This document shows, piece by piece, positions 1 through 64,000 of a DNA stretch of 64,000 nucleotides. The DNA is taken from positions 124,001 to 188,000 of the forward strand of contig JAOZOU010000001.1 of assembly GCA_029933125.1 (NCBI GenBank). The letters run 5' to 3'. The notes beneath the pieces are model-generated. The model was not told the origin of the DNA, searched no databases, and worked only from the letters and a program-made list of their open reading frames with translations. Each line of letters starts with the position of its first letter. The stretch's first letter is position 1. Made by a program: the position numbers and the translations under genes. The DNA comes from a bacterium (lineage in GTDB: Bacteria > Arandabacterota > Arandabacteria > Arandabacterales > Arandabacteraceae).

Positions 1-1
1 C

Positions 2-28
2 GACTTTGGAAAAGCGATGAGTTCGTGA
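2..28 (+). CDS. 3' end of an upstream gene (partial)
   Basis: One frame is open from the window edge and ends in a TGA whose last base is the A of the next gene's ATG (TGATG). This is a typical translational-coupling junction, so the upstream gene is probably in one operon with the histidine kinase. Only eight codons are visible and the product cannot be named. A second frame, in phase with the kinase, is also open to the edge, so a longer kinase start outside the window cannot be excluded. Confidence 0.3.
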   Translation, partial: DFGKAMSS

Positions 29-1572
29 TGAAGAAACGGGGAAGGTTTGAGCGACGTTTGCTAGCTGTCATGCTTATCCTTTCAACTGCTCCAATCGTAT
101 TCATGGCTCTTTTTGGGGCTGGCTATGTGGCTCACTCCCTTGAGCGTGTTGGTAGTCCTGTGCTTAAGCAATCTGCGCGTACATCCTTAGAGCTAGCACG
201 AGCCCTTAAGCATCATCTTGAAGCCAGTTCAGCTGCTGCAACATCCCATCTCGGTGAAAGCTATCGCCTTGAAGGACATCTCTCCCATAAGAGCCTCGAA
301 GCTATGATGAAGCAAGTTTGCAAGAGGCATGCGATGGACTTCGCAGCGCTCTACGTTCGCAGTGATTCGGTTTGGGCACTCGCACTTTTCCATCCAGAGC
401 ATTGCGACCGCCTTGACGCTGTTCTGCCTGAGAGCACTCTTACTCCAGAGAGTAAGGCAACCAGGTATGATTTCTCAGATCCTGATGTTGTTGCTTCCGC
501 AATTGCCGTGAGCACAGATTCAATCCTTGTCACCGGTTTCATGCTTAAGCCAGGAACAGTTGAGATGATGCGTCGTACAGGAGAGGACCTCAGTCGCTAC
601 AGCTCACTTCCCCTCTATGTGCGTTCTCAAGGTCTCTTCCTTTCTGTCGTAATAACCCTCATAGTGGTGGCAATGGTGACGACCTCATTCTTGCTTTCCA
701 GAATCATATCCCGCCGAATAAGTCAGCCAATCGAGGAGCTCGCCTCAGCTACGGAGCGCGTGGCAAAGGGTGAACTTGACTTCAAGGTGGACGTTGATGC
801 AAAAGACGAAATCGCTAGCCTTGTCGAGGCGTTCAACAGGATGACTGCCGATCTCAAGCGCTACAAGGAGGATCTTGTAAAAGCTGAAAGATTAGCAGCA
901 TGGCGAGATGTTGCCAGAAGAGTTGCTCACGAGATAAAGAATCCTCTAACACCTCTTCAGACAACAATCTACCGACTGAGGGAGCGCTTCCGGAAAAGCC
1001 AAAATACTGAAGTCATAGCCATGCTCGATACCATGGCACGCAAAGTTGAAGATCTAATTGCTATGGCTAATCGCTTCAGTGAATTTGCCAAAATGCCAGA
1101 ACCCAATCCCAAGCCAATCGATCTTAATGAGCTGGTCTTGAATGTCATTACCCTATTTGAATCCTCGGTTGAAAGGATATCCATCAAGAAGCACCTTGAA
1201 GAGAATCTACCTCAAATACACGCTGATCCAACTCAGGTGCGGCGCCTTGTTGAAAACCTTGTCAAGAATGCAATTGAAGCCATGCCCAAAGGTGGTACCC
1301 TAAGCGTTAGAACATTCCGCCTGGCAGATAGAATTGGACCCTTCATTCGGCTTGAGATCTCGGATACCGGTCAAGGAATTCCCGAGGAGATGAAGCAAAA
1401 AATCTTTGATCCCTATTTCACAACAAAGCCAACTGGTAGTGGACTTGGCCTGGCTCTTGTACATAGAATAGTCAAAGATCACGGGGGCAAGATCGATTTC
1501 GAAACAAGTCCTTCGGGAACAACCTTTAGAATTGATTTGCCAGTTGCAAAACCCGCGGAGGAGAAGGCTTGA
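28..1572 (+). CDS. NtrY-like membrane sensor histidine kinase
   Basis: Sensor kinase that should phosphorylate the response regulator encoded directly downstream. Seen in order: a transmembrane helix near residues 10-34, a periplasmic sensor region to about 200, a second helix at about 203-227, a HAMP linker (about 225-280), a HisKA segment with the phospho-acceptor in VAHEIKNPL (His about 301), and a HATPase domain with the N box (NAIEAM), DTGQGIP and GSGLGLALV. The pattern HEIKNPLTP is typical of NtrY-type kinases. I chose the ATG at 28 because it overlaps the upstream stop; GTG at 25 is also in frame. The gene overlaps the next one by 4 bp, so the pair is co-translated. The signal sensed is unknown; the periplasmic part has no domain I recognise. 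Confidence 0.88.
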   Translation: MKKRGRFERRLLAVMLILSTAPIVFMALFGAGYVAHSLERVGSPVLKQSARTSLELARALKHHLEASSAAATSHLGESYRLEGHLSHKSLEAMMKQVCKRHAMDFAALYVRSDSVWALALFHPEHCDRLDAVLPESTLTPESKATRYDFSDPDVVASAIAVSTDSILVTGFMLKPGTVEMMRRTGEDLSRYSSLPLYVRSQGLFLSVVITLIVVAMVTTSFLLSRIISRRISQPIEELASATERVAKGELDFKVDVDAKDEIASLVEAFNRMTADLKRYKEDLVKAERLAAWRDVARRVAHEIKNPLTPLQTTIYRLRERFRKSQNTEVIAMLDTMARKVEDLIAMANRFSEFAKMPEPNPKPIDLNELVLNVITLFESSVERISIKKHLEENLPQIHADPTQVRRLVENLVKNAIEAMPKGGTLSVRTFRLADRIGPFIRLEISDTGQGIPEEMKQKIFDPYFTTKPTGSGLGLALVHRIVKDHGGKIDFETSPSGTTFRIDLPVAKPAEEKA

Positions 1573-2930
1573 GAAGACAACGCATTCTTGTTGTTGATGA
1601 TGATCGTGACATTCTTGTTAGTCTGGCTGGATTGTTCAAGGACAAAGGTTATGAAACCCTGACGGCTTCGAGTGCTGAAGATGCTCTTGGAATCGTAGAT
1701 ACCCACGATGTATCGCTTGTCCTTCTCGATGTCGTCATGGAGGGCATGGATGGGATTGAGGCTTTACGCCGCATTAAGGCGATCAAGCCTGATCTGCCCG
1801 TTATCATGATCTCAGGAGCTGCGACCATTGATACTGCGGTCACAGCAATTAAGCTGGGGGCGGTGGATTTTGTTGAGAAGCCTTTCGCCCCAGTTGACCG
1901 CCTTCTCATAACCGTTGAAAACGCTCTTAAGATGAATGAGCTCCAGCGCAAGAACGTCGAACTCTTGGGAGAGCTCCAGAAGCGCAGAAGGATGATCGGC
2001 GAGAGCGAGCCGATGAGACGGCTACGAGCGGAGATTGCCAAGGCTGCCCCAACAAATGCAAGAGTTCTTATCACAGGTGAGAACGGTACAGGTAAGGAGC
2101 TTGTGGCGGCTGCAATCCATGAGAACAGCTCACGTTGCAGGGGACCCTTCATAAAGGTAAACTGTGCAGCGATACCAAAGGATCTCATAGAGAGTGAGCT
2201 CTTCGGCCATGAAAAGGGGGCTTTTACTGGTGCGAGTACACCTAAGGAGGGCAAGTTCGAACTCGCCGATGGTGGTACACTTCTTCTCGATGAAATCGGT
2301 GACATGAATCTCGAAACTCAGGCCAAACTCCTGCGAGTGCTGGAGGAACAAGAAGTTGAAAGGGTCGGTGCAAAGCACCCTCATAAAATTGATGTGCGTG
2401 TGATATCATCAACCAATAAGGATCTACTTGCCGAGATCAGAAAGGGAAACTTCCGTGAAGATCTCTATTTCAGGATATCAGTTATACCCATACATGTGCC
2501 CCCCCTTCGTGAAAGAAAGGAAGATATTCCCCTGCTAGCGCGCCACTTCATAGCAATGTTCTGCGAGGAGAATAATAGAAGCCTGAGGGAGCTCACTGAG
2601 GCAGCAATTCAAGCTCTTATGGCATACGATTGGCCAGGCAATGTAAGGGAACTGAAAAACGCAATCGAAAGATTGGTCATCATGGTTGACAGGGATAAGA
2701 TAAGCGAACATGATGTGCATGAGGTCTTACCTCAGAGTCAGCCTGTCCCCTCCCATGGTACCTTGACTGAACGTATTGAGGCATATGAGAGATCTCTGAT
2801 TCTTTCGACATTGCAGGAGACAAACTGGAACATTGCTAAGGCTGCAGCTCGCCTTGGCGTTGACAGAGCCAACCTCCACAGGAAACTTCGTCGCCATGGA
2901 ATCTCTCGCCCAGACAGGCCTGCGTCGTAG
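1569..2930 (+). CDS. Sigma-54-dependent response regulator, NtrX/NtrC-like
   Basis: Enhancer-binding activator of sigma-54 RNA polymerase. The receiver domain (about 1-120) has the acidic pocket DDD at 10-12 and the phospho-acceptor Asp about 54 in LLDVVMEGMDG. The AAA+ domain (about 143-375) has Walker A GENGTGKE (about 170-177), the sigma-54 contact loop GAFTGA (about 217-222), and Walker B GGTLLLDEIGD. A Fis-type helix-turn-helix closes the protein (NWNIAKAAARLGVDRANL, about 418-436). Every residue needed for sigma-54 activation is present. The start is a TTG that overlaps the kinase stop (TTGA). The perfect sigma-54 promoter 218 bp after the stop is the obvious candidate target. NtrX is favoured over NtrC because of the paired NtrY-like kinase, but this is an inference. 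Confidence 0.9.
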   Translation: MRRQRILVVDDDRDILVSLAGLFKDKGYETLTASSAEDALGIVDTHDVSLVLLDVVMEGMDGIEALRRIKAIKPDLPVIMISGAATIDTAVTAIKLGAVDFVEKPFAPVDRLLITVENALKMNELQRKNVELLGELQKRRRMIGESEPMRRLRAEIAKAAPTNARVLITGENGTGKELVAAAIHENSSRCRGPFIKVNCAAIPKDLIESELFGHEKGAFTGASTPKEGKFELADGGTLLLDEIGDMNLETQAKLLRVLEEQEVERVGAKHPHKIDVRVISSTNKDLLAEIRKGNFREDLYFRISVIPIHVPPLRERKEDIPLLARHFIAMFCEENNRSLRELTEAAIQALMAYDWPGNVRELKNAIERLVIMVDRDKISEHDVHEVLPQSQPVPSHGTLTERIEAYERSLILSTLQETNWNIAKAAARLGVDRANLHRKLRRHGISRPDRPAS

Positions 2931-3031
2931 CTGTCCCGCCTTCTTGAACTAACATTGGGCATCTGCTAAGGCAACCCCCCGCTTTGCCAGCCCGGGGCAA
3001 CCTTTAGGTGTGTCAAGCCATCGCCTAAGCG

Positions 3032-3044
3032 TGTCAGACCGACA
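3032..3044. promoter_or_regulatory. Possible upstream activator site (TGTC-N5-GACA)
   Basis: The gap of 465 bp after the response regulator holds an inverted repeat TGTC AGACC GACA about 104 bp upstream of the sigma-54 promoter, a distance usual for enhancer-binding proteins. A second inverted repeat, TGGGA-N13-TCCCA, lies at 3121-3143 closer to the promoter. Neither is a proven binding site; short inverted repeats arise by chance. Confidence 0.22.
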
Positions 3045-3147
3045 TCACCAGGGAAAACCCAAAAGTCTGCTGGGCCCTCCCATCTGTTAACTCTTTCCAG
3101 AAACACAAGATAACTCAAGCTGGGAATTCTTCGAACCATCCCATTGC

Positions 3148-3163
3148 TGGCACGATGGTTGCA
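3148..3163 (+). promoter_or_regulatory. Sigma-54 (RpoN) promoter, perfect consensus
   Basis: TGGCACG ATGG TTGCA matches the RpoN -24/-12 consensus (TGGCACG-N4-TTGCW) at every position. The predicted start point is near 3174, ahead of the small frame at 3211 and the large gene at 3396. It sits in the intergenic gap directly behind a sigma-54 activator gene, which makes a chance match unlikely. I found no second site of comparable quality elsewhere in the window. Confidence 0.75.
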
Positions 3164-3210
3164 TTGTTACTTGTTTGACAATGCCACCCCTGAAGTTAAG
3201 GAGAAGGGCT

Positions 3211-3324
3211 ATGAGAGGGACTGGCACCAAGATTGGTCTGGCAGTAGAATTAATTGAAATTGTAGTTCTTTATGCTTCAGTGCAATTTGCGGGATTGTAC
3301 TTCCTGAGCAAGTTATTTCTGTAG
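3211..3324 (+). CDS. Possible 37-residue single-helix membrane peptide
   Basis: A frame too short for routine gene calling lies just after the sigma-54 promoter. It has a good ribosome-binding site (AAGGAG ending 10 bases before the ATG), a basic N-terminus (MRGTGTK) and a long hydrophobic stretch from about residue 8 to 37, consistent with one membrane-spanning helix carrying two glutamates (13 and 16). The same frame is open from an ATG at 3181, but only the 3211 start has the ribosome-binding site. It would be the first gene of the sigma-54 transcript that also covers the gene at 3396. No family is recognised, and coding status rests only on the site, the composition and the position. Confidence 0.45.
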   Translation: MRGTGTKIGLAVELIEIVVLYASVQFAGLYFLSKLFL

Positions 3325-3332
3325 GAAGATGG

Positions 3333-3349
3333 CCCTTGCAAGGCAAGGG
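3333..3349 (+). promoter_or_regulatory. Perfect 7-bp hairpin in leader of the 931-residue gene
   Basis: CCCTTGC AAG GCAAGGG forms a perfect 7-bp stem with a 3-base loop between the small frame and the large gene's ribosome-binding site (AAGGAG at 3381). No T-run follows, so it is not a standard terminator. It could be an attenuator, an mRNA processing or stabilising hairpin, or an operator. Confidence 0.35.
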
Positions 3350-3395
3350 TACATGGGCTAACATCCAATCACAAAACAAGAAGGAGTGAAAAGTC

Positions 3396-6191
3396 ATGAA
3401 GCCAAAACTGTGGGCTGTTTTTTTCGTTTTGTTTTTGTCAATCGCTTTCCCTGCCACTTGGGCAACTCGGCTTAAGGCAGATCCCCTGGCGCTAGGCACT
3501 CTTGACACTCAGGCAAAGGAAAATGAGGAAAAAGCCAGGGAACTCGTCACGGATCTCGGCATGGACATTGCAATCGACGATAGCGACATCGTCAGGATTG
3601 GAACAGGCTATACGGTTGCCGAAGGGGAATCTGTTGGTGGTGATGTTGTCATAATTGGCGGCGGCTTAACTGTCAATGGAACAATTAAAGGTGATGCAGT
3701 CGTTATCGGCGGATCCATGTATCTTTCTTCAAGTGCAGTTGTCAAAGGTGATGCAGTCGTTATCGGAGGGATTCTTCAGCAGGAGCCAGGCGCGGTTGTC
3801 GAAGGGGAGATTGTTGAGAATCCTGAGAAACTTGTAGAACGTGCAACATCTCCTCGTGAGAGCAAGGTTAGGTCAACTTCAGAGGACATCGTAAAGTTTG
3901 GAAAGGACATTCATGTTAAAGAGGGTGAGGTGGTTGATGGTGATGTCGTTGCTATTGGAGGTGATATCAGAATCGATGGCAAGGTCACAGGTGACGTTGT
4001 AGCGACCGCTGGTGATATAGAGCTCGGACCAACAGCCGAAGTCTTAGGAGACGTTGTTGCTACTTTTGGCGAAATCGAAGCTGAAGCGGGAGCTCAAACT
4101 GAAGGTGATGTTGTAGAGATAGATATGGGCGGGGCAAGCCAGGTGATTCATGAGGAAGAGGGGACTCAAGAAGGGATGACATATGTTATAAGCCTTTATG
4201 CCCCCGATGCAAAGGATGTACGTCTTACAGGAAACTGGCTCGATTGGGATCCCAAAGGCATAAAGATGGAGAAAAATCCAAAGGGTGTGTGGAAGACGAC
4301 TGTGAGTCTTCCTCCGGGTTCCTATCAATATAGATTCATCGCTGACGGGGTTGAGATGCCTGATCCTGATGTCAAAGAACAGGTTCCAGATGGAAGGGGT
4401 GGCTACGCCACGCCGCTTCTCGTCAAACCAAAACGTCCACAGGCAGAAACAGAAGTAGTGAAGATCATCTTTAGCTTAGACCGCCCAGAAGCTGAAGATG
4501 TGAGGGTAACCGGTAGCTGGCTCAACTGGGACCCCGAAGGCATAAAGATGGAAAAGAGCGAAAGTGGAACATGGTCAACCACTGTGAAACTCAAGCCAGG
4601 AAATTACACCTACAAGTTCTATATTGATGGTAAATGGGTCGCTGATCCTGACGTTGAAGCTAGGGTATCAGATGGCAAAGGTGGTTGGGCAACACCTTTT
4701 GCAGCCTATTCGCGCAAGGGCGAATACACGCCTATCAGATTCAGCCTCGATCGACCTGAGGCGGAGGATGTAAGAGTAAGCGGCAACTGGCTCAACTGGG
4801 ATGGCGAAGGAATTCGCATGGCAAGAGATAAAGATGGTGTATGGTCAATAACCGTACCCCTCAAGCCAGGCACTTATTATTACAAGTTCTATATTGATGG
4901 TAAATGGGTCGCTGACCCCGATGAACCTGAGAGGGCCGTATCTGACGGCAAGGGTGGTTATATGACCAAGTTCGTTGTCCACCCACGCAGGAAAGCCGAG
5001 AAATTTGCCTTTAAAGCCTCTGTAGAGAAAGAACGTCAAGGCGTTTCTGGTCTGCTTGACTACAACAGAGTGGATGGACTTTTGCTTGGGCTCAAGGCTA
5101 GCAACACAAAGAATGTATTTCCTATGCCGAGGTTCAAGCTCGAAGGTGGCTATACATACAAGCGCAAGCGCTGGTTTTATAGCTTCGAAGTTGAGCAACC
5201 CCTCCTCCCACCTTTCAGGCTAAGTGCGGGTGGAAGCATATACGATAAAACGGAATCAGAGGATCAGGAACTCATATCGGACATTGAAAATCTTCTCGTC
5301 GCTTCGTTCCTCAAGCAGGACTATCGCGACTATTTCGATCTGCGCGGGGTAGCTGGTTTCGTTGCTCTACGTCCTTGGAAAAATCACATTATCAAGTTGG
5401 CCTACAGTGAAAATGAATATCGTCCGCTTGAGACTCGCGCCCATACATCACTTTTCTTCAGAAAGGATAGGGACTTCCGACCAAACCCGCGCAATTCGGT
5501 TCAAATTTGCACAGACCCTCTCACAGGCAAGCGTATCTGTGACAAGATAGATGTCCACTCGCTCGTACTTTCCTATGAACTTGATACACGTGATGACCAA
5601 GATACACCCATGAATGGAATGTTGTTGCGCTTCTCTACCGAATGGGCTCGAGAGGGCTGGGGAAGTGATTACTCCTATGAAAGATATTCTGGGGACATAA
5701 GGCACTATGTCCCTGTCTCCCCTCAGCAGCTGGTTTCATTTCGAATAAAGGCTGGGCTACTTGACATTTCCAATTATTGTCCTGCCTGCAGTGGGACTCT
5801 AAGGCCATGCCCACCTGAACTTCAATACTTCTTCCCGAAGCAGTTTGCTGTGGGTGGAATTGGCACACTTCCTGGATATGGTTACAAGCAATTCCAGGGA
5901 ACCCACATGATGCTTGTCAATTTCGAATATGTCTATTCCTTCAATGATGGTATGGCGATTGTATTCTTCTCCGATGCAGGCGATGCCTCGGGAGCTGTTC
6001 CGAGAAGCCGGTGGGACAGGGATAAGATATGGGACACAATGAAATTCAAGGTCGATACCGGCCTCGCCCTCAGACACGAAGAAAGCGGGGATTACAGCTT
6101 TACAATTGGAATTGCAAAAGGGATTACTAAACTTTATGATAAAGACGGGAGACCGGTCATTGTAATTGTAAGAGCTAGTCGGCCATTTTAG
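3396..6191 (+). CDS. Bactofilin-like / triple CBM48-like / Omp85-barrel fusion protein
   Basis: Exported protein of 931 residues with an architecture I do not recognise. A signal peptide (about 1-24) is followed by bactofilin-like beta-solenoid repeats in two blocks (about 65-135 and 165-245; VGGDVVIIGGG, GDAVVIGG, DVVAIGGDIRIDGKVTGDVV). Three AMPK/CBM48-like E-set modules follow (about 261-345, 353-440, 444-535), each with the W-L-x-WD ... PG-x-Y-x-YKF ... DG ... DPD pattern. The last 385 residues look like an Omp85/BamA surface-antigen barrel: a DTRDDQDTPMNG strand motif, LPGYGY in place of the VRGY loop motif, and a terminal Phe. POTRA domains are absent; the modules replace them. CBM48 modules usually bind glycogen-like glucans, so a surface glucan-binding or export role is possible but unproven. 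The start has a good ribosome-binding site, AAGGAG. It is apparently transcribed from the sigma-54 promoter at 3148. Confidence 0.82.
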   Translation: MKPKLWAVFFVLFLSIAFPATWATRLKADPLALGTLDTQAKENEEKARELVTDLGMDIAIDDSDIVRIGTGYTVAEGESVGGDVVIIGGGLTVNGTIKGDAVVIGGSMYLSSSAVVKGDAVVIGGILQQEPGAVVEGEIVENPEKLVERATSPRESKVRSTSEDIVKFGKDIHVKEGEVVDGDVVAIGGDIRIDGKVTGDVVATAGDIELGPTAEVLGDVVATFGEIEAEAGAQTEGDVVEIDMGGASQVIHEEEGTQEGMTYVISLYAPDAKDVRLTGNWLDWDPKGIKMEKNPKGVWKTTVSLPPGSYQYRFIADGVEMPDPDVKEQVPDGRGGYATPLLVKPKRPQAETEVVKIIFSLDRPEAEDVRVTGSWLNWDPEGIKMEKSESGTWSTTVKLKPGNYTYKFYIDGKWVADPDVEARVSDGKGGWATPFAAYSRKGEYTPIRFSLDRPEAEDVRVSGNWLNWDGEGIRMARDKDGVWSITVPLKPGTYYYKFYIDGKWVADPDEPERAVSDGKGGYMTKFVVHPRRKAEKFAFKASVEKERQGVSGLLDYNRVDGLLLGLKASNTKNVFPMPRFKLEGGYTYKRKRWFYSFEVEQPLLPPFRLSAGGSIYDKTESEDQELISDIENLLVASFLKQDYRDYFDLRGVAGFVALRPWKNHIIKLAYSENEYRPLETRAHTSLFFRKDRDFRPNPRNSVQICTDPLTGKRICDKIDVHSLVLSYELDTRDDQDTPMNGMLLRFSTEWAREGWGSDYSYERYSGDIRHYVPVSPQQLVSFRIKAGLLDISNYCPACSGTLRPCPPELQYFFPKQFAVGGIGTLPGYGYKQFQGTHMMLVNFEYVYSFNDGMAIVFFSDAGDASGAVPRSRWDRDKIWDTMKFKVDTGLALRHEESGDYSFTIGIAKGITKLYDKDGRPVIVIVRASRPF

Positions 6192-6219
6192 CCGGTCCCG
6201 TCTCTAAGGGAGCCCCTGG

Positions 6220-6852
6220 ATGAGGAAGGTAGTATGCTGCCTGTTGGCTTTTCTTCTGCTTCTTGCACTCTCTTCGCTGCGCGCATGGGCTGATCCGAGA
6301 CTCTCGGTATCTGACATTTACGATGATGATGGATATCTCTGTATCGATTTCCGTCTCTACGAGGGGATCGATTCGGAGATCCTTAAGACTCTCAAGGATG
6401 GCATCCCCGCCCAACTTAGATACCGCATCAATGTGTGGCTTGACCGCTCCAGCTGGTCTGACAAGTTAGTAAAATCGGTTTCGCTTTCCTACAGAATAGA
6501 TTACGATAATTGGGATACGCTTTACTCCGTGACAATTCGTGACGATGATTCCGAAACAACGACTGGCAGACGTGATGTTGCAGAACTCATCCATCTGGTC
6601 TGTAATCAGCAGCGCATAAAGATTTGTCCTCTTGTGGTACTCGATTCGCTTGCTGACTACTACATCACTATTTCAGCAGAGGTAAAGTCATTGAGTGCTG
6701 ATCGTGTACGGGAGATAGACTCGTGGCTGGGTGGAGACAAGGATGATGAGGGGGGTGGACTTCTGGGATTCATTGTCGGTCTATTCAGGTCAAAGAACAA
6801 GTCCGCCAAGACCAAAAGTCACACATTCAGTTTGAAAGGTATCTCTAGGTGA
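6220..6852 (+). CDS. DUF4390-family exported protein
   Basis: 210-residue protein with a clear signal peptide (about 1-24, ending LRAWA) and the layout of DUF4390 proteins: a beta-rich region with the segments GIPAQLRYRINVW and YRIDYDNWDTLYSVTI. Function is unknown. From general knowledge, DUF4390 genes lie beside ntrY/ntrX in several Betaproteobacteria, and here the family again occurs near an NtrYX-like pair; this supports both assignments and hints at a link with envelope sensing. The C-terminus has an acidic-glycine linker (about residues 170-180) and a short hydrophobic stretch (LLGFIVGLF), then a basic tail. The stop overlaps the next start by 4 bp, so it is in an operon with the TPR gene. 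Confidence 0.65.
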   Translation: MRKVVCCLLAFLLLLALSSLRAWADPRLSVSDIYDDDGYLCIDFRLYEGIDSEILKTLKDGIPAQLRYRINVWLDRSSWSDKLVKSVSLSYRIDYDNWDTLYSVTIRDDDSETTTGRRDVAELIHLVCNQQRIKICPLVVLDSLADYYITISAEVKSLSADRVREIDSWLGGDKDDEGGGLLGFIVGLFRSKNKSAKTKSHTFSLKGISR

Positions 6853-7508
6853 GCCAGCAGGAGGATCAACAAGAAAGAGCACGGCGCAGGCTTAGCCAGC
6901 TCGAGGATCAGCTCGAACTCGATCCCGACAATGTTAATCTCCTGCTCGAAGCCTCACGTTACTATCACAGATTCGCCATGCAGGGTAGCGATGAAGCTTT
7001 CAACAAAGCCGAGCGATCGATAGCAAGAATCCTTAAGTTTGACAAGAACAATGTGGAGGCCTTATCGATAGCTGGCAGCTTGCTAACGATAAAGGCGAGA
7101 AGATCAGGCTCACTCCTGAAGAGGATATGGTATTCAATCATAGCTGCTCGTAAGCTTGACCGTGCAGTCAAGATCGATCCAACCAACCTGAGCGCAAGAA
7201 CGATTCGTGCCTTCACGGCTCTTGTGCTGCCTGGCTTTCTTAGGCGTCTCAAGACAGCTGCAGAAGACTTCGAATACCTTATCGATGTCAAATCTCACCA
7301 TCCGGCGAGCCTACCTGATGAGATGATGCCTAAGATCTATTTCAATCTTGGACTGGCTTATGCCAAGATAGGCGACAGTGACCGAGCAAGCAAAGTCTTG
7401 TCATTTGTGACGGAAAACTATCCGGGTACTCGCGAACACAATCGTGCCAAGAGTTTGCTTGCAAAGCTCAAAGAGATGCGCCTTAGAAGGAAATCATTCA
7501 CAGGATAA
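6849..7508 (+). CDS. TPR-repeat protein
   Basis: 219-residue soluble protein without a signal peptide, built of helical tetratricopeptide repeats; the clearest units are about 15-50 (LEDQLELDPDNVNLLLEASRYY), about 55-80, about 100-125 and about 155-190 (FNLGLAYAKIGDSDRASKVL). It starts at GTG overlapping the DUF4390 stop. TPRs mediate protein contacts, so a scaffold or cofactor role for the neighbouring envelope proteins is plausible; nothing more specific can be read from the sequence. Confidence 0.7.
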   Translation: MSQQEDQQERARRRLSQLEDQLELDPDNVNLLLEASRYYHRFAMQGSDEAFNKAERSIARILKFDKNNVEALSIAGSLLTIKARRSGSLLKRIWYSIIAARKLDRAVKIDPTNLSARTIRAFTALVLPGFLRRLKTAAEDFEYLIDVKSHHPASLPDEMMPKIYFNLGLAYAKIGDSDRASKVLSFVTENYPGTREHNRAKSLLAKLKEMRLRRKSFTG

Positions 7509-7518
7509 AGTAAGGGAT

Positions 7519-8361
7519 ATGACTCAGGGATTGATCGGATGGAGTTCGGGGCGCCCTGCCCTGGCTTGCATCTTAGCAGTCAATTTTTTTGTTCTCTTCC
7601 TGCTCCTGGTTGTCAGTGCCTGGTGCGCCGAAGGCGACATCGATTCAACATTTGCCTATAGGGAAATATTCCTACCACCGGGGCTACCCTCTGTAGCCTT
7701 GAGGACAGATGAAACAGCCCTGCTTTGGAATCCTGCGGGTATTGCCATGTCAAGGACCTATTATCTTGGCTATGCATGGAAGGGGGTCTATCTGGGCGAT
7801 CACCCTCATGTCATAAGTCAGTTCTTCTTGGCAAAGTCAAAGGGCTTCGGATTGGGATATATGCACGACAGCCACTCGCCTGGTGACGCAAACACCTATA
7901 TTCTCACACTGGCACCTGCGGTATCACGCACCATCGCTCTCGGCTTCACGGGAAAGTGGCGAGGCGGATTCAATTTTGATTGCGGGTTCATGGGTAACTT
8001 CCACAATCGCTTGAGCGTCGGTTTCGTTGCTCGCAACCTGCGGAAAAAGACAGACGCTAGGAGATATTATGAAGGAGGCATTGCGATAAACATCCTCCCT
8101 CATAAGCTCTCCACTTTCTTTGAGGTCGTTAATGAGAATAGCAAGTGGCATAAGGCAACATCCTATGGCATCGGCATTATTAGCACTTTCAAGGGTGGAA
8201 TGTGCGCAAGTCTTACCTATTTCACCGACACAGATGATATCTCAGTTGTGAGAGCAACCCTGCGCTTCGTGCTTTCCCGCAATATCATTGAAGGAGAATA
8301 TTCAAACTTTACAAATGATCATTCCATAGTTGGCGCACGCATCGTATCCCACAGTCCTTAG
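7519..8361 (+). CDS. PorV/UPF0164-like outer-membrane barrel protein
   Basis: 280 residues from the ATG at 7519, preceded by TAAGGGAT. A signal peptide with a long hydrophobic core ends at about residue 39 (SAWCAEGD). The mature part begins with the hallmark of PorV/PorQ/UPF0164-type barrels, TDETALLWNPAGIAMS, and continues as alternating amphipathic strands to the end. In Bacteroidetes, PorV shuttles type IX cargo at the outer membrane, which would fit the many C-terminally tailed proteins in this window, but relatives outside type IX systems exist. It is last in the run of four plus-strand genes and faces the minus-strand operon 14 bp away. An in-frame TTG at 7444, inside the TPR gene, is a less likely start. 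Confidence 0.65.
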   Translation: MTQGLIGWSSGRPALACILAVNFFVLFLLLVVSAWCAEGDIDSTFAYREIFLPPGLPSVALRTDETALLWNPAGIAMSRTYYLGYAWKGVYLGDHPHVISQFFLAKSKGFGLGYMHDSHSPGDANTYILTLAPAVSRTIALGFTGKWRGGFNFDCGFMGNFHNRLSVGFVARNLRKKTDARRYYEGGIAINILPHKLSTFFEVVNENSKWHKATSYGIGIISTFKGGMCASLTYFTDTDDISVVRATLRFVLSRNIIEGEYSNFTNDHSIVGARIVSHSP

Positions 8362-8375
8362 GTTCCTGCTCAAGC

Positions 8376-9386
8376 TCAGTCCTTAACAGGTCGTGTTCCA
8401 AACCTTGACATAACAACTGCTCCGAGACCGACTGTGGCAGCAACATAGACTACTGCCCATCCAATCAAAGAGGCAACATAGCCAAAGGCACCAACAGCAC
8501 CTCCAGAAAGTCTGAGGATACCTCCAAGTATTGTTAGAGCCTGTAAGAACACGACACCTATCATAAGACTCACATATTTCGATCGTTCGCTGTGGTTCCC
8601 CCATCTCCTGCCAATAGCTACAGACACACCTGTATAGCCTAGCAGAAAGGCAACAAGTGCACCCAGGGCAACGAGCATGGAAATTGGAATGCCTATGATG
8701 GTTATTGCAAAGACGGCTATTACAGCAGCTATTATGACCTCAGCAAGCAAGCCGATAAGCCCCATCTTAAAGGCACTCTTCGTGGCAGCATCCGTTACCC
8801 TGTCCACACCAACTCCTGCAACGGCTATGATGAGAGCACCGACGATTATCAAGAGTACTGTGAAGGCGAGCTTGCCTGCGAGTTGCCATCCTCGCGAGAA
8901 AATACCGCCCCCAACACCACCAAGGGGATGAAACCGCGGTCTTGTTGCTGTGCCTCTTCCTACGCTTACGGTTTGCCCTCTTACCATCCCACCAGGCTCC
9001 TTTGTGACCATCCCCAGCACTGCAACAGCATCACCCTTTATCTCGCCACTCTCGCTGACATCTATGCTCCCACCAACAGAGACAGCGTCGCCCTCAATCG
9101 TTCCTTCACAAATGACATCACCAAAAATGGCAACAACGTCTCCTTCAATCACCTCATCTTTATCAACAAAGACGTCATCGCCAATGCGCACAACATCCTC
9201 GCCGATGACTGTGACTTTACCCTCAGCCCGGCTGGTCTCGTGAGTCTCCAACTTGCTTTGCCCAACACGGATACCCTCATCATCAATTTGCACCTCGGTA
9301 ACAACCGAATCAGGTGTTGCACTTGAGGGCGAATAGAGCAAAACGAGCACAGTGAGAAAGAGCAAAATTCTTAGGCCTGACTTCAT
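8376..9386 (-). CDS. Bactofilin-like beta-solenoid membrane protein
   Basis: 336 residues from the ATG at 9386, which overlaps the stop of the anti-sigma gene (ATGA). A signal peptide (about 1-23, ending SSATP) is followed by short-period repeats of the bactofilin/polymer-forming type between about 45 and 150 (GDDVFVDKDEVIEGDVVAIF, GDAVSVGGSIDV, GDAVAVLGMV). Four hydrophobic helices fill about 170-325. The same type of repeat occurs in the protein at 3396, so two envelope proteins in this window carry it. As the last gene of the sigma-factor operon it may be a structural or sensory envelope component. Bactofilins are normally cytoplasmic; here the repeats should face the periplasm. Confidence 0.7.
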   Translation of the reverse strand: MKSGLRILLFLTVLVLLYSPSSATPDSVVTEVQIDDEGIRVGQSKLETHETSRAEGKVTVIGEDVVRIGDDVFVDKDEVIEGDVVAIFGDVICEGTIEGDAVSVGGSIDVSESGEIKGDAVAVLGMVTKEPGGMVRGQTVSVGRGTATRPRFHPLGGVGGGIFSRGWQLAGKLAFTVLLIIVGALIIAVAGVGVDRVTDAATKSAFKMGLIGLLAEVIIAAVIAVFAITIIGIPISMLVALGALVAFLLGYTGVSVAIGRRWGNHSERSKYVSLMIGVVFLQALTILGGILRLSGGAVGAFGYVASLIGWAVVYVAATVGLGAVVMSRFGTRPVKD

Positions 9387-9976
9387 AGTTTTGCCTCCTT
9401 CCTCTGGCGCATAACGCCCGAGAAGCCAAAGAAGATTACGCATGCGATAATCCCTGCCAAAAGCACACAGAAATAGAAAATCTTAGGATAGAAGAGTAAG
9501 CCCTCCCCGATTCGTCGAATCGCAATAACGCTTCCAAACGCTTCAAGAAGAGCTCGTGAAGTTGAAATGAAATCAACGATAAGACTGAAATCGAAGGCAC
9601 CAGCCACCACACCCAGAAGTTTGATCAATGCCTCAAAGAAGATAAGAAATCTTTCGTTGAGAGCTATGCTTGCAAGTGTAATGCTACCAACAACAACCCC
9701 CCACCTTAAAAGGTTTGTTGCCAGAAGCCTCCGTCGTGCGATCCTCACTGCCAGAGGAGCAATATTTGGTGACGCAAGGGGCCGGGATGATCTTATTGCT
9801 TCCACAAGAGCAAAATCCTCACCGTAAGTCCTCCGACACTGGCTGCAGACTGCAAGGTGAGTCTCGAGATTCTCAAAGCTCATTGCCTTGGCATCTGAGG
9901 CAATCTGAGCTTCCTCTTCCGAGAGATGAGCAAAGTATGCTCTTACATCTTCACATGTTACATGCTTACTATTCAT
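9383..9976 (-). CDS. Zinc-finger anti-sigma factor, membrane bound
   Basis: 197 residues. The N-terminal cytoplasmic domain carries the zinc anti-sigma signature H-x3-C-x2-C (HLAVCSQC, about residues 39-46) with an upstream Cys (TCEDVRAYF). Hydrophobic segments follow at about 90-108, 112-135 and 168-190, so it is anchored in the membrane. It should hold the ECF sigma factor encoded two genes upstream. The gene sits 2 bp after the DUF4097 gene and overlaps the next by 4 bp. An anti-sigma gene directly after its sigma gene is the usual order; here a DUF4097 gene is inserted between them. Confidence 0.75.
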   Translation of the reverse strand: MNSKHVTCEDVRAYFAHLSEEEAQIASDAKAMSFENLETHLAVCSQCRRTYGEDFALVEAIRSSRPLASPNIAPLAVRIARRRLLATNLLRWGVVVGSITLASIALNERFLIFFEALIKLLGVVAGAFDFSLIVDFISTSRALLEAFGSVIAIRRIGEGLLFYPKIFYFCVLLAGIIACVIFFGFSGVMRQRKEAKL

Positions 9977-9978
9977 GG

Positions 9979-11034
9979 CTAAACTGTCCCCTGCCTCACA
10001 CTTACATCGCCACTCGAAGTAACAATTGTGAGCTTGAGTCGTCCATCACCGCCAATGCCTAGAAGATGCCTGCGGCTTGCCTCCTTGACAACAATTGGAA
10101 CTTTGGTGGTTATCGCTCCGCTCGAGGTTGTTATATCGAGAGTTACTGAAGCGCCATAGAGCACAACAGCGATATCCCCGCTTGAGGACTTAAGATCAAT
10201 CTCGTTTGTCTCAGTATATGTGGCTAAATCTATCTCACCGCTTGTCGTCGAGACATGAGCATTTCCCTTGTGAGACCCGAGGCTAACATCACCGCTGCTT
10301 GTCCTTATGTAGGCATCCCCAACCGACTCATCAATAGCGACATCACCACTTCCAGTGGCTATGTTGAAATCACCTTCAACATGCTCGATTGAAAAATCAC
10401 CACTGCCCGATGAGCCATCAAACTTACCTCTTATCTCTGAAATAGTTACATCTCCACTTCCAGTGTTTACTGTAACATCACCATTCACACTGCCGAGGTG
10501 AATGTCACCACTTCCACTCCGCCACTCAAAGCCTGAGTCTGCGCCATCGATGACACCGTCACCACTTCCAGTAAGAACCTTAAGATGCGCCTGACGATGA
10601 TTCACACGCACATCTCCACTTCCAGTCGATATCTCAAGCGGAATATCAGGAAGGTATGCTACTATGCGGACCCTAACATAGCCTCGAGCAAGAGAATGCA
10701 GTCGTGATGTCTTCTTACTTTCCTGCCTGACAATGAGGCGAGAGCCTTGTTTTTCAAAAGTTATCTGAGTCTTATCAAGGAGCTCATCGATGTATTTCTT
10801 GCTTGATGCTCGGTATGCTTTCCTGATCTCAAATCTGGCCTCACCTGGCTCACCGGCTACTATCTTGACATCAGCTGAGCCTAACTGCATCTCCACGAGA
10901 TCAATTCCTGCCAGGTCAACCGTCTGCGTGTAAAGCTTATCACCCTTATAGCGATATTCAGCCAGGCCGCAGCTCAGTGAAACTGCAAAAATTGAAAATA
11001 AGAGCAAAAGAACCCATAGCCTATCTGTCTTCAT
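9979..11034 (-). CDS. DUF4097-type secreted beta-solenoid protein
   Basis: 351 residues with a signal peptide (about 1-24); the Cys after SLS resembles, but does not strictly match, a lipobox. From about residue 130 to 310 the chain is made of about ten short repeats centred on GSGDV or SSGDI (SGSGDIHLGSVNGDVTV and so on), the right-handed beta-solenoid pattern of DUF4097/DUF4098 proteins. Its start overlaps the sigma-factor stop by 4 bp. DUF4097 genes are often found in sigma/anti-sigma operons; the protein may be the envelope-side output or sensor. Its cellular role is not known. Confidence 0.75.
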   Translation of the reverse strand: MKTDRLWVLLLLFSIFAVSLSCGLAEYRYKGDKLYTQTVDLAGIDLVEMQLGSADVKIVAGEPGEARFEIRKAYRASSKKYIDELLDKTQITFEKQGSRLIVRQESKKTSRLHSLARGYVRVRIVAYLPDIPLEISTGSGDVRVNHRQAHLKVLTGSGDGVIDGADSGFEWRSGSGDIHLGSVNGDVTVNTGSGDVTISEIRGKFDGSSGSGDFSIEHVEGDFNIATGSGDVAIDESVGDAYIRTSSGDVSLGSHKGNAHVSTTSGEIDLATYTETNEIDLKSSSGDIAVVLYGASVTLDITTSSGAITTKVPIVVKEASRRHLLGIGGDGRLKLTIVTSSGDVSVRQGTV

Positions 11035-11621
11035 TGCCAGCCTCCTTCCTTGACCAGTTGCTTGAGTGTCTTATGGGCACGATGTAAGAGGATCTTTACT
11101 GTCCCGATGGGCATCGAAAGTGCATCCGCTATCTCGGCATATGAAAGTTCATGGCGATATCGCAGGAGAAGCACTGTGCGGTACTTAGTGTCAAGCTCCT
11201 CCATTGCTTTCTCAATCGCCTCAGCGGTTATCTTGTTGACAACCTGGCTATCAACAGGACTTTCTTTACTCGCGATATCCTCAAGTCCGCCGTCGACCTG
11301 ACGTTTTGCTTCTCGCCTTCGCTTTCTCAACACATCCAGTGCAGTAGTTGTTGCAATCCGAACAAGCCACTTGCCAAAGTCATACCGAGCATCATAACGA
11401 TTGAGATTCATAATTGCTTTTACCATCGTATCCTGCAAAGCATCCATTGCGTCATCTCGGTTGCGAACAATTCGCATGATAAGATCAAACACCGAAGATT
11501 CATATTGCCTGAGAAGGAGCTCCTGCGATTTTCTGTCACCTTGTTTTGCCTTCTCAATAAGTGTTCGCTCTATGCCATCTCTCCCGCCAACTTCAACTGG
11601 TGAACTATTGGTAGTTCCCAT
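11031..11621 (-). CDS. ECF RNA polymerase sigma factor
   Basis: 196 residues. Region 2 (about 35-105) includes the core-binding and -10-melting segment with DALQDTMVKAI and FGKWLVRIATTTALDVLRKR; region 4 (about 135-190) has the helix-turn-helix YRTVLLLRYRHELSYAEIAD followed by GTVKILLHRA. No region 1 or 3 is present, as in the ECF (sigma-70 group 4) class. It is the first gene of a four-gene operon whose members overlap or are 2 bp apart, so the operon is probably autoregulated, though I see no convincing ECF-type promoter in the 155 bp upstream. A weak AAGG ribosome-binding site precedes the ATG. Confidence 0.9.
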   Translation of the reverse strand: MGTTNSSPVEVGGRDGIERTLIEKAKQGDRKSQELLLRQYESSVFDLIMRIVRNRDDAMDALQDTMVKAIMNLNRYDARYDFGKWLVRIATTTALDVLRKRRREAKRQVDGGLEDIASKESPVDSQVVNKITAEAIEKAMEELDTKYRTVLLLRYRHELSYAEIADALSMPIGTVKILLHRAHKTLKQLVKEGGWQ

Positions 11622-11739
11622 TTGAACTACGCCTTGAAAGAAAGTTTTGTTTCAGGGTTTTTAGCTCTGTTCACTCTTTTTCCCCTCAGCCCTTCATACC
11701 ACCTCGATCCCTCCCCATCAAGTGAAGCCTTCTCAAGGT

Positions 11740-11768
11740 TTGACCAAGGCACATCTGTTGGGTAAACT
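11740..11768 (+). promoter_or_regulatory. Sigma-70 promoter TTGACC-N17-TAAACT, nearly leaderless
   Basis: TTGACC at 11740-11745 and TAAACT at 11763-11768 are 17 bp apart. Transcription would start at about 11775, only about two bases before the ATG at 11777, implying a leaderless mRNA. This agrees with the lack of a good Shine-Dalgarno sequence in front of that gene. Confidence 0.45.
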
Positions 11769-11776
11769 CGCTTAAG

Positions 11777-12583
11777 ATGAAAACAGGAGCAACCCTGGCT
11801 CGAGTATACAAAAAGACTTTCTGGAATGCCTATGACCATATTCTCACACTCATAGTTTCAAACCTCTTGTGGTTTGTCATCTTCCCTGTGCCAACTTTCC
11901 TCTGGCTTAAATACGTACCCGTAGATATCAGCCTCCGCATCTTCACAACGGCCATGATCGGGCTTCTCACGAATGCTTATGCTCTTGCAGGTGTCTTCGG
12001 AATCGTTGCCAAGATTACGAGCTATGAGGAGACTACCTGGCGAGGTTTCTTCCCCCTCGCTAAGCGTTTCTATCTTCGTGTGCTGATACTCAGTTTGACA
12101 TTTGGCGGGCTTATCACTCTCCTCATTATCGGAATACGCTTCTATGCAGGCTGGAAGGCTCTCGGGGGATTGCCAGGCTTTATTCTTGCTGGCTGGCAGC
12201 TCACCATGCTTGTTCTTGCAGTGCTTATGCAGGCATATATGATGCCGCTTGCAATCCTTAAGGACAAAGGTGTGCGGGAGACTATCAAGTGGTCAGCCAT
12301 TCTCATGGTTCTAAAACCTGGCTATACCGTACTTGTCTTGCTTCAGGCAGCTGCCATCTTTGCCCTTGTCTCGGTAACAGGCGTAGGACTAGCAATCCTT
12401 GCCATAAGTCTCACCAGTGTTTTCCTCAATAGTGCCACTCGTGAACTGTGGAGCGAAATCGAGGCCAGGTGGAAACCTTCCCGCAAGCCAACCTCCTGGA
12501 AGGAAATATTTAAGGAACGCCAGCAGGCTGAAGAGGAAAGCCGCACACTCAAAGACCTCTTCCATCCGTGGGATGCGGAGTAG
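11777..12583 (+). CDS. Multi-pass membrane protein, DUF624 (YesL)-like
   Basis: 268 residues with five or six hydrophobic helices: about 25-45, 50-75, 98-120, 130-155, 170-190 and 190-212. The N-terminal pattern (ARVYKKTFWNAYDHILTLIVSNLLW) and the cytosolic segment between helices 2 and 3 (TWRGFFPLAKRFY) resemble the DUF624/YesL family, whose role is unknown. The C-terminus is charged and probably cytoplasmic. It is divergent from the ECF operon. The family call is tentative; the membrane topology is clear. Confidence 0.55.
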   Translation: MKTGATLARVYKKTFWNAYDHILTLIVSNLLWFVIFPVPTFLWLKYVPVDISLRIFTTAMIGLLTNAYALAGVFGIVAKITSYEETTWRGFFPLAKRFYLRVLILSLTFGGLITLLIIGIRFYAGWKALGGLPGFILAGWQLTMLVLAVLMQAYMMPLAILKDKGVRETIKWSAILMVLKPGYTVLVLLQAAAIFALVSVTGVGLAILAISLTSVFLNSATRELWSEIEARWKPSRKPTSWKEIFKERQQAEEESRTLKDLFHPWDAE

Positions 12584-12668
12584 TCGTTTATTCTGATAGC
12601 TCCCTATAGTCACACCTACTCACAGATCTCAAGAGTCTCCCTGCTCAAGAGGTCTCCCATGCATTTAC

Positions 12669-12697
12669 TTGACATAGAAGCGCAGGCCAAATACGAT
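12669..12697 (+). promoter_or_regulatory. Sigma-70 promoter TTGACA-N17-TACGAT before ftsB
   Basis: TTGACA at 12669-12674 and TACGAT at 12692-12697 are separated by exactly 17 bp. The start point would be near 12704, giving a leader of about 98 bases before ftsB. Confidence 0.55.
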
Positions 12698-12801
12698 TGT
12701 ACCTGACAGGCAAAGGTCACTCACAAGAGACGGCTTCGAGTACTTATTGGCGGACGGGTTGATGCGACAGGATTGGCAGTTCGAAAGGCAGAGTTGGAAA
12801 G

Positions 12802-13182
12802 ATGGCTGATCTTCAAGATCGCTTTCTCAGGATAAGGAGAAGATTTGGTTTTTGGACAAGAACCAAACGTATAACGCTTCTGGTCATAATTGCTCTGTGT
12901 TTCTATGGTGTGGTTTTCGGAGACTATGGTTTCTTGCGGATAATTGAACTTCGCCGTCAGCGCGCCTATCTAGAGAAGCAGATCGGATTGTGGACGATAA
13001 AGCTCAATCTCCTTGAGAACCGCAAGCGAAGACTCGAAAAAGATGATTTCCTAATTGAGAAACTTGCCAGGGAACGTCTTGGGTACTATAAGCCCGGGGA
13101 GCTCATATTCCTTTTTCCCCAGCCAGATTCTTCAGATGAGTCTAGATTGACAGGTCTTGACAATCTCCTCCTCAACCGATAA
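12802..13182 (+). CDS. ftsB: Cell-division protein FtsB/DivIC
   Basis: 126-residue bitopic protein. A short basic cytoplasmic tail (about 1-23) precedes one transmembrane helix (about 24-44), then a coiled coil (about 47-85; LRRQRAYLEKQI, LNLLENRKRRLEKDD) and the family end motif KLARERLGYYKPGE. Length and order match FtsB/DivIC (septum formation initiator family), which joins FtsQ and FtsL in the divisome. The ribosome-binding site GTTGGAAAG precedes the ATG. The initiator tRNA promoter begins inside its last codons. Confidence 0.85.
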   Translation: MADLQDRFLRIRRRFGFWTRTKRITLLVIIALCFYGVVFGDYGFLRIIELRRQRAYLEKQIGLWTIKLNLLENRKRRLEKDDFLIEKLARERLGYYKPGELIFLFPQPDSSDESRLTGLDNLLLNR

Positions 13183-13185
13183 GAT
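13157..13185 (+). promoter_or_regulatory. Sigma-70 promoter of the initiator tRNA
   Basis: TTGACA at 13157-13162 and TAAGAT at 13180-13185 are 17 bp apart, an almost perfect promoter overlapping the 3' end of ftsB. The predicted start is near 13192, ten bases before the mature tRNA. Confidence 0.65.
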
Positions 13186-13201
13186 AACGTGTAGGAATAG
13201 T

Positions 13202-13278
<77 letters not shown>

Positions 13279-13285
13279 ATAAACA

Positions 13286-13310
13286 GGGTCAGGCTCCCGC
13301 CTGACCCTTT
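13286..13310 (+). terminator. Rho-independent terminator after tRNA-fMet
   Basis: GGGTCAGGC and GCCTGACCC form a perfect 9-bp GC-rich stem with a TCCC loop, followed by TTT. It starts eight bases after the tRNA CCA end. Confidence 0.8.
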
Positions 13311-13785
13311 GCCGTAATTGCAAACCTACCAATCGAATACCCGAGACCGGGAGCATAGTCGATCTCCGCAACTCGTAGAGGTATCTTTTGAACATCTTTG
13401 CGAGGATCTGAGCAATCCGACCAAGGATCTACGACTCACCTCGCTACCCTCGACCCGCGCCTTTCTTGCGTACAACCTGACGAGATTGTTCGAGCGCTGG
13501 TTACGCGGCAGGAAGTTCAAAGTAAGCGACGGACCTGCTGCCTCACACTTTGCGAATGCATCTACTTGCGACTCTTTGGTAACGGATGGCAGGAAGTTCG
13601 CAGAAACATGCCGGCGCGTGGCTGGGCGGCGCTTTGAACTTCTCACGACACATGAGCTACTACGCCTACCAATCTCTGGGAACACCTGACAGGTACGAGC
13701 CAGACCTCCCTGTTACCCAAAATGCCATAAACTGAACGAAGTATCAACCAGGACCCCATCGCAGCGTTCGATAAGCTGATGTGCC
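13311..13785 (+). other. Gap between tRNA and methylase, no supportable gene
   Basis: The 475 bp after the tRNA terminator contain two long frames that overlap each other on opposite strands (about 120 codons each), without good starts and with compositions unlike the neighbouring proteins; I do not call either. The short string CTACCAAT from the tRNA 3' end recurs at about 13325 and 13669, too short to call attachment sites. Confidence 0.4.
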
Positions 13786-13815
13786 TTGACGAACAGCACT
13801 AGTCTCTTTTAGCAT
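13786..13815 (+). promoter_or_regulatory. Putative promoter of the methylase gene
   Basis: TTGACG at 13786-13791 and TAGCAT at 13810-13815 are 18 bp apart, about 50 bp upstream of the GTG start at 13867. The match is good but not perfect. Confidence 0.4.
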
Positions 13816-13866
13816 GCTGTAGGTCAGGAGCATGTCCCAACGCTCACTAAGGCTAGGTGCATAGAC

Positions 13867-16785
13867 GTGACACAGGTGTACGAAACGAAGCTGAATGTCT
13901 TCCTATCCCAGATTCTCAACCAGATGGGCGTCGAGTGCCGCAGCGAGTATATTGGCAAGGGCAGAAAGGACATCCTAGTCTACCATCAAGGACTGGCAAT
14001 TGTCTTGGAAGGATCGTTTGACAAGCGAGATGCAGAGAACGATGCGAAGCGGAGGATCGAGCAGTTGGGCGCCGATGTTGCCTTGGCGATCCACTATCCC
14101 AGGGTGTTCTCTCAGAAGCTGACAGAAGGGCAAATAAAGGACAAGCTATCAGGAACAGCTCTGCCAACCAAGATAATCGTACCGGAAGACATATCCGACA
14201 CACTGTTCCGTTGGCTTCACGGCAAGGACATAATCGCACGTGCCATCCAGGAATGGCAGGAGCTGAGAGTGGAGGAGCTGGCAACACTGCTTCGGGAGGT
14301 TGCCCAGTTTGTTATAAGCGAAGATGTCGTCAGGAAAACCGAAGCCGAGGTGGGTGACCTCGTCGAACGGTTCGTGACACATCTCACTTTACACAGGCAT
14401 TCCGACCGAATAGCCACAAATCTATATGAGTCGTTGTATAAGCTCTATGGATTCTCCATAGGTGACCCACGCAAGATCAAGGAGGCAATTTTTGCACAGG
14501 CAACCCTAGCGATCTTCCTTGCTTCAGTCTACTATGAGTCCATAAGCTACATGCATAGCCTGAACTCCCTCAATACACTTACCTGTGACACTGGCGACGC
14601 ACAGCGTGCTCTCCATAAGGCTATTCAAGACATCTTGGCAATAAACTACGAGCCAATCTTCGAGCTTGTCCGTGACATGCTAAAGGCTTTCCCATCAATG
14701 CGCCGGCACTTCCGTACCCTTGTAGATCAGGCAGTCAGAGTAGCATCCAGGAAAGCTCTCCTGAGGCGTGATATTGCCGGCAAGATATATCATAAGGTAG
14801 CTGGCGACTGGGCACTGAAAAAAGGCCTGGCGACATATTTCACGCAGATCCCGGCTGCCTACCTCCTCCTGTATCTAGCCCGTCCAGGGCTCTGCCGAAC
14901 CGCAGACTTTGCCTGCGGCACTGGAACGCTTCTGGTTGCAGCATACAGTGCTGCACTCAACACGCACCGTCTCGACCTCCTGACATCCGGGATCGAAAAG
15001 AACCCGGCCGAGATCGAGAGAGATTTCCATCTCAGGTTTGTCAAATCGTGCTATGCGTTTGACGTACTTAGGTATGCGACGCAGATCACTGCTCTGAACA
15101 TAGCTCTCCACAGCCCAGAGACGCCGATGACGGAGCCCTCCCCTGTCTATGCCATGCCGCTGGGGTTCAGAAGAGAAGACCAAACCGTTTCCCTTGGATC
15201 GCTTGAGTTTGCAAGACACGGAGGGAAGACGGATCAACTCTATGACACGGCGATGAAGACTGGCACCCGGGCAGAACAGGAGCAAGCCCTTAGCAGCCTG
15301 TACGGTCTCGCGGGTTTCGACCTAATTGCTATGAACCCGCCATTCTCACGGACAACTGGTCGGGGGGGCAGAAGCGGTGGCGGTCTTTTCGGCTTCATGT
15401 CCGATGAGGATTGCAGAAAGGCTGTCCTTCACGACTACAATGATCTCCGGAGCACCATCAGGCACGAGCTAATGACTACTGCGCGCCGCTTGATCAAAGG
15501 TACCGATCTGGAGCCGTTGCTAACCGAAAAAGACCTGCGCCACTACACTAGCATATGGCAGGCAGGCGAGGGTTTGCTTTTCTTGTATCTGGCTGACACA
15601 AGGCTCAAGGAGGGGGGAAAGCTGTGCTTTGTTTTGCCAAGAGCATTCCTGAGCGGCGTATCCTGGTTCCTGGCAAGAGCCCTCCTCGCCTCGAAGTATC
15701 ATATTGAGTACATCGTAGTGAGCTACGAAACGGGCAGCTACAATTTTTCTGAATCGACCAGCCTGAGCGAGTGCCTAGTTGTTGCGAAAAAGGTAGGCAG
15801 CCAAGGCGCCAAGGGAAAGGCGCATTTCGTCATTCTCTTGACGAAACCACGGACCAGTATGGAAGCGATTGGACTCTCGAACCTGATCCGTGCCGGCACC
15901 AAGAGCTTTCTACAGGTGGGTGGAGCTAAAGCATTTGTCAAAACCGTCTCTTGCGATGGCATGTTGGCGAATCTTGACAACTGGGGGAGATTTGTTTGTC
16001 TTCCCAGCGTTGGAATTCTCGAGCTAGTCGAGAAGTTGCTTGCGGGCGCACTCAGTGCTGGCAAGCGATACGTACACGTTCCGGTCACCAAGCTCGACAA
16101 GCTGATATCATCGATCGGGGTTGACGCTCACCGCTTCATCGACACGTTTCAGTTTGTTAAGGAGGCTGTCCCTGGAAGCGTTAGGATGCTCAAGGGAGGT
16201 GAGGAGGCACAAAGAAGAACTATGAAGGTCTCGCCAAATGCATACGCACTTCCCATAATCCATAGGGGTAGAGAGATATTCGAAAGAGTTGGAGGTACAC
16301 TGCTCGTCCCCGACAGAATCAGAGTGGACACTGCTCATGTAATTGCAATGGTTTCCGACCGGAAGACGATTTCAAATATCTTTTATGCCGTACGACTGAA
16401 GGATGAGTCCCCAGAAAAGCTTAAGGCACTTTGCCTGTGGCTCAATACGACATGGGGAATATTGAGTGTCCTGTCCAGCAGGTTGGAGACAGAAGGTGGG
16501 TTCATCCGCCTCAAGATGTCGCAGTGGAGGCTTCTTCCCGTCCTGGATGTCGACCACCTGCCGGAGTCGAGACTGCAAGGTCTAGCCCGGGTTTTCGACC
16601 AGTTCTGTAGTGTGGATCTCCCAAGGATTCCCAAGCAGTATGATTCGGAAGGGAGTGCGCATGGCCTGCGCATGGAGCTCGACTCTGCCTTTCTTCGCGT
16701 ATTCGATGTGCAACCCAAGCCAGCCGAGCTCAAGCCCCTGTACCGTGAAATTGCTCAATCCTTGCGTCAATGGCTAGGGACTTAG
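13867..16785 (+). CDS. N6-adenine DNA methyltransferase with N-terminal nuclease-like domain
   Basis: 972 residues, with a large gamma-type layout like Type IIG/BREX-style enzymes. Residues about 1-100 resemble a PD-(D/E)xK fold (GKGRKDILVYHQGLAIVLEGS; Asp 35, Glu 48), but the expected catalytic Lys after the Glu is replaced (EGS), so nuclease activity is doubtful. A helical region follows. The methylase core has the SAM motif FACGTGT (about 347-353) and the catalytic NPPF (about 490-493), preceded by FDLIAM and followed by an insert rich in glycine. The C-terminal 350 residues include a segment like target-recognition domains (LSSRLETEGGFIRLKMSQWRLLPV). No separate specificity or restriction subunit is near. 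It may be a single-chain restriction-modification or orphan defence methylase. It starts at GTG, next to an initiator tRNA, in a stretch with several decayed genes, which suggests acquisition. Confidence 0.75.
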   Translation: MTQVYETKLNVFLSQILNQMGVECRSEYIGKGRKDILVYHQGLAIVLEGSFDKRDAENDAKRRIEQLGADVALAIHYPRVFSQKLTEGQIKDKLSGTALPTKIIVPEDISDTLFRWLHGKDIIARAIQEWQELRVEELATLLREVAQFVISEDVVRKTEAEVGDLVERFVTHLTLHRHSDRIATNLYESLYKLYGFSIGDPRKIKEAIFAQATLAIFLASVYYESISYMHSLNSLNTLTCDTGDAQRALHKAIQDILAINYEPIFELVRDMLKAFPSMRRHFRTLVDQAVRVASRKALLRRDIAGKIYHKVAGDWALKKGLATYFTQIPAAYLLLYLARPGLCRTADFACGTGTLLVAAYSAALNTHRLDLLTSGIEKNPAEIERDFHLRFVKSCYAFDVLRYATQITALNIALHSPETPMTEPSPVYAMPLGFRREDQTVSLGSLEFARHGGKTDQLYDTAMKTGTRAEQEQALSSLYGLAGFDLIAMNPPFSRTTGRGGRSGGGLFGFMSDEDCRKAVLHDYNDLRSTIRHELMTTARRLIKGTDLEPLLTEKDLRHYTSIWQAGEGLLFLYLADTRLKEGGKLCFVLPRAFLSGVSWFLARALLASKYHIEYIVVSYETGSYNFSESTSLSECLVVAKKVGSQGAKGKAHFVILLTKPRTSMEAIGLSNLIRAGTKSFLQVGGAKAFVKTVSCDGMLANLDNWGRFVCLPSVGILELVEKLLAGALSAGKRYVHVPVTKLDKLISSIGVDAHRFIDTFQFVKEAVPGSVRMLKGGEEAQRRTMKVSPNAYALPIIHRGREIFERVGGTLLVPDRIRVDTAHVIAMVSDRKTISNIFYAVRLKDESPEKLKALCLWLNTTWGILSVLSSRLETEGGFIRLKMSQWRLLPVLDVDHLPESRLQGLARVFDQFCSVDLPRIPKQYDSEGSAHGLRMELDSAFLRVFDVQPKPAELKPLYREIAQSLRQWLGT

Positions 16786-16879
16786 CTGGCACCGCCTACT
16801 GAGGATGCTGCAGTCCCGGCCGCCGGCCAGTCCTCCCTATAGCGATCAACGCCATTTATAGTGCTTATGCGGTAGAGAA

Positions 16880-17095
16880 CTATGGCCCAACAGGGAGATG
16901 GCTGCGGAAACAGAACTTGCAGAGGTGGGTTGCGTAGTTTCTGGCCTGCGCGTAGCGCTTGGCATCATCAATTGTTTCGAAGACTTGAAACCAAGTCGTA
17001 CCCTTCCGATTTCGCTGTGCGGTGACAAAGGAACAACCCTCACGATGGATCCTGATATGCTTGCTGCCAGGATCAATATGCGTTGGATAACCCAT
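16880..17095 (-). CDS. Small His/Cys protein, possibly zinc binding
   Basis: 71 residues, convergent with the methylase gene. It has the pattern IHREGC ... W-F-x-V-F-x-T-x-DDAKRYA ... H-LCKFC, i.e. His/Cys near residues 16-21 and a CxxC near 58-61. This matches a widespread small protein type (an IHR-x-x-C start, a Trp-Phe centre, an EA/DA helix, CxxC end) that I associate with mobile and restriction-modification contexts, though no name is certain. The ATG at 17095 follows a G-rich ribosome-binding stretch (GGGGGAAAG). A longer frame in another phase on the same strand has unconvincing composition. Confidence 0.5.
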   Translation of the reverse strand: MGYPTHIDPGSKHIRIHREGCSFVTAQRNRKGTTWFQVFETIDDAKRYAQARNYATHLCKFCFRSHLPVGP

Positions 17096-17308
17096 AAACT
17101 TTCCCCCACGGATAAGGTTTTCATAACGAGTCTATCTTCTAAAACAATTCCTACGCAATTCAAATTTGCGGACTGGATAGTCCAACGAGGATCAAAGAGA
17201 TCATGTTCCGCACTGCGCTTGGCCATTGGACTCACTAACAATCACACTCCGGTAATTCCTTTCGTCACCGGCTGCGAGGACATCAGCAGAGTACCGCGAG
17301 TCTATCGC

Positions 17309-18133
17309 CTATCGGACGATGAGGGTTTTGTGAATGGACTTCTTTCCGCCGCTTGTAATTTCTATGAAGTACACGCCACTTGGCAGCTCCCGCCCTGAAT
17401 CGTCCTTGGTATCCCAGCTAAACTCGACTAAGCCTCCGGTGCCGTTCCAGTATCGCCTGGTTGCAACTCTCCGCCCAAGGACATCATAGACAGTCATGTC
17501 CACCATGCCAATGAAATTGAGCCTTGCGGTTATCACCGTCTCCCGGGTTGAGGGGGTGGGTGCGATGGCAACGATTTCCACGTGCCTCTTGCTGACAGCT
17601 GGGCAGGCACACACTGCAGACGTATACGCCGGATCAGAGAAGTTGTCGCAATCATCGATTGCCCAGGCTGAATAGTAGTAGATCGCGCATGTATCACGTC
17701 CGGCGTGCATAAACTTATACGCCTCTCCTGGCCTCACAGCAAAATAGCCCTCTGCATGGATGGCCGAGGTATGCCAGGGACAGTTGAGCAAGCCATGGCA
17801 GTTGCCCAAAGCCTGGTTGAAGTGCTTTAGCGGGAAGGCATCGCACGGGATCGCATCCTTCGCAGTCGGCTTGTAGAGCTGATTGCAGTCGATGAGAACT
17901 CGGCAAAGTTATTCTGTGACTCGCTCGAGGCTATAAAACGCAACATCCCAGGTGTTCAGACTGCGGCAGGCATAAGTAACACCTTTGCAGTTCCCATGCG
18001 GCGGCCACTCAACCGAGCTTTCCACATCCTTGCGCTTAGGCGAAAACTTGATACCGCTATCCTTGATCCACTCGACAAAAAAGCTCATGGCCACACCCAC
18101 AGCCACAGGGGCACTCCTCGCCGATGACCCATC
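17309..18133 (-). pseudogene. Secreted tail-bearing protein with in-frame TAA, N-terminus lost
   Basis: One reading phase is open from about 18133 to 17309 except for a TAA at 17909-17911. Both halves read as protein of the same character: the upstream half has MSFFVEWIKDSGIKFSPKRK and CRSLNTWDVAFYSLE, the downstream half a Cys-rich segment (IDCNQLYKPTAKDAIPCDAF, CHGLLNCPWHTSAIHAEGYF) and a full FlgD-like C-terminal tail (WDTKDDSG, LPSGVYFIEI, TLIVR). No signal peptide or convincing start is found; the frame is blocked at 18134. The simplest reading is a decaying gene with one nonsense codon and a missing 5' end. Alternatives are a sequencing error or two separate genes (a TTG at 17809 could start the second). 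Confidence 0.6.
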
Positions 18134-18252
18134 TTATAAGCAGGACATCAGTCTTGCACGCAAACCAAAATCCCTAAGGCGCGTTGACGAGTTGCCGCAG
18201 CGAAGGAGACAAGACCCAAAATGTGAGGTCGTCACTTCGGCCCGGGATCGCT

Positions 18253-19800
18253 TCAACGACCGCCAGATCCACGAGTTGACCCCGAATACTCATAAAGCTT
18301 CAGCTCATCAGACGAGTAAAGCACGATGTAATTGGCTTCTATCCATGGAAGGGCTGGAAAGAATTCTTTTGGCTTCCACACCACAAGATAGTCGATGGGT
18401 TGGGGGTATCTGCTCAGGTCCAGATTGCCGCTTGTACTTTCAATCTTACCAATTGTCTGATACGGGTTGAGCCCTATCCTGTAGACCAGTGGAAAGTATC
18501 CTTTGTCCGCCTCATAGATACCTAAGTCTATGGCTCCGGTAGCTATGCTGTAGTAAGCTGATGCATGCCTATAACTTTGCACACGCTCAGATTCACCCTT
18601 GTGATCAAAACCGATACCGAGATAGGTCTTATTTTTCTCCACAAACGGTATTGCCGACGTGTACTCTTGGAGCCCTTTGTTCAAAATGTGATAGTAATGT
18701 GTGCTTATCCCCACCTGGAGAACTGTGACACATATCGCAACGGTTCCCACGCCTATTCTCAAGGGTTTCCAGTGTTTGAGATCCAGCCATGGAAGTATCG
18801 CAAGGTACGGAAATGGAATCAACCTGCATACCAGTCCACCTCCACCATAGATCCTGCGGGGCACTACGAAATAGAGAAACGTGGCAAACAGTGACACAAC
18901 AAGGAGACTATCGCTAGGCTTACAACGCTTCAGGTCGACGGTTCGCAGCTGCCGCAATCTCAATATGAGTGTGCCTACCAGTGCAATTCCATAGGCTGCA
19001 GTTACCGCAAGCGCAAGGTATCGTTGTCTTGCATCAAAGTAGTAGAGTGTATCCAACTCGAGGAACCATTTCAATCGGTCCACAAGGGGCGTCCCGGAAA
19101 GACTTCCGGCGTGTCTGGTGAGTATGAAGTAGATGGGTAGTACCAAGGATGGCCCCAAAGAGACACCCAGCGCAAGCGTTCTACCGATCTTCCTGCCGTA
19201 GTGAAGAAGAGCCAGCAAAAGGATGAAAGCAAGCGCTATGACCTGACACACGATGTGGCAAAAATATAGCAGAACCAGGAGCAAGTTGAGTGTGATGAGA
19301 CTGTCTCGGCGCAACCCTTCGCCCCGATGCCGCCACCAATAGCCAAGTATCAAGAAAACCAACGGGACACCGAGGGCAAAACCATAGAAGCCCATGTGGA
19401 GGAAGTAGTTGTACAGGAAGGGAAAAGCAAGGGCAAGCGAGAAAACCCGTTCTTCACCAAAGGAGCGTAGATAGTAGTACATTGACAGAAGGAAAATCAC
19501 AACATACCCGGTTAGCAATACCTTCTCCGCCAATAGAGGAGGCATAACCAGCATGAGTAGCGCAAGCGTTGCATGCGGTAGCCATGTAGGTACTGGAGTG
19601 AGGCTAATACTGTAGTAGAGTGAAAAGTTGGAAGCCGGGTCTAAGTAGTGACGCAGGACATAGGCGCTAACTATGTGAGCAGGACCATCCTGGGAGGGGA
19701 AGTACTTGAACCCCCATATCGGCGCCACGTGGATGGAGGCCAGCCCTATAACAATCCAGCAAAAGAGCCTCCGCCGCATGAAAACTCCGAACCTGCTCAT
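18253..19800 (-). CDS. Multi-pass GT-C-like membrane protein
   Basis: 515 residues from the ATG at 19800. About ten hydrophobic helices span residues 10-390, then a soluble C-terminal domain of about 120 residues. An acidic-aromatic motif in the first outer loop (YFPSQDGPAH) occupies the place of the catalytic Asp motif of GT-C glycosyltransferases that use lipid-linked sugars, followed by FSLYYSISLTPVPTWLPHA. I infer a membrane glycosyltransferase, but no Pfam family is recognised with certainty. It is flanked by a decayed gene downstream. An ATG at 19779 is an alternative start. Confidence 0.5.
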   Translation of the reverse strand: MSRFGVFMRRRLFCWIVIGLASIHVAPIWGFKYFPSQDGPAHIVSAYVLRHYLDPASNFSLYYSISLTPVPTWLPHATLALLMLVMPPLLAEKVLLTGYVVIFLLSMYYYLRSFGEERVFSLALAFPFLYNYFLHMGFYGFALGVPLVFLILGYWWRHRGEGLRRDSLITLNLLLVLLYFCHIVCQVIALAFILLLALLHYGRKIGRTLALGVSLGPSLVLPIYFILTRHAGSLSGTPLVDRLKWFLELDTLYYFDARQRYLALAVTAAYGIALVGTLILRLRQLRTVDLKRCKPSDSLLVVSLFATFLYFVVPRRIYGGGGLVCRLIPFPYLAILPWLDLKHWKPLRIGVGTVAICVTVLQVGISTHYYHILNKGLQEYTSAIPFVEKNKTYLGIGFDHKGESERVQSYRHASAYYSIATGAIDLGIYEADKGYFPLVYRIGLNPYQTIGKIESTSGNLDLSRYPQPIDYLVVWKPKEFFPALPWIEANYIVLYSSDELKLYEYSGSTRGSGGR

Positions 19801-19925
19801 TGCCGCTGATGCAGGCAATGAGCTCTCGATCCTGAATCACGCTGCCCGCGCTGCTTGCCGACATAGCCAGAGCTATGCCGCCCACATCAGAACGTAAGGT
19901 CTCTGGCAGCTATGGAATAGGCAGA

Positions 19926-20106
19926 CTATTCTTGAAGCTCCACCTCAGACTGACCCCAATTCAGATCCTTGCCTGAGAAGACCTGGAGCTTATGCTTGAC
20001 CGTAGCACGCCCTGAGCCATTGATCAAGATCAAAGCCCCGATGTCGAGTAGGCACAGAGACACCCAACTGTTCACTACGAACTGGTTCGCAACAGCCGTC
20101 GTTTGC
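19926..20106 (-). pseudogene. Possible gene fragment after the propeller-like protein
   Basis: The gap between 19801 and 20106 has one phase open right up to the upstream stop, with protein-like content (NQFVVNSWVSLCLLDIGALI, then KHKLQVFSGKDLNWGQSEVE) ending at TAG 19926-19928. It has no ribosome-binding site and begins without a clear start, so it looks like the tail of a lost gene. This is a weak call; the rest of the gap shows nothing. Confidence 0.25.
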
Positions 20107-21600
20107 CTATCTCAGCAAGACTATCTTGGTTGAGACCGAGTGTGAGCCCGAGACTAGTCGTGCAAAGTAGAGACCCGAAGGAAGCATCTGACCCGCAGCA
20201 TCACAACCATTCCAGCGAACTATCTGTGATTCGCCAACGAGCCCACCATCGATGAGCTTCACAACTTCCCTGCCATGCACATCGTAAATGCTCAAGCTGA
20301 GACGTTGCCGGCCAGTGAGCGAAACGGCGAAATCAACATGGGTGTTGAAAGGGTTGCTACCAACGGGCTTAAGCTCTGCCAGGTCCCCCCGAGAGTGAGG
20401 CACCAGACCTGAAACATCAGTTTCGAGCTTGACCAAATACATATCTTCCAGACCTGCACCGGTCGATTCTGTCAACCCAGCTACAATGTATCCATGGTCG
20501 GGTGTTTCTCTACCGCAAAACGCCATATCATCATTGACTCCACCAATCGTCGTCTCCCAGACAACATCACCGCCCGAAGTGATCTTCACGATGTACAAAT
20601 CATACAGACCAGCTCCAGAGGAACTCGTCCTCCCGACAAGCAGGTATCCCGTGTCGGCTGTCGGGCAGATATCAGAACAGAACTCATCACCTACACCACC
20701 ATACGTCCTTGTCCAGAGGGTGTCGCCGTTGGCATCGGTTCTTATGAGATACATGTCGTAGTTGCCAGCACCCATGGATGTGGTAGAGCCCCCTATCAGG
20801 AAGCCCCCATCTGGAGTCTGGCGAATCGCACTGCCATAGTCACTTCCGGCTCCGCCATAGCGCCTTGTCCAAAGTGTGTCGCCGCCACTATCGAGCCTTA
20901 AAACATAAACCTGTGCAACATCAGCAAGCGGGACATACCGGGAATAGCCGGCAATTGCAAAGCCGCCATCGGTTGTCTCGATTATCTCCATGCCTCTATC
21001 ATCGCTCCAAGCTCCGTATGTTCGCTTCCACTTGAGAGTGCCATTGGGAGTCGTCATGACAACATAGACATCCGCTGAGTCATAGGGTGGATTGGAGTAA
21101 GTGTGACCGCAAGCTATGATCTGTCCCCGTGAAGTCTCTCTGGCGCAATAGAAGATGTCATCTTCGGATCCCCCAAACGTCCTCATCCAGATCGTATCGC
21201 CCAAAGCATTAGTCACGCTAAGATAGGCATCAAGGTCACCAGTGCCAAAAGATGACGAGAAGCCTCCTATGAGATATCCACCAGATCCCATCTCAACAAT
21301 CGATAGGCCACAGTCACCGCCCGTGTCACCGTAAGTCCGCGTCCAGAGGGTATCACCAAGCATGTCAACCTTGGCAACATAGACATCCTTGTTGCCAGCC
21401 CCAAACGATGTGGTACTGCCGCAAACTATGAGGTTACTGTCTGAGGTCACCTCCACCCAGTAGCCTCTGTCATCATCATTTCCACCGATGGTGAGATCCC
21501 AGGCAACGTCTGGAGCAGTTGCTGAAAAGGACGGGGGTACAGCGACGGTCGTGGCAAGCAACAAAAGGACGGGTACTGCAAGCCTTACCAGTCAAGTCAT
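20107..21600 (-). CDS. Secreted beta-propeller-like repeat protein with TGA at codon 3
   Basis: Secreted protein of about 497 codons. After a signal peptide (LAVPVLLLLATTVA) come seven or eight repeats of about 51 residues, each with GGND/GGS-D, a glycine-rich turn (TSFGAGNKDVYVAKVD, SSGAGLYDLYIVKI) and GDTLWTRTYG; such WTRTYGG repeats form beta-propellers. A FlgD-like C-terminal tail follows (SIYDVHGREVV, WNGCDAAG, LPSGLYFARL, KIVLLR). The ATG at 21600 has an excellent ribosome-binding site (GAGGAGG), yet codon 3 is TGA (21594-21592), in the same phase as the signal peptide. Either translation starts downstream (CTG 21591 or TTG 21564), or the gene is newly inactivated, or this is a sequence error. 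The rest of the frame is intact. Confidence 0.7.
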
Positions 21601-21737
21601 GTCCTTCACCTCCTCAATAATACAAGTTTCTGTTCATCAAAACTTCCCATCACAGGATGGCGAACTGATGAAGAGATACAAGATTCGGGTCCTGTTCGAG
21701 GATGCAACGTTGACGTCATCCGAGAGTGCTCTATTCT

Positions 21738-22298
21738 CTAAGGAATCTCTCCATCACCTCGCTCACGCCAAACCCGTACGAGCAGGTCGACGTTGAAATA
21801 TATGAGAGTCTCACTGCCATCCGCCAATCTCACCCTAAACACGTCAGAATAGTGATCTCCCTGCCGCCGTAGCTCTTGTGATACGCACTCCAGGTTGAGC
21901 ATAGACATTATTGCGTACTCCTCAGCAAGATCAATCACCTGAAAGGCAGTCTCAGGGGTTTTCCCATTGCCAGAGCGGCAGATTGATCCCAGAAGTTTGA
22001 CAGCAAACCGAGCATGGTGCCTCGCTCTTTGCTCATCACCGAGCATCTCGTAGATCTCGCTCGCAAGGACATGCATCTGGATATCGAGATAGTGCCCGTT
22101 GAGAGATTGAATCACGCGGTCCTTAGCTGACTCTATTTCGCCGGACTTGAGCAGTTCACAGATAGCAATATAGTGCTCGGCACTACTACGATAAGGATCG
22201 TATTGAGATGAATCGGCATAGGCCATCCGGAGGTCTGTGAAGTCAACTGAATCAGGATCAGCCTTTGCAGCCTGAAGAAGAGCATCGAAGTTGCTCAT
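21738..22298 (-). CDS. DUF4919-like protein
   Basis: 186 residues, no signal peptide. The N-terminal segment DFTDLRMAYADSSQYDPY, a central helical TPR-like pair (about 45-100) and the GNGKTPETAFQVIDLAEEYAIM segment (about 110-135) match the order of conserved blocks I know from DUF4919 proteins of Bacteroidetes and relatives; the end (LIYFNVDLLVR) also fits. Function is unknown. The ATG follows GGGAGC. It stands alone between a secreted protein gene and a decayed gene. Confidence 0.55.
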   Translation of the reverse strand: MSNFDALLQAAKADPDSVDFTDLRMAYADSSQYDPYRSSAEHYIAICELLKSGEIESAKDRVIQSLNGHYLDIQMHVLASEIYEMLGDEQRARHHARFAVKLLGSICRSGNGKTPETAFQVIDLAEEYAIMSMLNLECVSQELRRQGDHYSDVFRVRLADGSETLIYFNVDLLVRVWRERGDGEIP

Positions 22299-22514
22299 GG
22301 CTTGCTCCCTGAGAATGAGGCTGCCACTAAAGAGACAAATGCTGCAACTCTCACACTCGCCTGAGTACAGAAGGGGAATGGAGTCTCATCTTAAGTGTAC
22401 AGCTCATCTGCACCAGTAGTCAATGCCTTGTTTGCTGATGTTGGTTGACACAAGCTGGTTTTCCAGTGGTAGCACGTGGTCTGGACCTTCAAAGTAAAGC
22501 GCGAGTGTCCCTAG

Positions 22515-23033
22515 CTGAAGTGGATTTACCCAACAAATCAACAGATCTGGCCTGTTCCTTCAGCACGTGGGGCACCGACTCAGTTAACTAGACACTACAA
22601 CGATGTGGGCCCTTGGTGGTCTCCTGGCGGTACCGAAATAGCCTTTGTCAGGAATGGACCATATCTTCCAAGCATATACATCATAGCGATCGCTGAAGGC
22701 GTTGAAGTGGGTTTAACGCTGGACCTTGGGATCGCATGAAGACCTGACTGGTCGCCCGACGGAGACTCCATTGGATTTGAGCTCGATCCCATGAAACCTG
22801 TACGAGGGCCTTTGAAGTATGACATCTATGTGATCCCCTCACTCGGCGGGCAGCCTGCACGAATCACCGACGATGCTACTCAAGAGCTTGAACCCCATTG
22901 GTCGCCCGATTGCACTGAAATGGTATTCCCCTCTAACCGTGGTGGAAATTGGGACATCTGGACGATTAAGGCAAGCAGCGTGAGTGCAACCGCAGACCTA
23001 ACGTGGGGCAAAGTCAAAGCCCTATTCAGATAG
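22515..23033 (+). pseudogene. TolB-like beta-propeller gene remnant
   Basis: A single phase carries about three PD40/TolB repeats: QQIWPVPSARGAPTQLTRH then PWWSPGGTEIAF; RPDWSPDGDSIGF; and PARITDDATQELEPHWSPD with NWDIWTI. The phase is closed by TAG at 22512-22514 and interrupted by TGA at 22737-22739 right before RPDWSPDG. No start or signal peptide remains, and TolB propellers have five to six such repeats, so this is the decayed 3' part of a longer gene. Nothing else is seen between 22299 and 22514. Confidence 0.65.
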
Positions 23034-23120
23034 GCTTCCAACCCCAATCCTGGACCAGATCCTGAGAATCAAGCCCGAATCCACGAAGCGGCCTTCAACT
23101 GTAGGCCAGGCTTACCCATC

Positions 23121-24158
23121 CTACAGGTTGCCCATGGTGAGGGCCATGACGGCTTTCTGGACATGGAGGCGGTTCTCAGCAACGTCATAGATGGAGGAGC
23201 GAGGGCCACTTGCAACCTCATCTGTAACCTCGTGTCCCCTGTCTATAGGCATGGGATGGGTAAAGATGGCGTTGTCGGTAAGTGCCATCTTCGAGGCATC
23301 GCATATCCAATCGGTGTGTTTCATCGCTTTCTCAATCTCTTCTTGCTTATGAAATTCGCCATCCCTGTACGCATCAGGACTCATCCAGTTGCGTGAATAG
23401 ACGATGTGGGCGCCTCGATAGGCTTCCATCTGACTATGGGTAACCTCAAGACTTGCACCCTGACTCTCACAATTCTTGCGGGCAGCTGCCAGGACATCCG
23501 GATCAAGATCATACCCCTCAGGCGCAGCAACTGTAACATTCATTCCGAAGCGGGAACCAATGAGGATGGCTTCCTGAACGCTGCACCATGAGCGTGCAAG
23601 TGCACCGTGCCCCCAGACTACCAGAAGCTTCTTCCCCTTGAGCACCTCAGGCTCAAACTTACCCTTGGGTCCGAGCCACTCGATCCAGCCCATAACGTCC
23701 GCAAGACCCTGACAGGGATGAAACTTATCATGCGCCATCGAAACAACCGGTATGTCAGCCCAGCGAGCATATTCCCTTATGAGCTCATCCCCCTCGCCGT
23801 ATTTGGTAACCTTGTCTTCGAGGATGCGGATGCCAAGCCCACAAGCATAGCGACTCATCACCCTGGCCGCATCTTCAACCGTCTCCCCCGCAGTAGTCTT
23901 GGTCTTAAGCCGCATACTCTTTGGCTCGAGAAACTGGGCATGACCACCAAGCTCAGTTGCGGCACATTCGAAACTCTGCCGTGTCCGGACGCTCGGATTG
24001 TAGAAAAACATGAAGAAGGTGCGATCCTTAAGCACGTGAGTATAGCCAAAACGGTTGGCTTTCATCTTGACTGCCAGCTCGAGTACCTTGAGGAGGTCTT
24101 CCTTTGACCATTCCTGCGTGACTATGAGATCTCTACCCTTAAGATCGTCAGATGCCAC
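23121..24158 (-). CDS. Carbamoyltransferase (AOTCase/YgeW-like), second copy in operon
   Basis: 345-residue member of the aspartate/ornithine carbamoyltransferase superfamily, which transfers carbamoyl from carbamoyl phosphate to an amine. The phosphate motif is NPSVRTRQSFE (about 54-64; S-x-RTR), the carbamoyl motif is HPCQGLAD (about 145-152), and the C-terminal motif HPMPIDRGHEVT is in the place of the HCLP/HPLP loop that contacts the amine substrate; the end AENRLHVQKA is typical. The S-V-RTR form rather than STRTR, and the LGGHA block, point to N-acyl-ornithine or YgeW-type enzymes rather than classical OTCase or ATCase. It starts at GTG one base after the upstream paralogue's stop, with a GGGAGGGAA ribosome-binding site. 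The substrate is unknown and probably differs from the paralogue because the substrate loop differs. Confidence 0.75.
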   Translation of the reverse strand: MASDDLKGRDLIVTQEWSKEDLLKVLELAVKMKANRFGYTHVLKDRTFFMFFYNPSVRTRQSFECAATELGGHAQFLEPKSMRLKTKTTAGETVEDAARVMSRYACGLGIRILEDKVTKYGEGDELIREYARWADIPVVSMAHDKFHPCQGLADVMGWIEWLGPKGKFEPEVLKGKKLLVVWGHGALARSWCSVQEAILIGSRFGMNVTVAAPEGYDLDPDVLAAARKNCESQGASLEVTHSQMEAYRGAHIVYSRNWMSPDAYRDGEFHKQEEIEKAMKHTDWICDASKMALTDNAIFTHPMPIDRGHEVTDEVASGPRSSIYDVAENRLHVQKAVMALTMGNL

Positions 24159-24159
24159 C

Positions 24160-25230
24160 TTACTTCCCTCCCATTACAAGAGCCATGATCGCTTTCTGGG
24201 CATGGAGTCGATTCTCAGCCTCGTCGTAAATCGCAGAGCTCCAGCCATGCTTGACATCGGTTCGATCCATGACCTCGTTGGTTACCTCCCAGCCGCGATC
24301 AGCTGGTAGGCAATGCACATAGATGGCTTCCTTATCTGCGGTCTCCATTATCTCAGCCGTCATCTTCCATGACTTGTACTTGTCAAAAATCTCCTGTGCC
24401 TTCTGGGCATTGTCCTCACCGACGGGTGGCTTAAAAATGGCAGTAGGTGCCCACGCTTTGGGATAGACGACATGAGCATCCTTAAATGCTGATTCAAAGT
24501 CATGCGTGATGGTAAATGTGGCATTGTTCATACGGGCGTTGGCTTCACACTCGGCGATGATCTCCGGATCAAGCTCCATCTCAGGCGGATGGGCAAGCAC
24601 GGTATCACAACCCATGAGGGTGGCGGCAATAATTGCACTCTGAGGCACCGCCCTCGGCTTGTGAACACTTGGGCTATAAGCCCAGCTCATGACAAACTTT
24701 ATGCCCTCAAACGCGCCGAACTTCTCCTTCACAGTCATGATGTCAGCAAGTGCCTGACAAGGATGATACTTATCGCATTCCATGTTTATTACCGGGATGT
24801 CACTCCAGCGAGCGAACTCGCGCATCATCTCATGGGCTCCGCCGTAGACCCAATCAACTGGATCGCCATAGCATCGGATTGCAATAGCATGTCCCATTCG
24901 ACTCAAGACCCGTGCCACATCCGAAACACGTTCAGTTGAGTAAGCAACCTCTTTGCCCTCAAGTGCAGGAGTATAGATTTTGGACGGATCCAGGTAGTGA
25001 GCATGTCCTCCGAGCTGCGTCATGCCAGCCTCAAAACTATTACGGGTTCGCAGGCTCTGGTTGTAGAAGATCATAAAGAGCGTCTTGGCACGCAGAAGGT
25101 GATCATGGGGCTCACCAAGTGCAAACCTTCGCTTAAGATCAAAAGCAATCTCGAGCAGAGTCTCAACCTGCTCCTTGTCCCAATCACGCAGTGTCAAGAA
25201 GTCCTTGCCTCGAAAACAGTCAGTCCTCAT
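24160..25230 (-). CDS. Carbamoyltransferase (AOTCase/YgeW-like), first copy in operon
   Basis: 356 residues, clearly homologous to the following gene. It has NQSLRTRNSFE with LGGHA, HPCQALAD, and the substrate loop HCLPADRGWEVT, which keeps the HCLP of ornithine-type enzymes; the end is AENRLHAQKA. The region around residues 250-300 has a lineage-specific insert (PTAIFKPPVGEDNAQKAQEI). A perfect sigma-70 promoter lies about 100 bp upstream. Tandem carbamoyltransferases with different substrate loops suggest either two reactions in one pathway or a hetero-oligomer. The PLP enzyme at 26767 brings to mind the ygeW-ygeX pair of purine and diaminopropionate catabolism, but that link is inference only. 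Confidence 0.78.
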   Translation of the reverse strand: MRTDCFRGKDFLTLRDWDKEQVETLLEIAFDLKRRFALGEPHDHLLRAKTLFMIFYNQSLRTRNSFEAGMTQLGGHAHYLDPSKIYTPALEGKEVAYSTERVSDVARVLSRMGHAIAIRCYGDPVDWVYGGAHEMMREFARWSDIPVINMECDKYHPCQALADIMTVKEKFGAFEGIKFVMSWAYSPSVHKPRAVPQSAIIAATLMGCDTVLAHPPEMELDPEIIAECEANARMNNATFTITHDFESAFKDAHVVYPKAWAPTAIFKPPVGEDNAQKAQEIFDKYKSWKMTAEIMETADKEAIYVHCLPADRGWEVTNEVMDRTDVKHGWSSAIYDEAENRLHAQKAIMALVMGGK

Positions 25231-25331
25231 CGTTCCAACCTCTCACCTGTTTGGTCTGCCTAGATCAAGGGTCTAAAAATTTGTCCCCCAGCCGTAGCCG
25301 GGGATCACATTTCCACTATGCTGATAGGCTG

Positions 25332-25359
25332 ATTATAATCAACTCAACCCCAATGTCAA
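25332..25359 (-). promoter_or_regulatory. Perfect sigma-70 promoter of the carbamoyltransferase operon
   Basis: On the minus strand TTGACA (25359-25354), a 16-bp spacer and TATAAT (25337-25332): both hexamers are exact consensus. The start would be near 25325, giving a leader of about 95 bases to 25230. It lies next to the palindromic repeat at 25366. Confidence 0.7.
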
Positions 25360-25365
25360 GCACCT

Positions 25366-25425
25366 GGGGTCGGAGCCAAAAAGCTGCAAACACCCCGACA
25401 TCGGGGTCGGAGCTAAAAACGTGCA
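25366..25425 (+). repeat. Dispersed palindromic repeat, two direct copies
   Basis: Two copies of the core GGGGTCGGAGCYAAAAA lie at 25366-25382 and 25403-25419; the first continues as GCTGC, the second as CGTGCA. The 20 bases between them include CCCCGA..TCGGGG, which can pair with the core. The same core is found at 26591, 39031 and 59806. It sits between the hydrolase stop and the carbamoyltransferase promoter. Confidence 0.7.
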
Positions 25426-25469
25426 CAACAGCAGCTTTGGCACATAACTTGCTATAGCCGTGGTCAGGT

Positions 25470-26480
25470 CTAAGGCTGGCTTGCACTGAGTGAATCGTAC
25501 AGTGCGATGATACGCTCGCGCACCGACAGGAAATTGTCGTGATTTAGCAGGGCTCCATGCTTGTAATCGCTATCTACCGCGGTAACGGTTTCAATATCGG
25601 TTGCGCCCTTGTCTATCAGGAAGGCTCTGGTTGCAGCCTGCTTGGTGTAAGTGTCTGGATCGATGTCCTCCAGAAAGAAGTAGTAATCTTCGCCAGCAAA
25701 AGGTTTTGGATCCGAACTCGCCTTTATCTCCTCGTAGAAATAGTGAGTTGAATCGATGTGACCAGCATCAAATACCGTAAAGTCGATTATGTCTCGATTG
25801 TGCTTGTCACGATAGTCCACGATTGCACTTGTGGCAGCAGCCATTGAGAAGCCGTGTAGCATTACCGAGTGAACATCGTAGTATTCCATCAGTTTATCAA
25901 TGAATGGGTAGATGTCGGTTTCTATGTTGAGATGCCACCCGCACGTCTCTCCAGGTCCTGTCAGATAATAGGAGTAATCACCTTCGGGCTTGGGATTGCC
26001 ACCACACCACTCATCCTCTCCCATCCAGTATTGGAGTGAAAGCACGGCAATGTTTTTTGACCGTGCCAGTTCATACCATTTGCAGAAGTGCTTCGTTCCA
26101 ATGCCACAGTGACCATGCAAATGAACTATCATTCTCTTGTCTTCATCTGGGAACGTGTTCCAGTTTTGCGGGAGCCAGACGAATGCGAAGGTCTTAACAA
26201 CATCATTGGCAACAAAAATAATCTCTGGGTAATCTGGATCACTTGAGTCGGTGTAGCATGTACTCGCAACAAGCTGCACACGAGATAGGTATATCAATGT
26301 ATCAAGGACGCCACCCTTGGGCGCGGTATCACCTTCGGGCATTTTCTTGCTGACTACTATCTCTTTTTCCGAGTCACCTTCCGGGCCTGTTGATTGCTGG
26401 CTACAGGCCAAAGGTAATACTACGAGTAACGCTGCGAATGCCATCGTCACCAATGACTTCTTTGACTTGCTGGTTCTCAT
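25470..26480 (-). CDS. Lipoprotein with alpha/beta-hydrolase fold (esterase-like)
   Basis: 336 residues from the ATG at 26480, which has a GGAGGAAG ribosome-binding site. A lipoprotein signal ends in the lipobox PLAC (Cys about 24), followed by a Ser/Gly-rich linker. The catalytic part shows an oxyanion-type HLHGHCG, a nucleophile elbow HGFSMAAA (Ser about 207) and a likely catalytic His in KHGALLNHDNF near the end. This order fits serine hydrolases of the alpha/beta class. Cys pairs (CGIGTKHFCKW, EWCGG, ETCGW) suggest disulfides outside the cytoplasm. The substrate is unknown. It lies upstream of, and on the same strand as, the carbamoyltransferases but is separated by their own promoter. 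Confidence 0.65.
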   Translation of the reverse strand: MRTSKSKKSLVTMAFAALLVVLPLACSQQSTGPEGDSEKEIVVSKKMPEGDTAPKGGVLDTLIYLSRVQLVASTCYTDSSDPDYPEIIFVANDVVKTFAFVWLPQNWNTFPDEDKRMIVHLHGHCGIGTKHFCKWYELARSKNIAVLSLQYWMGEDEWCGGNPKPEGDYSYYLTGPGETCGWHLNIETDIYPFIDKLMEYYDVHSVMLHGFSMAAATSAIVDYRDKHNRDIIDFTVFDAGHIDSTHYFYEEIKASSDPKPFAGEDYYFFLEDIDPDTYTKQAATRAFLIDKGATDIETVTAVDSDYKHGALLNHDNFLSVRERIIALYDSLSASQP

Positions 26481-26590
26481 GGCTTCCTCCGGCAGAGATT
26501 GTCCAAAGCGGTACGAACGCCTCACAGCCCACCCCTTCTTGACAACCTATACACTATGCATGCTAGGGCGTCAAGCAAACTGCCCCTCCT

Positions 26591-26667
26591 GGGGTCGGAG
26601 CTAAAAAGCTGCCGTTAGCAAGTCCCATGCCAAAACTGTCTGTGTGCACGTTTTTGGCTCCGACCCC
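26591..26667 (+). repeat. Dispersed palindromic repeat, inverted pair (hairpin)
   Basis: GGGGTCGGAGCTAAAAA (26591-26607) and its reverse complement TTTTTGGCTCCGACCCC (26651-26667) flank 43 bp, so the whole 77 bp can fold into a 17-bp stem with one mismatch. The outer sequences GCTGC and TGCACG are those seen beside the direct copies at 25366. The promoter of the PLP enzyme starts 13 bp further on. Confidence 0.75.
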
Positions 26668-26679
26668 GGGAAGCTGCAT

Positions 26680-26708
26680 TTGATTTGTGGGGGTTGGATT
26701 GTTAGAAT
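26680..26708 (+). promoter_or_regulatory. Sigma-70 promoter of the PLP-enzyme gene
   Basis: TTGATT at 26680-26685 and TAGAAT at 26703-26708 are 17 bp apart, about 60 bp before the ATG at 26767. Confidence 0.5.
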
Positions 26709-26766
26709 CCAGCAAGACCACAATTCAGACCTAATCGACGAGCAAAACACGAGAAGGAGTGAAGTA

Positions 26767-28233
26767 ATGGCAACAAGAGATGAGGTTCTTGCAAACACTA
26801 TCGAGCGTTGTCGTGAACGCAACATCATAATTCCAACCTATGAAGAGATGCGCAATCCTGAGAAGGTGCCTGAGGGTATAAAGCAGGAACTCAAGGAGAT
26901 CGGACTCTGGGATCTTCACAGTCGGAACCTTTTCCGCATAACCTGGAAAAACGAGCCCGTGAGGCATGGTGGCGGGTTCAATGGAGTCAATTTCATTGAG
27001 ATTCCAAAAGAACTCTCGGGAGTCAAGGCGCGCATATTCGTGTTGCTTGGTAAGTTTTTTCCAACTGGCTCCCACAAGGTAGGTGCGACATTTGGACCTC
27101 TGGTTGAGAAGCTCGTAAGAGGCGAATTCGATCCGACCCGTCAGAAAGCTCTCTGGCCATCGACGGGTAACTACTGTCGTGGTGGGGCTTACAATTCCCG
27201 TCTCCTCGATTGCCCATCGATTGCCGTTCTGCCAGAAGGGATGTCAAAAGAGCGCTTTGAGTGGCTCGAGCATGTGGGTTCTGAGATCTACCCAACACCT
27301 GGCTCAGAAAGTAACGTGAAAGAGGTTTATGATAAGACAAAAGAGCTTAAGCGTGAACGTCCGGATGAGATTGTTGTCCTCAATCAATTCGAGGAGTTCG
27401 GCAATGCGGTCTGGCATTACGCTGTAACAGGTCCCGCGATGGAAGAGGTCTTTGAGCAACAGAAGCAACGAGGGCAACGCTTTTCCGCCATATTTCTCAC
27501 TCAAGGTTCGGCTGGAACGCTTGGCTGCGCCGACTACATCCGGGAGCTACATCCCCAGGTCAAGGTTTGTGCTGGTGAGGCTCTTCAATGCCCGACACTT
27601 CTCATGAATGGCTATGGCTCCCATCGCATTGAAGGCATTGGGGATAAACATGTCCCGTGGATTCACAACATAAAGAATATGGACATGGTTGCAGGCATAG
27701 ATGATAACCACTGCATGCGCTTGATAAGACTTTTCAATGAGCCAGCGGGAAGACAATATCTTAAGAAGATGGGTGTCCCTGATGAGTTCGTCTCCAAACT
27801 TGATCTTTTTGGAATCTCATCAGTCGCAAACCTCATAGGCTCGATAAAGATGGCAAAGTATTATGAGATGAATGAGAATGACATCATCTTTACAGTTGCT
27901 ACTGATTCAATGGAACTCTATGGATCCAGGATCGAAGAGCTTCGGAAAGAATTCGGCACCTACACTGAGCTCGATGCTGCTCGTGACTTTGAAGGTTGCA
28001 TCATGCAGCAATCGATCGATTGGATGCTTGAGCTTTCCTACTGGGATAAGCGGCGCCTCCACAATCTTAAGTACTTTACCTGGGTTGAGCAGCAAGGCAA
28101 GACTGTTGAGGAACTCGACGCCCAATGGTATGACGAGACTTACTGGAAGGAGCGCCTCAATTCTTACAGGGAATGGGATGAGCGCATACGTGAGTTCAAC
28201 GAGAAGACAGGGCTCTTGAAGAAATATCAGTAG
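26767..28233 (+). CDS. Fold-type-II PLP-dependent enzyme
   Basis: 488 residues from the ATG at 26767 (ribosome-binding site AAGGAG). It belongs to the tryptophan-synthase-beta/cysteine-synthase superfamily: the PLP lysine is probably Lys 104 in PTGSHKVGATF, followed by the substrate loop WPSTGNYCRGGAYNSRL and the glycine-rich phosphate loop TQGSAGTLG (about residues 250-258). It is about 100 residues longer than cysteine synthase or diaminopropionate ammonia-lyase, with a C-terminal extension rich in Trp, Glu and Arg. The reaction is not determined; lyase or beta-replacement chemistry on an amino acid is expected. The carbamoyltransferase pair is 1.5 kb away on the other strand; a shared nitrogen-compound pathway is possible but not shown. 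Confidence 0.7.
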   Translation: MATRDEVLANTIERCRERNIIIPTYEEMRNPEKVPEGIKQELKEIGLWDLHSRNLFRITWKNEPVRHGGGFNGVNFIEIPKELSGVKARIFVLLGKFFPTGSHKVGATFGPLVEKLVRGEFDPTRQKALWPSTGNYCRGGAYNSRLLDCPSIAVLPEGMSKERFEWLEHVGSEIYPTPGSESNVKEVYDKTKELKRERPDEIVVLNQFEEFGNAVWHYAVTGPAMEEVFEQQKQRGQRFSAIFLTQGSAGTLGCADYIRELHPQVKVCAGEALQCPTLLMNGYGSHRIEGIGDKHVPWIHNIKNMDMVAGIDDNHCMRLIRLFNEPAGRQYLKKMGVPDEFVSKLDLFGISSVANLIGSIKMAKYYEMNENDIIFTVATDSMELYGSRIEELRKEFGTYTELDAARDFEGCIMQQSIDWMLELSYWDKRRLHNLKYFTWVEQQGKTVEELDAQWYDETYWKERLNSYREWDERIREFNEKTGLLKKYQ

Positions 28234-28254
28234 AACGCATGGCGGGTGGATGAG

Positions 28255-29019
28255 TTAAAGCTCGAGCACTTCAAGCAAGGCTTTGTGCAGACCAGGGTTT
28301 GCAACCACAAGAACCCCACTCTCATCGGTCACCTTTGCACCAGCCTGCAAAGCAATTACTTTGCCAGCAGCTAAATCCCACTCTTTCGCAGCTGAGCCCA
28401 GATTCACATATGCATCAAAGCCGCCATGTGCAACCTGACACATAGCGAAAGAGCTAAGCCCTATGATGCGCACCCGCTGGCACCTAAGGACCATCCTGCG
28501 AACCACATCCATTGCGCGCCTTATCTCCTCAGGGGAATCATGCCGTGCTGGAATCTCGGCTGCCACGAGAGCATCCTGTGGATCACCAACAGTGCTACAA
28601 GCAACTGGCTCATCGTTCCGCCAGACCCCAATACCCCTGGCTGCGGTATAGGTCTCAGCAAGAGATGGGAAATGAATGATCCCGAGAACAAGCTCACCCT
28701 TCTCTTTAAGGGCTACTGAAATTGAATAGATGGGTACACCCCGGGCATAGTAGCGAGTGCCATCGATGGGATCGATGACCCAGATGTAATCACCCCGAAT
28801 ATCTATCTTGCCCGATTCTTCAGCAAGAATCCCATGGTCAGGAAACTGCCGCTTCAGGTAGCCAATGAGATGCTTTTCAACCCTAAGGTCAGCATCAGTT
28901 GCAACAGAGGCTCTTGATTTTTCAAGAACAACCTTCGAGTGCCCAAATGTTTTAAGAGCAATTTCGCCTGCCTCGAGAACTGCATCCCGCAAACCTTTAA
29001 GCACATCAAGTTTATCCAA
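28255..29019 (-). CDS. Inositol-monophosphatase-family phosphatase
   Basis: 254 residues. The metal-binding set of the family is complete: AEES (about 67-70), WVIDPIDGTRYY (about 80-91) and WDLAAG (about 212-217), with ATDADLRVE near residue 40. The family hydrolyses sugar, inositol or nucleotide monophosphates using Mg or Li-sensitive sites; the substrate is not readable here. The start is a TTG with a GGGAGG ribosome-binding site six bases before it; the nearby ATG is out of phase. It is convergent with the PLP gene, 21 bp away, and follows the phosphohexomutase on the same strand. Confidence 0.85.
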   Translation of the reverse strand: MDKLDVLKGLRDAVLEAGEIALKTFGHSKVVLEKSRASVATDADLRVEKHLIGYLKRQFPDHGILAEESGKIDIRGDYIWVIDPIDGTRYYARGVPIYSISVALKEKGELVLGIIHFPSLAETYTAARGIGVWRNDEPVACSTVGDPQDALVAAEIPARHDSPEEIRRAMDVVRRMVLRCQRVRIIGLSSFAMCQVAHGGFDAYVNLGSAAKEWDLAAGKVIALQAGAKVTDESGVLVVANPGLHKALLEVLEL

Positions 29020-29196
29020 GCCATCCTCCCGTCTTTCTCAAAGTATCCCCCTATATCTCCGATCCACCCTTCATTTTTCTCCGACCCTCCATTTTCACCC
29101 GACTATCCCGCGTTCTCTCCACCTCGAATATCGCCCTACACCCCCTAAACCCCGATGCCAAACTCCACCAACTTTCCCAGCATCCCCTTTAGCACC
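29020..29196 (-). other. Strongly purine-rich (minus-strand) spacer
   Basis: The 177 bp between the phosphohexomutase stop and the phosphatase start are almost pure C and T on the plus strand from about 29028 on, with little G. It contains no long frame, and no GC hairpin with a T-run. The minus-strand transcript would have a purine-rich, unstructured leader, possibly containing the promoter or a multi-site ribosome standby region for the phosphatase. Confidence 0.4.
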
Positions 29197-31425
29197 CTAC
29201 TCGGTTATATCATAGCTTCCAACGCGGGGTGCACCAACGAGCTCCCTTATGTGATCAGCAACCTGCCGAGCTCTACGCCTGAGCTCCTCCTTAGCCGATA
29301 TTAGATTTGTCTCATCAACTGGAATATGGAGCTGGATATGAAATCTTAAGGAATTGGTCGTTCCTGATGGGCGAATGGTAAGATAGTTGAGACGCTCCCT
29401 GTCAAAGTAGAACCTGATCCCCTCATCAGGAAACTCAAAATCTGGTGTCGGAGGATATATGTTGTCGTACTTACCTGTCCTGTAGATTGCTGATGAGATG
29501 ACCTTGAGACCTCCGATCTCAACTCCGCCGCTCGCAACTTGCTTGCTGAGATCGAGCGCTCGCTTAAGGATTGATTTCTTGAGGCGATCACCCTTTATGC
29601 CTGGATACTCGCCGTCAAGTGGATCAGGCTCGTAGTGGTTTACAAAGAGGCCTATGTCGGGATCGAGATAGATGTACTTATCAATTGCTTCAAAGATTGA
29701 GAGACCCTTTTCCTTTGCCCACCCAGCAACATCTGCAGCCAACAGAGCTGCGAATGTGCCATCCTTATCCCTGACGTGTCCGTTGATGCCAAGTGAGAAA
29801 CGATCTGGAGGTGGTGATCCAAGAATTGAGAAGCCATTGCTTTGCTCAAGCGCAGCAACGTTGTGCTTGCGACGCTCGTTCATCTCGTAGGTCTCATAGA
29901 TGAAAGGATGGCAAAGCCTATCCGATGGGTCTCGTCTACCCTCCTTGAGTCCCATTGCAAGTTTGCCCTCCCAAGTATCCCTCACACCTGCAGCAAGTGA
30001 GGCAAATCCAACCCAGGTCTTGACAACGCCAACACCATGCTTGAGACAAAGTTTAACCATGCTGTCGCTCGTCGTATGAGAAAGCGCAAGAAATGATTCC
30101 TCGGGAACAAGGGATTTGTCAAAATTGAGCCTGAACCACACCAGGAGCGCCCACATCTCATCCGCCGGAAGAAGCGTATAGTCTCTGCCACCATAAAGGA
30201 AGCGCTGCTCCTCAGGAACTTTTACAACCACACCGCACCTGTCGGCATCAGGGTCAGTGCCGATAAGCAAATCAATCTCATCCCAGGCACCAGGATACTC
30301 TTCCTTAAAAGCTTTAACCGCAGTTGCAGCTGCTCTCGGATCACCTGGATCAGGCTGCTGCTCACGCCCTGGATCGCTACGGAAAGATGGAAAAAGTCCG
30401 TTTAGCTCATCGAGTTGGTTGCGCGTTATGCGTCTTACACCACGGAATCCAACCTCCTCGAGAAGTCTCGGCACAGCCTTCCTCCCAGCCCCATGGAAAG
30501 CGCAGTAAGCAATCTTAAGAGTGTTGGTTCTGCCCTCTTTACCGGCAAAGAGAAGAAATTCTTTCACGTGCTCTCGATGCTCCTTGTGGATATCGTAGAG
30601 ATCGAAGCCGTAGTAGTTGACACCCTCAAGGGGACTGGCTCCACCAAGAAAGATAACCTTTCCTCTGGGAGCATCCTTCATCGGGTGAAGCTTTATCTCG
30701 GAGGTCTTTGCTGTAAGGATGTAGTTTCGATACATATCCTCGCGCTCCTCGGGATCGAATTGCGAGCCATTGCCGCAGGAAAGCTTATAGCCATTGTAGC
30801 GATAGTCATTGTGGCTTGCTGAGATAAGGATTCCCATGTGCGCTTTAAGATGGGGTATGGCAAAGGTAACCTCGGGATAGGGACACGGCTCATCAAAGAA
30901 ATAAACTGTGTAGCCATAAGCAAGGAAGAGCTCGGCAATCTGTTCTGCGAAATCATGACCCCTTACGCGGCTGTCATAGCCAATTACAATTTTCTCAAAT
31001 CCACGATCACGACCGAACTTGGCAACGCCAACCGATGTCTTGAGCAGAACGATATTGTTGAGCGTATTAGGGCCTTTCAGGATGCGAGCATCGATGCCAT
31101 CACGAACAAGTGCTTCGATAGATGCCTTATCGGGCGCCATAAGTCCTCGAATGCCACCTGTGCCAAAGTTGAGATTCTTCCGAAAAGCGTTTACGATATC
31201 TTCCCAACGGCCGCCTTCAATCGCATCAGCAATACCAAGTTTGGTATTTGGCGAGATCTCATCAATCTTGGGATCCTCAAGCCATTCCCTCAGATTGGCA
31301 AGCGTTGCCTCGCTTGCCTGCTTGTACTGGATCTCATCAATATCACCCTTTGCCAGTTCAGCATCGAGATATTTCTTTATGCCCTGCGTCGCAGCATCAA
31401 TGAGCTTTTCGACATCGATAGCCAT
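29197..31425 (-). CDS. Large alpha-D-phosphohexomutase (phosphoglucomutase/phosphomannomutase)
   Basis: 742 residues, longer than the usual 450-600. All four signature loops are present: the substrate-activation GTGGIRGLMAPDKA (about 90-103), the catalytic phosphoserine loop ILISASHNDYRYNGYK (Ser about 205; SASHND replaces TASHNP), the metal loop GTDPDADRCGV (about 390-400), and the phosphate-binding RPSGTTNSLRFH near the C-terminus (about 700). It interconverts hexose 1- and 6-phosphates; glucose versus mannose preference is not visible. The extra length comes from N-terminal helices and inserts before the metal loop, resembling PGM2-like enzymes. The ATG is preceded by GAGGGG. A sigma-70 promoter lies 25 bp upstream. 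Confidence 0.88.
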   Translation of the reverse strand: MAIDVEKLIDAATQGIKKYLDAELAKGDIDEIQYKQASEATLANLREWLEDPKIDEISPNTKLGIADAIEGGRWEDIVNAFRKNLNFGTGGIRGLMAPDKASIEALVRDGIDARILKGPNTLNNIVLLKTSVGVAKFGRDRGFEKIVIGYDSRVRGHDFAEQIAELFLAYGYTVYFFDEPCPYPEVTFAIPHLKAHMGILISASHNDYRYNGYKLSCGNGSQFDPEEREDMYRNYILTAKTSEIKLHPMKDAPRGKVIFLGGASPLEGVNYYGFDLYDIHKEHREHVKEFLLFAGKEGRTNTLKIAYCAFHGAGRKAVPRLLEEVGFRGVRRITRNQLDELNGLFPSFRSDPGREQQPDPGDPRAAATAVKAFKEEYPGAWDEIDLLIGTDPDADRCGVVVKVPEEQRFLYGGRDYTLLPADEMWALLVWFRLNFDKSLVPEESFLALSHTTSDSMVKLCLKHGVGVVKTWVGFASLAAGVRDTWEGKLAMGLKEGRRDPSDRLCHPFIYETYEMNERRKHNVAALEQSNGFSILGSPPPDRFSLGINGHVRDKDGTFAALLAADVAGWAKEKGLSIFEAIDKYIYLDPDIGLFVNHYEPDPLDGEYPGIKGDRLKKSILKRALDLSKQVASGGVEIGGLKVISSAIYRTGKYDNIYPPTPDFEFPDEGIRFYFDRERLNYLTIRPSGTTNSLRFHIQLHIPVDETNLISAKEELRRRARQVADHIRELVGAPRVGSYDITE

Positions 31426-31449
31426 AGCGTCCCCTCCTCAGTTGCAAGA

Positions 31450-31479
31450 ATTATAGACCGATTGACCAATCTAATCCAA
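31450..31479 (-). promoter_or_regulatory. Promoter of the phosphohexomutase gene
   Basis: On the minus strand TTGGAT (31479-31474), an 18-bp spacer and an exact TATAAT (31455-31450). The start would be near 31443, giving a leader of about 18 bases that still holds the GAGGGG ribosome-binding site. Confidence 0.55.
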
Positions 31480-31520
31480 ATCTGTTGTCGAGACAAGCAA
31501 TTTGCAAGGTCACGAAGTCA

Positions 31521-31946
31521 CTACTGCTCTGAGGTGAGTCTTAGAAAGAGCATTGCTCTTGCACCATAACCTTTGATGCAATAGTGGGTCGGTGTTGCGG
31601 GATTTATGCCAATCTGGCCTGGACTTGAGGGGTCCGCATCCCAGACAACCACAGTTGGCTCTCCGGTGAAGGGATTTGTTGGATAGACTCCATCAGGACA
31701 AAGATCCTCAAGCGTTTGACCTGACGGTGTTCGTGAGGTTGCATCATCGGGGTAATGGCCATCTGTCTTGGCCGCAAAATCCTCAAGCGCTAGCATCAAG
31801 GTGTACATATTTGCCTTGACCGCCGTCTCATCGGAACGCCTTTTATCCAGTGTGCCGAAACCTGGAATCCTTATGGCAGCCATTATCGCAATAACGATTA
31901 TGAGAATGATAAGAAACACAGAACCTCTTTCGTCACTCCAGTTCAT
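31521..31946 (-). CDS. Type II/IV pseudopilin-like protein without Glu5
   Basis: 141 residues from the ATG at 31946, which has GGAG eight bases upstream (the in-frame GTG at 31955 overlaps that site). A short charged leader ending ERG is followed by a hydrophobic helix (SVFLIILIIVIAIMAAI), then an amphipathic helix with KANMYTLMLALEDFAAKTDGHYP, which is very typical of GspG-like pseudopilins, and a small C-terminal domain with a TNPFTGEP segment. The Glu at position 5 of the mature pilin, normally needed for assembly, is absent. It may be a minor or tip pilin, or a non-assembling relative. No other pilus genes are in the window. Confidence 0.7.
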   Translation of the reverse strand: MNWSDERGSVFLIILIIVIAIMAAIRIPGFGTLDKRRSDETAVKANMYTLMLALEDFAAKTDGHYPDDATSRTPSGQTLEDLCPDGVYPTNPFTGEPTVVVWDADPSSPGQIGINPATPTHYCIKGYGARAMLFLRLTSEQ

Positions 31947-32211
31947 ATCACGCACTCCGCAGCTTCAGAAACGTCATGTGACTCAATACCGTCTATAATC
32001 TGGATCGGCGACTTTGTGACTTGCCTTAAGGATCCGCAGGGAGATTTCTCAAAAAAAGGCACCGAGGCAACCACTGCCTGAGTCGGGATACCTCAGCAAT
32101 AGCAATCCATTCTGCCAAAAAAAGCAACCTCGGCTGGCAAAATAGCATCAAATTTGATATACTGTGGAAACAAGAGTTCATCAGGACCGATTTCGTGACC
32201 GAGGAGAGAAA

Positions 32212-32391
32212 ATGGGATTTCTTGACAAGATAGTGCGTAAGGTCTTGAAGCAACCTCCTCCGGATGCTCTTCGCCTTAGTCGCAATGACCCATGCTGGTG
32301 CGGAAGCGGAAAGAAATACAAGCGCTGCCACTATGATTCGGATCGGAGGTTCTTTCAGAGCAGGGGTAACTCCTGCGGCTCATCCTCTTGA
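32212..32391 (+). CDS. SEC-C motif mini-protein
   Basis: 59 residues from the ATG at 32212 with ribosome-binding site GAGGAGAG. The core is the SEC-C zinc motif [17 protein letters not shown] (C-x-C-x8-C-H), found at the end of SecA and in many small or fused proteins, preceded by a basic amphipathic segment ([15 protein letters not shown]). A stand-alone SEC-C peptide may bind zinc and interact with SecB, ribosomes or nucleic acid; its role here is not known. It is convergent with the aminopeptidase gene. Confidence 0.75.
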
Positions 32392-32845
32392 GGCAAATTG
32401 TGAGGTGAGTTCACCTCTCTGTCCTTCCTGCAGAAGCTTCGCGGACTCGGCATTGAGCCAGGTGGCAATTCGCAGAGTGCCCCGATCATCCCCAACGCTG
32501 TTGACTCACAGAGACTGTGTCCCAATGCTACCGTCAGTGAACTGTTGTCCTCGTCGAACCCAGCAACGTGATTGTTAGCATCCAGAGCCGCCGTGCACGA
32601 AGGTTGGTTCAGCTGTGACAAGTACAACTGTTGCCTTTATCACCAGGTAAACGCACGAAAAGACAACGGTAGGAGGATCAAGGATAAAGTGTAGAAGTCA
32701 TCGGCTTCCTTCGTGTGTCAGTCCCTTACATCACATCAGAACCCGCATTTAATCACAAAACATATGATTAGAAAACAAATGATTACAGGACAATGGCGTC
32801 GATGGCAACAACGACACGTAGCCGGTCTGTCTCTCCACTCTTACC
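32392..32845. other. Convergent intergenic gap with AT-rich tandem repeat
   Basis: No supportable gene in 454 bp. At 32757-32786 two 15-bp tandem copies (AAAACATATGATTAG / AAAACAAATGATTAC, two differences) lie in the most AT-rich part of the area; TAATCA at 32750 pairs with TGATTA at 32765. A palindrome AGGTGA-GT-TCACCT is near 32404. With both flanking genes ending here, promoters for them are not expected, so the repeat may mark an unannotated small RNA or a protein-binding site. Confidence 0.35.
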
Positions 32846-34882
32846 CTACTCGAGGTAAACTAGCGAAATCGTCCTCGTGCCACTCGTAGCCGAAAGCCTG
32901 AGGAAGTAGACCCCGGGTGCAAATCTGGCTCCATCGATATTCGTCATATCCCAGCTGAGACCATACCTGCCGGCCGCAACGACCTCATCAAGCAGCGTTT
33001 TCACCAGGCGACCCTGAGTGTCAAAAACCTGAATGCGCACCCTTTGTGCACTCGGAATTGAGTAGGAAATGTGTGTTGTGCCGAGGACGGGATTCGTTCC
33101 CTCAACTCCAAGAGCAAGCCCGAGCTCAGACGGCTCACCGTGGATCCCGGCATAGGGCACTTCCTGCGCTTCGTTGAGAATCCAATTGTCAGGATCGAGT
33201 TCAATCCCGACAGGCTCATCAGCATATGTGAAAAGGTATTCCTCATGGGCTTCGTCGACCCAGACAACATCAATCAGGCTGTCCCCGCTCGCCAGTCTAA
33301 CTTTCACATCGACGGGCATCGTGAAGATCGGGCCGTTGGCCTGAACCTGATCTATCACAAGATTCAGAGCAAAGGAATCTCCGAGGCTTTGTGCGTGCCA
33401 GGAATACTCATAGACAGGCCAGCCAACATCGTAGATCCATTCATTGAAGAACCAATCAAGGCTCTGTCCATAGACGCTCTCAACATCCTGCTGGAATTCG
33501 GCAGTAACAGCGTTTCCATATTCATGGTTGGCTCGATATGTCGCGAGCGCCTGGTAGAAGACTGAGTCACCCAGAACATGGCGAAGCATATGCAGTACAC
33601 ATGCACCTTTCTCATAGACAGTTGTACCCCAGAGATAGACAGGATCATAGATGGGGAAGTTTTCACCACTACTAAAGACTCGATTCATCTGCCCTTGCAC
33701 ATAATCATGATAGGCGTCCATGCCGTAAGCATGCTCCTGATATAGCGCCTCGCAATATGTCGCAAAGCCTTCACTGAGCCATATGTCACGCCAGTCATTT
33801 ACTGAGACGAGATCACCCCACCACTGGTGTCCCATCTCGTGGGCAAGCAGCCAGTCATAGTTATGGTTGGGCTGAACAACATAGTTAACGTGAGTCACAC
33901 AGGTTTGATGTTCCATGTCACCCTTTGTCGCCATCGCATAGGCAAACTTGGAGAAGGGATATGGACCGAATCGCTCAATGAAGCCATCCATCATGATGTG
34001 AACATTCTGGAAGTGAATCTTGGCATCCTCCTCATCAGGCGGAAAAACCCAGTAGTGGATCCAATCGTAGGTTGAGTCTATGAGTTCCTTGTAACGGCGG
34101 GCATGGACTGTCATAAGATGCGGTGCGATTTGATGAGTTTCAACCCAGTGATAAGTTGCCGTGCTCGCAACAGTGTCGATCTCAGTTCCTGTAAGGACAC
34201 CGTTGCAGACTACCTTCTTGCCAGTACCTGGGACAGTTATGTGATATTCGGCAGTGGCCTTATCACAGGGCCAGTCCCAGCAGGGAATCCAGAACTTACC
34301 CATAGATGGTGGATCAGCTTCCAAGCCAACGCCCATCTGAAATGCCATCTTGGGTGCGCCTGCAAAGTAAAACCCGCCGAAGCCATCAGGTCCTTCGTTG
34401 CCAGGATGACCATGATAGAAGACCTGCACGCTGAAGGTATCTCCTGATGAGTATGCCTGAGGTAGATCAATCGAAAGCACTGAGTCAATGTGAGCAAAAG
34501 TGAGTGGATTGCCGGTTTCACTCAGCACCGAGTCAACTGTTAGCACAGCAAGGTCGAGATCGATGGATACGAGTGAATCGATCTCACTCATTGCCATAAC
34601 GATTGTGTTGCCAGAGATAATCTCGTTGTCAATGTCAACAAAGAGGGTCACATTGTAGTGAAGTACATCAAAAGAGTGAGGACAGTTGTCCGTGAAGGAT
34701 TCTGCGACGAGAGGTCGATACTTAAGAGCCTCGGTTGCTCTGAACCACTCCCTCGAGCCAACCTCAAACTGTCCTGGATCGGGGAATTGACGAAGAAGCT
34801 TCGTTGCATCCGTTGAAGCCTCTACGAGGCTCGATGCGACCAGTATGCTTAGAGCGGCAAGTAGCAAGACCTTTGATTTCAT
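32846..34882 (-). CDS. Secreted M1-family aminopeptidase with C-terminal tail
   Basis: 678 residues. A signal peptide (about 1-22) precedes the M1 metallopeptidase core: the substrate motif KGDMEHQT (replacing GAMEN; this is the usual variant in this subgroup), and the zinc site HEMGHQWWGD (His about 348 and 352) with the third ligand Glu in WLSEGFATYCE 18 residues on. A long helical part follows, with a conserved MLRHVLGD and Tyr-rich segments, then a FlgD-like tail (VFDTQGRLV, SWDMTNIDG, FAPGVYFLRL). It should remove N-terminal residues from peptides outside the cytoplasm, and would complement the C25 proteases at 48-52.7 kb in protein breakdown. The ATG follows GGAGGTGA. Confidence 0.88.
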   Translation of the reverse strand: MKSKVLLLAALSILVASSLVEASTDATKLLRQFPDPGQFEVGSREWFRATEALKYRPLVAESFTDNCPHSFDVLHYNVTLFVDIDNEIISGNTIVMAMSEIDSLVSIDLDLAVLTVDSVLSETGNPLTFAHIDSVLSIDLPQAYSSGDTFSVQVFYHGHPGNEGPDGFGGFYFAGAPKMAFQMGVGLEADPPSMGKFWIPCWDWPCDKATAEYHITVPGTGKKVVCNGVLTGTEIDTVASTATYHWVETHQIAPHLMTVHARRYKELIDSTYDWIHYWVFPPDEEDAKIHFQNVHIMMDGFIERFGPYPFSKFAYAMATKGDMEHQTCVTHVNYVVQPNHNYDWLLAHEMGHQWWGDLVSVNDWRDIWLSEGFATYCEALYQEHAYGMDAYHDYVQGQMNRVFSSGENFPIYDPVYLWGTTVYEKGACVLHMLRHVLGDSVFYQALATYRANHEYGNAVTAEFQQDVESVYGQSLDWFFNEWIYDVGWPVYEYSWHAQSLGDSFALNLVIDQVQANGPIFTMPVDVKVRLASGDSLIDVVWVDEAHEEYLFTYADEPVGIELDPDNWILNEAQEVPYAGIHGEPSELGLALGVEGTNPVLGTTHISYSIPSAQRVRIQVFDTQGRLVKTLLDEVVAAGRYGLSWDMTNIDGARFAPGVYFLRLSATSGTRTISLVYLE

Positions 34883-35021
34883 GACTCACCTCCAGGCAAG
34901 ACCATGCTCGTGGAAATCCGAGAAGCGCAAGCGCTCTCGTTGCAATCATACCACGATTTCCTCAGATCTTCAACGCTCACGAGGATTCGGCAATGTGGGG
35001 ATGAGCGAGGGGGTCGAGCAG

Positions 35022-36638
35022 TTATCTCAGAAGGACAACCTTCTTCGAGAGAGCAAAGGCGCCAAATTGGAGCCGCACGAAGTAGACACCCGAAGGGACC
35101 ATCCTCCCCTCGCTGTCAGTTCCCTCCCACACAACTTCATATCTGGCAGCTCTCACCGAGGCATACTCCATGATTCGTCTTCCTGTGATATCATAGATGC
35201 CAATCGTAAAGCGAGCAGGCTCTGGCAGGCGGCAGATGAGGCGCACCTTTCCAACGGATGGATTAGGCAAAACCTCAAGCAGACCACCAACCCATGGAGG
35301 TGGGGTATATGAGGGCGAGCCCAGTACCTGATCGATCTGCCGCGGATCAACTCGCCCGACCTCATCGGGGCGATCGGTTTCGAAGCTTCCCCTGCTCATG
35401 AAATGGAGATTCAAGAAACTTACTGACAGTGAGTCGCCAGCAACCGGGTCGATGATCTCTGTATATCCCATGTTGATATCTTCTCCACACACCAGGCAGG
35501 TGTAAATTCCCCTCATCGGATGGTCGATTCGGAAGACGGAATCGGGACGCTCCTCCCGGGGAAGCGCATCGATTATTTCAAACATGGCTCTCGCCAGAGC
35601 TGGTCCATCGGGAACACCATCGTCATCGGTGTCTGGATCGTCAGGATCGAGCAAGAAGCATTCTTCTTCAATATCCCTTAGCCCGTCACCATCAGTATCA
35701 TCTTCAACATCCCGCCAGTGAGAAGTATCGGTGCCATTGAGCACTGTGTAGAGTACAGTCGGCAGGATGCGTCCGGTATTCTCGCTCCCGCTATAGGCTG
35801 CCGATCCGTGGGCTAGATAGTGAAGCGAAATGTAGGGAGCTCTGAGCGTGATACCCTCAAGAGGATTTACGATTTCGACAAAGCCCATGTTGTAGGTATT
35901 GCCACAGATGTCACATGTCTCGACTCCATCCATCGGAATTTCGAGCATGTAGGGTTCGGTATCACTGACCTCTCTCGAAATTGACTTGAGTGAATCGAGG
36001 AGATCCTCGAAAAATTGGGGTCCATCTTTAATTGAATCTCCATCGGTGTCAGGTAAGCCATCAACAGTTCTGACGAAATCTTCCTCAAGCGACTCGAGCC
36101 CGTCCTCGTCGGAATCCTCAAAGCTCTGGTGACTTTCGTCTGAGCAAAGCAGAATGCGCTTGAGTGCAGAGAGATCTACCCTCCCCTCATGTAACGTACC
36201 AAGATAGGAAAGACTTCCATGGCTTAGGTAGTGATAGGCAATGAAGGGTATCTCAGTGGAGAGTCCACGCGCTGGGAAGATCAGACGAATGAAGCCCATG
36301 TTGACTTCGGCACCACAGATCTCGCAGAACTCGACTCCGTACTGGTACTCAAGCACCTTGTAGGGATCTTGCTCCTGGGGTGTTTCAGGAAGGCTATCAA
36401 TCAGGCTCTTAAGCTCGTAGGCAAGTGCAATACCATCAAGCAGCGTATCAGGAGCAGTTGAGGGATTATGCCAATCCACACCACGCAGGACCTCTTCAGC
36501 AAAAGATATGTAGTCACCGTCCTCGTCGTCTTCCACGGGGAGGAGATGGGGATCGGATGCCCCAATCGCAGGTTGCACGAGGAGGAGAGCTGAAAGGCAA
36601 AGAGCCACAGGAACAGCCTTGCGTTGGAGCTCGACCAT
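35022..36638 (-). CDS. Secreted protein with three CxxC-NMG-HGS repeats, Ca-binding linkers and C-terminal tail
   Basis: 538 residues from the ATG at 36638 (weak AGGA site; an in-frame TTG at 36692 is an alternative). After a signal peptide there are three copies of a domain of about 55-60 residues: a CxxCG pair (FCEICGAEVNMGF, TCDICGNTYNMGF, TCLVCGEDINMGY), then I-x-x-P-x-x-G, and H-[YF]-[LM]-[SA]-[HR]-GS (HYLSHGS, HYLAHGS, HFMSRGS), then a V-D/L-x-x-L helix. Cys and His are placed to bind a metal. Between the copies are thrombospondin-3/EF-type Asp-rich calcium repeats (DSDEDGLESLEED, DTDGDSIKDG, DTDGDGLRDIEEE, DTDDDGVPDG). A FlgD-like tail ends the protein (YDITGRRIM, WEGTDSEG, VPSGVYFVRL, KVVLLR). 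I do not recognise the repeated domain; function unknown. Confidence 0.8.
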   Translation of the reverse strand: MVELQRKAVPVALCLSALLLVQPAIGASDPHLLPVEDDEDGDYISFAEEVLRGVDWHNPSTAPDTLLDGIALAYELKSLIDSLPETPQEQDPYKVLEYQYGVEFCEICGAEVNMGFIRLIFPARGLSTEIPFIAYHYLSHGSLSYLGTLHEGRVDLSALKRILLCSDESHQSFEDSDEDGLESLEEDFVRTVDGLPDTDGDSIKDGPQFFEDLLDSLKSISREVSDTEPYMLEIPMDGVETCDICGNTYNMGFVEIVNPLEGITLRAPYISLHYLAHGSAAYSGSENTGRILPTVLYTVLNGTDTSHWRDVEDDTDGDGLRDIEEECFLLDPDDPDTDDDGVPDGPALARAMFEIIDALPREERPDSVFRIDHPMRGIYTCLVCGEDINMGYTEIIDPVAGDSLSVSFLNLHFMSRGSFETDRPDEVGRVDPRQIDQVLGSPSYTPPPWVGGLLEVLPNPSVGKVRLICRLPEPARFTIGIYDITGRRIMEYASVRAARYEVVWEGTDSEGRMVPSGVYFVRLQFGAFALSKKVVLLR

Positions 36639-37170
36639 CCAGGGTATCCTGGCGATTTCGCTTAGGTTCCCTTGCGCTCCATGACGGTTCAACTCCGCCG
36701 AAGAGCCTCAGACATTCGCTATGAACAAGCCTGTACTCGGGTAGCAAAGAAGGGGTGATCTTGCATCCTGGACATGCCCAGTGAAAAAGGATGCGCTGAT
36801 CCTCATGGCTGAGATCATTCTTTGAATATGGATGCCTTATGTATTCCTCGACGCAGCATGATGGATAGCCAAAGAGGAATCCTTGGAAGCGAACCAACTT
36901 TTTCGAGGAGATGAGCCTCCTCCCCGCCATGCGAGAGGCGTAGAGATTTGTGGCGTGTGGATTCATTGAAAAGACTGATTCCCGAATTCTCCTTCCCAGG
37001 AGCGTCTTGCGCTCGACACCAACAACATGGAGGCCCAGGTCTTCAAGAATTGAGATCTCCCTTCGGCTTAGCCGGTGCTCCCAGCGGCTCAGCCGCTTAA
37101 GCCCGTGTCTTGTAAGAAGCGCAAGATAGGCAAGTTCAAAAGGCAGGTAAGATAACGCCCTTGGATTCAT
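36514..37170 (-). CDS. Cys-rich protein with GYPSCC motif (DUF483-like?), overlapping the next gene
   Basis: 218 residues, no signal peptide, rich in Arg. A conserved-looking core, FLFGYPSCCVEEYIRHP (about residues 97-113) followed by HWACPGCK and EYRLVHSECLRLFG, offers a CC pair, a CxxC and further Cys/His, suggestive of a metal or Fe-S site; GYP-x-CC is a motif I associate with DUF483, but the match is tentative. The last 40 residues are Ser/Pro/Arg-rich and overlap the signal-peptide region of the next gene by 125 bp, which is unusual; the original stop may have been lost by a frameshift near 36640. It has its own promoter (37191-37219) and is in an operon with the CxxC-repeat protein. Confidence 0.55.
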   Translation of the reverse strand: MNPRALSYLPFELAYLALLTRHGLKRLSRWEHRLSRREISILEDLGLHVVGVERKTLLGRRIRESVFSMNPHATNLYASRMAGRRLISSKKLVRFQGFLFGYPSCCVEEYIRHPYSKNDLSHEDQRILFHWACPGCKITPSLLPEYRLVHSECLRLFGGVEPSWSAREPKRNRQDTLDGRAPTQGCSCGSLPFSSPPRATCDWGIRSPSPPRGRRRGR

Positions 37171-37190
37171 TTTTTGACGACCTCAAGATA

Positions 37191-37231
37191 ACCTTACACC
37201 AGTAATTCGAATGTGTCAATCGGACATTCGA
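37191..37231 (-). promoter_or_regulatory. Sigma-70 promoter with overlapping operator-like inverted repeat
   Basis: On the minus strand TTGACA (37219-37214), 17 bp, TAAGGT (37196-37191), 20-45 bp upstream of the ATG at 37170. A perfect 8-bp inverted repeat TCGAATGT-N9-ACATTCGA (37207-37231) straddles the -35 box, the position of a repressor site. Confidence 0.5.
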
Positions 37232-37534
37232 TCTGATACTGTAACAGATAGGGTGCTGAAATGGGAAGAGGCTGCTAGCAAGTCGGATGGGGGCCAGAAA
37301 CGTGCAAGTTAGGTGAGAGGCTTAGCCTGCGAAGGCTCAGACTTAGCAGGTAGCAATGTATCTAGCTTGCCTCGAGCACCACAACCGTTTTGGAATTTCA
37401 ATAGTGGCAACCGGGGGAGCTACAAATATGCAGGCTAAGTCAGATGCCTGACATATTGAAATCTAGCCTTCTCAGCAGGCAGGGAAACGATCCCTTGCCC
37501 AAAACATCAGTGCTGGGCATTCACCAACTGACCC

Positions 37535-37927
37535 TTAACGAACCTTTATCACCTTCTGCGCCCGGCTATCACCACCTGCCTCTATTACAACAAAATATAT
37601 CCCAGGTACTACTCGCGAGCCCTCTCCCGTCTTACCATCCCAAAGAACCCTACCTACCCCTCCACCTCCAACCCCACTCGCCAACTCCCTCAACAGCCGT
37701 CCCTTTACATCATAAACGCTAACCCTATACCCTACACCCATTGGCACCTCATAATTTATTCTTACCCTATTACGGAAGGGATTGGGACTGATCCCCCCAA
37801 TGGTAACCCCACCCCAAGTACCTGCCCCAACCCCGCTCCTGCTGAGCGGATCCACACCAAGGATCCGCCTTATACCTAAACTGTGCGGCCCTCCTGCCGC
37901 TATTGCTACAAAACCACTTGACAACAA
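37535..37927 (-). pseudogene. C-terminal remnant of an RCC1-like secreted protein
   Basis: The frame holds the end of one RCC1-type propeller repeat (FVAIAAGGPHSLGIR), a glycine-rich linker and a complete FlgD-like tail (ISPNPFRNRVRI, VYDVKGRLL, WDGKTGEGSRVVPGIYFVVI, KVIKVR). Normal RCC1 propellers have seven repeats and a signal peptide; both are missing upstream, where the phase soon loses protein character. It is the remnant of a larger secreted protein. Confidence 0.6.
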
Positions 37928-38079
37928 AACCCTCTGCCAGTGTCCAATAAGCCACTGAGTTGATAAAGTCTTGCTTGCAATGTAATATCATCCTGAACTC
38001 GGGATAAGCCTTCGGTCGGAGGTCAAGACCTGAAAGGCTCATCAAGCCGTGGATACAGGCAATACCGTGGAGGAGTAAG

Positions 38080-38655
38080 ATGACAAGAACTCGAAAGCAT
38101 GTACTGGGGATTGTTGGGAGTCCGCGCAAGGGTGGCAATACTGATATCCTTGTTGACACTATTCTTGAAGGTGCAAAGGCGAGGGGTGCAAAAGTTGAGA
38201 AGATAAGGCTTGCCGATCTCAGGATATCACCCTGCAAAGCCTGCTATGGATGTGCCAAGACGGGTCTGTGTGTTCAGAAGGATGATATGGCAAAACTCTT
38301 TGTTAAGATGCGAAAAAGTGGCGTCTGGGTGATTGGCACACCCGTTTATTGGTGGGGACCGAGTGCGCAGCTTAAGGTTTTTGTTGATAGATGGTTTGCC
38401 AAGGTGAGAAGACAAAGTGACCTCGCGATCTTTAAAGGCAAGAAAGTCATTCTTGCGATCCCAATGGGTGATACCAGTCGCCGCACGGCCAGACACGTGA
38501 TTGGTATGTTCAAGGATGCGCTCGCCTACGTCGGAGGGATTCTTTTTGGAACGGTTTTGGCACCTGGAGCTTACGAGAAAGGTGAAGTCCGGTCAGACGC
38601 GAAGGTGCTCAAGCATGCGAGGAAACTCGGGGAGGAGAGCGTAAAGATCACTTGA
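38080..38655 (+). CDS. Flavodoxin-fold FMN reductase / iron-sulfur flavoprotein-like
   Basis: 191 residues. The NADPH-dependent FMN reductase fold is shown by the phosphate-binding loop GSPRKGGNTDIL (about 13-24) and GTPVYWWGPSAQLKVFVDR (about 87-105). Between them is a compact cysteine motif C-x2-C-x2-C-x5-C (CKACYGCAKTGLC, about 51-63), the same spacing as the 4Fe-4S site of archaeal iron-sulfur flavoprotein, followed by KDDM. It may thus be an ISF-type electron carrier rather than a simple reductase. A GGAGGAG ribosome-binding site precedes the ATG. It stands alone. Confidence 0.8.
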   Translation: MTRTRKHVLGIVGSPRKGGNTDILVDTILEGAKARGAKVEKIRLADLRISPCKACYGCAKTGLCVQKDDMAKLFVKMRKSGVWVIGTPVYWWGPSAQLKVFVDRWFAKVRRQSDLAIFKGKKVILAIPMGDTSRRTARHVIGMFKDALAYVGGILFGTVLAPGAYEKGEVRSDAKVLKHARKLGEESVKIT

Positions 38656-39030
38656 GCCTATCACAAGACAAACACCTCCCTGCATGTTTACGATTGAATC
38701 TGCGAAAGCCATCGAGGTCAAGGTGCGAATCTTGCCCGAAGGTTTTAGCTTGAAAACGAAAATAAACCTTCGTGGGTAGGAAAGATTGTGCCTCTCGTCT
38801 TACTGCCTATGCCACGGCTTCATCAAACCCCCTCGCCTTGGTATGTTAAAGTTTCCCCATCATTCGCTTAGACAGGATTCTCTTTGATGCAGACCTCCCT
38901 ATGACTTTGAAATAGCCTCGCTGGTCCGCCGATCTCCAGATCTGTGTAGCAAGAGCCTGTCAAGGAAGGCAAACTTGGACAAGCTCCGACAAAGATTGCT
39001 GATACATTGCTAACTTAAGCCCCGCGGTAT
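38656..39030. other. Gap without recognisable features
   Basis: In the 375 bp between the flavoprotein gene and the palindromic repeats no frame with a plausible start, no strong hairpin and no good promoter was found. Confidence 0.4.
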
Positions 39031-39088
39031 GCAGATTTTTAGCTCCGACCCCAAAGGGCACGGTTTGAAGATTTTTAGCTCCGACCCC
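39031..39088 (-). repeat. Dispersed palindromic repeat, two copies, one forming a gene end
   Basis: Two direct copies of the core (GATTTTTAGCTCCGACCCC as read on the plus strand) end at 39052 and 39088, each preceded by a GCA or GAA triplet. The second copy overlaps the last four codons and stop of the permease gene: its Trp-Gly-Arg-Ser-stop is read from TGGGGTCGGAGCTAA of the repeat. Confidence 0.75.
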
Positions 39089-40010
39089 AGAAGAGGAGGG
39101 TTACGCCAATGACGGCAATGGCGGCACCAAGCATACCGCGCCAGGATGTTCTCTCCCGATAGAGAAACCACACAGCAGGGATGACCATGACGGGCATCAG
39201 TGACATCAGGGTTGCTGCAACACCTGCTTCGGCATGAGTTACTGCAACCATGGAAAGCCAGACACCAAGGAAGGGACCTGTTACTGCCCCTGCGAAGGTG
39301 CGCTTGATCGCGCCTCTGTCTCGCCTACTGGCGATCACACGCTTTAGCCTTCCGAAAATGAGAATGCTTAGCCAAACAACTGCGGCTGCAACGAGCATTC
39401 TCAACAATGCTGTCGAAAGGGGATCAAGCGGCGGTGACCCCTCACCGGCAGCAACTATCATGCCGTACTTTGAAACAACAAGCCCAACCCCCTGTCCCAA
39501 GGCACCACCAATGCCACAGAGATAGCCATAGATTCTCTGTCTGAGGGGAAGGAATGTTGGATTCTGCACATCCTCTCTTTCAAGAATTACGATCGTTATC
39601 CCAATGAGTGTGATGGCTATGCCTGTGATATCCCGCTGTGAAAGTTTCTCACCAAGGATACAGAAAGCAGTGATGGATGAGAAAATTGGTGCAAGTGATG
39701 TTAGCAAAAGCCCTCTGCGAGGTCCAATCAAGGCTAGCATACCAAAGTAGCCAAAGTCCCCGAGTGCAAGTCCTATAACACCGCTAAGTCCGAGATAAAA
39801 CCACTGGGACTCATTCGCTGGCGGAACAATCGTACCGAAGGTAAACAGATGAGCAATTGCCAGCACACCTACAGCCATCACAATTCGGTAGGCGTTCACA
39901 CTCAAAGCGCCGATGCGTCTGCTTGCAGCAGCGAACAGAATCGAGCAGGCGGTCCAAAGAGCAGAAGTTGCAAGAGCTGCAATCTCTCCTATGTGAGTGC
40001 TGACTGTCAT
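39075..40010 (-). CDS. EamA/DMT-superfamily permease
   Basis: 311 residues with ten hydrophobic helices in two homologous halves (about 8-135 and 155-305), the layout of EamA drug/metabolite transporters; each half has the pattern of short loops, e.g. LGLSGVIGLALGDFGYFGML and GAVTGPFLGVWLSMVAVTHA. The substrate is unknown (amino acids, metabolites or nucleotide sugars are common). The final W-G-R-S and stop lie in a dispersed repeat, so the original C-terminus may have been replaced; this end is normally not critical in the family. Confidence 0.82.
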   Translation of the reverse strand: MTVSTHIGEIAALATSALWTACSILFAAASRRIGALSVNAYRIVMAVGVLAIAHLFTFGTIVPPANESQWFYLGLSGVIGLALGDFGYFGMLALIGPRRGLLLTSLAPIFSSITAFCILGEKLSQRDITGIAITLIGITIVILEREDVQNPTFLPLRQRIYGYLCGIGGALGQGVGLVVSKYGMIVAAGEGSPPLDPLSTALLRMLVAAAVVWLSILIFGRLKRVIASRRDRGAIKRTFAGAVTGPFLGVWLSMVAVTHAEAGVAATLMSLMPVMVIPAVWFLYRERTSWRGMLGAAIAVIGVTLLFWGRS

Positions 40011-40097
40011 ACGTAGTGAAGATTTGCAAGATGGGTCTTACTTGCCGGATACATTACCCCTCTCACTTCAGATTGAGCAAGGGTGAAAGCCAAGAGA

Positions 40098-40553
40098 TCA
40101 GTCCCGCTGCAGGCTGTCGCGGTCAGGCAGGTAAACCTTGAGCCCACCCTCCCAGCGATCGCGCCATTCAATTTTGTCAACTTTGATACGGAGAAGCGCG
40201 AAATCAGATGATTCCGGACCTTCTGGGAAATGTTCTGAAAGATCGAATCTCGCGCTGCTCCAGACCCTTCGCTTGTCTGCTGGATCGTCCACCTCTACTG
40301 CCTCACCAATCACAGTTGCAGCCTTCTCCCCATGAGGCAGCTCGACAAAGGCAAGGCTCACCTTGGGATTCCCTCGGATCTGCTTAATCTTCCTTGAAGT
40401 AGCTGAAGTTGCAACCCAGATGGATGTACAATGTTCGACGATGGGAGAGACAGGTCGAACCATGGGCTGATCACCATCACATGTTGCCAGGTAGGCATGA
40501 AGGGCTGTTTGCTTCATGATATCAAGGATCTTTTCCTCGTCACTGACTGCCAT
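40098..40553 (-). CDS. Pyridoxamine-5'-phosphate-oxidase-like FMN-binding protein
   Basis: 151 residues with the split-barrel FMN-binding layout of PNPOx-like general stress proteins: an N-terminal helix, then MRPVSPI-type strand (PMVRPVSPIVEHCTSIWVAT), KIKQIRGNPKVSLAFVE and a C-terminal strand with W. The family reduces or binds flavin or F420 substrates; the exact role is not readable. The ATG has a strong GAGGAGG site. Confidence 0.75.
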   Translation of the reverse strand: MAVSDEEKILDIMKQTALHAYLATCDGDQPMVRPVSPIVEHCTSIWVATSATSRKIKQIRGNPKVSLAFVELPHGEKAATVIGEAVEVDDPADKRRVWSSARFDLSEHFPEGPESSDFALLRIKVDKIEWRDRWEGGLKVYLPDRDSLQRD

Positions 40554-40692
40554 GATAACCTCCTCTGGTTATGGCTCTAGCATCCATTCAGAATCTATCA
40601 CAAGATTTACCACTTGTAGGCTCTTCAAGCCACATAATTCCAGCTTGCTATGCGGGGGCTTGGCAAAAGGTGAAAAACTTCGCGACCACCGG

Positions 40693-41325
40693 CTACAAGC
40701 TCTCGATGGAATTGCCTGCCTGGGTCTCGACTTCAGGCTTCACTGCCGCTGCCTTCGATTTTCGTGACCATAAGAGATGCCCCATCCCCGTGAGGAGGCA
40801 GGTGAGTGCGCCACCAGCGAAGAAGTAGGCACGCGTGAAGACGGAAATCACTAAGAAAAGGAAGCTAAAGCCAGAGAGTTCTATGGCAGATATCTCAAGC
40901 GAAAGCCAGCGCGGATATTCAATCTTGCCCTTGAGCCCCTGATTTCTCCTAACCTGCCTCATCAAAGCTATATTGCGGATATGCCTGATGTGGGCAGTTG
41001 CCTCAAGCAGGAAGAACCCGCCAAGAATGGCTTCGAAGATGCGCTTTGCGCCAAGCGTTCTTACTGTGATAATCCAGGCGAAGGTGACCACAAGAAGTGA
41101 GAGCACAAGCACGCGGAGGAAACGTGTGCTTATGAGACGGGCTGCATCTATGTCTTCACGAAAATAAGGGGTTATCTCAAGACTTCCCTCTATGCTTATG
41201 TGGGAACTCGTACTCGATCTGTAGAGCCTTGCTGCCCAGACAGTAAGGTAATAATCGGAGATGTAAAGAATTGCCCAGAGAGCCAAGACGAGTTCTATCC
41301 TGTCAATGAAGAGCTCTTTGAGCAA
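40693..41325 (-). CDS. Membrane protein of unknown function
   Basis: 210 residues with about five hydrophobic helices (about 10-28, 68-90, 98-112, 145-162, 165-185), and two basic loops (HIRHIRNIALMRQVRRNQ). The C-terminus is soluble and Lys/Glu-rich. It begins at TTG after a GGGGAA/GGAAG stretch. No family recognised; it forms a loose same-strand group with the small membrane protein upstream. Confidence 0.55.
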   Translation of the reverse strand: MLKELFIDRIELVLALWAILYISDYYLTVWAARLYRSSTSSHISIEGSLEITPYFREDIDAARLISTRFLRVLVLSLLVVTFAWIITVRTLGAKRIFEAILGGFFLLEATAHIRHIRNIALMRQVRRNQGLKGKIEYPRWLSLEISAIELSGFSFLFLVISVFTRAYFFAGGALTCLLTGMGHLLWSRKSKAAAVKPEVETQAGNSIESL

Positions 41326-41397
41326 CTTCCGATTCCCCTGGGAAGGGCAGGGACAACTCTGTTAGCCCCTGCCCCAGGTAACATGCAAAAGCAAGCG

Positions 41398-41721
41398 TCA
41401 GTCCGAAAAAGCTAGATGAGCTGGTATGATGAGATTGGCAACGGGTACTATCATTAAGATCCCGAGCCAGGCAGGCTTGCGCCGAGCTCTGGCGATTCCC
41501 ATCCAAACAAGAACGATGGCGACAAAGTTCACGATGGGAATCAGGAAAAGCACAAGCCACCACCCAGGCTTACCAGCAATTTTGCACATAAGATAGACAT
41601 TGAGTATGGGGACCCATGCCATCCAACGATTGGGTGTCCCTGTGCGTTCAGCGATCCCAAAAAGAGTGAGCCCCATGTAAGCATACGTAGCAATTGAAAT
41701 GAACCAGACTAGCCCAGACAT
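41398..41721 (-). CDS. Small four-helix membrane protein, DUF5684-like
   Basis: 107 residues with four hydrophobic segments. The pattern WMAWVPILNVYLMCKIAGKPGWW ... FLIPIVNFVAIVLVWMGIA, with the repeated P-[IL]-x-N core, is that of DUF5684-like proteins. I chose the ATG at 41721 because the ribosome-binding site GGAGG lies eight bases upstream; an in-frame GTG at 41730 is part of that site. Function unknown. Confidence 0.65.
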   Translation of the reverse strand: MSGLVWFISIATYAYMGLTLFGIAERTGTPNRWMAWVPILNVYLMCKIAGKPGWWLVLFLIPIVNFVAIVLVWMGIARARRKPAWLGILMIVPVANLIIPAHLAFSD

Positions 41722-41768
41722 TCTATTCACCTCCGATGCATCTTGTTTTCAGGATTACCTGTGTTAGC

Positions 41769-41992
41769 CACCCTCCTCACCCTGCCCTAAATGTCTTTAT
41801 CGGCAGGCACGGAGGCTGTCCGCAGTTAAAATTGAAGTAAGCGAAGTCCCGATTTCCGCCAAAGGCACCATTGTCTCCGTCCGGATAACAAACCCCGGAG
41901 ATGCAGCAGCGCGACCCAAGATGAAGCCGGTAAGCAAAGTTTGCGAAGGGGGGCTGAATTTATCTTTTAGCTTCTCACTACGCCAGTCGTGA
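41769..41992 (+). pseudogene. Possible gene fragment with Ig-like strand pattern
   Basis: In the 466-bp gap upstream of the lipoprotein gene one phase, bounded by TAG (about 41766) and TGA (41990-41992), reads as protein: VKIEVSEVPISAKGTIVSV then RITNPGDAAARPK. The strand alternation with NPGDA resembles CARDB/Ig-like domains of secreted proteins. No start or ribosome-binding site is present, so this would be a remnant. Confidence 0.3.
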
Positions 41993-42103
41993 TGCTTTCA
42001 CCAAGCAGCTCAGGCATCAGCCATTCTCTTGTGTAAGCTCCCATTGTAACCTGTCCTCAACTCTGCTAGCCTTAGGTCGTAACAAGACCACATCTTATTC
42101 CTA

Positions 42104-42133
42104 TTGATCTGCACATTAATGAGATGCTACTAT
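42104..42133 (+). promoter_or_regulatory. Putative sigma-70 promoter of the Ig-like lipoprotein
   Basis: TTGATC at 42104-42109 and TACTAT at 42128-42133 are 18 bp apart, about 55 bp before the ATG at 42188. Confidence 0.4.
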
Positions 42134-42187
42134 GCAACTGGCTTACGATTGTCACTTGCAACCAACACCTGGCCCGGGAGGTAGAGT

Positions 42188-43834
42188 ATGTCAGCCAATT
42201 CTAAATCCTTGCTGATAGGTGTGCTTGTAATCATCGCTTTAGCCTTGGGCTGCTCAGATGATAATGGAGGTGCACCAGTTGATAAGACACCACCAACTGT
42301 GCTTGCAAGCTTTCCCCAATCGGGCGCTACGGAGGTGACCCGAAGTGGACCCTACTGGATAGCCTTCAGTGAAGCGATGGATGAGGAATCTGTTGAGGGT
42401 GCCCTTTCAGCTGAACCATCCTTTGACTTCACTACCTTCTGGAGCGGAGACACGATCTTTGTTGCCCCGGATATCCTGCTTTTGCCTGCGACAACCTACA
42501 CAATTAGCGTTGGCACCTCTGCAAACGATCTGGCAGGAAACACGCTTGAGGAAATCTACGAGATAACCTTCACTACGACATCAGAGGTTGACACAACAAG
42601 ACCTACCATAGTGATGACTCAACCTGAGGACGGCGCAAGTGGCATACCAAGCGGTATGCCTATCGTAATAACCTTCAGCGAGCCAATGACAAGATATACG
42701 ATCGAAGGTGCCATATCGATTGAGCCATCGGTTCAGCTTGAGATTACTGTTGAAGCCAGTATTGTCACAATCGGTCATGAAGGTTTCCCACCAGATAGCC
42801 TCATAAAAGTCACAATAGATACAACTGCAGCAGACCTGGCAGGAAATCACCTTGCAAGTGAGTATCCGTTTAGTTTCAGAACAGCGCCTGACCTTATTCG
42901 CCCCTACCTTGCGAGTGCATCACCAGCCAAAGGGGCAACTGGTGTCTCCACGAATCTATCAAAGATTGTACTTACCTTCAGTGAACCCATGGATCCCTAT
43001 TCCTTTGATGATTTTCCAATTGAGGATCTTGATGCAAGGCTCATGCATCTGTTCTTAGAAGAGCCTGAGTTTGAGCCACCCTATAGCACGATAACTCTCC
43101 CAATCGGTGAGCCACTGCTTAGTGGTTGCACCTACTGGGTAATCTTACGCAATGTAACCGATGCGGCCGGCAATCTAATAGATCCAAGCCCGACCCATTA
43201 CTACTTCACAACTCGGGGAAGCCTCACCTACTTCCCGGTAACATATCCAAATTGGTGGGAATATTCTGAGCCGTGGGGCGGAGCCATTGAGACCTTTAGG
43301 ATTGAAAATTACAGTCCATCTACCGGTGATCTAGATTACGCCCGCTATGATGAGGGTGGCATCCGCCGACATGTTGAGAGTCTGCAGTTAAGTGGCAGCA
43401 CAATCTACATCCGAGGCGTAACAGATTACACCCAAGACGGAACATGGGACTTCGCAATGACCTTCGACGATCCCCTACCGTACATCCCAGCTGATCCCCA
43501 CCTGCGGCTTGGAGACACCTGGCAGGTCCAAACAACTGGAACTGCAAATACCCAGACGGGCTCCTACGATCTTACTGTTTCAGGAACGGGCCAGATTGAG
43601 CCTGATACAACTCAGATAGCAGTTGAACGCCTGGGTGGCTCCTTCAGAAACTGTGCAGTCGTCCACCTCTATACTACCCTTCTTGCCTATAGTGGTACCG
43701 ATACGCTTGGCGTGATGGATAGTCACATTATAACCTACTTAGCACCAGGTGTGGGTATCGTTAAGAGAATACAGATAGATCTTAGCGAAGGCGATAGTGA
43801 TACAACCGTCATAAGTGACTGGGGAGCCGACTGA
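42188..43834 (+). CDS. Lipoprotein with three SbsA/Big_5 Ig-like domains
   Basis: 548 residues. A lipoprotein signal ends at LALGC (Cys about 22). Three tandem Ig-like domains of the Big_5/SbsA type follow (about 33-133, 138-236, 240-345), each opening with PP/RPT-x-V...P-x-x-G-A and containing I-x-F-S-E-[AP]-M and the D-x-A-GN strand. A C-terminal region of about 200 residues (about 350-548) with YFPVTYPNWWEYSEPWGG, GDTWQVQTTGT and YLAPGVGIVKR resembles the end domains of many surface lipoproteins of this type. It is probably anchored in a membrane and faces outward. The ATG has the site GGGAGG. It is convergent with the phosphodiesterase. Confidence 0.75.
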   Translation: MSANSKSLLIGVLVIIALALGCSDDNGGAPVDKTPPTVLASFPQSGATEVTRSGPYWIAFSEAMDEESVEGALSAEPSFDFTTFWSGDTIFVAPDILLLPATTYTISVGTSANDLAGNTLEEIYEITFTTTSEVDTTRPTIVMTQPEDGASGIPSGMPIVITFSEPMTRYTIEGAISIEPSVQLEITVEASIVTIGHEGFPPDSLIKVTIDTTAADLAGNHLASEYPFSFRTAPDLIRPYLASASPAKGATGVSTNLSKIVLTFSEPMDPYSFDDFPIEDLDARLMHLFLEEPEFEPPYSTITLPIGEPLLSGCTYWVILRNVTDAAGNLIDPSPTHYYFTTRGSLTYFPVTYPNWWEYSEPWGGAIETFRIENYSPSTGDLDYARYDEGGIRRHVESLQLSGSTIYIRGVTDYTQDGTWDFAMTFDDPLPYIPADPHLRLGDTWQVQTTGTANTQTGSYDLTVSGTGQIEPDTTQIAVERLGGSFRNCAVVHLYTTLLAYSGTDTLGVMDSHIITYLAPGVGIVKRIQIDLSEGDSDTTVISDWGAD

Positions 43835-43858
43835 CCAATTGGGGCAATCCGCCTGGCA

Positions 43859-46048
43859 CTACTGGACATAGCCAAGCGCCTTTAGCCTCCTTCTGAGTTC
43901 CTCATGTGGCTGGATACCGGTCACCGAAGCCTCAGGTTTTCCCCACGTGGCTATCCACTCCACTTTTCTTTGATGCTCACCTATTGTCAGATCTTCGAGA
44001 AGGACTCGCCCATCCATATCCTTTCCAACCGGTAGCCCCATGAGGTAGAGCACAGTTGGTGTTATATCAAGTGTTGTTGCCTCATCGATGATGTGGAGCT
44101 TCCTAAGAATTGAGCTCAAGGTTCTGAATGGCGCAATCGTGCCTCTCATGTATCGGAATAGCGATGTATATCCATCGTCGATTACCCATGCCCCTGTGTA
44201 ACGATGTCGCACAGATGGACCACTCATGATGATAAGGCCTCGTGCACGATGCCTCCCCGACCAGGGATGTGGCTTTACCAGATAGGAAAGCGGGACAATT
44301 CCCTCCGGCATGATGACGCCTTCTTCTGTCCGAGGCATCTCGAGCACAACTTTGGCAGCATAGGCTGAAATATCAGGTTCGTCCGCGGCTCCTGGTTCAG
44401 ATCTCACAGAGAAACCAGCAAAAAGAGGCTTATGTGTCTTATCGGTCGAGAGTGAGCGCAGTGCATCGACCACTCGCTGTTCCAGCTCATGATAAGTATT
44501 CAAATCTAGATTGCCCTGTTGACGATAAAGCTGCGGGTTTATTTTGAGATCGAGACGATAATATGGCGACCAACCCGGGGTCAGGTAACAGAGAGACCTG
44601 GCTGAATCAATGGATCCACCTTCGTATTTCAGAAAGCCCAGCTCATCAAGCAGATGCCCGATGTCAAGCCTTCCCATGCGCCTCCTGACAGGACGTGCCC
44701 CATGATCCGAGACAACGATATAGTTGGCTTGGTCACCATAGGTTGCAACAAGCTCAGCAAGCAGGCTATCTGCCTCAAGCCAGCCTTCAAGTATCGCATC
44801 CGAATAATCAGAATCAATTTCCTCGGGTTTCCAGTCCCCGTGAATGAACTTTTCGGGCTCCATATCCTTCCAGAAGAAATGCTGAACAAGGTCGGTCGAA
44901 TAATAGTAGCAAGCAACAAGCTCAGGATCTATTTTGCTTATGAGATCCTTATTGATGGTTCGCAAGAGGCGTGCCTCCTCCCTGGCATACTCAAGCCTCT
45001 CATCGGAAGTAGCTGGGATAAGGGGGCGGGCAAGAGCAAGCAGACTTTCTGCCACAGGCTTGTAACTTGTGTATTCTTTGGAAAGATAGAAACGATCAAG
45101 GTGTTCGGATATGACCTTCGAAATGAATGCACCTTTCACTCTAAATGGAGGCCAAGTACAAACCCAGTTAACTATACCAACTCCCCTCCCCTTGGATGAA
45201 GCAATCGACCAGATTGGGGCAGCCTGCCAGTCGCTACTTAGATTTCCGAAGTGATAGACCTTATGCTTTGAACGCACCTTTCCAGTTGCGATGCTTGTCC
45301 AAACTGGTGGCGTAAATTGGGAGCCATAGGTATCGAGATAACCATAGGTACCATTCTCCATCAGTGCCCTAAAGGTCGGAAGATAGCCCTGCTTTGCAAA
45401 GGGCAAGGCTACATTCCAGGTTCCTGCATCTATCCCCAGGAGAACCACTTTCCTCGGCTTTGTATCACCTGATGGATCACCCCTTGAGAGGATAAGATTT
45501 GCAAAACCGATATAGGCAACACACACAATCATCAAGTAGGCAATCCCCTTAACGGTTGTGCACTTTGGTTTATTGGCGAGATGGTTCACAAGAGTGCTCA
45601 GTGCCAAAGCTGCGAGAGCATCGATGAGAATAACAATTCCAATCACACCCCTAAGATCTGCGATCACAACGTAGCGAGGCAGAAGTGGAGCCATGCGATC
45701 GAACCGAAGCCAAACCGCCAGTCCAAGTGTAAAGCCAAGCCCGAGGATGAAATACTCAATGAAGCGGCCAAGAATAGCTCCAGCGCGCCCCCTTGTGATG
45801 AGTGGCCTTGAGATCAGATAACATAGAAACCCGAGAACGAGAAATCCCACAATGTGAAAACAAAAGGTATAAGCAAACAGATTGAACTTCGAAAAGACTG
45901 TTTCAAGGAGACCCAGCTGCTCACTGGGCCAGAAAAAGAACAGACTGACCACAAAGTAGCAAATTCCGCACCCAAGACTTATGATCCAGATCTCGCTGAG
46001 AAAGCTCTTGCCAGAAGCTTGAGCTTGACTGTCTCGACTGTCCATCAT
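43859..46048 (-). CDS. Membrane-anchored type I phosphodiesterase / AP-superfamily enzyme
   Basis: 729 residues from the ATG at 46048 (a TTG at 46066 is in frame). About five hydrophobic helices occupy the first 200 residues. The remainder is an alkaline-phosphatase-superfamily phosphodiesterase: the first metal site GIDAGTWN, a nucleophile Thr in TPPVWTSIATGKV, TDLVQHFFW with Asp and His, VVSDHGARPV with Asp-His, and a late His in WSGRHRARG. The family hydrolyses phosphodiesters of nucleotides or lipids, or transfers phospho-groups onto glycans; here the catalytic domain should be on the outer face of the inner membrane. The substrate is unknown. It is divergent from the NERD-helicase. Confidence 0.8.
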   Translation of the reverse strand: MMDSRDSQAQASGKSFLSEIWIISLGCGICYFVVSLFFFWPSEQLGLLETVFSKFNLFAYTFCFHIVGFLVLGFLCYLISRPLITRGRAGAILGRFIEYFILGLGFTLGLAVWLRFDRMAPLLPRYVVIADLRGVIGIVILIDALAALALSTLVNHLANKPKCTTVKGIAYLMIVCVAYIGFANLILSRGDPSGDTKPRKVVLLGIDAGTWNVALPFAKQGYLPTFRALMENGTYGYLDTYGSQFTPPVWTSIATGKVRSKHKVYHFGNLSSDWQAAPIWSIASSKGRGVGIVNWVCTWPPFRVKGAFISKVISEHLDRFYLSKEYTSYKPVAESLLALARPLIPATSDERLEYAREEARLLRTINKDLISKIDPELVACYYYSTDLVQHFFWKDMEPEKFIHGDWKPEEIDSDYSDAILEGWLEADSLLAELVATYGDQANYIVVSDHGARPVRRRMGRLDIGHLLDELGFLKYEGGSIDSARSLCYLTPGWSPYYRLDLKINPQLYRQQGNLDLNTYHELEQRVVDALRSLSTDKTHKPLFAGFSVRSEPGAADEPDISAYAAKVVLEMPRTEEGVIMPEGIVPLSYLVKPHPWSGRHRARGLIIMSGPSVRHRYTGAWVIDDGYTSLFRYMRGTIAPFRTLSSILRKLHIIDEATTLDITPTVLYLMGLPVGKDMDGRVLLEDLTIGEHQRKVEWIATWGKPEASVTGIQPHEELRRRLKALGYVQ

Positions 46049-46172
46049 GCTGCCATCGTAGACCAAGCCAGCGTCTGAGTCAACATGCAGCTAAGTCACA
46101 AAACGATTGTCTCATGCCCCCAGCCGTGTTACAATGCCCTTGAGCCGTCGATGACTCACAAGCAGGTTGCGT

Positions 46173-47831
46173 ATGGTTTTTGAGGCTAGATCGGAAGCTG
46201 AAAGTGAGGTCGCTGAAGCACTCGAGCGTGAGCTTCCCCACAAACACTACGAAGTTCTCCAATCCAAGGAGTTCATCGAGCATCCCGATGCGGGAGGCTT
46301 TTTCGAGGGTGAAATCGATATAGTTGTCTTCAGCCCGGAAGATGGCATCCTTGTAATTGAGGTTAAAGGTGGTGGCATCGAGTACAACGGCAGACGCAAG
46401 AGGTGGTATTCGCTCGATCATCTTCACCTTAAGCACGAGATTGATGACCCATTTCGTCAGGCAACAAGAGCATCCAGATTCTTCCGTGATTGGCTTAAGA
46501 AGAAAGGTATCAAGCACAAAGGGCGAGAGGCAATTCCGGTTTCCCACGCTGTCTTCTTCCCCGATATAAGGTGGGGAAACAAACCTATCCCATCACATGC
46601 AAGACCCGAATTGATTCTTGATTCAAGCCACCTCAGGCGACTTAGGAAAGTCATCCCACAGTTGATGCGTCAGTTCAAAAGACCATATCATCGTGAACTA
46701 ACTGAATGGGAAATAGAGACAATCAGGACGGGGCTTCTTTATCCTATGGCGAATGTTATGCCAACGCTCAAATCAAACATTGAACGCGAAAAAGCCCGCT
46801 TTGTAAGGATAACCGAAGATCAGAAGGTCATACTTGACTATCTTGCAGAGCAAAACCAGTTAGCGATAAGAGGTTTTGCGGGAACAGGTAAGACCCTGCT
46901 GGCAGCAGAGAAGGCAAGACGCCTTTATCACAAAGGTCTCAAAGTTGTGATGCTGTGTTTCAACAGACCCCTGTGTCAAGACTTGCGTAAAGCCCTTATT
47001 TCATTCTCCGACCGCGTTGACGTCTACACTTATCACGCTCTTTGTAAGGACTTGTGCAAGGAGGCTGGTATTGCCTTCACCGAGCCTGACGAGGAGAAAG
47101 AAGCTCGTACCTTCTGGGATGAAGAGACGCCGCTAATGATGCTTGACGCTCTTAAGAAAACCGAAAGGCGCTATGATGCCATAATTGTTGATGAAGGACA
47201 GGACTTTCGAAAAGAGTGGTTTGAGGCACTTAAGCACGCACTTGCTGATCCCGAAAAGGGGTACTTCTACATCTTCCTCGATCCCAATCAATGCATCTAT
47301 TGTGAGCCAGCTGACTTGCCAGTTCCCCTGGCTACATCCATTCTGAGAAGGAACTGCCGCAACACCAAGTCCATAGGTGAGCTCGTTGAAACCTTCGGTA
47401 ATGTGGAGATGACATACCACCCTGAAGCACCCGTTGGAGAGCCACCAACCTTCATCGCCTACAAAGATGAAGAGGATGAGTTGGTGAAAGTTGAAGCCAC
47501 GCTTCAGAAGCTTCTGACAACCGATGGGCTCGATCCCGAAGACGTTGTTTGTCTTTCAACCCACTCTAAGGCAAAGAGCTGTTTCTCTGGCGTCGAGAAG
47601 ATTGCAGGGATCGCCATGACGGAAGAGCTCATCGTCCCGGATCGTAGAATTCGCTTCTCAACCCTCCACCGTTTCAAAGGACTTGAAGCCAATGTCGTGC
47701 TCCTCTGTGATGTAAGAGCTGAGAGTAAGACCTGTCAACCTGAACACCTCTATGTTGCAACCTCAAGAGCCCGCCACAGGATTTTCATCTTCCACGAGGA
47801 GACCTGGCAACCGCCAGACCTTGACACATAG
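46173..47831 (+). CDS. NERD-domain nuclease fused to UvrD-like SF1 helicase
   Basis: 552 residues from the ATG at 46173 (a TTG at 46167 is in frame). The N-terminal 150 residues are a NERD (nuclease-related) domain with a PD-(D/E)xK-like core: GEIDIVVFSPEDGILVIEVK, giving Asp about 48 and Glu-x-Lys about 62-64. The rest is a compact superfamily-1 helicase: Walker A GFAGTGKT (about 234-241), Walker B DAIIVDEGQDF, LRRNCRNT, motif V TLHRFKGLEANVVLL and motif VI YVATSRARHRI. All catalytic residues are present. Such proteins can process DNA ends; some NERD-helicases act in phage defence, but no defence partner is adjacent. It starts 124 bp from the divergent phosphodiesterase gene. Confidence 0.82.
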   Translation: MVFEARSEAESEVAEALERELPHKHYEVLQSKEFIEHPDAGGFFEGEIDIVVFSPEDGILVIEVKGGGIEYNGRRKRWYSLDHLHLKHEIDDPFRQATRASRFFRDWLKKKGIKHKGREAIPVSHAVFFPDIRWGNKPIPSHARPELILDSSHLRRLRKVIPQLMRQFKRPYHRELTEWEIETIRTGLLYPMANVMPTLKSNIEREKARFVRITEDQKVILDYLAEQNQLAIRGFAGTGKTLLAAEKARRLYHKGLKVVMLCFNRPLCQDLRKALISFSDRVDVYTYHALCKDLCKEAGIAFTEPDEEKEARTFWDEETPLMMLDALKKTERRYDAIIVDEGQDFRKEWFEALKHALADPEKGYFYIFLDPNQCIYCEPADLPVPLATSILRRNCRNTKSIGELVETFGNVEMTYHPEAPVGEPPTFIAYKDEEDELVKVEATLQKLLTTDGLDPEDVVCLSTHSKAKSCFSGVEKIAGIAMTEELIVPDRRIRFSTLHRFKGLEANVVLLCDVRAESKTCQPEHLYVATSRARHRIFIFHEETWQPPDLDT

Positions 47832-47850
47832 GATCAATTTGGTATATCAT
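47821..47850 (+). promoter_or_regulatory. Sigma-70 promoter of the C25 protease pair
   Basis: An exact TTGACA at 47821-47826, overlapping the last codons of the helicase gene, is followed after 16-18 bp by TATATC (47843-47848) or TATCAT (47845-47850). The start would be near 47857, upstream of a tandem repeat. Confidence 0.5.
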
Positions 47851-47872
47851 AATAGGTGTCGAAAGTTACACT

Positions 47873-47902
47873 TATAGGCATATCCAGTATAGGCATATCC
47901 AG
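47873..47902 (+). repeat. Perfect 15-bp tandem repeat in the C25 leader
   Basis: TATAGGCATATCCAG occurs twice in direct succession, between the promoter and the ribosome-binding site AGGAAGGTG. As part of the mRNA leader or as a repeated operator it could regulate the protease genes; it could also be a recent duplication. Confidence 0.6.
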
Positions 47903-47915
47903 AGGAAGGTGAAAA

Positions 47916-50282
47916 ATGACAGCCTCGAGACTGGCCGTTGGCGCCTTTTTTTTGTTTCTGCTCATTGCTTTCTCGGCAGGGCTTTGCAAAGAAACTGAGA
48001 CCTTCGAAGTGACTTTCACGCCTGAAAATCTCTCACTCAAGCACTACCAGCTCGGGGAGAATTCCTTCGATTTCCTCGAAATTCCAGATCTTGCAATCTC
48101 TGGAAAGCCAGGCGAGCCGTGTCTCCCTGTGAAATCTATCCATTTTTACGTACCACGCGGTAAGAGGATTGCGAGCATTATCGCCAAACCCGTGGTGAGC
48201 TACGATCTTCCTGGCGCTTATACAATCCTTCCCCGTCAAAATGAGATTCCCCTCGGCACCAATGAAATTATCCAACCAGTTATGCCGGACCCTAAGATCT
48301 ATAACTTAGCCGAGCCATACCCAGCCCAACCTGTTAAGTTGGCATCGCAGGGAAGCATGGGTGGACGCAAAATTGCTGGTATTGAGGTTTTCCCCATTCA
48401 ATACGTGCCAAAGGAGCAACGCATTGTCTTCAATGAGAGACTCTCCATAGAGGTAACGCTTGAGCCATCTCTCGAGGAGTCGCAGCTTCCCCTCGAGACA
48501 TCATCTGTGAGGAAGCTCCGTAACGACATTGTAAGCAAACTCGTTATCAACCCAGCCGACCTCGAGACTGATTTCTCAACAATGTCAGGGGATCTTTCTC
48601 CAGAGGATGCAGCTGAATACTTAATCATCTGCCTTGAACAACACGCAGATGAGTATGAAGTCCTCAAAGACTGGAAAACTCAGAAGGGCATACCAGCTAA
48701 GATCGTTACTCAGCAGGATGTCCTTGCAACCTATCCGGGCACAGATGAACCCGAGCAAATCAGAAACTGCATCATTGACTACTACCAGAATCACAGTACT
48801 GTGTGGGTTCTCCTGACGCTTTCTGCTCCCAAGGCAAAGATAAGAGGCTGCTATTGCCGTGTTGGAGGCACAATTGATACGGGAATCCCCTGCGACCTGT
48901 ATTTTGCTGATGTGGATGGTGATTGGAATGCTGATGGAGATTCCTACTGGGGAGAGACAACGGACGATGTTGATCTTTACCCCGATGTCTATGTGGGTAG
49001 AATTCCAGCAAATAAGGGTCTGCAATGTTCAACTGTAGTTCACAAAATATTGACCTATGAGGGCTGCTATCCTGTTCCAACCGACTACCAGCTCAAGATG
49101 CTCTTCCTCGCTGAGTATGCCGATGAATCAACTGATGGGGCTGTCAGTAAGAACATGATCGACAATGAATCTGTGCCTCCACGGTATGATCCAATCACAA
49201 AACTTTATGAGTCGAGTGGAAATCTAAACTACACCTCGGCCATGAATGCTCTCAACAGCGGGATGGCGATTGTAAACCATGATGGTCATGGAAATGCAAA
49301 TCTGATATCGATTGGACCCGCTGTCCTTACGACTGATGATGCTCGGAGCCTCACCAATGCTCCAAGATATTCAATTCTCTATACAGTCGCATGCATCCCT
49401 GGCAATTTCGAAAATGTGATGGGATGCTTCGGGCGTGGATTCATCGAGGCTGAAAACGGTGGAGGTTTCTTTATAGGAAACTCCCGCTACGGCTGGTACT
49501 GGCCAGGCAATCCCGGCTATGGAACCGGCGACCTCTTTGATCGAGAGTTCTTCAAATCACTTTTCGTAAGAGACTACGATCATCTTGGAGTTGTCCATGC
49601 CGATGCCAAGGTGCAACGAATTCCATGGTCAGGCGACAACAACACAGACCGCTGGACTCAATATACCTGCAATCTTTTTGGAGATCCTGAGACACCTGTC
49701 TGGAAGGACATCCCACTCACAATGAACGTTGATTATCCCGAAAGCATCGATGCCGGAAGTCAAACTGTGACAGTGACTGCAACCTCAGATGGCTCGGCTC
49801 TTGAGGATGCGAGAGTGTGTGCCTGGATGGACTCAACAGTTTACGAAGTCACCTACACTGCGAGCGATGGAACAGCCCAACTTGCACTTGCCCCATTGGA
49901 TACGGGCACAATACTTCTCACAGTTACCAAGAATGGCTACTTACCCTATCTCGGAGATATTCGAGTAATCGAGGGAACATCTGGCCTAGTTGTGGAGACA
50001 ACTCGAGCAAAGCGTCTACTTCGAGTCTTACCCAATCCGGTAACAAGCCATGCAACGATTGCTTACAGGGCCCCAGGCTCAGCTGAAAAAGTCTCACTTT
50101 CAATATATGATGCATCGGGACGCCTGGTAAGAAAACTCAAGGCGAAAACCTCATCATCCTCCAGCATCATCATGTGGGATGGTTGTCTTGAGAATGGCGA
50201 ACGAGTTCCTGCTGGAGTCTATTTCGTACGTGCCACATCGGGGAATACCTCAGCTGGTACTAAGTTCGTGGTTCTGAGATAG
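47916..50282 (+). CDS. Gingipain-type C25 cysteine protease, first of tandem pair
   Basis: 788 residues. A signal peptide (about 1-24, SAGLCKE) precedes a C25 pro-region (about 25-215, with YVPRGKRIASI and SVRKLRNDIV), then the caspase-like catalytic domain: YLIICLEQHADEYEVLKDWK, the calcium-rich segment DLYFADVDGDWNADGDSYWG, the catalytic His in NHDGHGN (His about 458) and Cys in TVACIPGNF (Cys about 493). The 35-residue spacing fits gingipain His/Cys. An Ig-like domain (about 605-690) and a FlgD-like tail (IYDASGRLVR, WDGCLENG, VPAGVYFVRA, KFVVLR) end the protein. It should be a secreted endoprotease with self-removed pro-region. A promoter and tandem repeat lie upstream; the paralogue follows 62 bp downstream. 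Confidence 0.87.
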   Translation: MTASRLAVGAFFLFLLIAFSAGLCKETETFEVTFTPENLSLKHYQLGENSFDFLEIPDLAISGKPGEPCLPVKSIHFYVPRGKRIASIIAKPVVSYDLPGAYTILPRQNEIPLGTNEIIQPVMPDPKIYNLAEPYPAQPVKLASQGSMGGRKIAGIEVFPIQYVPKEQRIVFNERLSIEVTLEPSLEESQLPLETSSVRKLRNDIVSKLVINPADLETDFSTMSGDLSPEDAAEYLIICLEQHADEYEVLKDWKTQKGIPAKIVTQQDVLATYPGTDEPEQIRNCIIDYYQNHSTVWVLLTLSAPKAKIRGCYCRVGGTIDTGIPCDLYFADVDGDWNADGDSYWGETTDDVDLYPDVYVGRIPANKGLQCSTVVHKILTYEGCYPVPTDYQLKMLFLAEYADESTDGAVSKNMIDNESVPPRYDPITKLYESSGNLNYTSAMNALNSGMAIVNHDGHGNANLISIGPAVLTTDDARSLTNAPRYSILYTVACIPGNFENVMGCFGRGFIEAENGGGFFIGNSRYGWYWPGNPGYGTGDLFDREFFKSLFVRDYDHLGVVHADAKVQRIPWSGDNNTDRWTQYTCNLFGDPETPVWKDIPLTMNVDYPESIDAGSQTVTVTATSDGSALEDARVCAWMDSTVYEVTYTASDGTAQLALAPLDTGTILLTVTKNGYLPYLGDIRVIEGTSGLVVETTRAKRLLRVLPNPVTSHATIAYRAPGSAEKVSLSIYDASGRLVRKLKAKTSSSSSIIMWDGCLENGERVPAGVYFVRATSGNTSAGTKFVVLR

Positions 50283-50344
50283 AGATGGCTATTGGCTTGG
50301 GCTCGTTGAAATGCACACCTGTGCAACAACGCGGAGGTCTTAGA

Positions 50345-52729
50345 ATGCGCTGGTTCGGTTTTGTTCTTGTCCCGGCTTTTGTGTTTATGCTAAGTGCCTT
50401 GACTTTGGCTGGCGAGGCAAGTGAGATGGTCTTTCCAGTAAGTTTCGACTGGGCTGAGCTTAACTATGAGAAACACATGCTAAGTGAGCAGAGTTATGAC
50501 CTTCTTGGTTTTGAAAGCTCTGATTATGTCTCTTCTCCAGGGCATCCAGCCCTGCCTGTAAGAAGCATGAGCATCTATGTTCCGAAGGGCAAGGTTGTGA
50601 CAAGAATCTGGGCTGAGGTTGTCGATCAGATGACACTTCCAGGCCCTTACAAGATCATGCCCGCACAGCCCCAGATACCTACGGATGGCTCGGCAAAACC
50701 ACAAATCGTGCCACCAGATCCAGCCATCTATGAAAGCTCTACCCCCTATCCTGCATCGCCTATTGCAGAAGGACCAGGCGGAAGTGTTGGCGGACGCAAA
50801 ATCGCAACCTGCAGGATATTTCCTCTTCAATACATCCCCAGTGAAGGCAAGGTAATAGTGAACCGCAGCATGCTCATAAAGGTTAGCCTCGCTGGTGAGG
50901 CTTCATCCGAAGAGATACCTCTGGAAACAGCCCAAGTGCGCAAGCTGCGTAACGACTTTGTCTCTGGTCTTGTTGCCAACCCTGAGGATGTTGTAAGCGA
51001 CTTTCCCGTCGAAGCGGCTCCGCTCGATGCATCGGATGCTGCTGAATATCTCATCATCTGCCTCGCCAATCATGCAGATGAATATGAGGTTTTGAAAAAC
51101 TGGAAAACCCGCAAGGGCATACCCACTGAGATAGCAATTCAGGAATCAATCCTTGCCAACTATCCTGGCAGGGATGATCCCGATAGAATCCGCAACTGCA
51201 TCAAAGATTACTATCTCAATCGAAGCACAAACTGGGTGCTTGTGACTCTGTCTGCACCAAAGGCAAGGATAAGAGGCTGCTACGGAAAGGTGAGTGGTAC
51301 AGTTGATACTTTCATTCCCTGTGACCTCTATTTTGCTGACATGGATGGGGATTGGAATGCCGATGGTGACTCTTATTGGGGTGAGACTACAGACGATGTT
51401 GATCTCTATCCGGATGTATACGTTGGGAGAATAACCGCCAATAAGGGCGTTACATGCTCAACAGTCGTTTACAAGGTTCTGACCTACGAAGGCTGCTACG
51501 CCATGCCTACCGATTATCAACTGGATATGCTCTTTATGGCTGAATATCTCGACGATTACACAAATGAAGCCTTGCTCAAGAATCGGATAGATAATGAATC
51601 CGTGCCTGCACGATTCGATCCAATTACCAAGCTCTATGAGTCAAGTGGCAATCTTAATTGGGCAAATGCGATGAATGAGCTTAATGCTGGCAACAACATA
51701 ATAAACCATGCCGGTCATGGAAACATAAATATAATAGAGATTGCAGATGATATTCTTACCAGCACCGATATGGAGAACCTGACCAACGCTCCACGCTATT
51801 CGGTGTTTTACACTGTTGCCTGTGATCCTGGTGCATTCGATAATCTTACGGGTTGCTTCGCCAAATCCTTCCTTGAAGCTACTGATGGTGGTGGCTTCAT
51901 AATAGCCAACTCCCGCCTGGGCTGGTACTGGAGCGGAAATCCGGGCAACGGAACTAGCGATAAGTATGACCGAGAATTCTTCAAGTCAATCTTCAACCGC
52001 GGTTATACCAATCTAGGGGTTGCTCATGCCGATGCTAAGATTCAACGCATTCCCTATGCTGGCAGCGATGGAACAGAGCGCTGGGCAATGTATTCACTTA
52101 ATCTTCTCGGTGACCCGGAAACTCCAATCTGGATTGATACCCCAATCGCTATGACTGTCGCTCATCCTGAGACGGTTGATACCGGGCCTCAGACCTTCAC
52201 AGTCACAGCATCCGCAGGTGGCTCGCCCCTAAATGGTGCGAGAGTTTGCATATGGAAGGGCGATGAGATCTATATGGTGGATCAAACTGATGTAAATGGG
52301 GAAGCCAGCTTCTCAATCTCCCCAGCCGATACTGGCGATATGCTTGTCACAGTTACTAAGAATGGCTACTTGCCCTACCAGGGAACAACGAGAGTAGGAA
52401 GTGATATATCCGGCATAAGCCCGAGCGGTTTAGGCTTGCCAAGCATAACGGCAAGCCCCAATCCTGCAAGAGGCAGTGTGCTTCTGAGATTCTCACCTGG
52501 AGGCTCAGGTGCAATGAAACTCGCTGGTGAAGGGGCGAGTGTTGAGATAATCGATGTAGCTGGTCGTGTAGCAAGGACCATAAGGCTGGATGAAGCTACT
52601 ATTCGAAGAGGAACCCTCACGTGGGATGGTACAACCACAAGTGGTATGAAGGCATCACCTGGCATATATTTTGTCAGGTTCTCACTTGGTAAAGCTTCGG
52701 CAACATCAAAACTCATTGTCCTCAAATAG
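50345..52729 (+). CDS. Gingipain-type C25 cysteine protease, second of tandem pair
   Basis: 794 residues from the ATG at 50345, which has CGGAGG eight bases upstream; an earlier in-frame ATG at 50285 lacks one. It repeats the domain order of its neighbour throughout: signal peptide, pro-region (YVPKGKVVTRI, VRKLRNDFV), catalytic domain with the same calcium segment (DLYFADMDGDWNADGDSYWG), catalytic His in NHAGHGN and Cys in TVACDPGAF, Ig-like domain and FlgD-like tail (IIDVAGRVARTI, WDGTTTSG, ASPGIYFVRF, KLIVLK). The pair clearly arose by tandem duplication, and differences around the catalytic Cys (IPGNF versus DPGAF) suggest different cleavage preferences. A strong terminator follows. Confidence 0.87.
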   Translation: MRWFGFVLVPAFVFMLSALTLAGEASEMVFPVSFDWAELNYEKHMLSEQSYDLLGFESSDYVSSPGHPALPVRSMSIYVPKGKVVTRIWAEVVDQMTLPGPYKIMPAQPQIPTDGSAKPQIVPPDPAIYESSTPYPASPIAEGPGGSVGGRKIATCRIFPLQYIPSEGKVIVNRSMLIKVSLAGEASSEEIPLETAQVRKLRNDFVSGLVANPEDVVSDFPVEAAPLDASDAAEYLIICLANHADEYEVLKNWKTRKGIPTEIAIQESILANYPGRDDPDRIRNCIKDYYLNRSTNWVLVTLSAPKARIRGCYGKVSGTVDTFIPCDLYFADMDGDWNADGDSYWGETTDDVDLYPDVYVGRITANKGVTCSTVVYKVLTYEGCYAMPTDYQLDMLFMAEYLDDYTNEALLKNRIDNESVPARFDPITKLYESSGNLNWANAMNELNAGNNIINHAGHGNINIIEIADDILTSTDMENLTNAPRYSVFYTVACDPGAFDNLTGCFAKSFLEATDGGGFIIANSRLGWYWSGNPGNGTSDKYDREFFKSIFNRGYTNLGVAHADAKIQRIPYAGSDGTERWAMYSLNLLGDPETPIWIDTPIAMTVAHPETVDTGPQTFTVTASAGGSPLNGARVCIWKGDEIYMVDQTDVNGEASFSISPADTGDMLVTVTKNGYLPYQGTTRVGSDISGISPSGLGLPSITASPNPARGSVLLRFSPGGSGAMKLAGEGASVEIIDVAGRVARTIRLDEATIRRGTLTWDGTTTSGMKASPGIYFVRFSLGKASATSKLIVLK

Positions 52730-52745
52730 AGGGTAGAAAGTGAGA

Positions 52746-52778
52746 AAAGTGGGTGTCGGCTCAGGCGACACCCACTTT
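52746..52778 (+). terminator. Terminator after the C25 operon
   Basis: AAAGTGGGTGTCG and CGACACCCACTTT form a perfect 13-bp stem around the loop GCTCAGG, flanked by A-rich and T-rich ends, 16 bp after the stop codon. It can act in both directions. Confidence 0.8.
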
Positions 52779-52864
52779 CTCGTCTGACCAATTATCTCAG
52801 ATTCCCAGGATCGAGCCGTGGCAAGAGAGCTGCGCAAGGTTTACAGGCTTTCGCCCGGAGGGAA

Positions 52865-52880
52865 CAAGCAAATTTGCTTG
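52865..52880. promoter_or_regulatory. Perfect 16-bp palindrome (operator-like)
   Basis: CAAGCAAATTTGCTTG is its own reverse complement. It lies in the 408-bp gap before the FHA-phosphatase gene, about 320 bp upstream of its start. The gap has no frame of note and no recognised riboswitch; the palindrome looks like a dimeric regulator site, but the target is unclear. Confidence 0.35.
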
Positions 52881-53186
52881 ATCAGACCGCTTAAGGTGAG
52901 ACCAGTCATGAATAGTTGACCATCTTAAAGGGGTCTTTTCAGCGCTAACACCTTGGTTTCACTTTGAAAAAAGACGAATCCATCCATAGAAGAATTTCCA
53001 CCAAGAATGCGAAAGGTGACCACACAGCACCTGGTGCGGGAAGAGTTACCCAACCCGTTCGTGACTTCTAAAGACCCAGTCGAGCACAATCCCGACTGAC
53101 TTCTTGGCGAACGTCAGAGCCTCTAAGTTTGCTTGCAAAACCCAATCCGACATGGAACAATACACTCAAGGGGATTTCCAGGCGAG

Positions 53187-54845
53187 ATGAGCCCAGAGTC
53201 CAATTCGAATGGAAATAGCATCGTGCAGGCTTCTAGCTCCGATCCCATTGCCAAGTTTTTGGTGCAGCTTCAATCAGGTGAACAGAGACTCATCACGAGC
53301 CGCAAGCCCCTGATAACGATAGGGCGCCTGCCCCAGAATGAGATTCATCTCCATGACCCGCTTGTCTCCCGCCGACATGCTGAGATCTATCGTGACAAGA
53401 CTAGCTACTGGCTACGCGATCTCGGCAGCAGAAATGGAACCTTCCTCAATGGCGAATCCATCTCTGGACCTGTTCAATTGAAGCCCGGGGATAAGGTCAA
53501 TGCCGGCAACTGCCTAATCGTTTTCCAACCCCCTACCCCATCACTTCTCACAGAAAAGCAGGAGAGCGTACCATCATCGACAATGAGTTTGGCAAAACCC
53601 AAACTCCCGAAACTTAACGCTCCACTCGAGATGCTTACATCAGTTGCTGAGATTGCTCGCCAGATAGTAATGGATCAGCCTCTCGAGCAAACACTTCAAT
53701 CCATTCTTGAGATATGTCTTGAACGAACATCAGGCGAGCGGGCGGCAATTCTCACTCTTGATGAGAATTCAAATCTTGTTCCCAAAGCCTACCTTTCAAA
53801 ATCTCCCACGAGGGAGCGTTTCGCTTTGAGTCGTTCAATTGCTCATCGGGCAATTGCTGCAAATGAGGCACTCCTCATAAGAGATGTTGCTGGCGAGCAC
53901 GATCTCAAGGCAAGCGAGAGCATAGCCAACCTCAAGATAAGGTCAGCGATCTGCACTCCCCTCTGGAATGGAGAACAAACAGTCGGCGTTCTTTACATCG
54001 ATACGACCCGGGCTGACAGGCAATTTGATGAGGTTGATCTCCTGTTCTTCTCGACACTTTCCGGAATGATAGCCGAGAAAATTCAAAATGCTACGCTTGC
54101 CGAGATAGCGAGGGAGAAACAGCGTCTTGATGCTGAGCTCAGAATTGCCGCTCAAATTCAGAGCCAACTGCTTCCTTCAGATCTGCCTTCAGTGGACGGC
54201 TATGAGATCGCTGCCTTCAATCGTGCCTGCACCGAAGTAGGTGGTGACTACTACGATGTCTTCGCTGCTGATAGCCGGATTGTCATCGCAGTCGCCGATG
54301 TTGCCGGTAAGGGAATCGGAGCAGCCATGCTTATGTCAAATCTGCAGGCAGCCTTGAGGATCCGATCGGATACTTCGAAGGACGTAGGTGAGGTGCTCCA
54401 GAGTCTCAATGCAGATCTCATCGACAGGGTAGGTGAGGGAAGATTCATCACGTGCTTCCTCATGTCACTTGATCCCCAGACCGGCAAGGTGGCATACGCC
54501 AATGCCGGACACAATCCCCCCATTGTTGTAAGGGGTGGTAAGCAGATCGAACGGGTTGAAGCCGCAGGTTTGCCACTTGCCATCCTCGTTGAAAGCGACT
54601 ACGAGGCCCATTCGATCACTCTCGAACCCTCAGATCTCATCCTGCTCTACAGTGACGGCGTTACTGAATGTTTCAACAAGGACGGCGAGCTCTTTGGTGA
54701 AGAAAGGCTCGAGGCGATCCTCAAGCAGATTTCTCCACAGAGCGCAAAGGATGTAATCAAGACGATCGTCGGGGCTCTGGATGAATTCCGCCAGGATCGT
54801 CCCTTCTCGGACGATGTTACCCTCGTAGTGGTTAAGCGGCTATAA
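53187..54845 (+). CDS. FHA-GAF-SpoIIE (RsbU-type) serine phosphatase
   Basis: 552 residues from the ATG at 53187; an in-frame TTG at 53133 is a weaker start. An FHA domain (about 35-110; IGRLPQNEIHL, VSRRHAEI, LGSRNGTFLNG) should bind phospho-threonine; a GAF domain (about 155-300) may sense a ligand; the SpoIIE/PP2C phosphatase domain (about 335-550) has the metal Asp in GGDYYDVF, DVAGKGIGAAML, NAGHNPP, LLYSDGVTE and SDDVTLVVV. Such enzymes dephosphorylate anti-anti-sigma factors or similar regulators in partner-switching pathways. No kinase or antagonist gene is adjacent, though the TPR gene at the window end may belong to a Ser/Thr kinase. Confidence 0.87.
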   Translation: MSPESNSNGNSIVQASSSDPIAKFLVQLQSGEQRLITSRKPLITIGRLPQNEIHLHDPLVSRRHAEIYRDKTSYWLRDLGSRNGTFLNGESISGPVQLKPGDKVNAGNCLIVFQPPTPSLLTEKQESVPSSTMSLAKPKLPKLNAPLEMLTSVAEIARQIVMDQPLEQTLQSILEICLERTSGERAAILTLDENSNLVPKAYLSKSPTRERFALSRSIAHRAIAANEALLIRDVAGEHDLKASESIANLKIRSAICTPLWNGEQTVGVLYIDTTRADRQFDEVDLLFFSTLSGMIAEKIQNATLAEIAREKQRLDAELRIAAQIQSQLLPSDLPSVDGYEIAAFNRACTEVGGDYYDVFAADSRIVIAVADVAGKGIGAAMLMSNLQAALRIRSDTSKDVGEVLQSLNADLIDRVGEGRFITCFLMSLDPQTGKVAYANAGHNPPIVVRGGKQIERVEAAGLPLAILVESDYEAHSITLEPSDLILLYSDGVTECFNKDGELFGEERLEAILKQISPQSAKDVIKTIVGALDEFRQDRPFSDDVTLVVVKRL

Positions 54846-54850
54846 AGCCC

Positions 54851-54940
54851 CTATCGCACCGCAATCTTGGCAGATGCAGATTACGATCCCTGCCTGGCAA
54901 CAACGAAGTATGTTCCAGGGGCAACAAGTCTGGCACGAGC
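54851..54940 (-). pseudogene. Remnant of a FlgD-like C-terminal tail
   Basis: On the minus strand, next to the phosphatase stop, a phase reads RLVAPGTYFVVARQGS-stop-SASAKIAVR-stop. It matches the tails of intact proteins in this window (compare LVAPGAYFVVVRQGN in the protein at 59831), with one internal TAA at 54881-54883. Upstream sequence is no longer coding, so this is the last piece of a lost secreted-protein gene. From 54941 to 55317 I see nothing else. Confidence 0.5.
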
Positions 54941-55317
54941 ATGAGAGCCCTCCCGGGAAATCGCCTAGAGACGGGTTTCTACTGCTGTTGCCTAAACTAC
55001 CTTTCTTACATTATACCACCGAGGTTTTGTGCGTATTGTGCATTCAACCCGAACGTATCGGTGGTAGCCTTCAGCACCGTCAGTGCCCGCTCTCACCACC
55101 CCAGGTGGGTCACCATGTCCCCACCCATTCCCATTAGGGGTCAGAAAACGCTTGAAATAGGGAAAGACCCTGTGATACAATCCCATGGGTTCGCCCTCTA
55201 TGTGACCGCACTCTGAGCTGCCGTTACATCGTGGGCCTGCCTTGAGTTTCTCTCTGCAGTGTTGGCCAAGGTGTTCCTATGGGGTGACTTTCATTGTTTC
55301 GGCAAGGAGGGTTAACT

Positions 55318-58300
55318 ATGTCCACAGGTCGCTTTCCAAAGCAAGTCATCATCTGGGCTTTGCTCATGGGTCTCAGCGTGATCTTCGGCTATGTTGAGGT
55401 GGCTTGTGCCGATTGGTTCCCTGAATTCAGGCTGACCTATAGCCCGAGCACCTCCTTAGACCCCTGTCTTGCCACGGATGACAGTGGCCATGTCCATGTG
55501 GTGTGGGAAGACGAACGTGATGGCAACCATGAGATCTACTACAAGTGCTATGATGGCGTCTCATGGGGATCCGATATCCGCCTTACTAATGACCCTGGAA
55601 ACTCCGCAGAACCCTCAGTTGCCACAGACGGCAGTGGCAATGTCCATGTGGTGTGGTATGACAACCGTGATGGCAACGATGAGATCTACTACAAGTGCTA
55701 TGACGGGGTCTCATGGGGGCCTGATATCCGCCTCACTAATTCCCCGAACTACTCTTGGGATCCCTCAGTTGCCACGGACGGCAGCGGCAATGTCCATGTG
55801 GTATGGTATGACCGTCGTGATGGCAACTATGAAATCTACTACAAGTGCTATGATGGTGTGTCATGGGGGCCTGATATCCGCCTCACTAATGACTCCCGCT
55901 CGCAAGGGGCACCTTCAGTTGCCACGGATGACAGTGGCAATGTCCATGTGGTGTGGGGTGACGGCCCTGATGAGATATACTACAAGCGCTATGACGGAGT
56001 CTCATGGGGGCCTGATATCCGCCTCACTGATTCCCCTGACGTGTGTGGCTCCCCTTGTGTTGCCACAGATGGCAGTGGCAATGTCCACGTGGTGTGGTAT
56101 GACTCGCGTGATGGCAACTATGAAATCTACTACAAGCGCTATGATGGAATGAGCTGGGGACCTGATGCCCGCCTCACTGAAGACCCTGCTGACTCTTGGA
56201 TTCCCTCGATTGCCACAGATGGCAGTGGCAATGTCCATGTGGTGTGGTATGACTCGCGTGATGGCAACTGGGAAATCTACTACAAGTGCTATGATGGTGT
56301 CTCATGGGGTCTGGATATCCGCGTCACTGATGACCCGAAGCACTCTTGGAAACCCTCAGTTGCCACGGATGACAGCGGCAATGTCCATGTGGTGTGGTAT
56401 GACGAACGTGATGGCAACAGGGAGATCTACTGGAAGGAGTACTACAATGGCACTCTGTCAGCACCCCAGGTAACATTCATATCGCCTACAAGCGGAGTTC
56501 CAAACGAAAAAATCCAAATCACAGATCTAACAGGGACAAACTTCGTGTCTCCTGACTCGGTCTGGTTCGAGATGGCTGGGCAGCCACGAGTTGTCGCCTA
56601 CAAGGTCTGGGTTGAATCATCAGATAAGATAACCTGTAGTGCATATTTCAATGGCACCGCTACGGGTTATTGGGATGTGGTAGTGAAGAATCCTGATGGC
56701 CGGATTGCCACGTTACCAGCAGCCTTCTATTTAGATCCAGCTGCAAATTGGGAAGTCGACACCAGACTCACTTACGATGGTTTCTACTCATTGCTTAGCG
56801 GCCGCCGCTCTGTGGCATGTGACGCTTCAGGCAATGTTCATGTGGTGTGGGAGGACACTCGTGATGGCAACAAGGAGATCTACTACAAGCGCTATGATGG
56901 CACCTCGTGGGGACCTGATGTGCGCCTTACCAATGACCCTGCGGAGTCGGAAGACGCGTCAGTTGCAACAGATGATAGTGGGCACGTCCATGTGGTGTGG
57001 GTGGATGATCGTGATGGCAACAATGAGATATACTACAAGCGTTATGATGGGACTTCCTGGCGATCTGATGTGCGCCTCACCAGTAGTCAGGCTTCCTATC
57101 CGGATCGCCCCTGTGTCGCCGCAGATGGCACCGCCAGTGTTCATGTGCTGTGGCATGACTATCGTGATGGGAACACTGAGATATACTACAAGCGTTATGA
57201 CGGAGTCTCATGGGGATCTGAAATCCGCCTTACCAATGACCCTGCCGAATCTCAGGACCCCTCAGTTGCGGCGGGTGTAGGTGGCTATGTGCATGTGGTA
57301 TGGCAGGACGACCGCGATGGCAACAAGGAGATTTACTACAAGTACTATGATGGGATCTCATGGGGTCCCGATGTACGACTGACTGATGACCCTGACCTCT
57401 CCGAAGACCCTTCAGTTGCCACAGATGAGTTTGGCAATGTGCATGTGGTATGGCAGGACGACCGCGATGGCAACAAGGAGATCTACTACAAGCGCTATGA
57501 TGGCACCTCGTGGGGACCTGATGTGCGACTCACAAATGACCCAAGCAACTCCGAAAGCCCCTCAGTCACGGCCGACTACAATGGCAATGTCCATGTGGTA
57601 TGGGATGACTACCGTGATGGTAACTGGGCGATCTACTATAAGCGCTATGATGGAACCTCATGGGGTTCTGATGTAGGACTCACTGGTGACCCTGCCCTCT
57701 CCAAGTCCCCCTCGGTTGCCACAGATGGAATTGGCTACGTCCACGTAGTCTGGCATGACTGCCGTGATGGCAACTATGAGATCTACTGGAAGATGGGCTG
57801 GTACGATGTGTTACCCGGTCCCCAGATAACATCCATAGAGCCATCAGCCTGGTTTGCCAACGAGATAGTCCAAATCAGGAATCTCGCAGGTAGCGACTTC
57901 GTCTCTCCAGACTCAGTCTGGTTCCAGAAGGCAGGTGAAGAGCCCATCATCTGCTATGATGTCCAGGTCGAGTCCCCATCAAAAATAACCTGCAAGGCTT
58001 CTCTCGACAGTACCACAACCGTCGGCTACTGGGATGTAGTTGTGAGGAATCCTGATGGTCAGGCAGACACCCTCGAGGCTGGCTTCTATGTGATGCCTCC
58101 AAGGAATTGGAGTTCAGATGAGCGCTTGACTGATGATCCAGGAAACTCCGAGTATCCCGCACCATCAACTGGTGGCAGTGGTACCTTCTATGCTCTGCTG
58201 CAAAGCAAGTCCTCTGAAGACAAGGCATCCTACCAGTCAGGTACCAGTCTCAACCTCCATGTTGTATGGCGGGATGACCGCGATGGCAATGAGGAAATCT

Positions 58301-59541
58301 ACTACAAACGCTACGATGGCACCTCCTGGGGTCCTGATGAGCGCCTTACCTCGGATACTGCCTCATCGCGGTACCCATGCCTAGCATCAGATGTCAACAA
58401 TCACGTCCATGTCGTCTGGGTCGATTATCGAGGTGGACACTGGGGACTCTACTATAAGTCCTACGATGGCACAGCCTGGAGTGATGATCAGGAGATCTCA
58501 CCTGATATTGCAACCGGTTATGCATATCCAAAGGTAGCCATGGACGCCTGTGGCGATCTCCACCTTGTATGGAGTGACCACCGCAATGGTAACAAGGAGA
58601 TCTACTACAAGCACTACGATGGCGCCTCCTGGGGTCCTGATGAGCGCCTTACCTCAGCCGCAGGCTCCTCCGTATACCCCGCAGTTGCATTAGGAGCACC
58701 CGGTACTGTCCATGTGGTATGGCAGGACACCAGGAGCGGCATAAGTAACATCTACTACAAGTACTTTGATGGCGTCTCCTGGAGCAGTGACGAGCGCCTC
58801 TGTGCTGGCAAGTTTCCCTCCAGCTACCCCTGGATAGCAGCAGATGCCAATGGTAATGTCTATGTCGTCTGGCATCTCTACTTTGGTGGCAACTACGACA
58901 TCTACTACAAGCACTACGATGGCGTCTCCTGGAGCAGTGACGAGCGCATCACCTTCGATGCGGCTGACTCCGAGCATCCCCAGGTGGCAACCGATGGCAA
59001 TGGTAATGTCTATGTGGTATGGCAAGACGACAGGGATGGCAACTATGAGATCTATTATAAGCGCCTTCAGGCAGGCTCCTGGACAGATGACCAGCGTGTC
59101 ACCTCGGCCTCAGGCGATTCCTGGACTCCTGCTGTGGCAATGGATAATGTCGGTAACCTCCATGTCGTCTGGTCTGACAACCGAGATGGCAATCCTGAGA
59201 TATATTACAACTCCTGGGGACTGGACCCCACGATCGCAGGTCTTCAGGATAGGCTGCAACAGCCAACACACCTTGCTATCCTGGGTGTCAACCCCAATCC
59301 AACTTGTGGAGATGTCTCAGTCGAGTTTGCTGCACCCCCATCTCAGCGAATCTACTATTGCATCTATGATGTCCAGGGAAGGCTTGTATGGCAGGATGAA
59401 GTCCGAGTCAAGCCTGGAAGCCAATGGGTTCGGTGGAATGGGCATGATCTGGCTGACAGACCTGTCTCGGCAGGCATCTACTTTGTGCGTATCTCTGCAG
59501 GCAGGCAGAATTCAACAGCCAAGGTCGTGCTCATAAGGTAG
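55318..59541 (+). CDS. Giant secreted repeat protein (sialidase-like propellers, IPT domains, C-terminal tail)
   Basis: 1407 residues from the ATG at 55318 (ribosome-binding site AAGGAGGG). After a signal peptide there are three blocks of about seven, seven and seven repeats of about 49 residues, each of the form SVATDGSGNVHVVWYDxRDGN-x-EIYYK then YDGVSWGPDIRLTN; these blades are of the BNR/sialidase-like propeller type, though the Asp-box consensus is altered. Two IPT/TIG-like Ig domains (about 385-470 and about 835-925; ISPTSGVPNEKIQITDLTG, IEPSAWFANEIVQIRNLAG) separate the blocks. A FlgD-like tail ends it (IYDVQGRLVWQ, WNGHDLAD, VSAGIYFVRI, KVVLIR). The repeats are nearly identical at DNA level, so copy number may change by recombination. 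It is probably an exported binding or adhesion protein, not an enzyme. Confidence 0.85.
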   Translation: MSTGRFPKQVIIWALLMGLSVIFGYVEVACADWFPEFRLTYSPSTSLDPCLATDDSGHVHVVWEDERDGNHEIYYKCYDGVSWGSDIRLTNDPGNSAEPSVATDGSGNVHVVWYDNRDGNDEIYYKCYDGVSWGPDIRLTNSPNYSWDPSVATDGSGNVHVVWYDRRDGNYEIYYKCYDGVSWGPDIRLTNDSRSQGAPSVATDDSGNVHVVWGDGPDEIYYKRYDGVSWGPDIRLTDSPDVCGSPCVATDGSGNVHVVWYDSRDGNYEIYYKRYDGMSWGPDARLTEDPADSWIPSIATDGSGNVHVVWYDSRDGNWEIYYKCYDGVSWGLDIRVTDDPKHSWKPSVATDDSGNVHVVWYDERDGNREIYWKEYYNGTLSAPQVTFISPTSGVPNEKIQITDLTGTNFVSPDSVWFEMAGQPRVVAYKVWVESSDKITCSAYFNGTATGYWDVVVKNPDGRIATLPAAFYLDPAANWEVDTRLTYDGFYSLLSGRRSVACDASGNVHVVWEDTRDGNKEIYYKRYDGTSWGPDVRLTNDPAESEDASVATDDSGHVHVVWVDDRDGNNEIYYKRYDGTSWRSDVRLTSSQASYPDRPCVAADGTASVHVLWHDYRDGNTEIYYKRYDGVSWGSEIRLTNDPAESQDPSVAAGVGGYVHVVWQDDRDGNKEIYYKYYDGISWGPDVRLTDDPDLSEDPSVATDEFGNVHVVWQDDRDGNKEIYYKRYDGTSWGPDVRLTNDPSNSESPSVTADYNGNVHVVWDDYRDGNWAIYYKRYDGTSWGSDVGLTGDPALSKSPSVATDGIGYVHVVWHDCRDGNYEIYWKMGWYDVLPGPQITSIEPSAWFANEIVQIRNLAGSDFVSPDSVWFQKAGEEPIICYDVQVESPSKITCKASLDSTTTVGYWDVVVRNPDGQADTLEAGFYVMPPRNWSSDERLTDDPGNSEYPAPSTGGSGTFYALLQSKSSEDKASYQSGTSLNLHVVWRDDRDGNEEIYYKRYDGTSWGPDERLTSDTASSRYPCLASDVNNHVHVVWVDYRGGHWGLYYKSYDGTAWSDDQEISPDIATGYAYPKVAMDACGDLHLVWSDHRNGNKEIYYKHYDGASWGPDERLTSAAGSSVYPAVALGAPGTVHVVWQDTRSGISNIYYKYFDGVSWSSDERLCAGKFPSSYPWIAADANGNVYVVWHLYFGGNYDIYYKHYDGVSWSSDERITFDAADSEHPQVATDGNGNVYVVWQDDRDGNYEIYYKRLQAGSWTDDQRVTSASGDSWTPAVAMDNVGNLHVVWSDNRDGNPEIYYNSWGLDPTIAGLQDRLQQPTHLAILGVNPNPTCGDVSVEFAAPPSQRIYYCIYDVQGRLVWQDEVRVKPGSQWVRWNGHDLADRPVSAGIYFVRISAGRQNSTAKVVLIR

Positions 59542-59659
59542 CACAGTGATCGCAAGAGCTATATGAATGCTCGGGCTGGTTGAGGCGGGTTATAGTCGCA
59601 ATTGGATGTCCAGCACGCAAGCCCCTCTATCCTGCAAGATGCGGCATGGCAGCATCGTA

Positions 59660-59681
59660 GGGCAAGCATCCATGCTTGCCC
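59660..59681. repeat. Perfect 10-bp inverted repeat
   Basis: GGGCAAGCAT CC ATGCTTGCCC lies in the convergent gap 119 bp after the giant repeat gene. It lacks a T-run but may serve as a bidirectional terminator or a REP-like element. Confidence 0.5.
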
Positions 59682-59805
59682 AATACTCCCCGGTGGAGCC
59701 AGCCTCCCCACCATTCCAAACGAGTTATGTTTGCACCACCAAACTAACCACCACACAATCACAGAGACTGGCACCTACGCAACTTCCGTGCCAGAAGCCC
59801 CAAAA

Positions 59806-59827
59806 TGCACGTTTTTAGCTCCGACCC
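59806..59827 (-). repeat. Dispersed palindromic repeat, single copy
   Basis: TGCACG then TTTTTAGCTCCGACCCC (plus-strand reading), ending three bases before the stop codon of the next minus-strand gene. It is identical in its core to the copies at 25403 and 39031. Confidence 0.7.
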
Positions 59828-59830
59828 CCG

Positions 59831-61630
59831 TTAGCGGAGGACGATCTTGGCAGTCTCCTGGCGATTGCCCTGCCGCACTACTACAAAATATGCACCGGGC
59901 GCTACCAGCTCGCCACCATCATTCTTCCCATCCCAGTAGAGCGAGTATGCCCCCCTAATCACCCGATCACGCAGAAGGTCCCTTACAAGGGAGCCTTCAA
60001 CTGAATAGATTGCCACTGTCATAGGTTCATCACCGCTGCCAATCAATCGGATTCTTGCATCGCTCAACCCCACCGTAACCTTCAATCCCAGCCCAAACTC
60101 CCCATCAGGTTTAACCGGTGGCACGCGTTCCTGCCCAGTCGGGTGCCCATACTGTTGGGATTCTACCAACAACCCCAGAGTGAACTGGAGCGTGTGAGCA
60201 CGACTCATGATCTTACCAGCAACGTTCGGAGTCACTCCTTCGGGATCGTAGGTGTGGGGTATCTCAGGAGTGTCCGCCACCAGGTCGGCTATTCGTCCGA
60301 CCAACATGTTTGCCCGTGCTATGCGCTTGATGTGGAAGGCATTCTCTGCCTGCGTAAGCAATGATGTCAACTGATCATATGTGGTCTCAGGAATATACTC
60401 CTCATTATCGACAATCGCATCCTCGAGATAACCGAACTTTAAGCGGGCAACTGCCCCCTTGTTGCGCTTGTCCTCTGCCAAAGCAAGAACCGAAAACTCA
60501 TCCTCCTCAGACTGAGTGCGTGTCAAAAACCTGAATCCGGTTGGTGGCTGAACCTCAGTCGCTGCAATCGTAACATCCCGCCACGTCGTGCATGCCCCTG
60601 AGGGTCGCAAAAACACACGCACGTCGTCAGCATTCACCCCAGGCGGCAACTCCTCATCCGTCATCAATGCCACACCAGCCGTATAGTCAAACGTCGCACT
60701 CGTCGACATCTCATAGAAGTCTGAGAAGAAGGTCACACCCTCAGGAGGAGGACATGGCTGAGTCTCACTAATATCCACATAGACAGACCCAGCCACAGCA
60801 ACCGAATCAAATGTTACGGCAACCTCATCCGGTATCACCGTCACCTCAACGCTATCACCCTCAGGCACGTCCTCACCATGTGAGTCCAGGCTGTAAATGT
60901 AGATAGCGGAATCGATGCTCACTGACACGTAAAGCGAATCCCCAAAGAATGCGAGACCTGTGGCTGTTCCGTAACCTACCCCGCTCAAAGCGTATTCACT
61001 GATCTTCACACCACTCATGGTGAACTCACCAAGCTTATTCGAAAAGCCATCTATGGCATAGAACTTTCTATCATGAATTGCGAGACACCCCGGTGCATAC
61101 CAGTCGTCCTGCTCAAGGTACCTTTCCTCCAGTACCTGACCCGTGAAAGCATCCATGACAAAGACTGTAAAGTCACCTAAAACGTAGAGGGTGTCATTGA
61201 GACATGCCATACCCCAGGGAGGGGAATAGAGTCCGTAAATCTTTGTGGTGAGTAGTGTATCAAGTTCTCCTTCCTCCCATCTGTACTTGATGATCGCCCC
61301 GCAGTCGTCGCCAACCCAGTAGTAGACGTACTGCGGTGAAAGCTGGCATGCGCAGGAGACATATCTGGGAGGATCCTCCGGACATAGTGGAATCGTGTCG
61401 GAAGCAACTATTGCATCCCGAAGCGACCCGCTCGGTATGGATATTGAAAAGAGTACTGAACTGGTGTAGTGGTCTGCAACCGCAAACATAGTTAAGCTTC
61501 CGCATGGATCGAGACCAGACAAGTGAGTCGTCGAAACTGGCGCTGGGATCTCACCTATTCTCACAAGGTCAGCACTCGCGGATAGAGCTAGCACTAATAT
61601 GACACTGATCACTGCTATTACCTTGAACAT
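59831..61630 (-). CDS. Secreted propeller-like protein with C-terminal tail
   Basis: 599 residues from the ATG at 61630 (the first Met after GGGGGTG and the start of the signal peptide FKVIAVISVILVLALSASA). Residues about 25-270 have the SMP-30/NHL-like propeller character (TTHLSGLDPCGSLTMFAVAD, WGMACLNDTLYVLGDFTVFV, TGLAFFGDSLYVSVS); residues about 270-380 are Ig-like; a helical segment (about 400-500, LTSLLTQAENAFHIKRIARA) follows, a feature often seen before type IX-like tails; the FlgD-like tail ends it (IYSVEGSLVR, WDGKNDGG, VAPGAYFVVV, KIVLR). The partner or ligand is unknown. It has its own promoter and ends three bases from a dispersed repeat. Confidence 0.75.
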   Translation of the reverse strand: MFKVIAVISVILVLALSASADLVRIGEIPAPVSTTHLSGLDPCGSLTMFAVADHYTSSVLFSISIPSGSLRDAIVASDTIPLCPEDPPRYVSCACQLSPQYVYYWVGDDCGAIIKYRWEEGELDTLLTTKIYGLYSPPWGMACLNDTLYVLGDFTVFVMDAFTGQVLEERYLEQDDWYAPGCLAIHDRKFYAIDGFSNKLGEFTMSGVKISEYALSGVGYGTATGLAFFGDSLYVSVSIDSAIYIYSLDSHGEDVPEGDSVEVTVIPDEVAVTFDSVAVAGSVYVDISETQPCPPPEGVTFFSDFYEMSTSATFDYTAGVALMTDEELPPGVNADDVRVFLRPSGACTTWRDVTIAATEVQPPTGFRFLTRTQSEEDEFSVLALAEDKRNKGAVARLKFGYLEDAIVDNEEYIPETTYDQLTSLLTQAENAFHIKRIARANMLVGRIADLVADTPEIPHTYDPEGVTPNVAGKIMSRAHTLQFTLGLLVESQQYGHPTGQERVPPVKPDGEFGLGLKVTVGLSDARIRLIGSGDEPMTVAIYSVEGSLVRDLLRDRVIRGAYSLYWDGKNDGGELVAPGAYFVVVRQGNRQETAKIVLR

Positions 61631-61698
61631 GATCTCGACACCCCCTAAAAGAAAAAAGCCAAACCAAAATGGTACCCGCCCGGTTACCTTTGTTTCCC

Positions 61699-61727
61699 AG
61701 TATAGCACAGGGGGTAAACTATTTCAA
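61699..61727 (-). promoter_or_regulatory. Sigma-70 promoter of the propeller-like protein gene
   Basis: On the minus strand TTGAAA (61727-61722), 17 bp, TATACT (61704-61699). It overlaps the end of the upstream TPR gene (stop at 61719), so the two genes are transcribed separately. Confidence 0.6.
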
Positions 61728-64000
61728 GTTAAATCCCGACTTATAGGCTTCGAGTTTTCGGGCCATTTCCGATCCTGTGGCGAAAGCTCGAAGGTGGTTG
61801 ATATAATTCTCAACAGCTTTGGATTTGATAAACCAAATCCTCAGGCGGGGTGGACAGTTAGCGTAGGCGTTGGCTACTTCATCAAGAGCCTTGATGTAAA
61901 GATCCCTTCCCGCTTCAAGATCCTGAAGGTCTTCCTTTATCCTCGCAGCCAGGACAAGATACTCATATTTCGGGAGACCGAGTGAAGCTGTGAGCCTGAG
62001 CGCCTTATCGGCGTGGCTTGAGGCTGCCTGCAAATCCCCTGCCTCAAGCTCGAGCTCTGCCATTCTCCGAAGTGCGACAGCCGCAAGGTCACCCAGTGAG
62101 TAGCGCCTGGCCAGATCAAGCGCTACCGAAAGCTCAGCCCTAGCGTCCGTGGGAGATCCGGTGTGAGCGAGAATATCCGCTCCAAGCAGCTTGCTCTCGA
62201 CGGTGCACCTCATGAGCTCCGTACCGAGGATCTGGCCCAGATGCTCACTCAGCGCCCTGGCATCCTTATCAAGCCCGCTCAGGCACATTCCACGCAATCG
62301 AGTGAGCTTGAGCCTGCAGGCTGACTCAAAACCCATATCGGACTCACCAAACTCATCCAGATCTTGCATCACCGAGTCGTAGCCAGCCTCGTAACCAATC
62401 TCCTGGTAGAGAAGCGCCTTGCCGAGGAGAGCCTCGATTGCCGACTCCTTCTCCCCAATACGGCTTGCAAGGGCATAGGCACTATCGAGGTGGTACATGG
62501 CTTTGGCAAACTCCCACTTGCGGGCATAGGCTTCCCCAAGTAGAGCCTGGGCTATTACCAGACTCCGCTTGGCGTTGAGACGCTGATTGACTCTGAAGGC
62601 GCCTCTGAAATAGATGATTGCACTGTCCAGTTTCCCCCTGGCCAGGCAGTGTTGCCCAAGACCGAGACTATCAGCAGCCAGGAGTCTGACGTCGCCAAGC
62701 TCAGTATCAACTTCAACGGCGCGCCGGAGCTTGGCTGCCGCCTCCTCGAAACGAGCCCGGGCGATTAGCGACTCAGCAACATTGCGCAGACTGTGTGACT
62801 CTCCGCGCTGATCCCCTATCTCAACCCGAAGCGCCAGCGCCAGCGAATCAAGCCGTAGGGCTTCCTTGTAGTGCCCCATGAGCGAATACAAGCCTGCCAT
62901 GTCCGAAAGCGATGCTGCCATGAGATGTTTGGCACCGATCTCCTTCCGCGTCTCATAGCTCCTCTCATAGTAGGAGAGCGCCTCTTCATAGCGCCCCGAG
63001 TTCTGGTAGATCTGAGCAATCTTGTTCAGAGCAGTCGAAACACCGATCTTATCCCCTATCTCACGCTTGATCTCGAGGGAGCGCTTGTAAGCCTCAAGAG
63101 CATCATCCTGCCTTCCCATTATCTTGTAAACCAGCCCCAGATTGCCGAGGCTCGCAGCCACACCACGCTTGTCCCCAAGCTCCTCCTTGATCCTGATCGA
63201 TTCCTCGAAATAGGAGATGGCTTTTTCAAAATCGTTCCTGTGGCGATAGACCACGCCAATCGCATTAAGCACTGCAGCCTCGCCTTCACGATTTCCCATC
63301 GATCTATAGGCTTCAAGCGACCGATTGAGCTCATCAAGTGCCTCATCAAGCTCCTCATTTCTGATAAGCACCTTGGCCAGCTCAAACCGAGCAGCAACAA
63401 ACTTCGAATCGAGCTCAAGCGCCCGCTTCAGATTCCGAGCAGCCTCACCCCACTCACTTATGGTCTCATAGGTGAGTGCCAGCTTGTAATAGCCTTCCGG
63501 ATCGTCCGGATAAGCCTTTATGAATTCCTTGTACGATTCGATTGCTTGCTCAGTGTTGTACGTTATCTCCGCGTGGTTAGCGAGAATGAAGGTTCGGTCG
63601 GCTGGCGGTACGCGATCAATGAACTTTACAACCTTGTCAACAGCAATCAGCGACAGACTCTCAGCCTTGGCATCATAGCCCAGGTTCCTGTATGCCTCGC
63701 TCGCCTTGGCATATGCCATAGCGAAGTCAGGGTCAGCCTCGATTGCCGCTTCAAAAGCCTGGGCAGCCTCAAGATATGAACCCACGTAGGTGAGCTCAAT
63801 TCCTTTGGCAAATTCCGAAGCGGCTGTGACTGATCTGGTTCGCTGGAGACCGAGTGCCTGGTCGAGATCCTTGTCGATATCCTCCTGACTGAGATGGAAG
63901 ATGTACTTGGTCTCACGAGTAAGTTGATCGATGAGATCGAGTACTGCATCCTCTTTTGCCTGAACAATCTTGGTTCCGATGAGCTCCTGCGTTTCAGGAT
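61719..64000 (-). CDS. Large TPR protein, N-terminus beyond the window
   Basis: At least 760 codons; the phase is open to the window edge with no start needed inside (the GTG at 63785 lies within a coding region). Visible from the edge: a FlgO/adenylate-cyclase-like end (ETQELIGTKIVQAKEDAVLD), then at least twelve TPR units, e.g. EAAQAFEAAIEADPDFAMAYAKASEAYRNLG, and a run of Kinesin-light-chain/LGN-like 40-residue units with IKEELGDKRGVAASLGNLG. In many candidate-phylum genomes this order, a FlgO-like segment followed by TPRs, forms the C-terminal half of a large Ser/Thr protein kinase, so the missing part may be a kinase. It ends with KLEAYKSGFNLK. Confidence 0.75.
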   Translation of the reverse strand, partial: PETQELIGTKIVQAKEDAVLDLIDQLTRETKYIFHLSQEDIDKDLDQALGLQRTRSVTAASEFAKGIELTYVGSYLEAAQAFEAAIEADPDFAMAYAKASEAYRNLGYDAKAESLSLIAVDKVVKFIDRVPPADRTFILANHAEITYNTEQAIESYKEFIKAYPDDPEGYYKLALTYETISEWGEAARNLKRALELDSKFVAARFELAKVLIRNEELDEALDELNRSLEAYRSMGNREGEAAVLNAIGVVYRHRNDFEKAISYFEESIRIKEELGDKRGVAASLGNLGLVYKIMGRQDDALEAYKRSLEIKREIGDKIGVSTALNKIAQIYQNSGRYEEALSYYERSYETRKEIGAKHLMAASLSDMAGLYSLMGHYKEALRLDSLALALRVEIGDQRGESHSLRNVAESLIARARFEEAAAKLRRAVEVDTELGDVRLLAADSLGLGQHCLARGKLDSAIIYFRGAFRVNQRLNAKRSLVIAQALLGEAYARKWEFAKAMYHLDSAYALASRIGEKESAIEALLGKALLYQEIGYEAGYDSVMQDLDEFGESDMGFESACRLKLTRLRGMCLSGLDKDARALSEHLGQILGTELMRCTVESKLLGADILAHTGSPTDARAELSVALDLARRYSLGDLAAVALRRMAELELEAGDLQAASSHADKALRLTASLGLPKYEYLVLAARIKEDLQDLEAGRDLYIKALDEVANAYANCPPRLRIWFIKSKAVENYINHLRAFATGSEMARKLEAYKSGFNLK

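Follow-up and report, generated by a model that had tools for sequence, protein, structure and literature searches.

Our study identified a 931-residue protein that is an Omp85-superfamily outer-membrane barrel, in which a pair of bactofilin-like beta-helices, together with three modules of the starch-binding type, occupies the place of the usual periplasmic domains. The protein was found by ORF calling and Pfam at positions 3396-6191 of the 64,000-nucleotide stretch of bacterial DNA that we analyzed (hereafter, the window; features lie on its plus strand unless the minus strand is named). Its reading frame starts with an ATG preceded by a GGAG ribosome site, and its domains follow the order signal peptide, two bactofilin-type blocks (residues 66-142 and 166-245), three CBM48/AMPK E-sets (261-529) and an Omp85 barrel (549-931). 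The signal peptide (about residues 1-29; 3396-3482) was recognized by sequence inspection, and its region preserves ADPL or ASPL (putative cut after the Ala) among the orthologues. Together with DTRDDQDTPMNG, LPGYGY and the terminal Phe, all named in the original prediction, it is present in the 931-residue sequence. The full-length AlphaFold model, run on 11 family sequences, contains three E-sets, two beta-ladder stretches (57-141 and 165-249) and, within 549-928, the 16 strands of the barrel; with a mean pLDDT of 68.7 and a pTM of 0.41, its domain packing and inter-domain geometry are unreliable.

The first bactofilin-like block (3591-3821) was detected by the family profile (iE 2.2e-26) and modeled by AlphaFold with a pLDDT mostly above 90. 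Because this profile was partly trained on the protein itself, independent support comes from the PDB profile match to the Thermus bactofilin 6ria (5.7e-6) and from Pfam Bactofilin PF04519, which matches eight of the nine family members. The second block (3891-4130) was identified by Pfam (PF04519 at residues 166-239, 5e-7, barely over the cut-off), in family members, by the 6ria profile match and by AlphaFold. A separate AlphaFold model of the two blocks reached a mean pLDDT of 85; a Foldseek search with this two-block beta-helix returned no significant match, the hits being mostly beta-helices that include bactofilin 6ria at E 0.74, and therefore the bactofilin label depends on sequence profiles. 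What had been predicted as two blocks of polymer-forming repeats can be described as bactofilin-like by PF04519, the 6ria profile match and the beta-ladder model, a PF04519 match combined with a predicted beta-helix being what we require of a bactofilin.

The three E-set modules with AMPK/CBM48 features are likewise borne out, since the fold profile and AlphaFold concur: Pfam assigns AMPK1_CBM three times (6.2e-42) and CBM_48 three times (7e-28). We take the glucan-site residues of AMPK beta to be Trp, Lys and Trp. According to Pfam, alignment and AlphaFold, the Trp, Lys and Trp positions are retained in E-set 2 (residues 356-436; 4461-4703) and E-set 3 (446-529; 4731-4982) and not in E-set 1 (261-344; 4176-4427), where the second Trp is replaced by Met; the Asn position has no confident placement. 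More CBM48-like ORFs are clustered elsewhere in the same genome (G000:C76:292569-300206; L002, L004, L005, L007), where one match contains a TAG stop. In Omp85 barrels the N- and C-termini both lie on the periplasmic side, so the bactofilin-like and CBM48-type modules should, by analogy, be periplasmic. The N-terminal domain of PlpD, an Omp85 protein, remains periplasmic (PMC11116518).

The C-terminal region (residues 549-931; 5040-6188) is a 16-stranded Omp85 barrel according to Pfam, AlphaFold, Foldseek and profiles. Pfam Omp85 PF01103 matches residues 690-893 (3.5e-14), NCBIfam concurs, and Foldseek of the full-length model leads to BamA (1.2e-13) and TamA. In addition, a profile built from 34 related barrels matches Fusobacterium BamA (7e-22) as well as TamA and Toc75, and PF01103 matches all 34 subfamily members. 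A non-barrel fold for the C-terminal 385 residues, which would have contradicted the original prediction, did not appear in either profiles or model. No POTRA match was found in the 931-residue protein with Pfam (E up to 1) or NCBIfam, and residues 57-249 are modeled as all-beta ladders instead of the POTRA beta-alpha-alpha-beta-beta fold. An ordinary POTRA domain at 65-245 was ruled out on these two grounds; the proposal that POTRA had been replaced holds, its slot being occupied by the bactofilin-like and CBM48-type modules.

The lid lock of the barrel is formed in Omp85 proteins by the (V/I)RG(Y/F) motif of loop L6 against (F/G)xDxG of strand 13 (PMC4490367). In the AlphaFold model, a long L6 joins strands 11 and 12. 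Alignment against these motifs shows that the canonical RGY/F is represented by LPGY (5868-5879), the Arg having changed to Pro, while strand 13 keeps FxDxG as FSDAG (5967-5981). Because the lid-lock Arg is Pro, the classic insertase activity of this protein is doubtful, judging from its sequence. The L6 Arg is present in 27 of the 34 aligned barrels by a by-eye count; it has been lost from the window's own family and from a few more, with Pro also in the close relatives L059 and L060 (alignment A3) and IPAY in G004.

The search of other genomes suggested alongside the original prediction showed that the order of two bactofilin blocks, three CBM48 modules and barrel is found again in four further genomes from the family (identity 72%, 56%, 50% and 49%), in full or as far as the contigs reach, three of these copies ending at contig ends and the phylum sample comprising 8 genomes. 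Since the architecture recurs in four other genomes, it is not an assembly artefact, and a chimera was ruled out. A genome of the same class (G007) has one bactofilin block and one CBM. The viral sequence collection yielded no relatives, and the scan of the genome-contig collection gave a CBM in a Puia MAG as its sole match.

A barrel profile search across 386 genomes identified about 35 further full-length barrels from many families, in addition to partial matches that resemble BamA/TamA-type proteins. The N-terminal regions of these relatives consist of bactofilin only, CBM48-type E-set only, both, POTRA, or none; L092 and L094, which begin at contig edges, have N-termini outside this comparison. 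The E-set stands alone in G214 and G179 and in degenerate form in G244, G372 and G106, G201 and G332 are examples of barrels with no N-terminal domain, and in G323 (L084, ORF 7084-10620) the same barrel family is preceded by DUF4097, CBM9 and a real POTRA. The subfamily tree divides into two halves (96/94 support), and the NtrYX/DUF4390-linked rows, including the window, fall in one of them, except for L064 and L092, which belong to one family. Judging from these sequences, the barrel defines a broad and widespread Omp85 subfamily with a swappable N-terminal slot that is apparently undescribed.

The barrel gene belongs to an operon located downstream of ntrYX, the genes of a stress-sensing two-component system; in many bacteria the subfamily gene stands between this system and the gene of its periplasmic partner, DUF4390. 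Profile matches identified an NtrY-like histidine kinase with HAMP, HisKA and HATPase domains (25-1572), which has a second NtrY-like kinase immediately upstream (L058, 5350-6855), and an NtrX-like sigma-54 activator (1569-2930) with a sigma-54 activation domain and GAFTGA. The barrel gene is followed by a secreted, PlrP-like DUF4390 protein (PF14334; 6220-6852), a TPR protein assigned by Pfam (6849-7508) and a PorV-like outer-membrane protein with a weak match (7522-8361; an in-frame GTG at 7444 would lengthen it). NtrY, NtrX and DUF4390 are therefore encoded together in the window, as in NtrYX-PlrP-type systems. Facing this operon on the minus strand are a second bactofilin-like protein with a signal peptide, a bactofilin block and a hydrophobic C-terminus, inner-membrane anchored by inspection (8376-9443), a probable anti-sigma factor proposed from sequence and position, with no Pfam match (9383-9976), and, both by Pfam, a DUF4097 protein (9979-11034) and an ECF sigma factor (11031-11621).

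To place these genes in a wider context, we counted neighbors within 6 kb of 39 barrels and in 20 control regions that add up to a similar length and come from some of the same genomes. DUF4390, NtrX and NtrY occurred at 14, 13 and 14 barrels versus 0, 1 and 3 controls, and ECF factors, inner-membrane bactofilins and DUF4097 at 10, 8 and 7 barrels versus no control; the loci are not all independent, because the window's own family supplies several. PF14334 is present in 54 of the 386 genomes and lies at most 1.5 kb from a barrel in 15 of those 54. G372, G201, G332, G179 and G244 repeat this arrangement, with ntrX, barrel and DUF4390 in a row opposite bactofilin and ECF. The bactofilin-ECF pair (window 8376-11621) also recurs next to the barrel in other distant lineages. 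In a majority of the 39 subfamily loci, NtrX and DUF4390 are both absent within reach, and several of these loci have ECF or DUF4097 genes instead; therefore, NtrYX is not universal in the subfamily.

Upstream of the operon, motif search and conservation identified a sigma-54 -24/-12 promoter, TGGCACGATGGTTGCA (3148-3163), which is a perfect match. The pattern TGGCACN5TTGCA has 5 sites genome-wide versus 0 for a reversed-pattern control, and the genome encodes the sigma-54 gene (4.3e-63). The four other sites are at G000:C152:287095, G000:C162:20526, G000:C162:70767 and G000:C172:8409. Conservation also points to the palindrome GTGTCAGACCGACA (GTGTCAG-N3-GACA; 3031-3044), a candidate site for the activator with 117 bp between it and the -24 element downstream, and to the half-site GTGTGTCA (3008-3015); these two and the sigma-54 site are among the best-conserved blocks across three species of the family. 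Upstream of the barrels of other lineages, strong sigma-54 sites were not found in most, G303 being the one case besides the window's family, and therefore we do not extend sigma-54 control to the subfamily as a whole. Between promoter and barrel gene lies a small ORF of 37 amino acids with a single transmembrane segment (3211-3324), below the length that our ORF calling listed, conserved in three species (the window's, G001 and G004) and showing 21 third-position changes versus 11 and 7 at the other positions; a hydrophobic small ORF upstream of the barrel was found in none of nine other loci scanned, including L062 of the same class.

The reading that we prefer, and to which we give an even chance, is that the protein is an envelope-homeostasis factor under NtrX/sigma-54 control, with an outer-membrane Omp85 barrel that lacks POTRA and carries a periplasmic stalk. 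The barrel would sit in the outer membrane, and the bactofilin-like helices and E-sets would form the stalk, which may touch the cell wall or interact with other proteins of the periplasm. The operon, comprising the 37-residue membrane peptide, the 931-residue protein, DUF4390, TPR and PorV-like proteins, would be turned on from the sigma-54 promoter, with the NtrX encoded next to it as the most likely activator. The DUF4390 protein may exert feedback on NtrY, in the way that PlrP acts on PlrS. The domains, the lack of POTRA, the subfamily, the gene neighborhood and the promoter sequence are observed; activation by NtrX, the periplasmic side, the envelope role and the feedback are inferred. 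In Bordetella, PlrP genetically inhibits the PlrS phosphatase and colocalizes with NtrYX homologues, and genetics has defined PlrP (DUF4390) as the third component of systems of the NtrYX type (PMC13001219); in Rhodobacter, envelope genes are under NtrYX control (PMC7240162).

Other roles must be weighed against this one. The original prediction had proposed a surface device for glucan export or capture, in which the CBM48 modules would bind alpha-glucan and the barrel would let it pass. In its favor, E-sets 2 and 3 have Trp, Lys and Trp where the AMPK glucan site has them, but the second Trp is gone from E-set 1, the Lys varies among relatives (Q, T, A), and CBM48-like E-sets also have matches among proteins unrelated to glucans, the T9SS plug for example. 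The modules are, moreover, expected in the periplasm, the barrel and the same operon are retained by CBM-free relatives, and the neighbors are regulators (NtrYX, DUF4390, ECF) instead of glycan genes. The surface device as proposed is not supported, and we regard glucan export or capture as very unlikely; E-sets 2 and 3, with their retained Trp, Lys and Trp positions, may nonetheless bind glucan. An active insertase or translocase, with the solenoid and E-sets substituting for POTRA in the handling of client proteins, would fit the genuine Omp85 barrel, the retained FxDxG, the L6 Arg of most aligned barrels and the POTRA adjoining the barrel in G323; the replacement of the lid-lock Arg here and in the closest relatives and the several relatives devoid of any N-terminal domain make it unlikely in our view.

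The loss of that Arg would suit a barrel that is an inert anchor, with the stalk linking the outer membrane either to the wall or to the bactofilin of the inner membrane (8376-9443). The two bactofilin-like proteins are 38-42% identical across their blocks and their genes are conserved neighbors, which favors such a tie, but outside the phylum the barrels that neighbor an inner-membrane bactofilin (G244, G372, G201, G332 and G179) have no bactofilin block, and we judge the anchor improbable. The boldest reading, which we consider a long shot, makes the protein part of a trans-envelope sensor: its bactofilin stalk at the outer membrane would pair in the periplasm with the inner-membrane bactofilin, and the state of this bridge would be relayed to NtrY by way of DUF4390, and perhaps also to the ECF/anti-sigma pair. 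If true, bactofilins would act outside the cytoplasm as an envelope-spanning gauge.

These results point to a broad and apparently undescribed Omp85 subfamily that keeps its gene context but varies what fills its N-terminal slot, be it bactofilin, a CBM48-type module, POTRA or nothing. For NtrYX/DUF4390 systems beyond Proteobacteria they also supply a concrete candidate at the outer membrane, a partner or target whose gene has a sigma-54 promoter, so that envelope sensing and control by NtrYX becomes a directly testable question.

Regarding novelty, our searches found no literature joining Omp85 with bactofilin or DUF5686 with the outer membrane, which is weak evidence given that most subscription papers lie outside the search. 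The exact domain order was found in neither the literature nor the genomes searched outside the family, as the original prediction had anticipated; the lack of POTRA is itself not new, since non-POTRA and noNterm groups of Omp85 are recognized in the available part of Heinz and Lithgow 2014 (PMC4104836). PlpD and these groups share with our protein an Omp85 barrel whose N-terminal part departs from the standard; PlpD, however, carries a patatin domain, and that part of the text describes no bactofilin or CBM48 group. The barrel half of DUF5686 (PF18939) is matched by 24 of the 34 subfamily barrels, whereas the 931-residue protein stays under the curated cut-off, with 28 of 39.2 bits. With BamA and TamA it shares the 16-stranded C-terminal barrel, the position of L6, the strand-13 FxDxG and the terminal Phe, and it differs from them in having bactofilin-like and CBM48-type modules instead of POTRA and Pro instead of the lid-lock Arg. 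Profile and model show that the blocks resemble bactofilins (Thermus 6RIA, BacA) both in the sequence of their repeats and in their beta-ladder fold; unlike them, they are part of an exported protein and joined to a membrane barrel. Finally, the window resembles PlrSR-PlrP in its NtrY- and NtrX-like genes with a nearby DUF4390 gene, although the proteobacterial order is rsmB, plrP, ntrYX, whereas in the window ntrX and DUF4390 are separated by a gene for an outer-membrane protein.

Follow-up and report, generated by a model that had tools for sequence, protein, structure and literature searches.

A CxxCG-NMG-HGS repeat domain of predicted exported bacterial proteins and the cysteine-rich domain with which it is paired

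The redox-enzyme maturation proteins TorD and NapD are small cytoplasmic proteins, each dedicated to a single exported preprotein on which it acts and with which it is encoded. C2H2-type zinc fingers and zinc-knuckle domains (e.g. zf-C2HC_2) carry a CxxCG knuckle and an H-x3-H at a helix, and the classical C2H2 pattern is C-x2-4-C-x12-H-x2-6-H. Asp-rich calcium loops occur in TSP3-type surface proteins such as CglD and MtsD. When Prevotella and Bacteroides are starved of iron, DUF2023 (PF09633) genes are induced about 160-600-fold together with flavodoxin (PMC10434189), and the cysteine methyltransferase NleE methylates a zinc-coordinating cysteine (PMC4239114). The locus described here is compared with these systems.

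The window, i.e. the whole stretch of DNA that was analyzed (64,000 nucleotides, from a MAG), contains a minus-strand ORF at 35022-36692 that holds three copies of a domain with the motifs CxxCG, NMG and HGS. Its likely start is the ATG at 36638. The features are as follows.

36688-37170, minus: partner domain of about 160 amino acids, Cys-rich (SRWE, FGYPSCCVE, FHWACPGC), the conserved part of the ORF at 36514-37170
36639-36690, minus: linker in which the two frames of the window are offset; one continuous frame in the relatives G002 and G005
35022-36638, minus: predicted exported repeat protein, with the ATG at 36638 and a longer open frame from the TTG at 36692
36558-36617, minus: hydrophobic signal or transmembrane stretch AVPVALCLSALLLVQPAIGA, then directly S-DPHLLPV, from the sequence; those relatives that are complete at this end have an equivalent stretch
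36369-36557, minus: unit 1, H-x-LP, Asp-rich (EF-hand/TSP3-like) loop pair and helix
36144-36368, minus: CxxCG-NMG-HGS domain, copy 1 (HYLSHGS)
35958-36143, minus: unit 2, Asp-rich loop pair and helix
35736-35957, minus: CxxCG-NMG-HGS domain, copy 2 (HYLAHGS)
35535-35735, minus: unit 3, Asp-rich loop pair and helix
35319-35534, minus: CxxCG-NMG-HGS domain, copy 3 (HFMSRGS, Arg in place of the second His)
35034-35270, minus: C-terminal T9SS type A sorting/FlgD-Ig-like tail (TIGR04183)

The three copies, of about 75 amino acids each, had been described in an earlier note on this DNA, and they carry CxxCG, NMG[FY], a P-x-x-G turn and H-x3-[H/H/R]-GS as it stated, with Asp-rich repeats between them and Arg at the second His position of copy 3. 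In a search of the home genome with copy 1 as query, copies 2 and 3 were recovered at E=3.4e-15 and 2.0e-8; the sole further match had E=0.55, and no further copy of the repeat was found in that genome outside the 35022-36692 protein. Judged by these scores, the three copies are related far beyond chance. The extent first assigned to the repeat was too small, however: the whole repeating unit measures about 140 amino acids and comprises H-x-LP, the Asp-rich loop pair, the helix and the CxxCG domain, and the upstream ORF is also part of the feature. Two features were absent from the earlier description, namely an NMG Met as invariant as the Cys residues and the pairing with a second Cys-rich domain.

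The protein had also been called secreted, with a C-terminal tail, and both descriptions agree with our analysis. By inspection and script, a signal-like stretch ending in AIGA-S lies ahead of the first unit. The tail clears the NCBIfam T9SS sorting-domain model TIGR04183 (25.1 bits, cut-off 23) and is below the cut-off of Pfam PF18962 (20 vs 27). A homologue of SprA, the T9SS translocon, is encoded in the home genome (TIGR04189 above cut-off, 517.7 bits in one frame). With a sorting tail over a curated cut-off and SprA in the genome, the repeat protein is predicted to be a T9SS client. Directly downstream of the repeat gene is an M1-family peptidase with a T9SS/FlgD-Ig tail (32846-34882, minus strand), which is not conserved beside the relatives examined. 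In addition, a short ORF at 37535-37927 (minus strand), perhaps a remnant, combines an RCC1-like end (AIAAGGPHSLGI) with a tail of the T9SS type.

The partner and repeat ORFs are out of frame only in the window. The linker at about 36640-36690 is poorly conserved and relatives read through it; in G002 and G005 one frame runs from the partner into the signal stretch. Compared with G002, which is of the same genus, pN was 0.13 for the repeats and 0.16 for the upstream domain, with pS of 0.75-0.77 and synonymous sites saturated. These values indicate that the repeat gene and the upstream domain are both under strong purifying selection, and because both parts are so constrained, the offset is read as either a frameshift of recent origin, after which translation may restart at the ATG at 36638, or an assembly error. 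Frame breaks are not unique to the window, as a repeat gene on a planctomycete contig (L045:3421-5060) is also broken across two frames.

The earlier note regarded the domain as unrecognised, and profile searches gave no match of the repeat to a named domain: no family was matched in Pfam, NCBIfam, PHROGs or PADLOC, and sequence searches of the PDB returned only Ca-loop and ribosomal-protein noise, so that neither a curated family nor a solved relative was found. The best zinc-finger matches were sub-threshold (E 0.005-0.009, e.g. 16.2 bits vs a cut-off of 27), with no score above the curated cut-off of a Pfam zinc-finger family. In the literature library searched, no paper turned up on the repeat family or the partner family. 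An AlphaFold2 model of one unit (35688-36152, the unit with copy 2) had a pLDDT of 88.3, with 93-97 in the core. In this model the CxxC lies on a knuckle between strands and the H-x3-H at a helix end, a layout shared by many zinc sites. No convincing match to the model was found in the PDB by Foldseek (best E 0.87), VIA-align on the Foldseek-ranked chains gave a best Z of 3.2, and the best match in a viral structure library (Edafosvirus, E 0.067) was not significant. The missing fold match is no proof of a new fold.

Repeats were identified in four of eight genomes of the window's own phylum. Profile searches located relatives in three genomes outside that phylum, and a profile search of genome contigs added 13 (Latescibacterota, Verrucomicrobiota and Planctomycetota). 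One additional genome came from the phylum Latescibacterota, and one planctomycete class had repeats in 17 of 397 genomes, 14 of them new to the set, for a total of 35 genomes. The family occurs in Eisenbacteria, Latescibacterota, Verrucomicrobiota, Planctomycetota and three further groups. In other phyla sampled it is sparse, with 2/64 and 1/194 genomes as counted by the partner domain. The collection scan was run with a four-copy alignment; a nine-copy alignment was too varied. A match in G208 (E 0.0016) was dropped, as its frame looks like noise. Viral, phage and plasmid sequences were searched and no repeat was found, the single plasmid match being to the sorting tail only.

Each protein contains from one (G598) to five (G1033) units, so the domain also occurs singly, which was a check proposed earlier. 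The single-repeat protein of G598 (L091:2602-3681) and its secreted neighbour (L091:3763-4422) have similar ends, DPVTWGEVKKTLRRR and EPSSWGKVKAGFR, and from this likeness the ends are possibly a C-terminal sorting tag. In the planctomycete protein of L042, no Pfam dockerin match was found at E up to 1, and its tail is only Ca-loop-like. Some genomes have two repeat genes, in tandem in L048:355-2726 and distant from each other in G967 (L133/L134), and in both cases a single partner gene was identified, next to one of the two repeat genes.

Conservation was assessed over 84 full units from 36 loci, all with the spacing C-x2-C-x27(or more)-H-x3-H. Five positions were invariant (84/84), namely both Cys residues, the Met of NMG, the first His and the Gly that follows the second-His position. 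The second His was kept in 79 units; the other five have R, K, Y, N and N. The earlier note had suggested a metal site of two Cys and up to two His and had pointed to copy 3 as a natural test of the ligands. Extended to the 84 units, that test separates the fixed positions, both Cys and the first His, from a second His that is common but dispensable, so that a Cys2His-type pattern is what is conserved. The position of the copy-3 Arg is Lys in the same-genus ortholog and His in G005, and thus the change arose recently and is tolerated. Units at the same position in different genera resemble each other more than do the copies inside one protein; therefore, the array is old and not a fresh duplication.

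A check of gene neighbours, likewise proposed at the outset, revealed the partner domain. Its family motif is SRWE...FGYPxCC...FHWxCxxC, and it is fused or adjacent to the repeats in all 34 testable genomes (G004, in which the contig ends inside the third repeat, is outside this count). Either the partner is fused to the N-terminal side of the repeats, ahead of a signal sequence that is then internal, or its gene directly follows the repeat gene. The fused form is found in Eisenbacteria, Latescibacterota, Verrucomicrobiota and the three further groups, and the separate downstream gene in planctomycetes. Of the 34 paired genomes, 24 have separate genes, which share a strand and are spaced by -4 to 48 nt; the separate partner has no transmembrane segment. 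When 386 genomes were searched with both profiles, the partner was found only where repeats occur, and it is single copy in each genome checked. Outside these 386 genomes there was one exception, G577, in which a partner gene lies at a syntenic locus but Ca-loops are all that was matched of the repeat protein; thus, the partner may occur by itself. In G967, one of the two repeat genes lacks a partner of its own, an arrangement that is compatible with action in trans and means that adjacency is not strict. Other conserved neighbours of the repeat loci were only those that close synteny explains. In a midpoint-rooted partner tree the fused forms (support 0.98, the window inside) and the split forms (0.81) make two clades, a topology that would fit one fusion or fission. 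The near-constancy of this pairing, whether the two domains are fused or split, argues strongly that they are functionally coupled across the membrane.

The split-form repeat proteins start with a conserved basic segment like MRRLRRAxQR...RRRAVAAGTAA. As computed by a simple script, this leader has a median of 23 amino acids and a net charge of +10, vs about +2 in the fused forms; 94 signal-like proteins from 400 kb of one planctomycete genome have leaders with a median of 12 amino acids and +2, to a maximum of +7. Tat export was considered and rejected, as the leaders have no consistent twin-Arg motif. We infer that the leader stands in for the covalent link to the partner; as evidence for a partner docking site it is a correlation.

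The structure model of the partner was confident (92.8). Its best fold match was 2guk (2guk_A; Z 9.8, 108/111 residues, rmsd 3.5), which was found to be DUF2023 through a bait query, a DUF2023-like sequence that served as bait alone and was confirmed by Pfam. The second was NleE (4r29; Z 5.7, 108 residues, rmsd 4.1), with a Z in the chance range according to the tool's note. Sequence comparison of the partner with 2guk by hhalign gave no support (prob 0.4, E 0.15), and none of 19 partner members matched PF09633 at E up to 1. These model-based likenesses would serve as leads and not as tests.

The reading that we favour, at a little short of an even chance, is a two-part cell-surface system in which an exported metal-site repeat protein is served by a dedicated cytoplasmic partner that acts on its preprotein. 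The first part would be a Sec-exported protein of one to five units, each a calcium-loop pair, its Asp-rich loops stiffened by calcium, followed by a small extracytoplasmic metal-site domain. A single metal ion, most probably zinc, would be held by the C-x2-C and the His on the helix (usually H-x3-H). The protein would be displayed outside by its T9SS tail or, in planctomycetes, by a short tail of the Ca-loop kind. The second part would be the cytoplasmic Cys-rich domain, acting on the preprotein before or during export. Where fused, it would act in cis ahead of the signal sequence and be freed by signal peptidase; where separate, it would act in trans, with the conserved basic leader as the likely docking site.

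The invariant Met could reflect another metal or just packing. A site for copper or another soft metal, with Cys2, Met and His as ligands, in surface proteins that scavenge or store metal, would account for a Met that is conserved as strictly as the Cys and more strictly than the second His, and the iron-starvation induction of DUF2023 (PMC10434189), the family of the partner's best fold match, points the same way. However, that link is by fold only, the Met may be a core residue, and the loci have no conserved metal-uptake genes as neighbours, and we consider this reading unlikely. Outside the cytoplasm a CxxC often oxidises, so the motif could instead form a redox or structural disulfide, with a structural His and no metal site. 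The constancy of the first His and near-constancy of the H-x3-H argue against this, as does the succession of CxxCG and H-x3-H on a helix, which is typical of zinc sites; moreover, the weak sub-threshold matches include zinc-finger models and no thioredoxin-like match was obtained. We therefore hold a disulfide to be distinctly unlikely.

Other alternatives concern the partner. The domain order and N-in topology of the fused forms would suit an uncleaved membrane sensor with a cytoplasmic partner, one transmembrane helix and metal-sensing repeats outside. Such a sensor is improbable, given the separate genes in most paired genomes, a partner free of transmembrane segments, the small, cleavage-site-like residues after the hydrophobic stretch, and the T9SS tail of several fused forms, which needs release from the inner membrane. 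The likeness to NleE would make the partner a cysteine-modifying enzyme, e.g. a SAM-dependent methyltransferase, acting on the repeat Cys residues, but its Z lies within the range of chance arrangements and no activity is known for 2guk, which matches better; this is very improbable. Under the two-part reading, an N-terminal domain fused to a T9SS client would be unexpected if it stayed attached. It is conceivable, if rather doubtful, that the preprotein carries its own dedicated export or maturation factor as a cytoplasmic domain N-terminal to the signal sequence, left behind on cleavage, and that in planctomycetes this same factor, made as a separate protein, recognises the conserved basic leader of the repeat protein.

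These results describe two linked families of proteins, neither of them covered by curated annotation in the libraries that were searched, both spread thinly over at least four phyla, mostly of uncultured bacteria, and through the pairing their function can be approached by experiment. Action of the partner on the preprotein, if it occurs, would amount to a cargo-specific step of export or maturation that is so far undescribed. The newness lies at the family level, and the mechanism is proposed.

The likeness to TorD and NapD is one of analogy, with no homology claimed: those proteins bind Tat signals, whereas the leaders here are not consistently twin-Arg. The repeat shares the CxxCG knuckle and helix-borne H-x3-H of zinc fingers, but it has 27 or more residues from C to H, extra strands, an invariant Met, a predicted extracytoplasmic location and no fold match found in the PDB. 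To TSP3-type proteins such as CglD and MtsD it is related by its loops alone, which match parts of NF033765 and NF047639 with scores far below the cut-offs. DUF483 (PF04467) shares a 20-residue G-x-L-x-G-Y-P-x-C-C core with the partner, and a comparison of the two profiles aligns only 20 columns. DUF483 scores weakly in 14 of 19 partner members (best E 5e-4); the two bit scores available, 14.4 for the window and 20.5 for G005, are below its cut-off of 25 bits. At the position of the partner's HWxCxxC, PCSxxC is found in those DUF483 proteins that were compared. In G032 (L093:1183-3227), a HemN-like radical SAM protein has two tandem proteins of the DUF483 type (YPxCC...PCSxxC) as neighbours. 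NleE is larger than the partner, with a weak fold likeness and no sequence match. The best fold likeness of the partner is to DUF2023, by fold alone, and DUF2023 genes, unlike those of the partner, adjoin flavodoxin and not a repeat protein.
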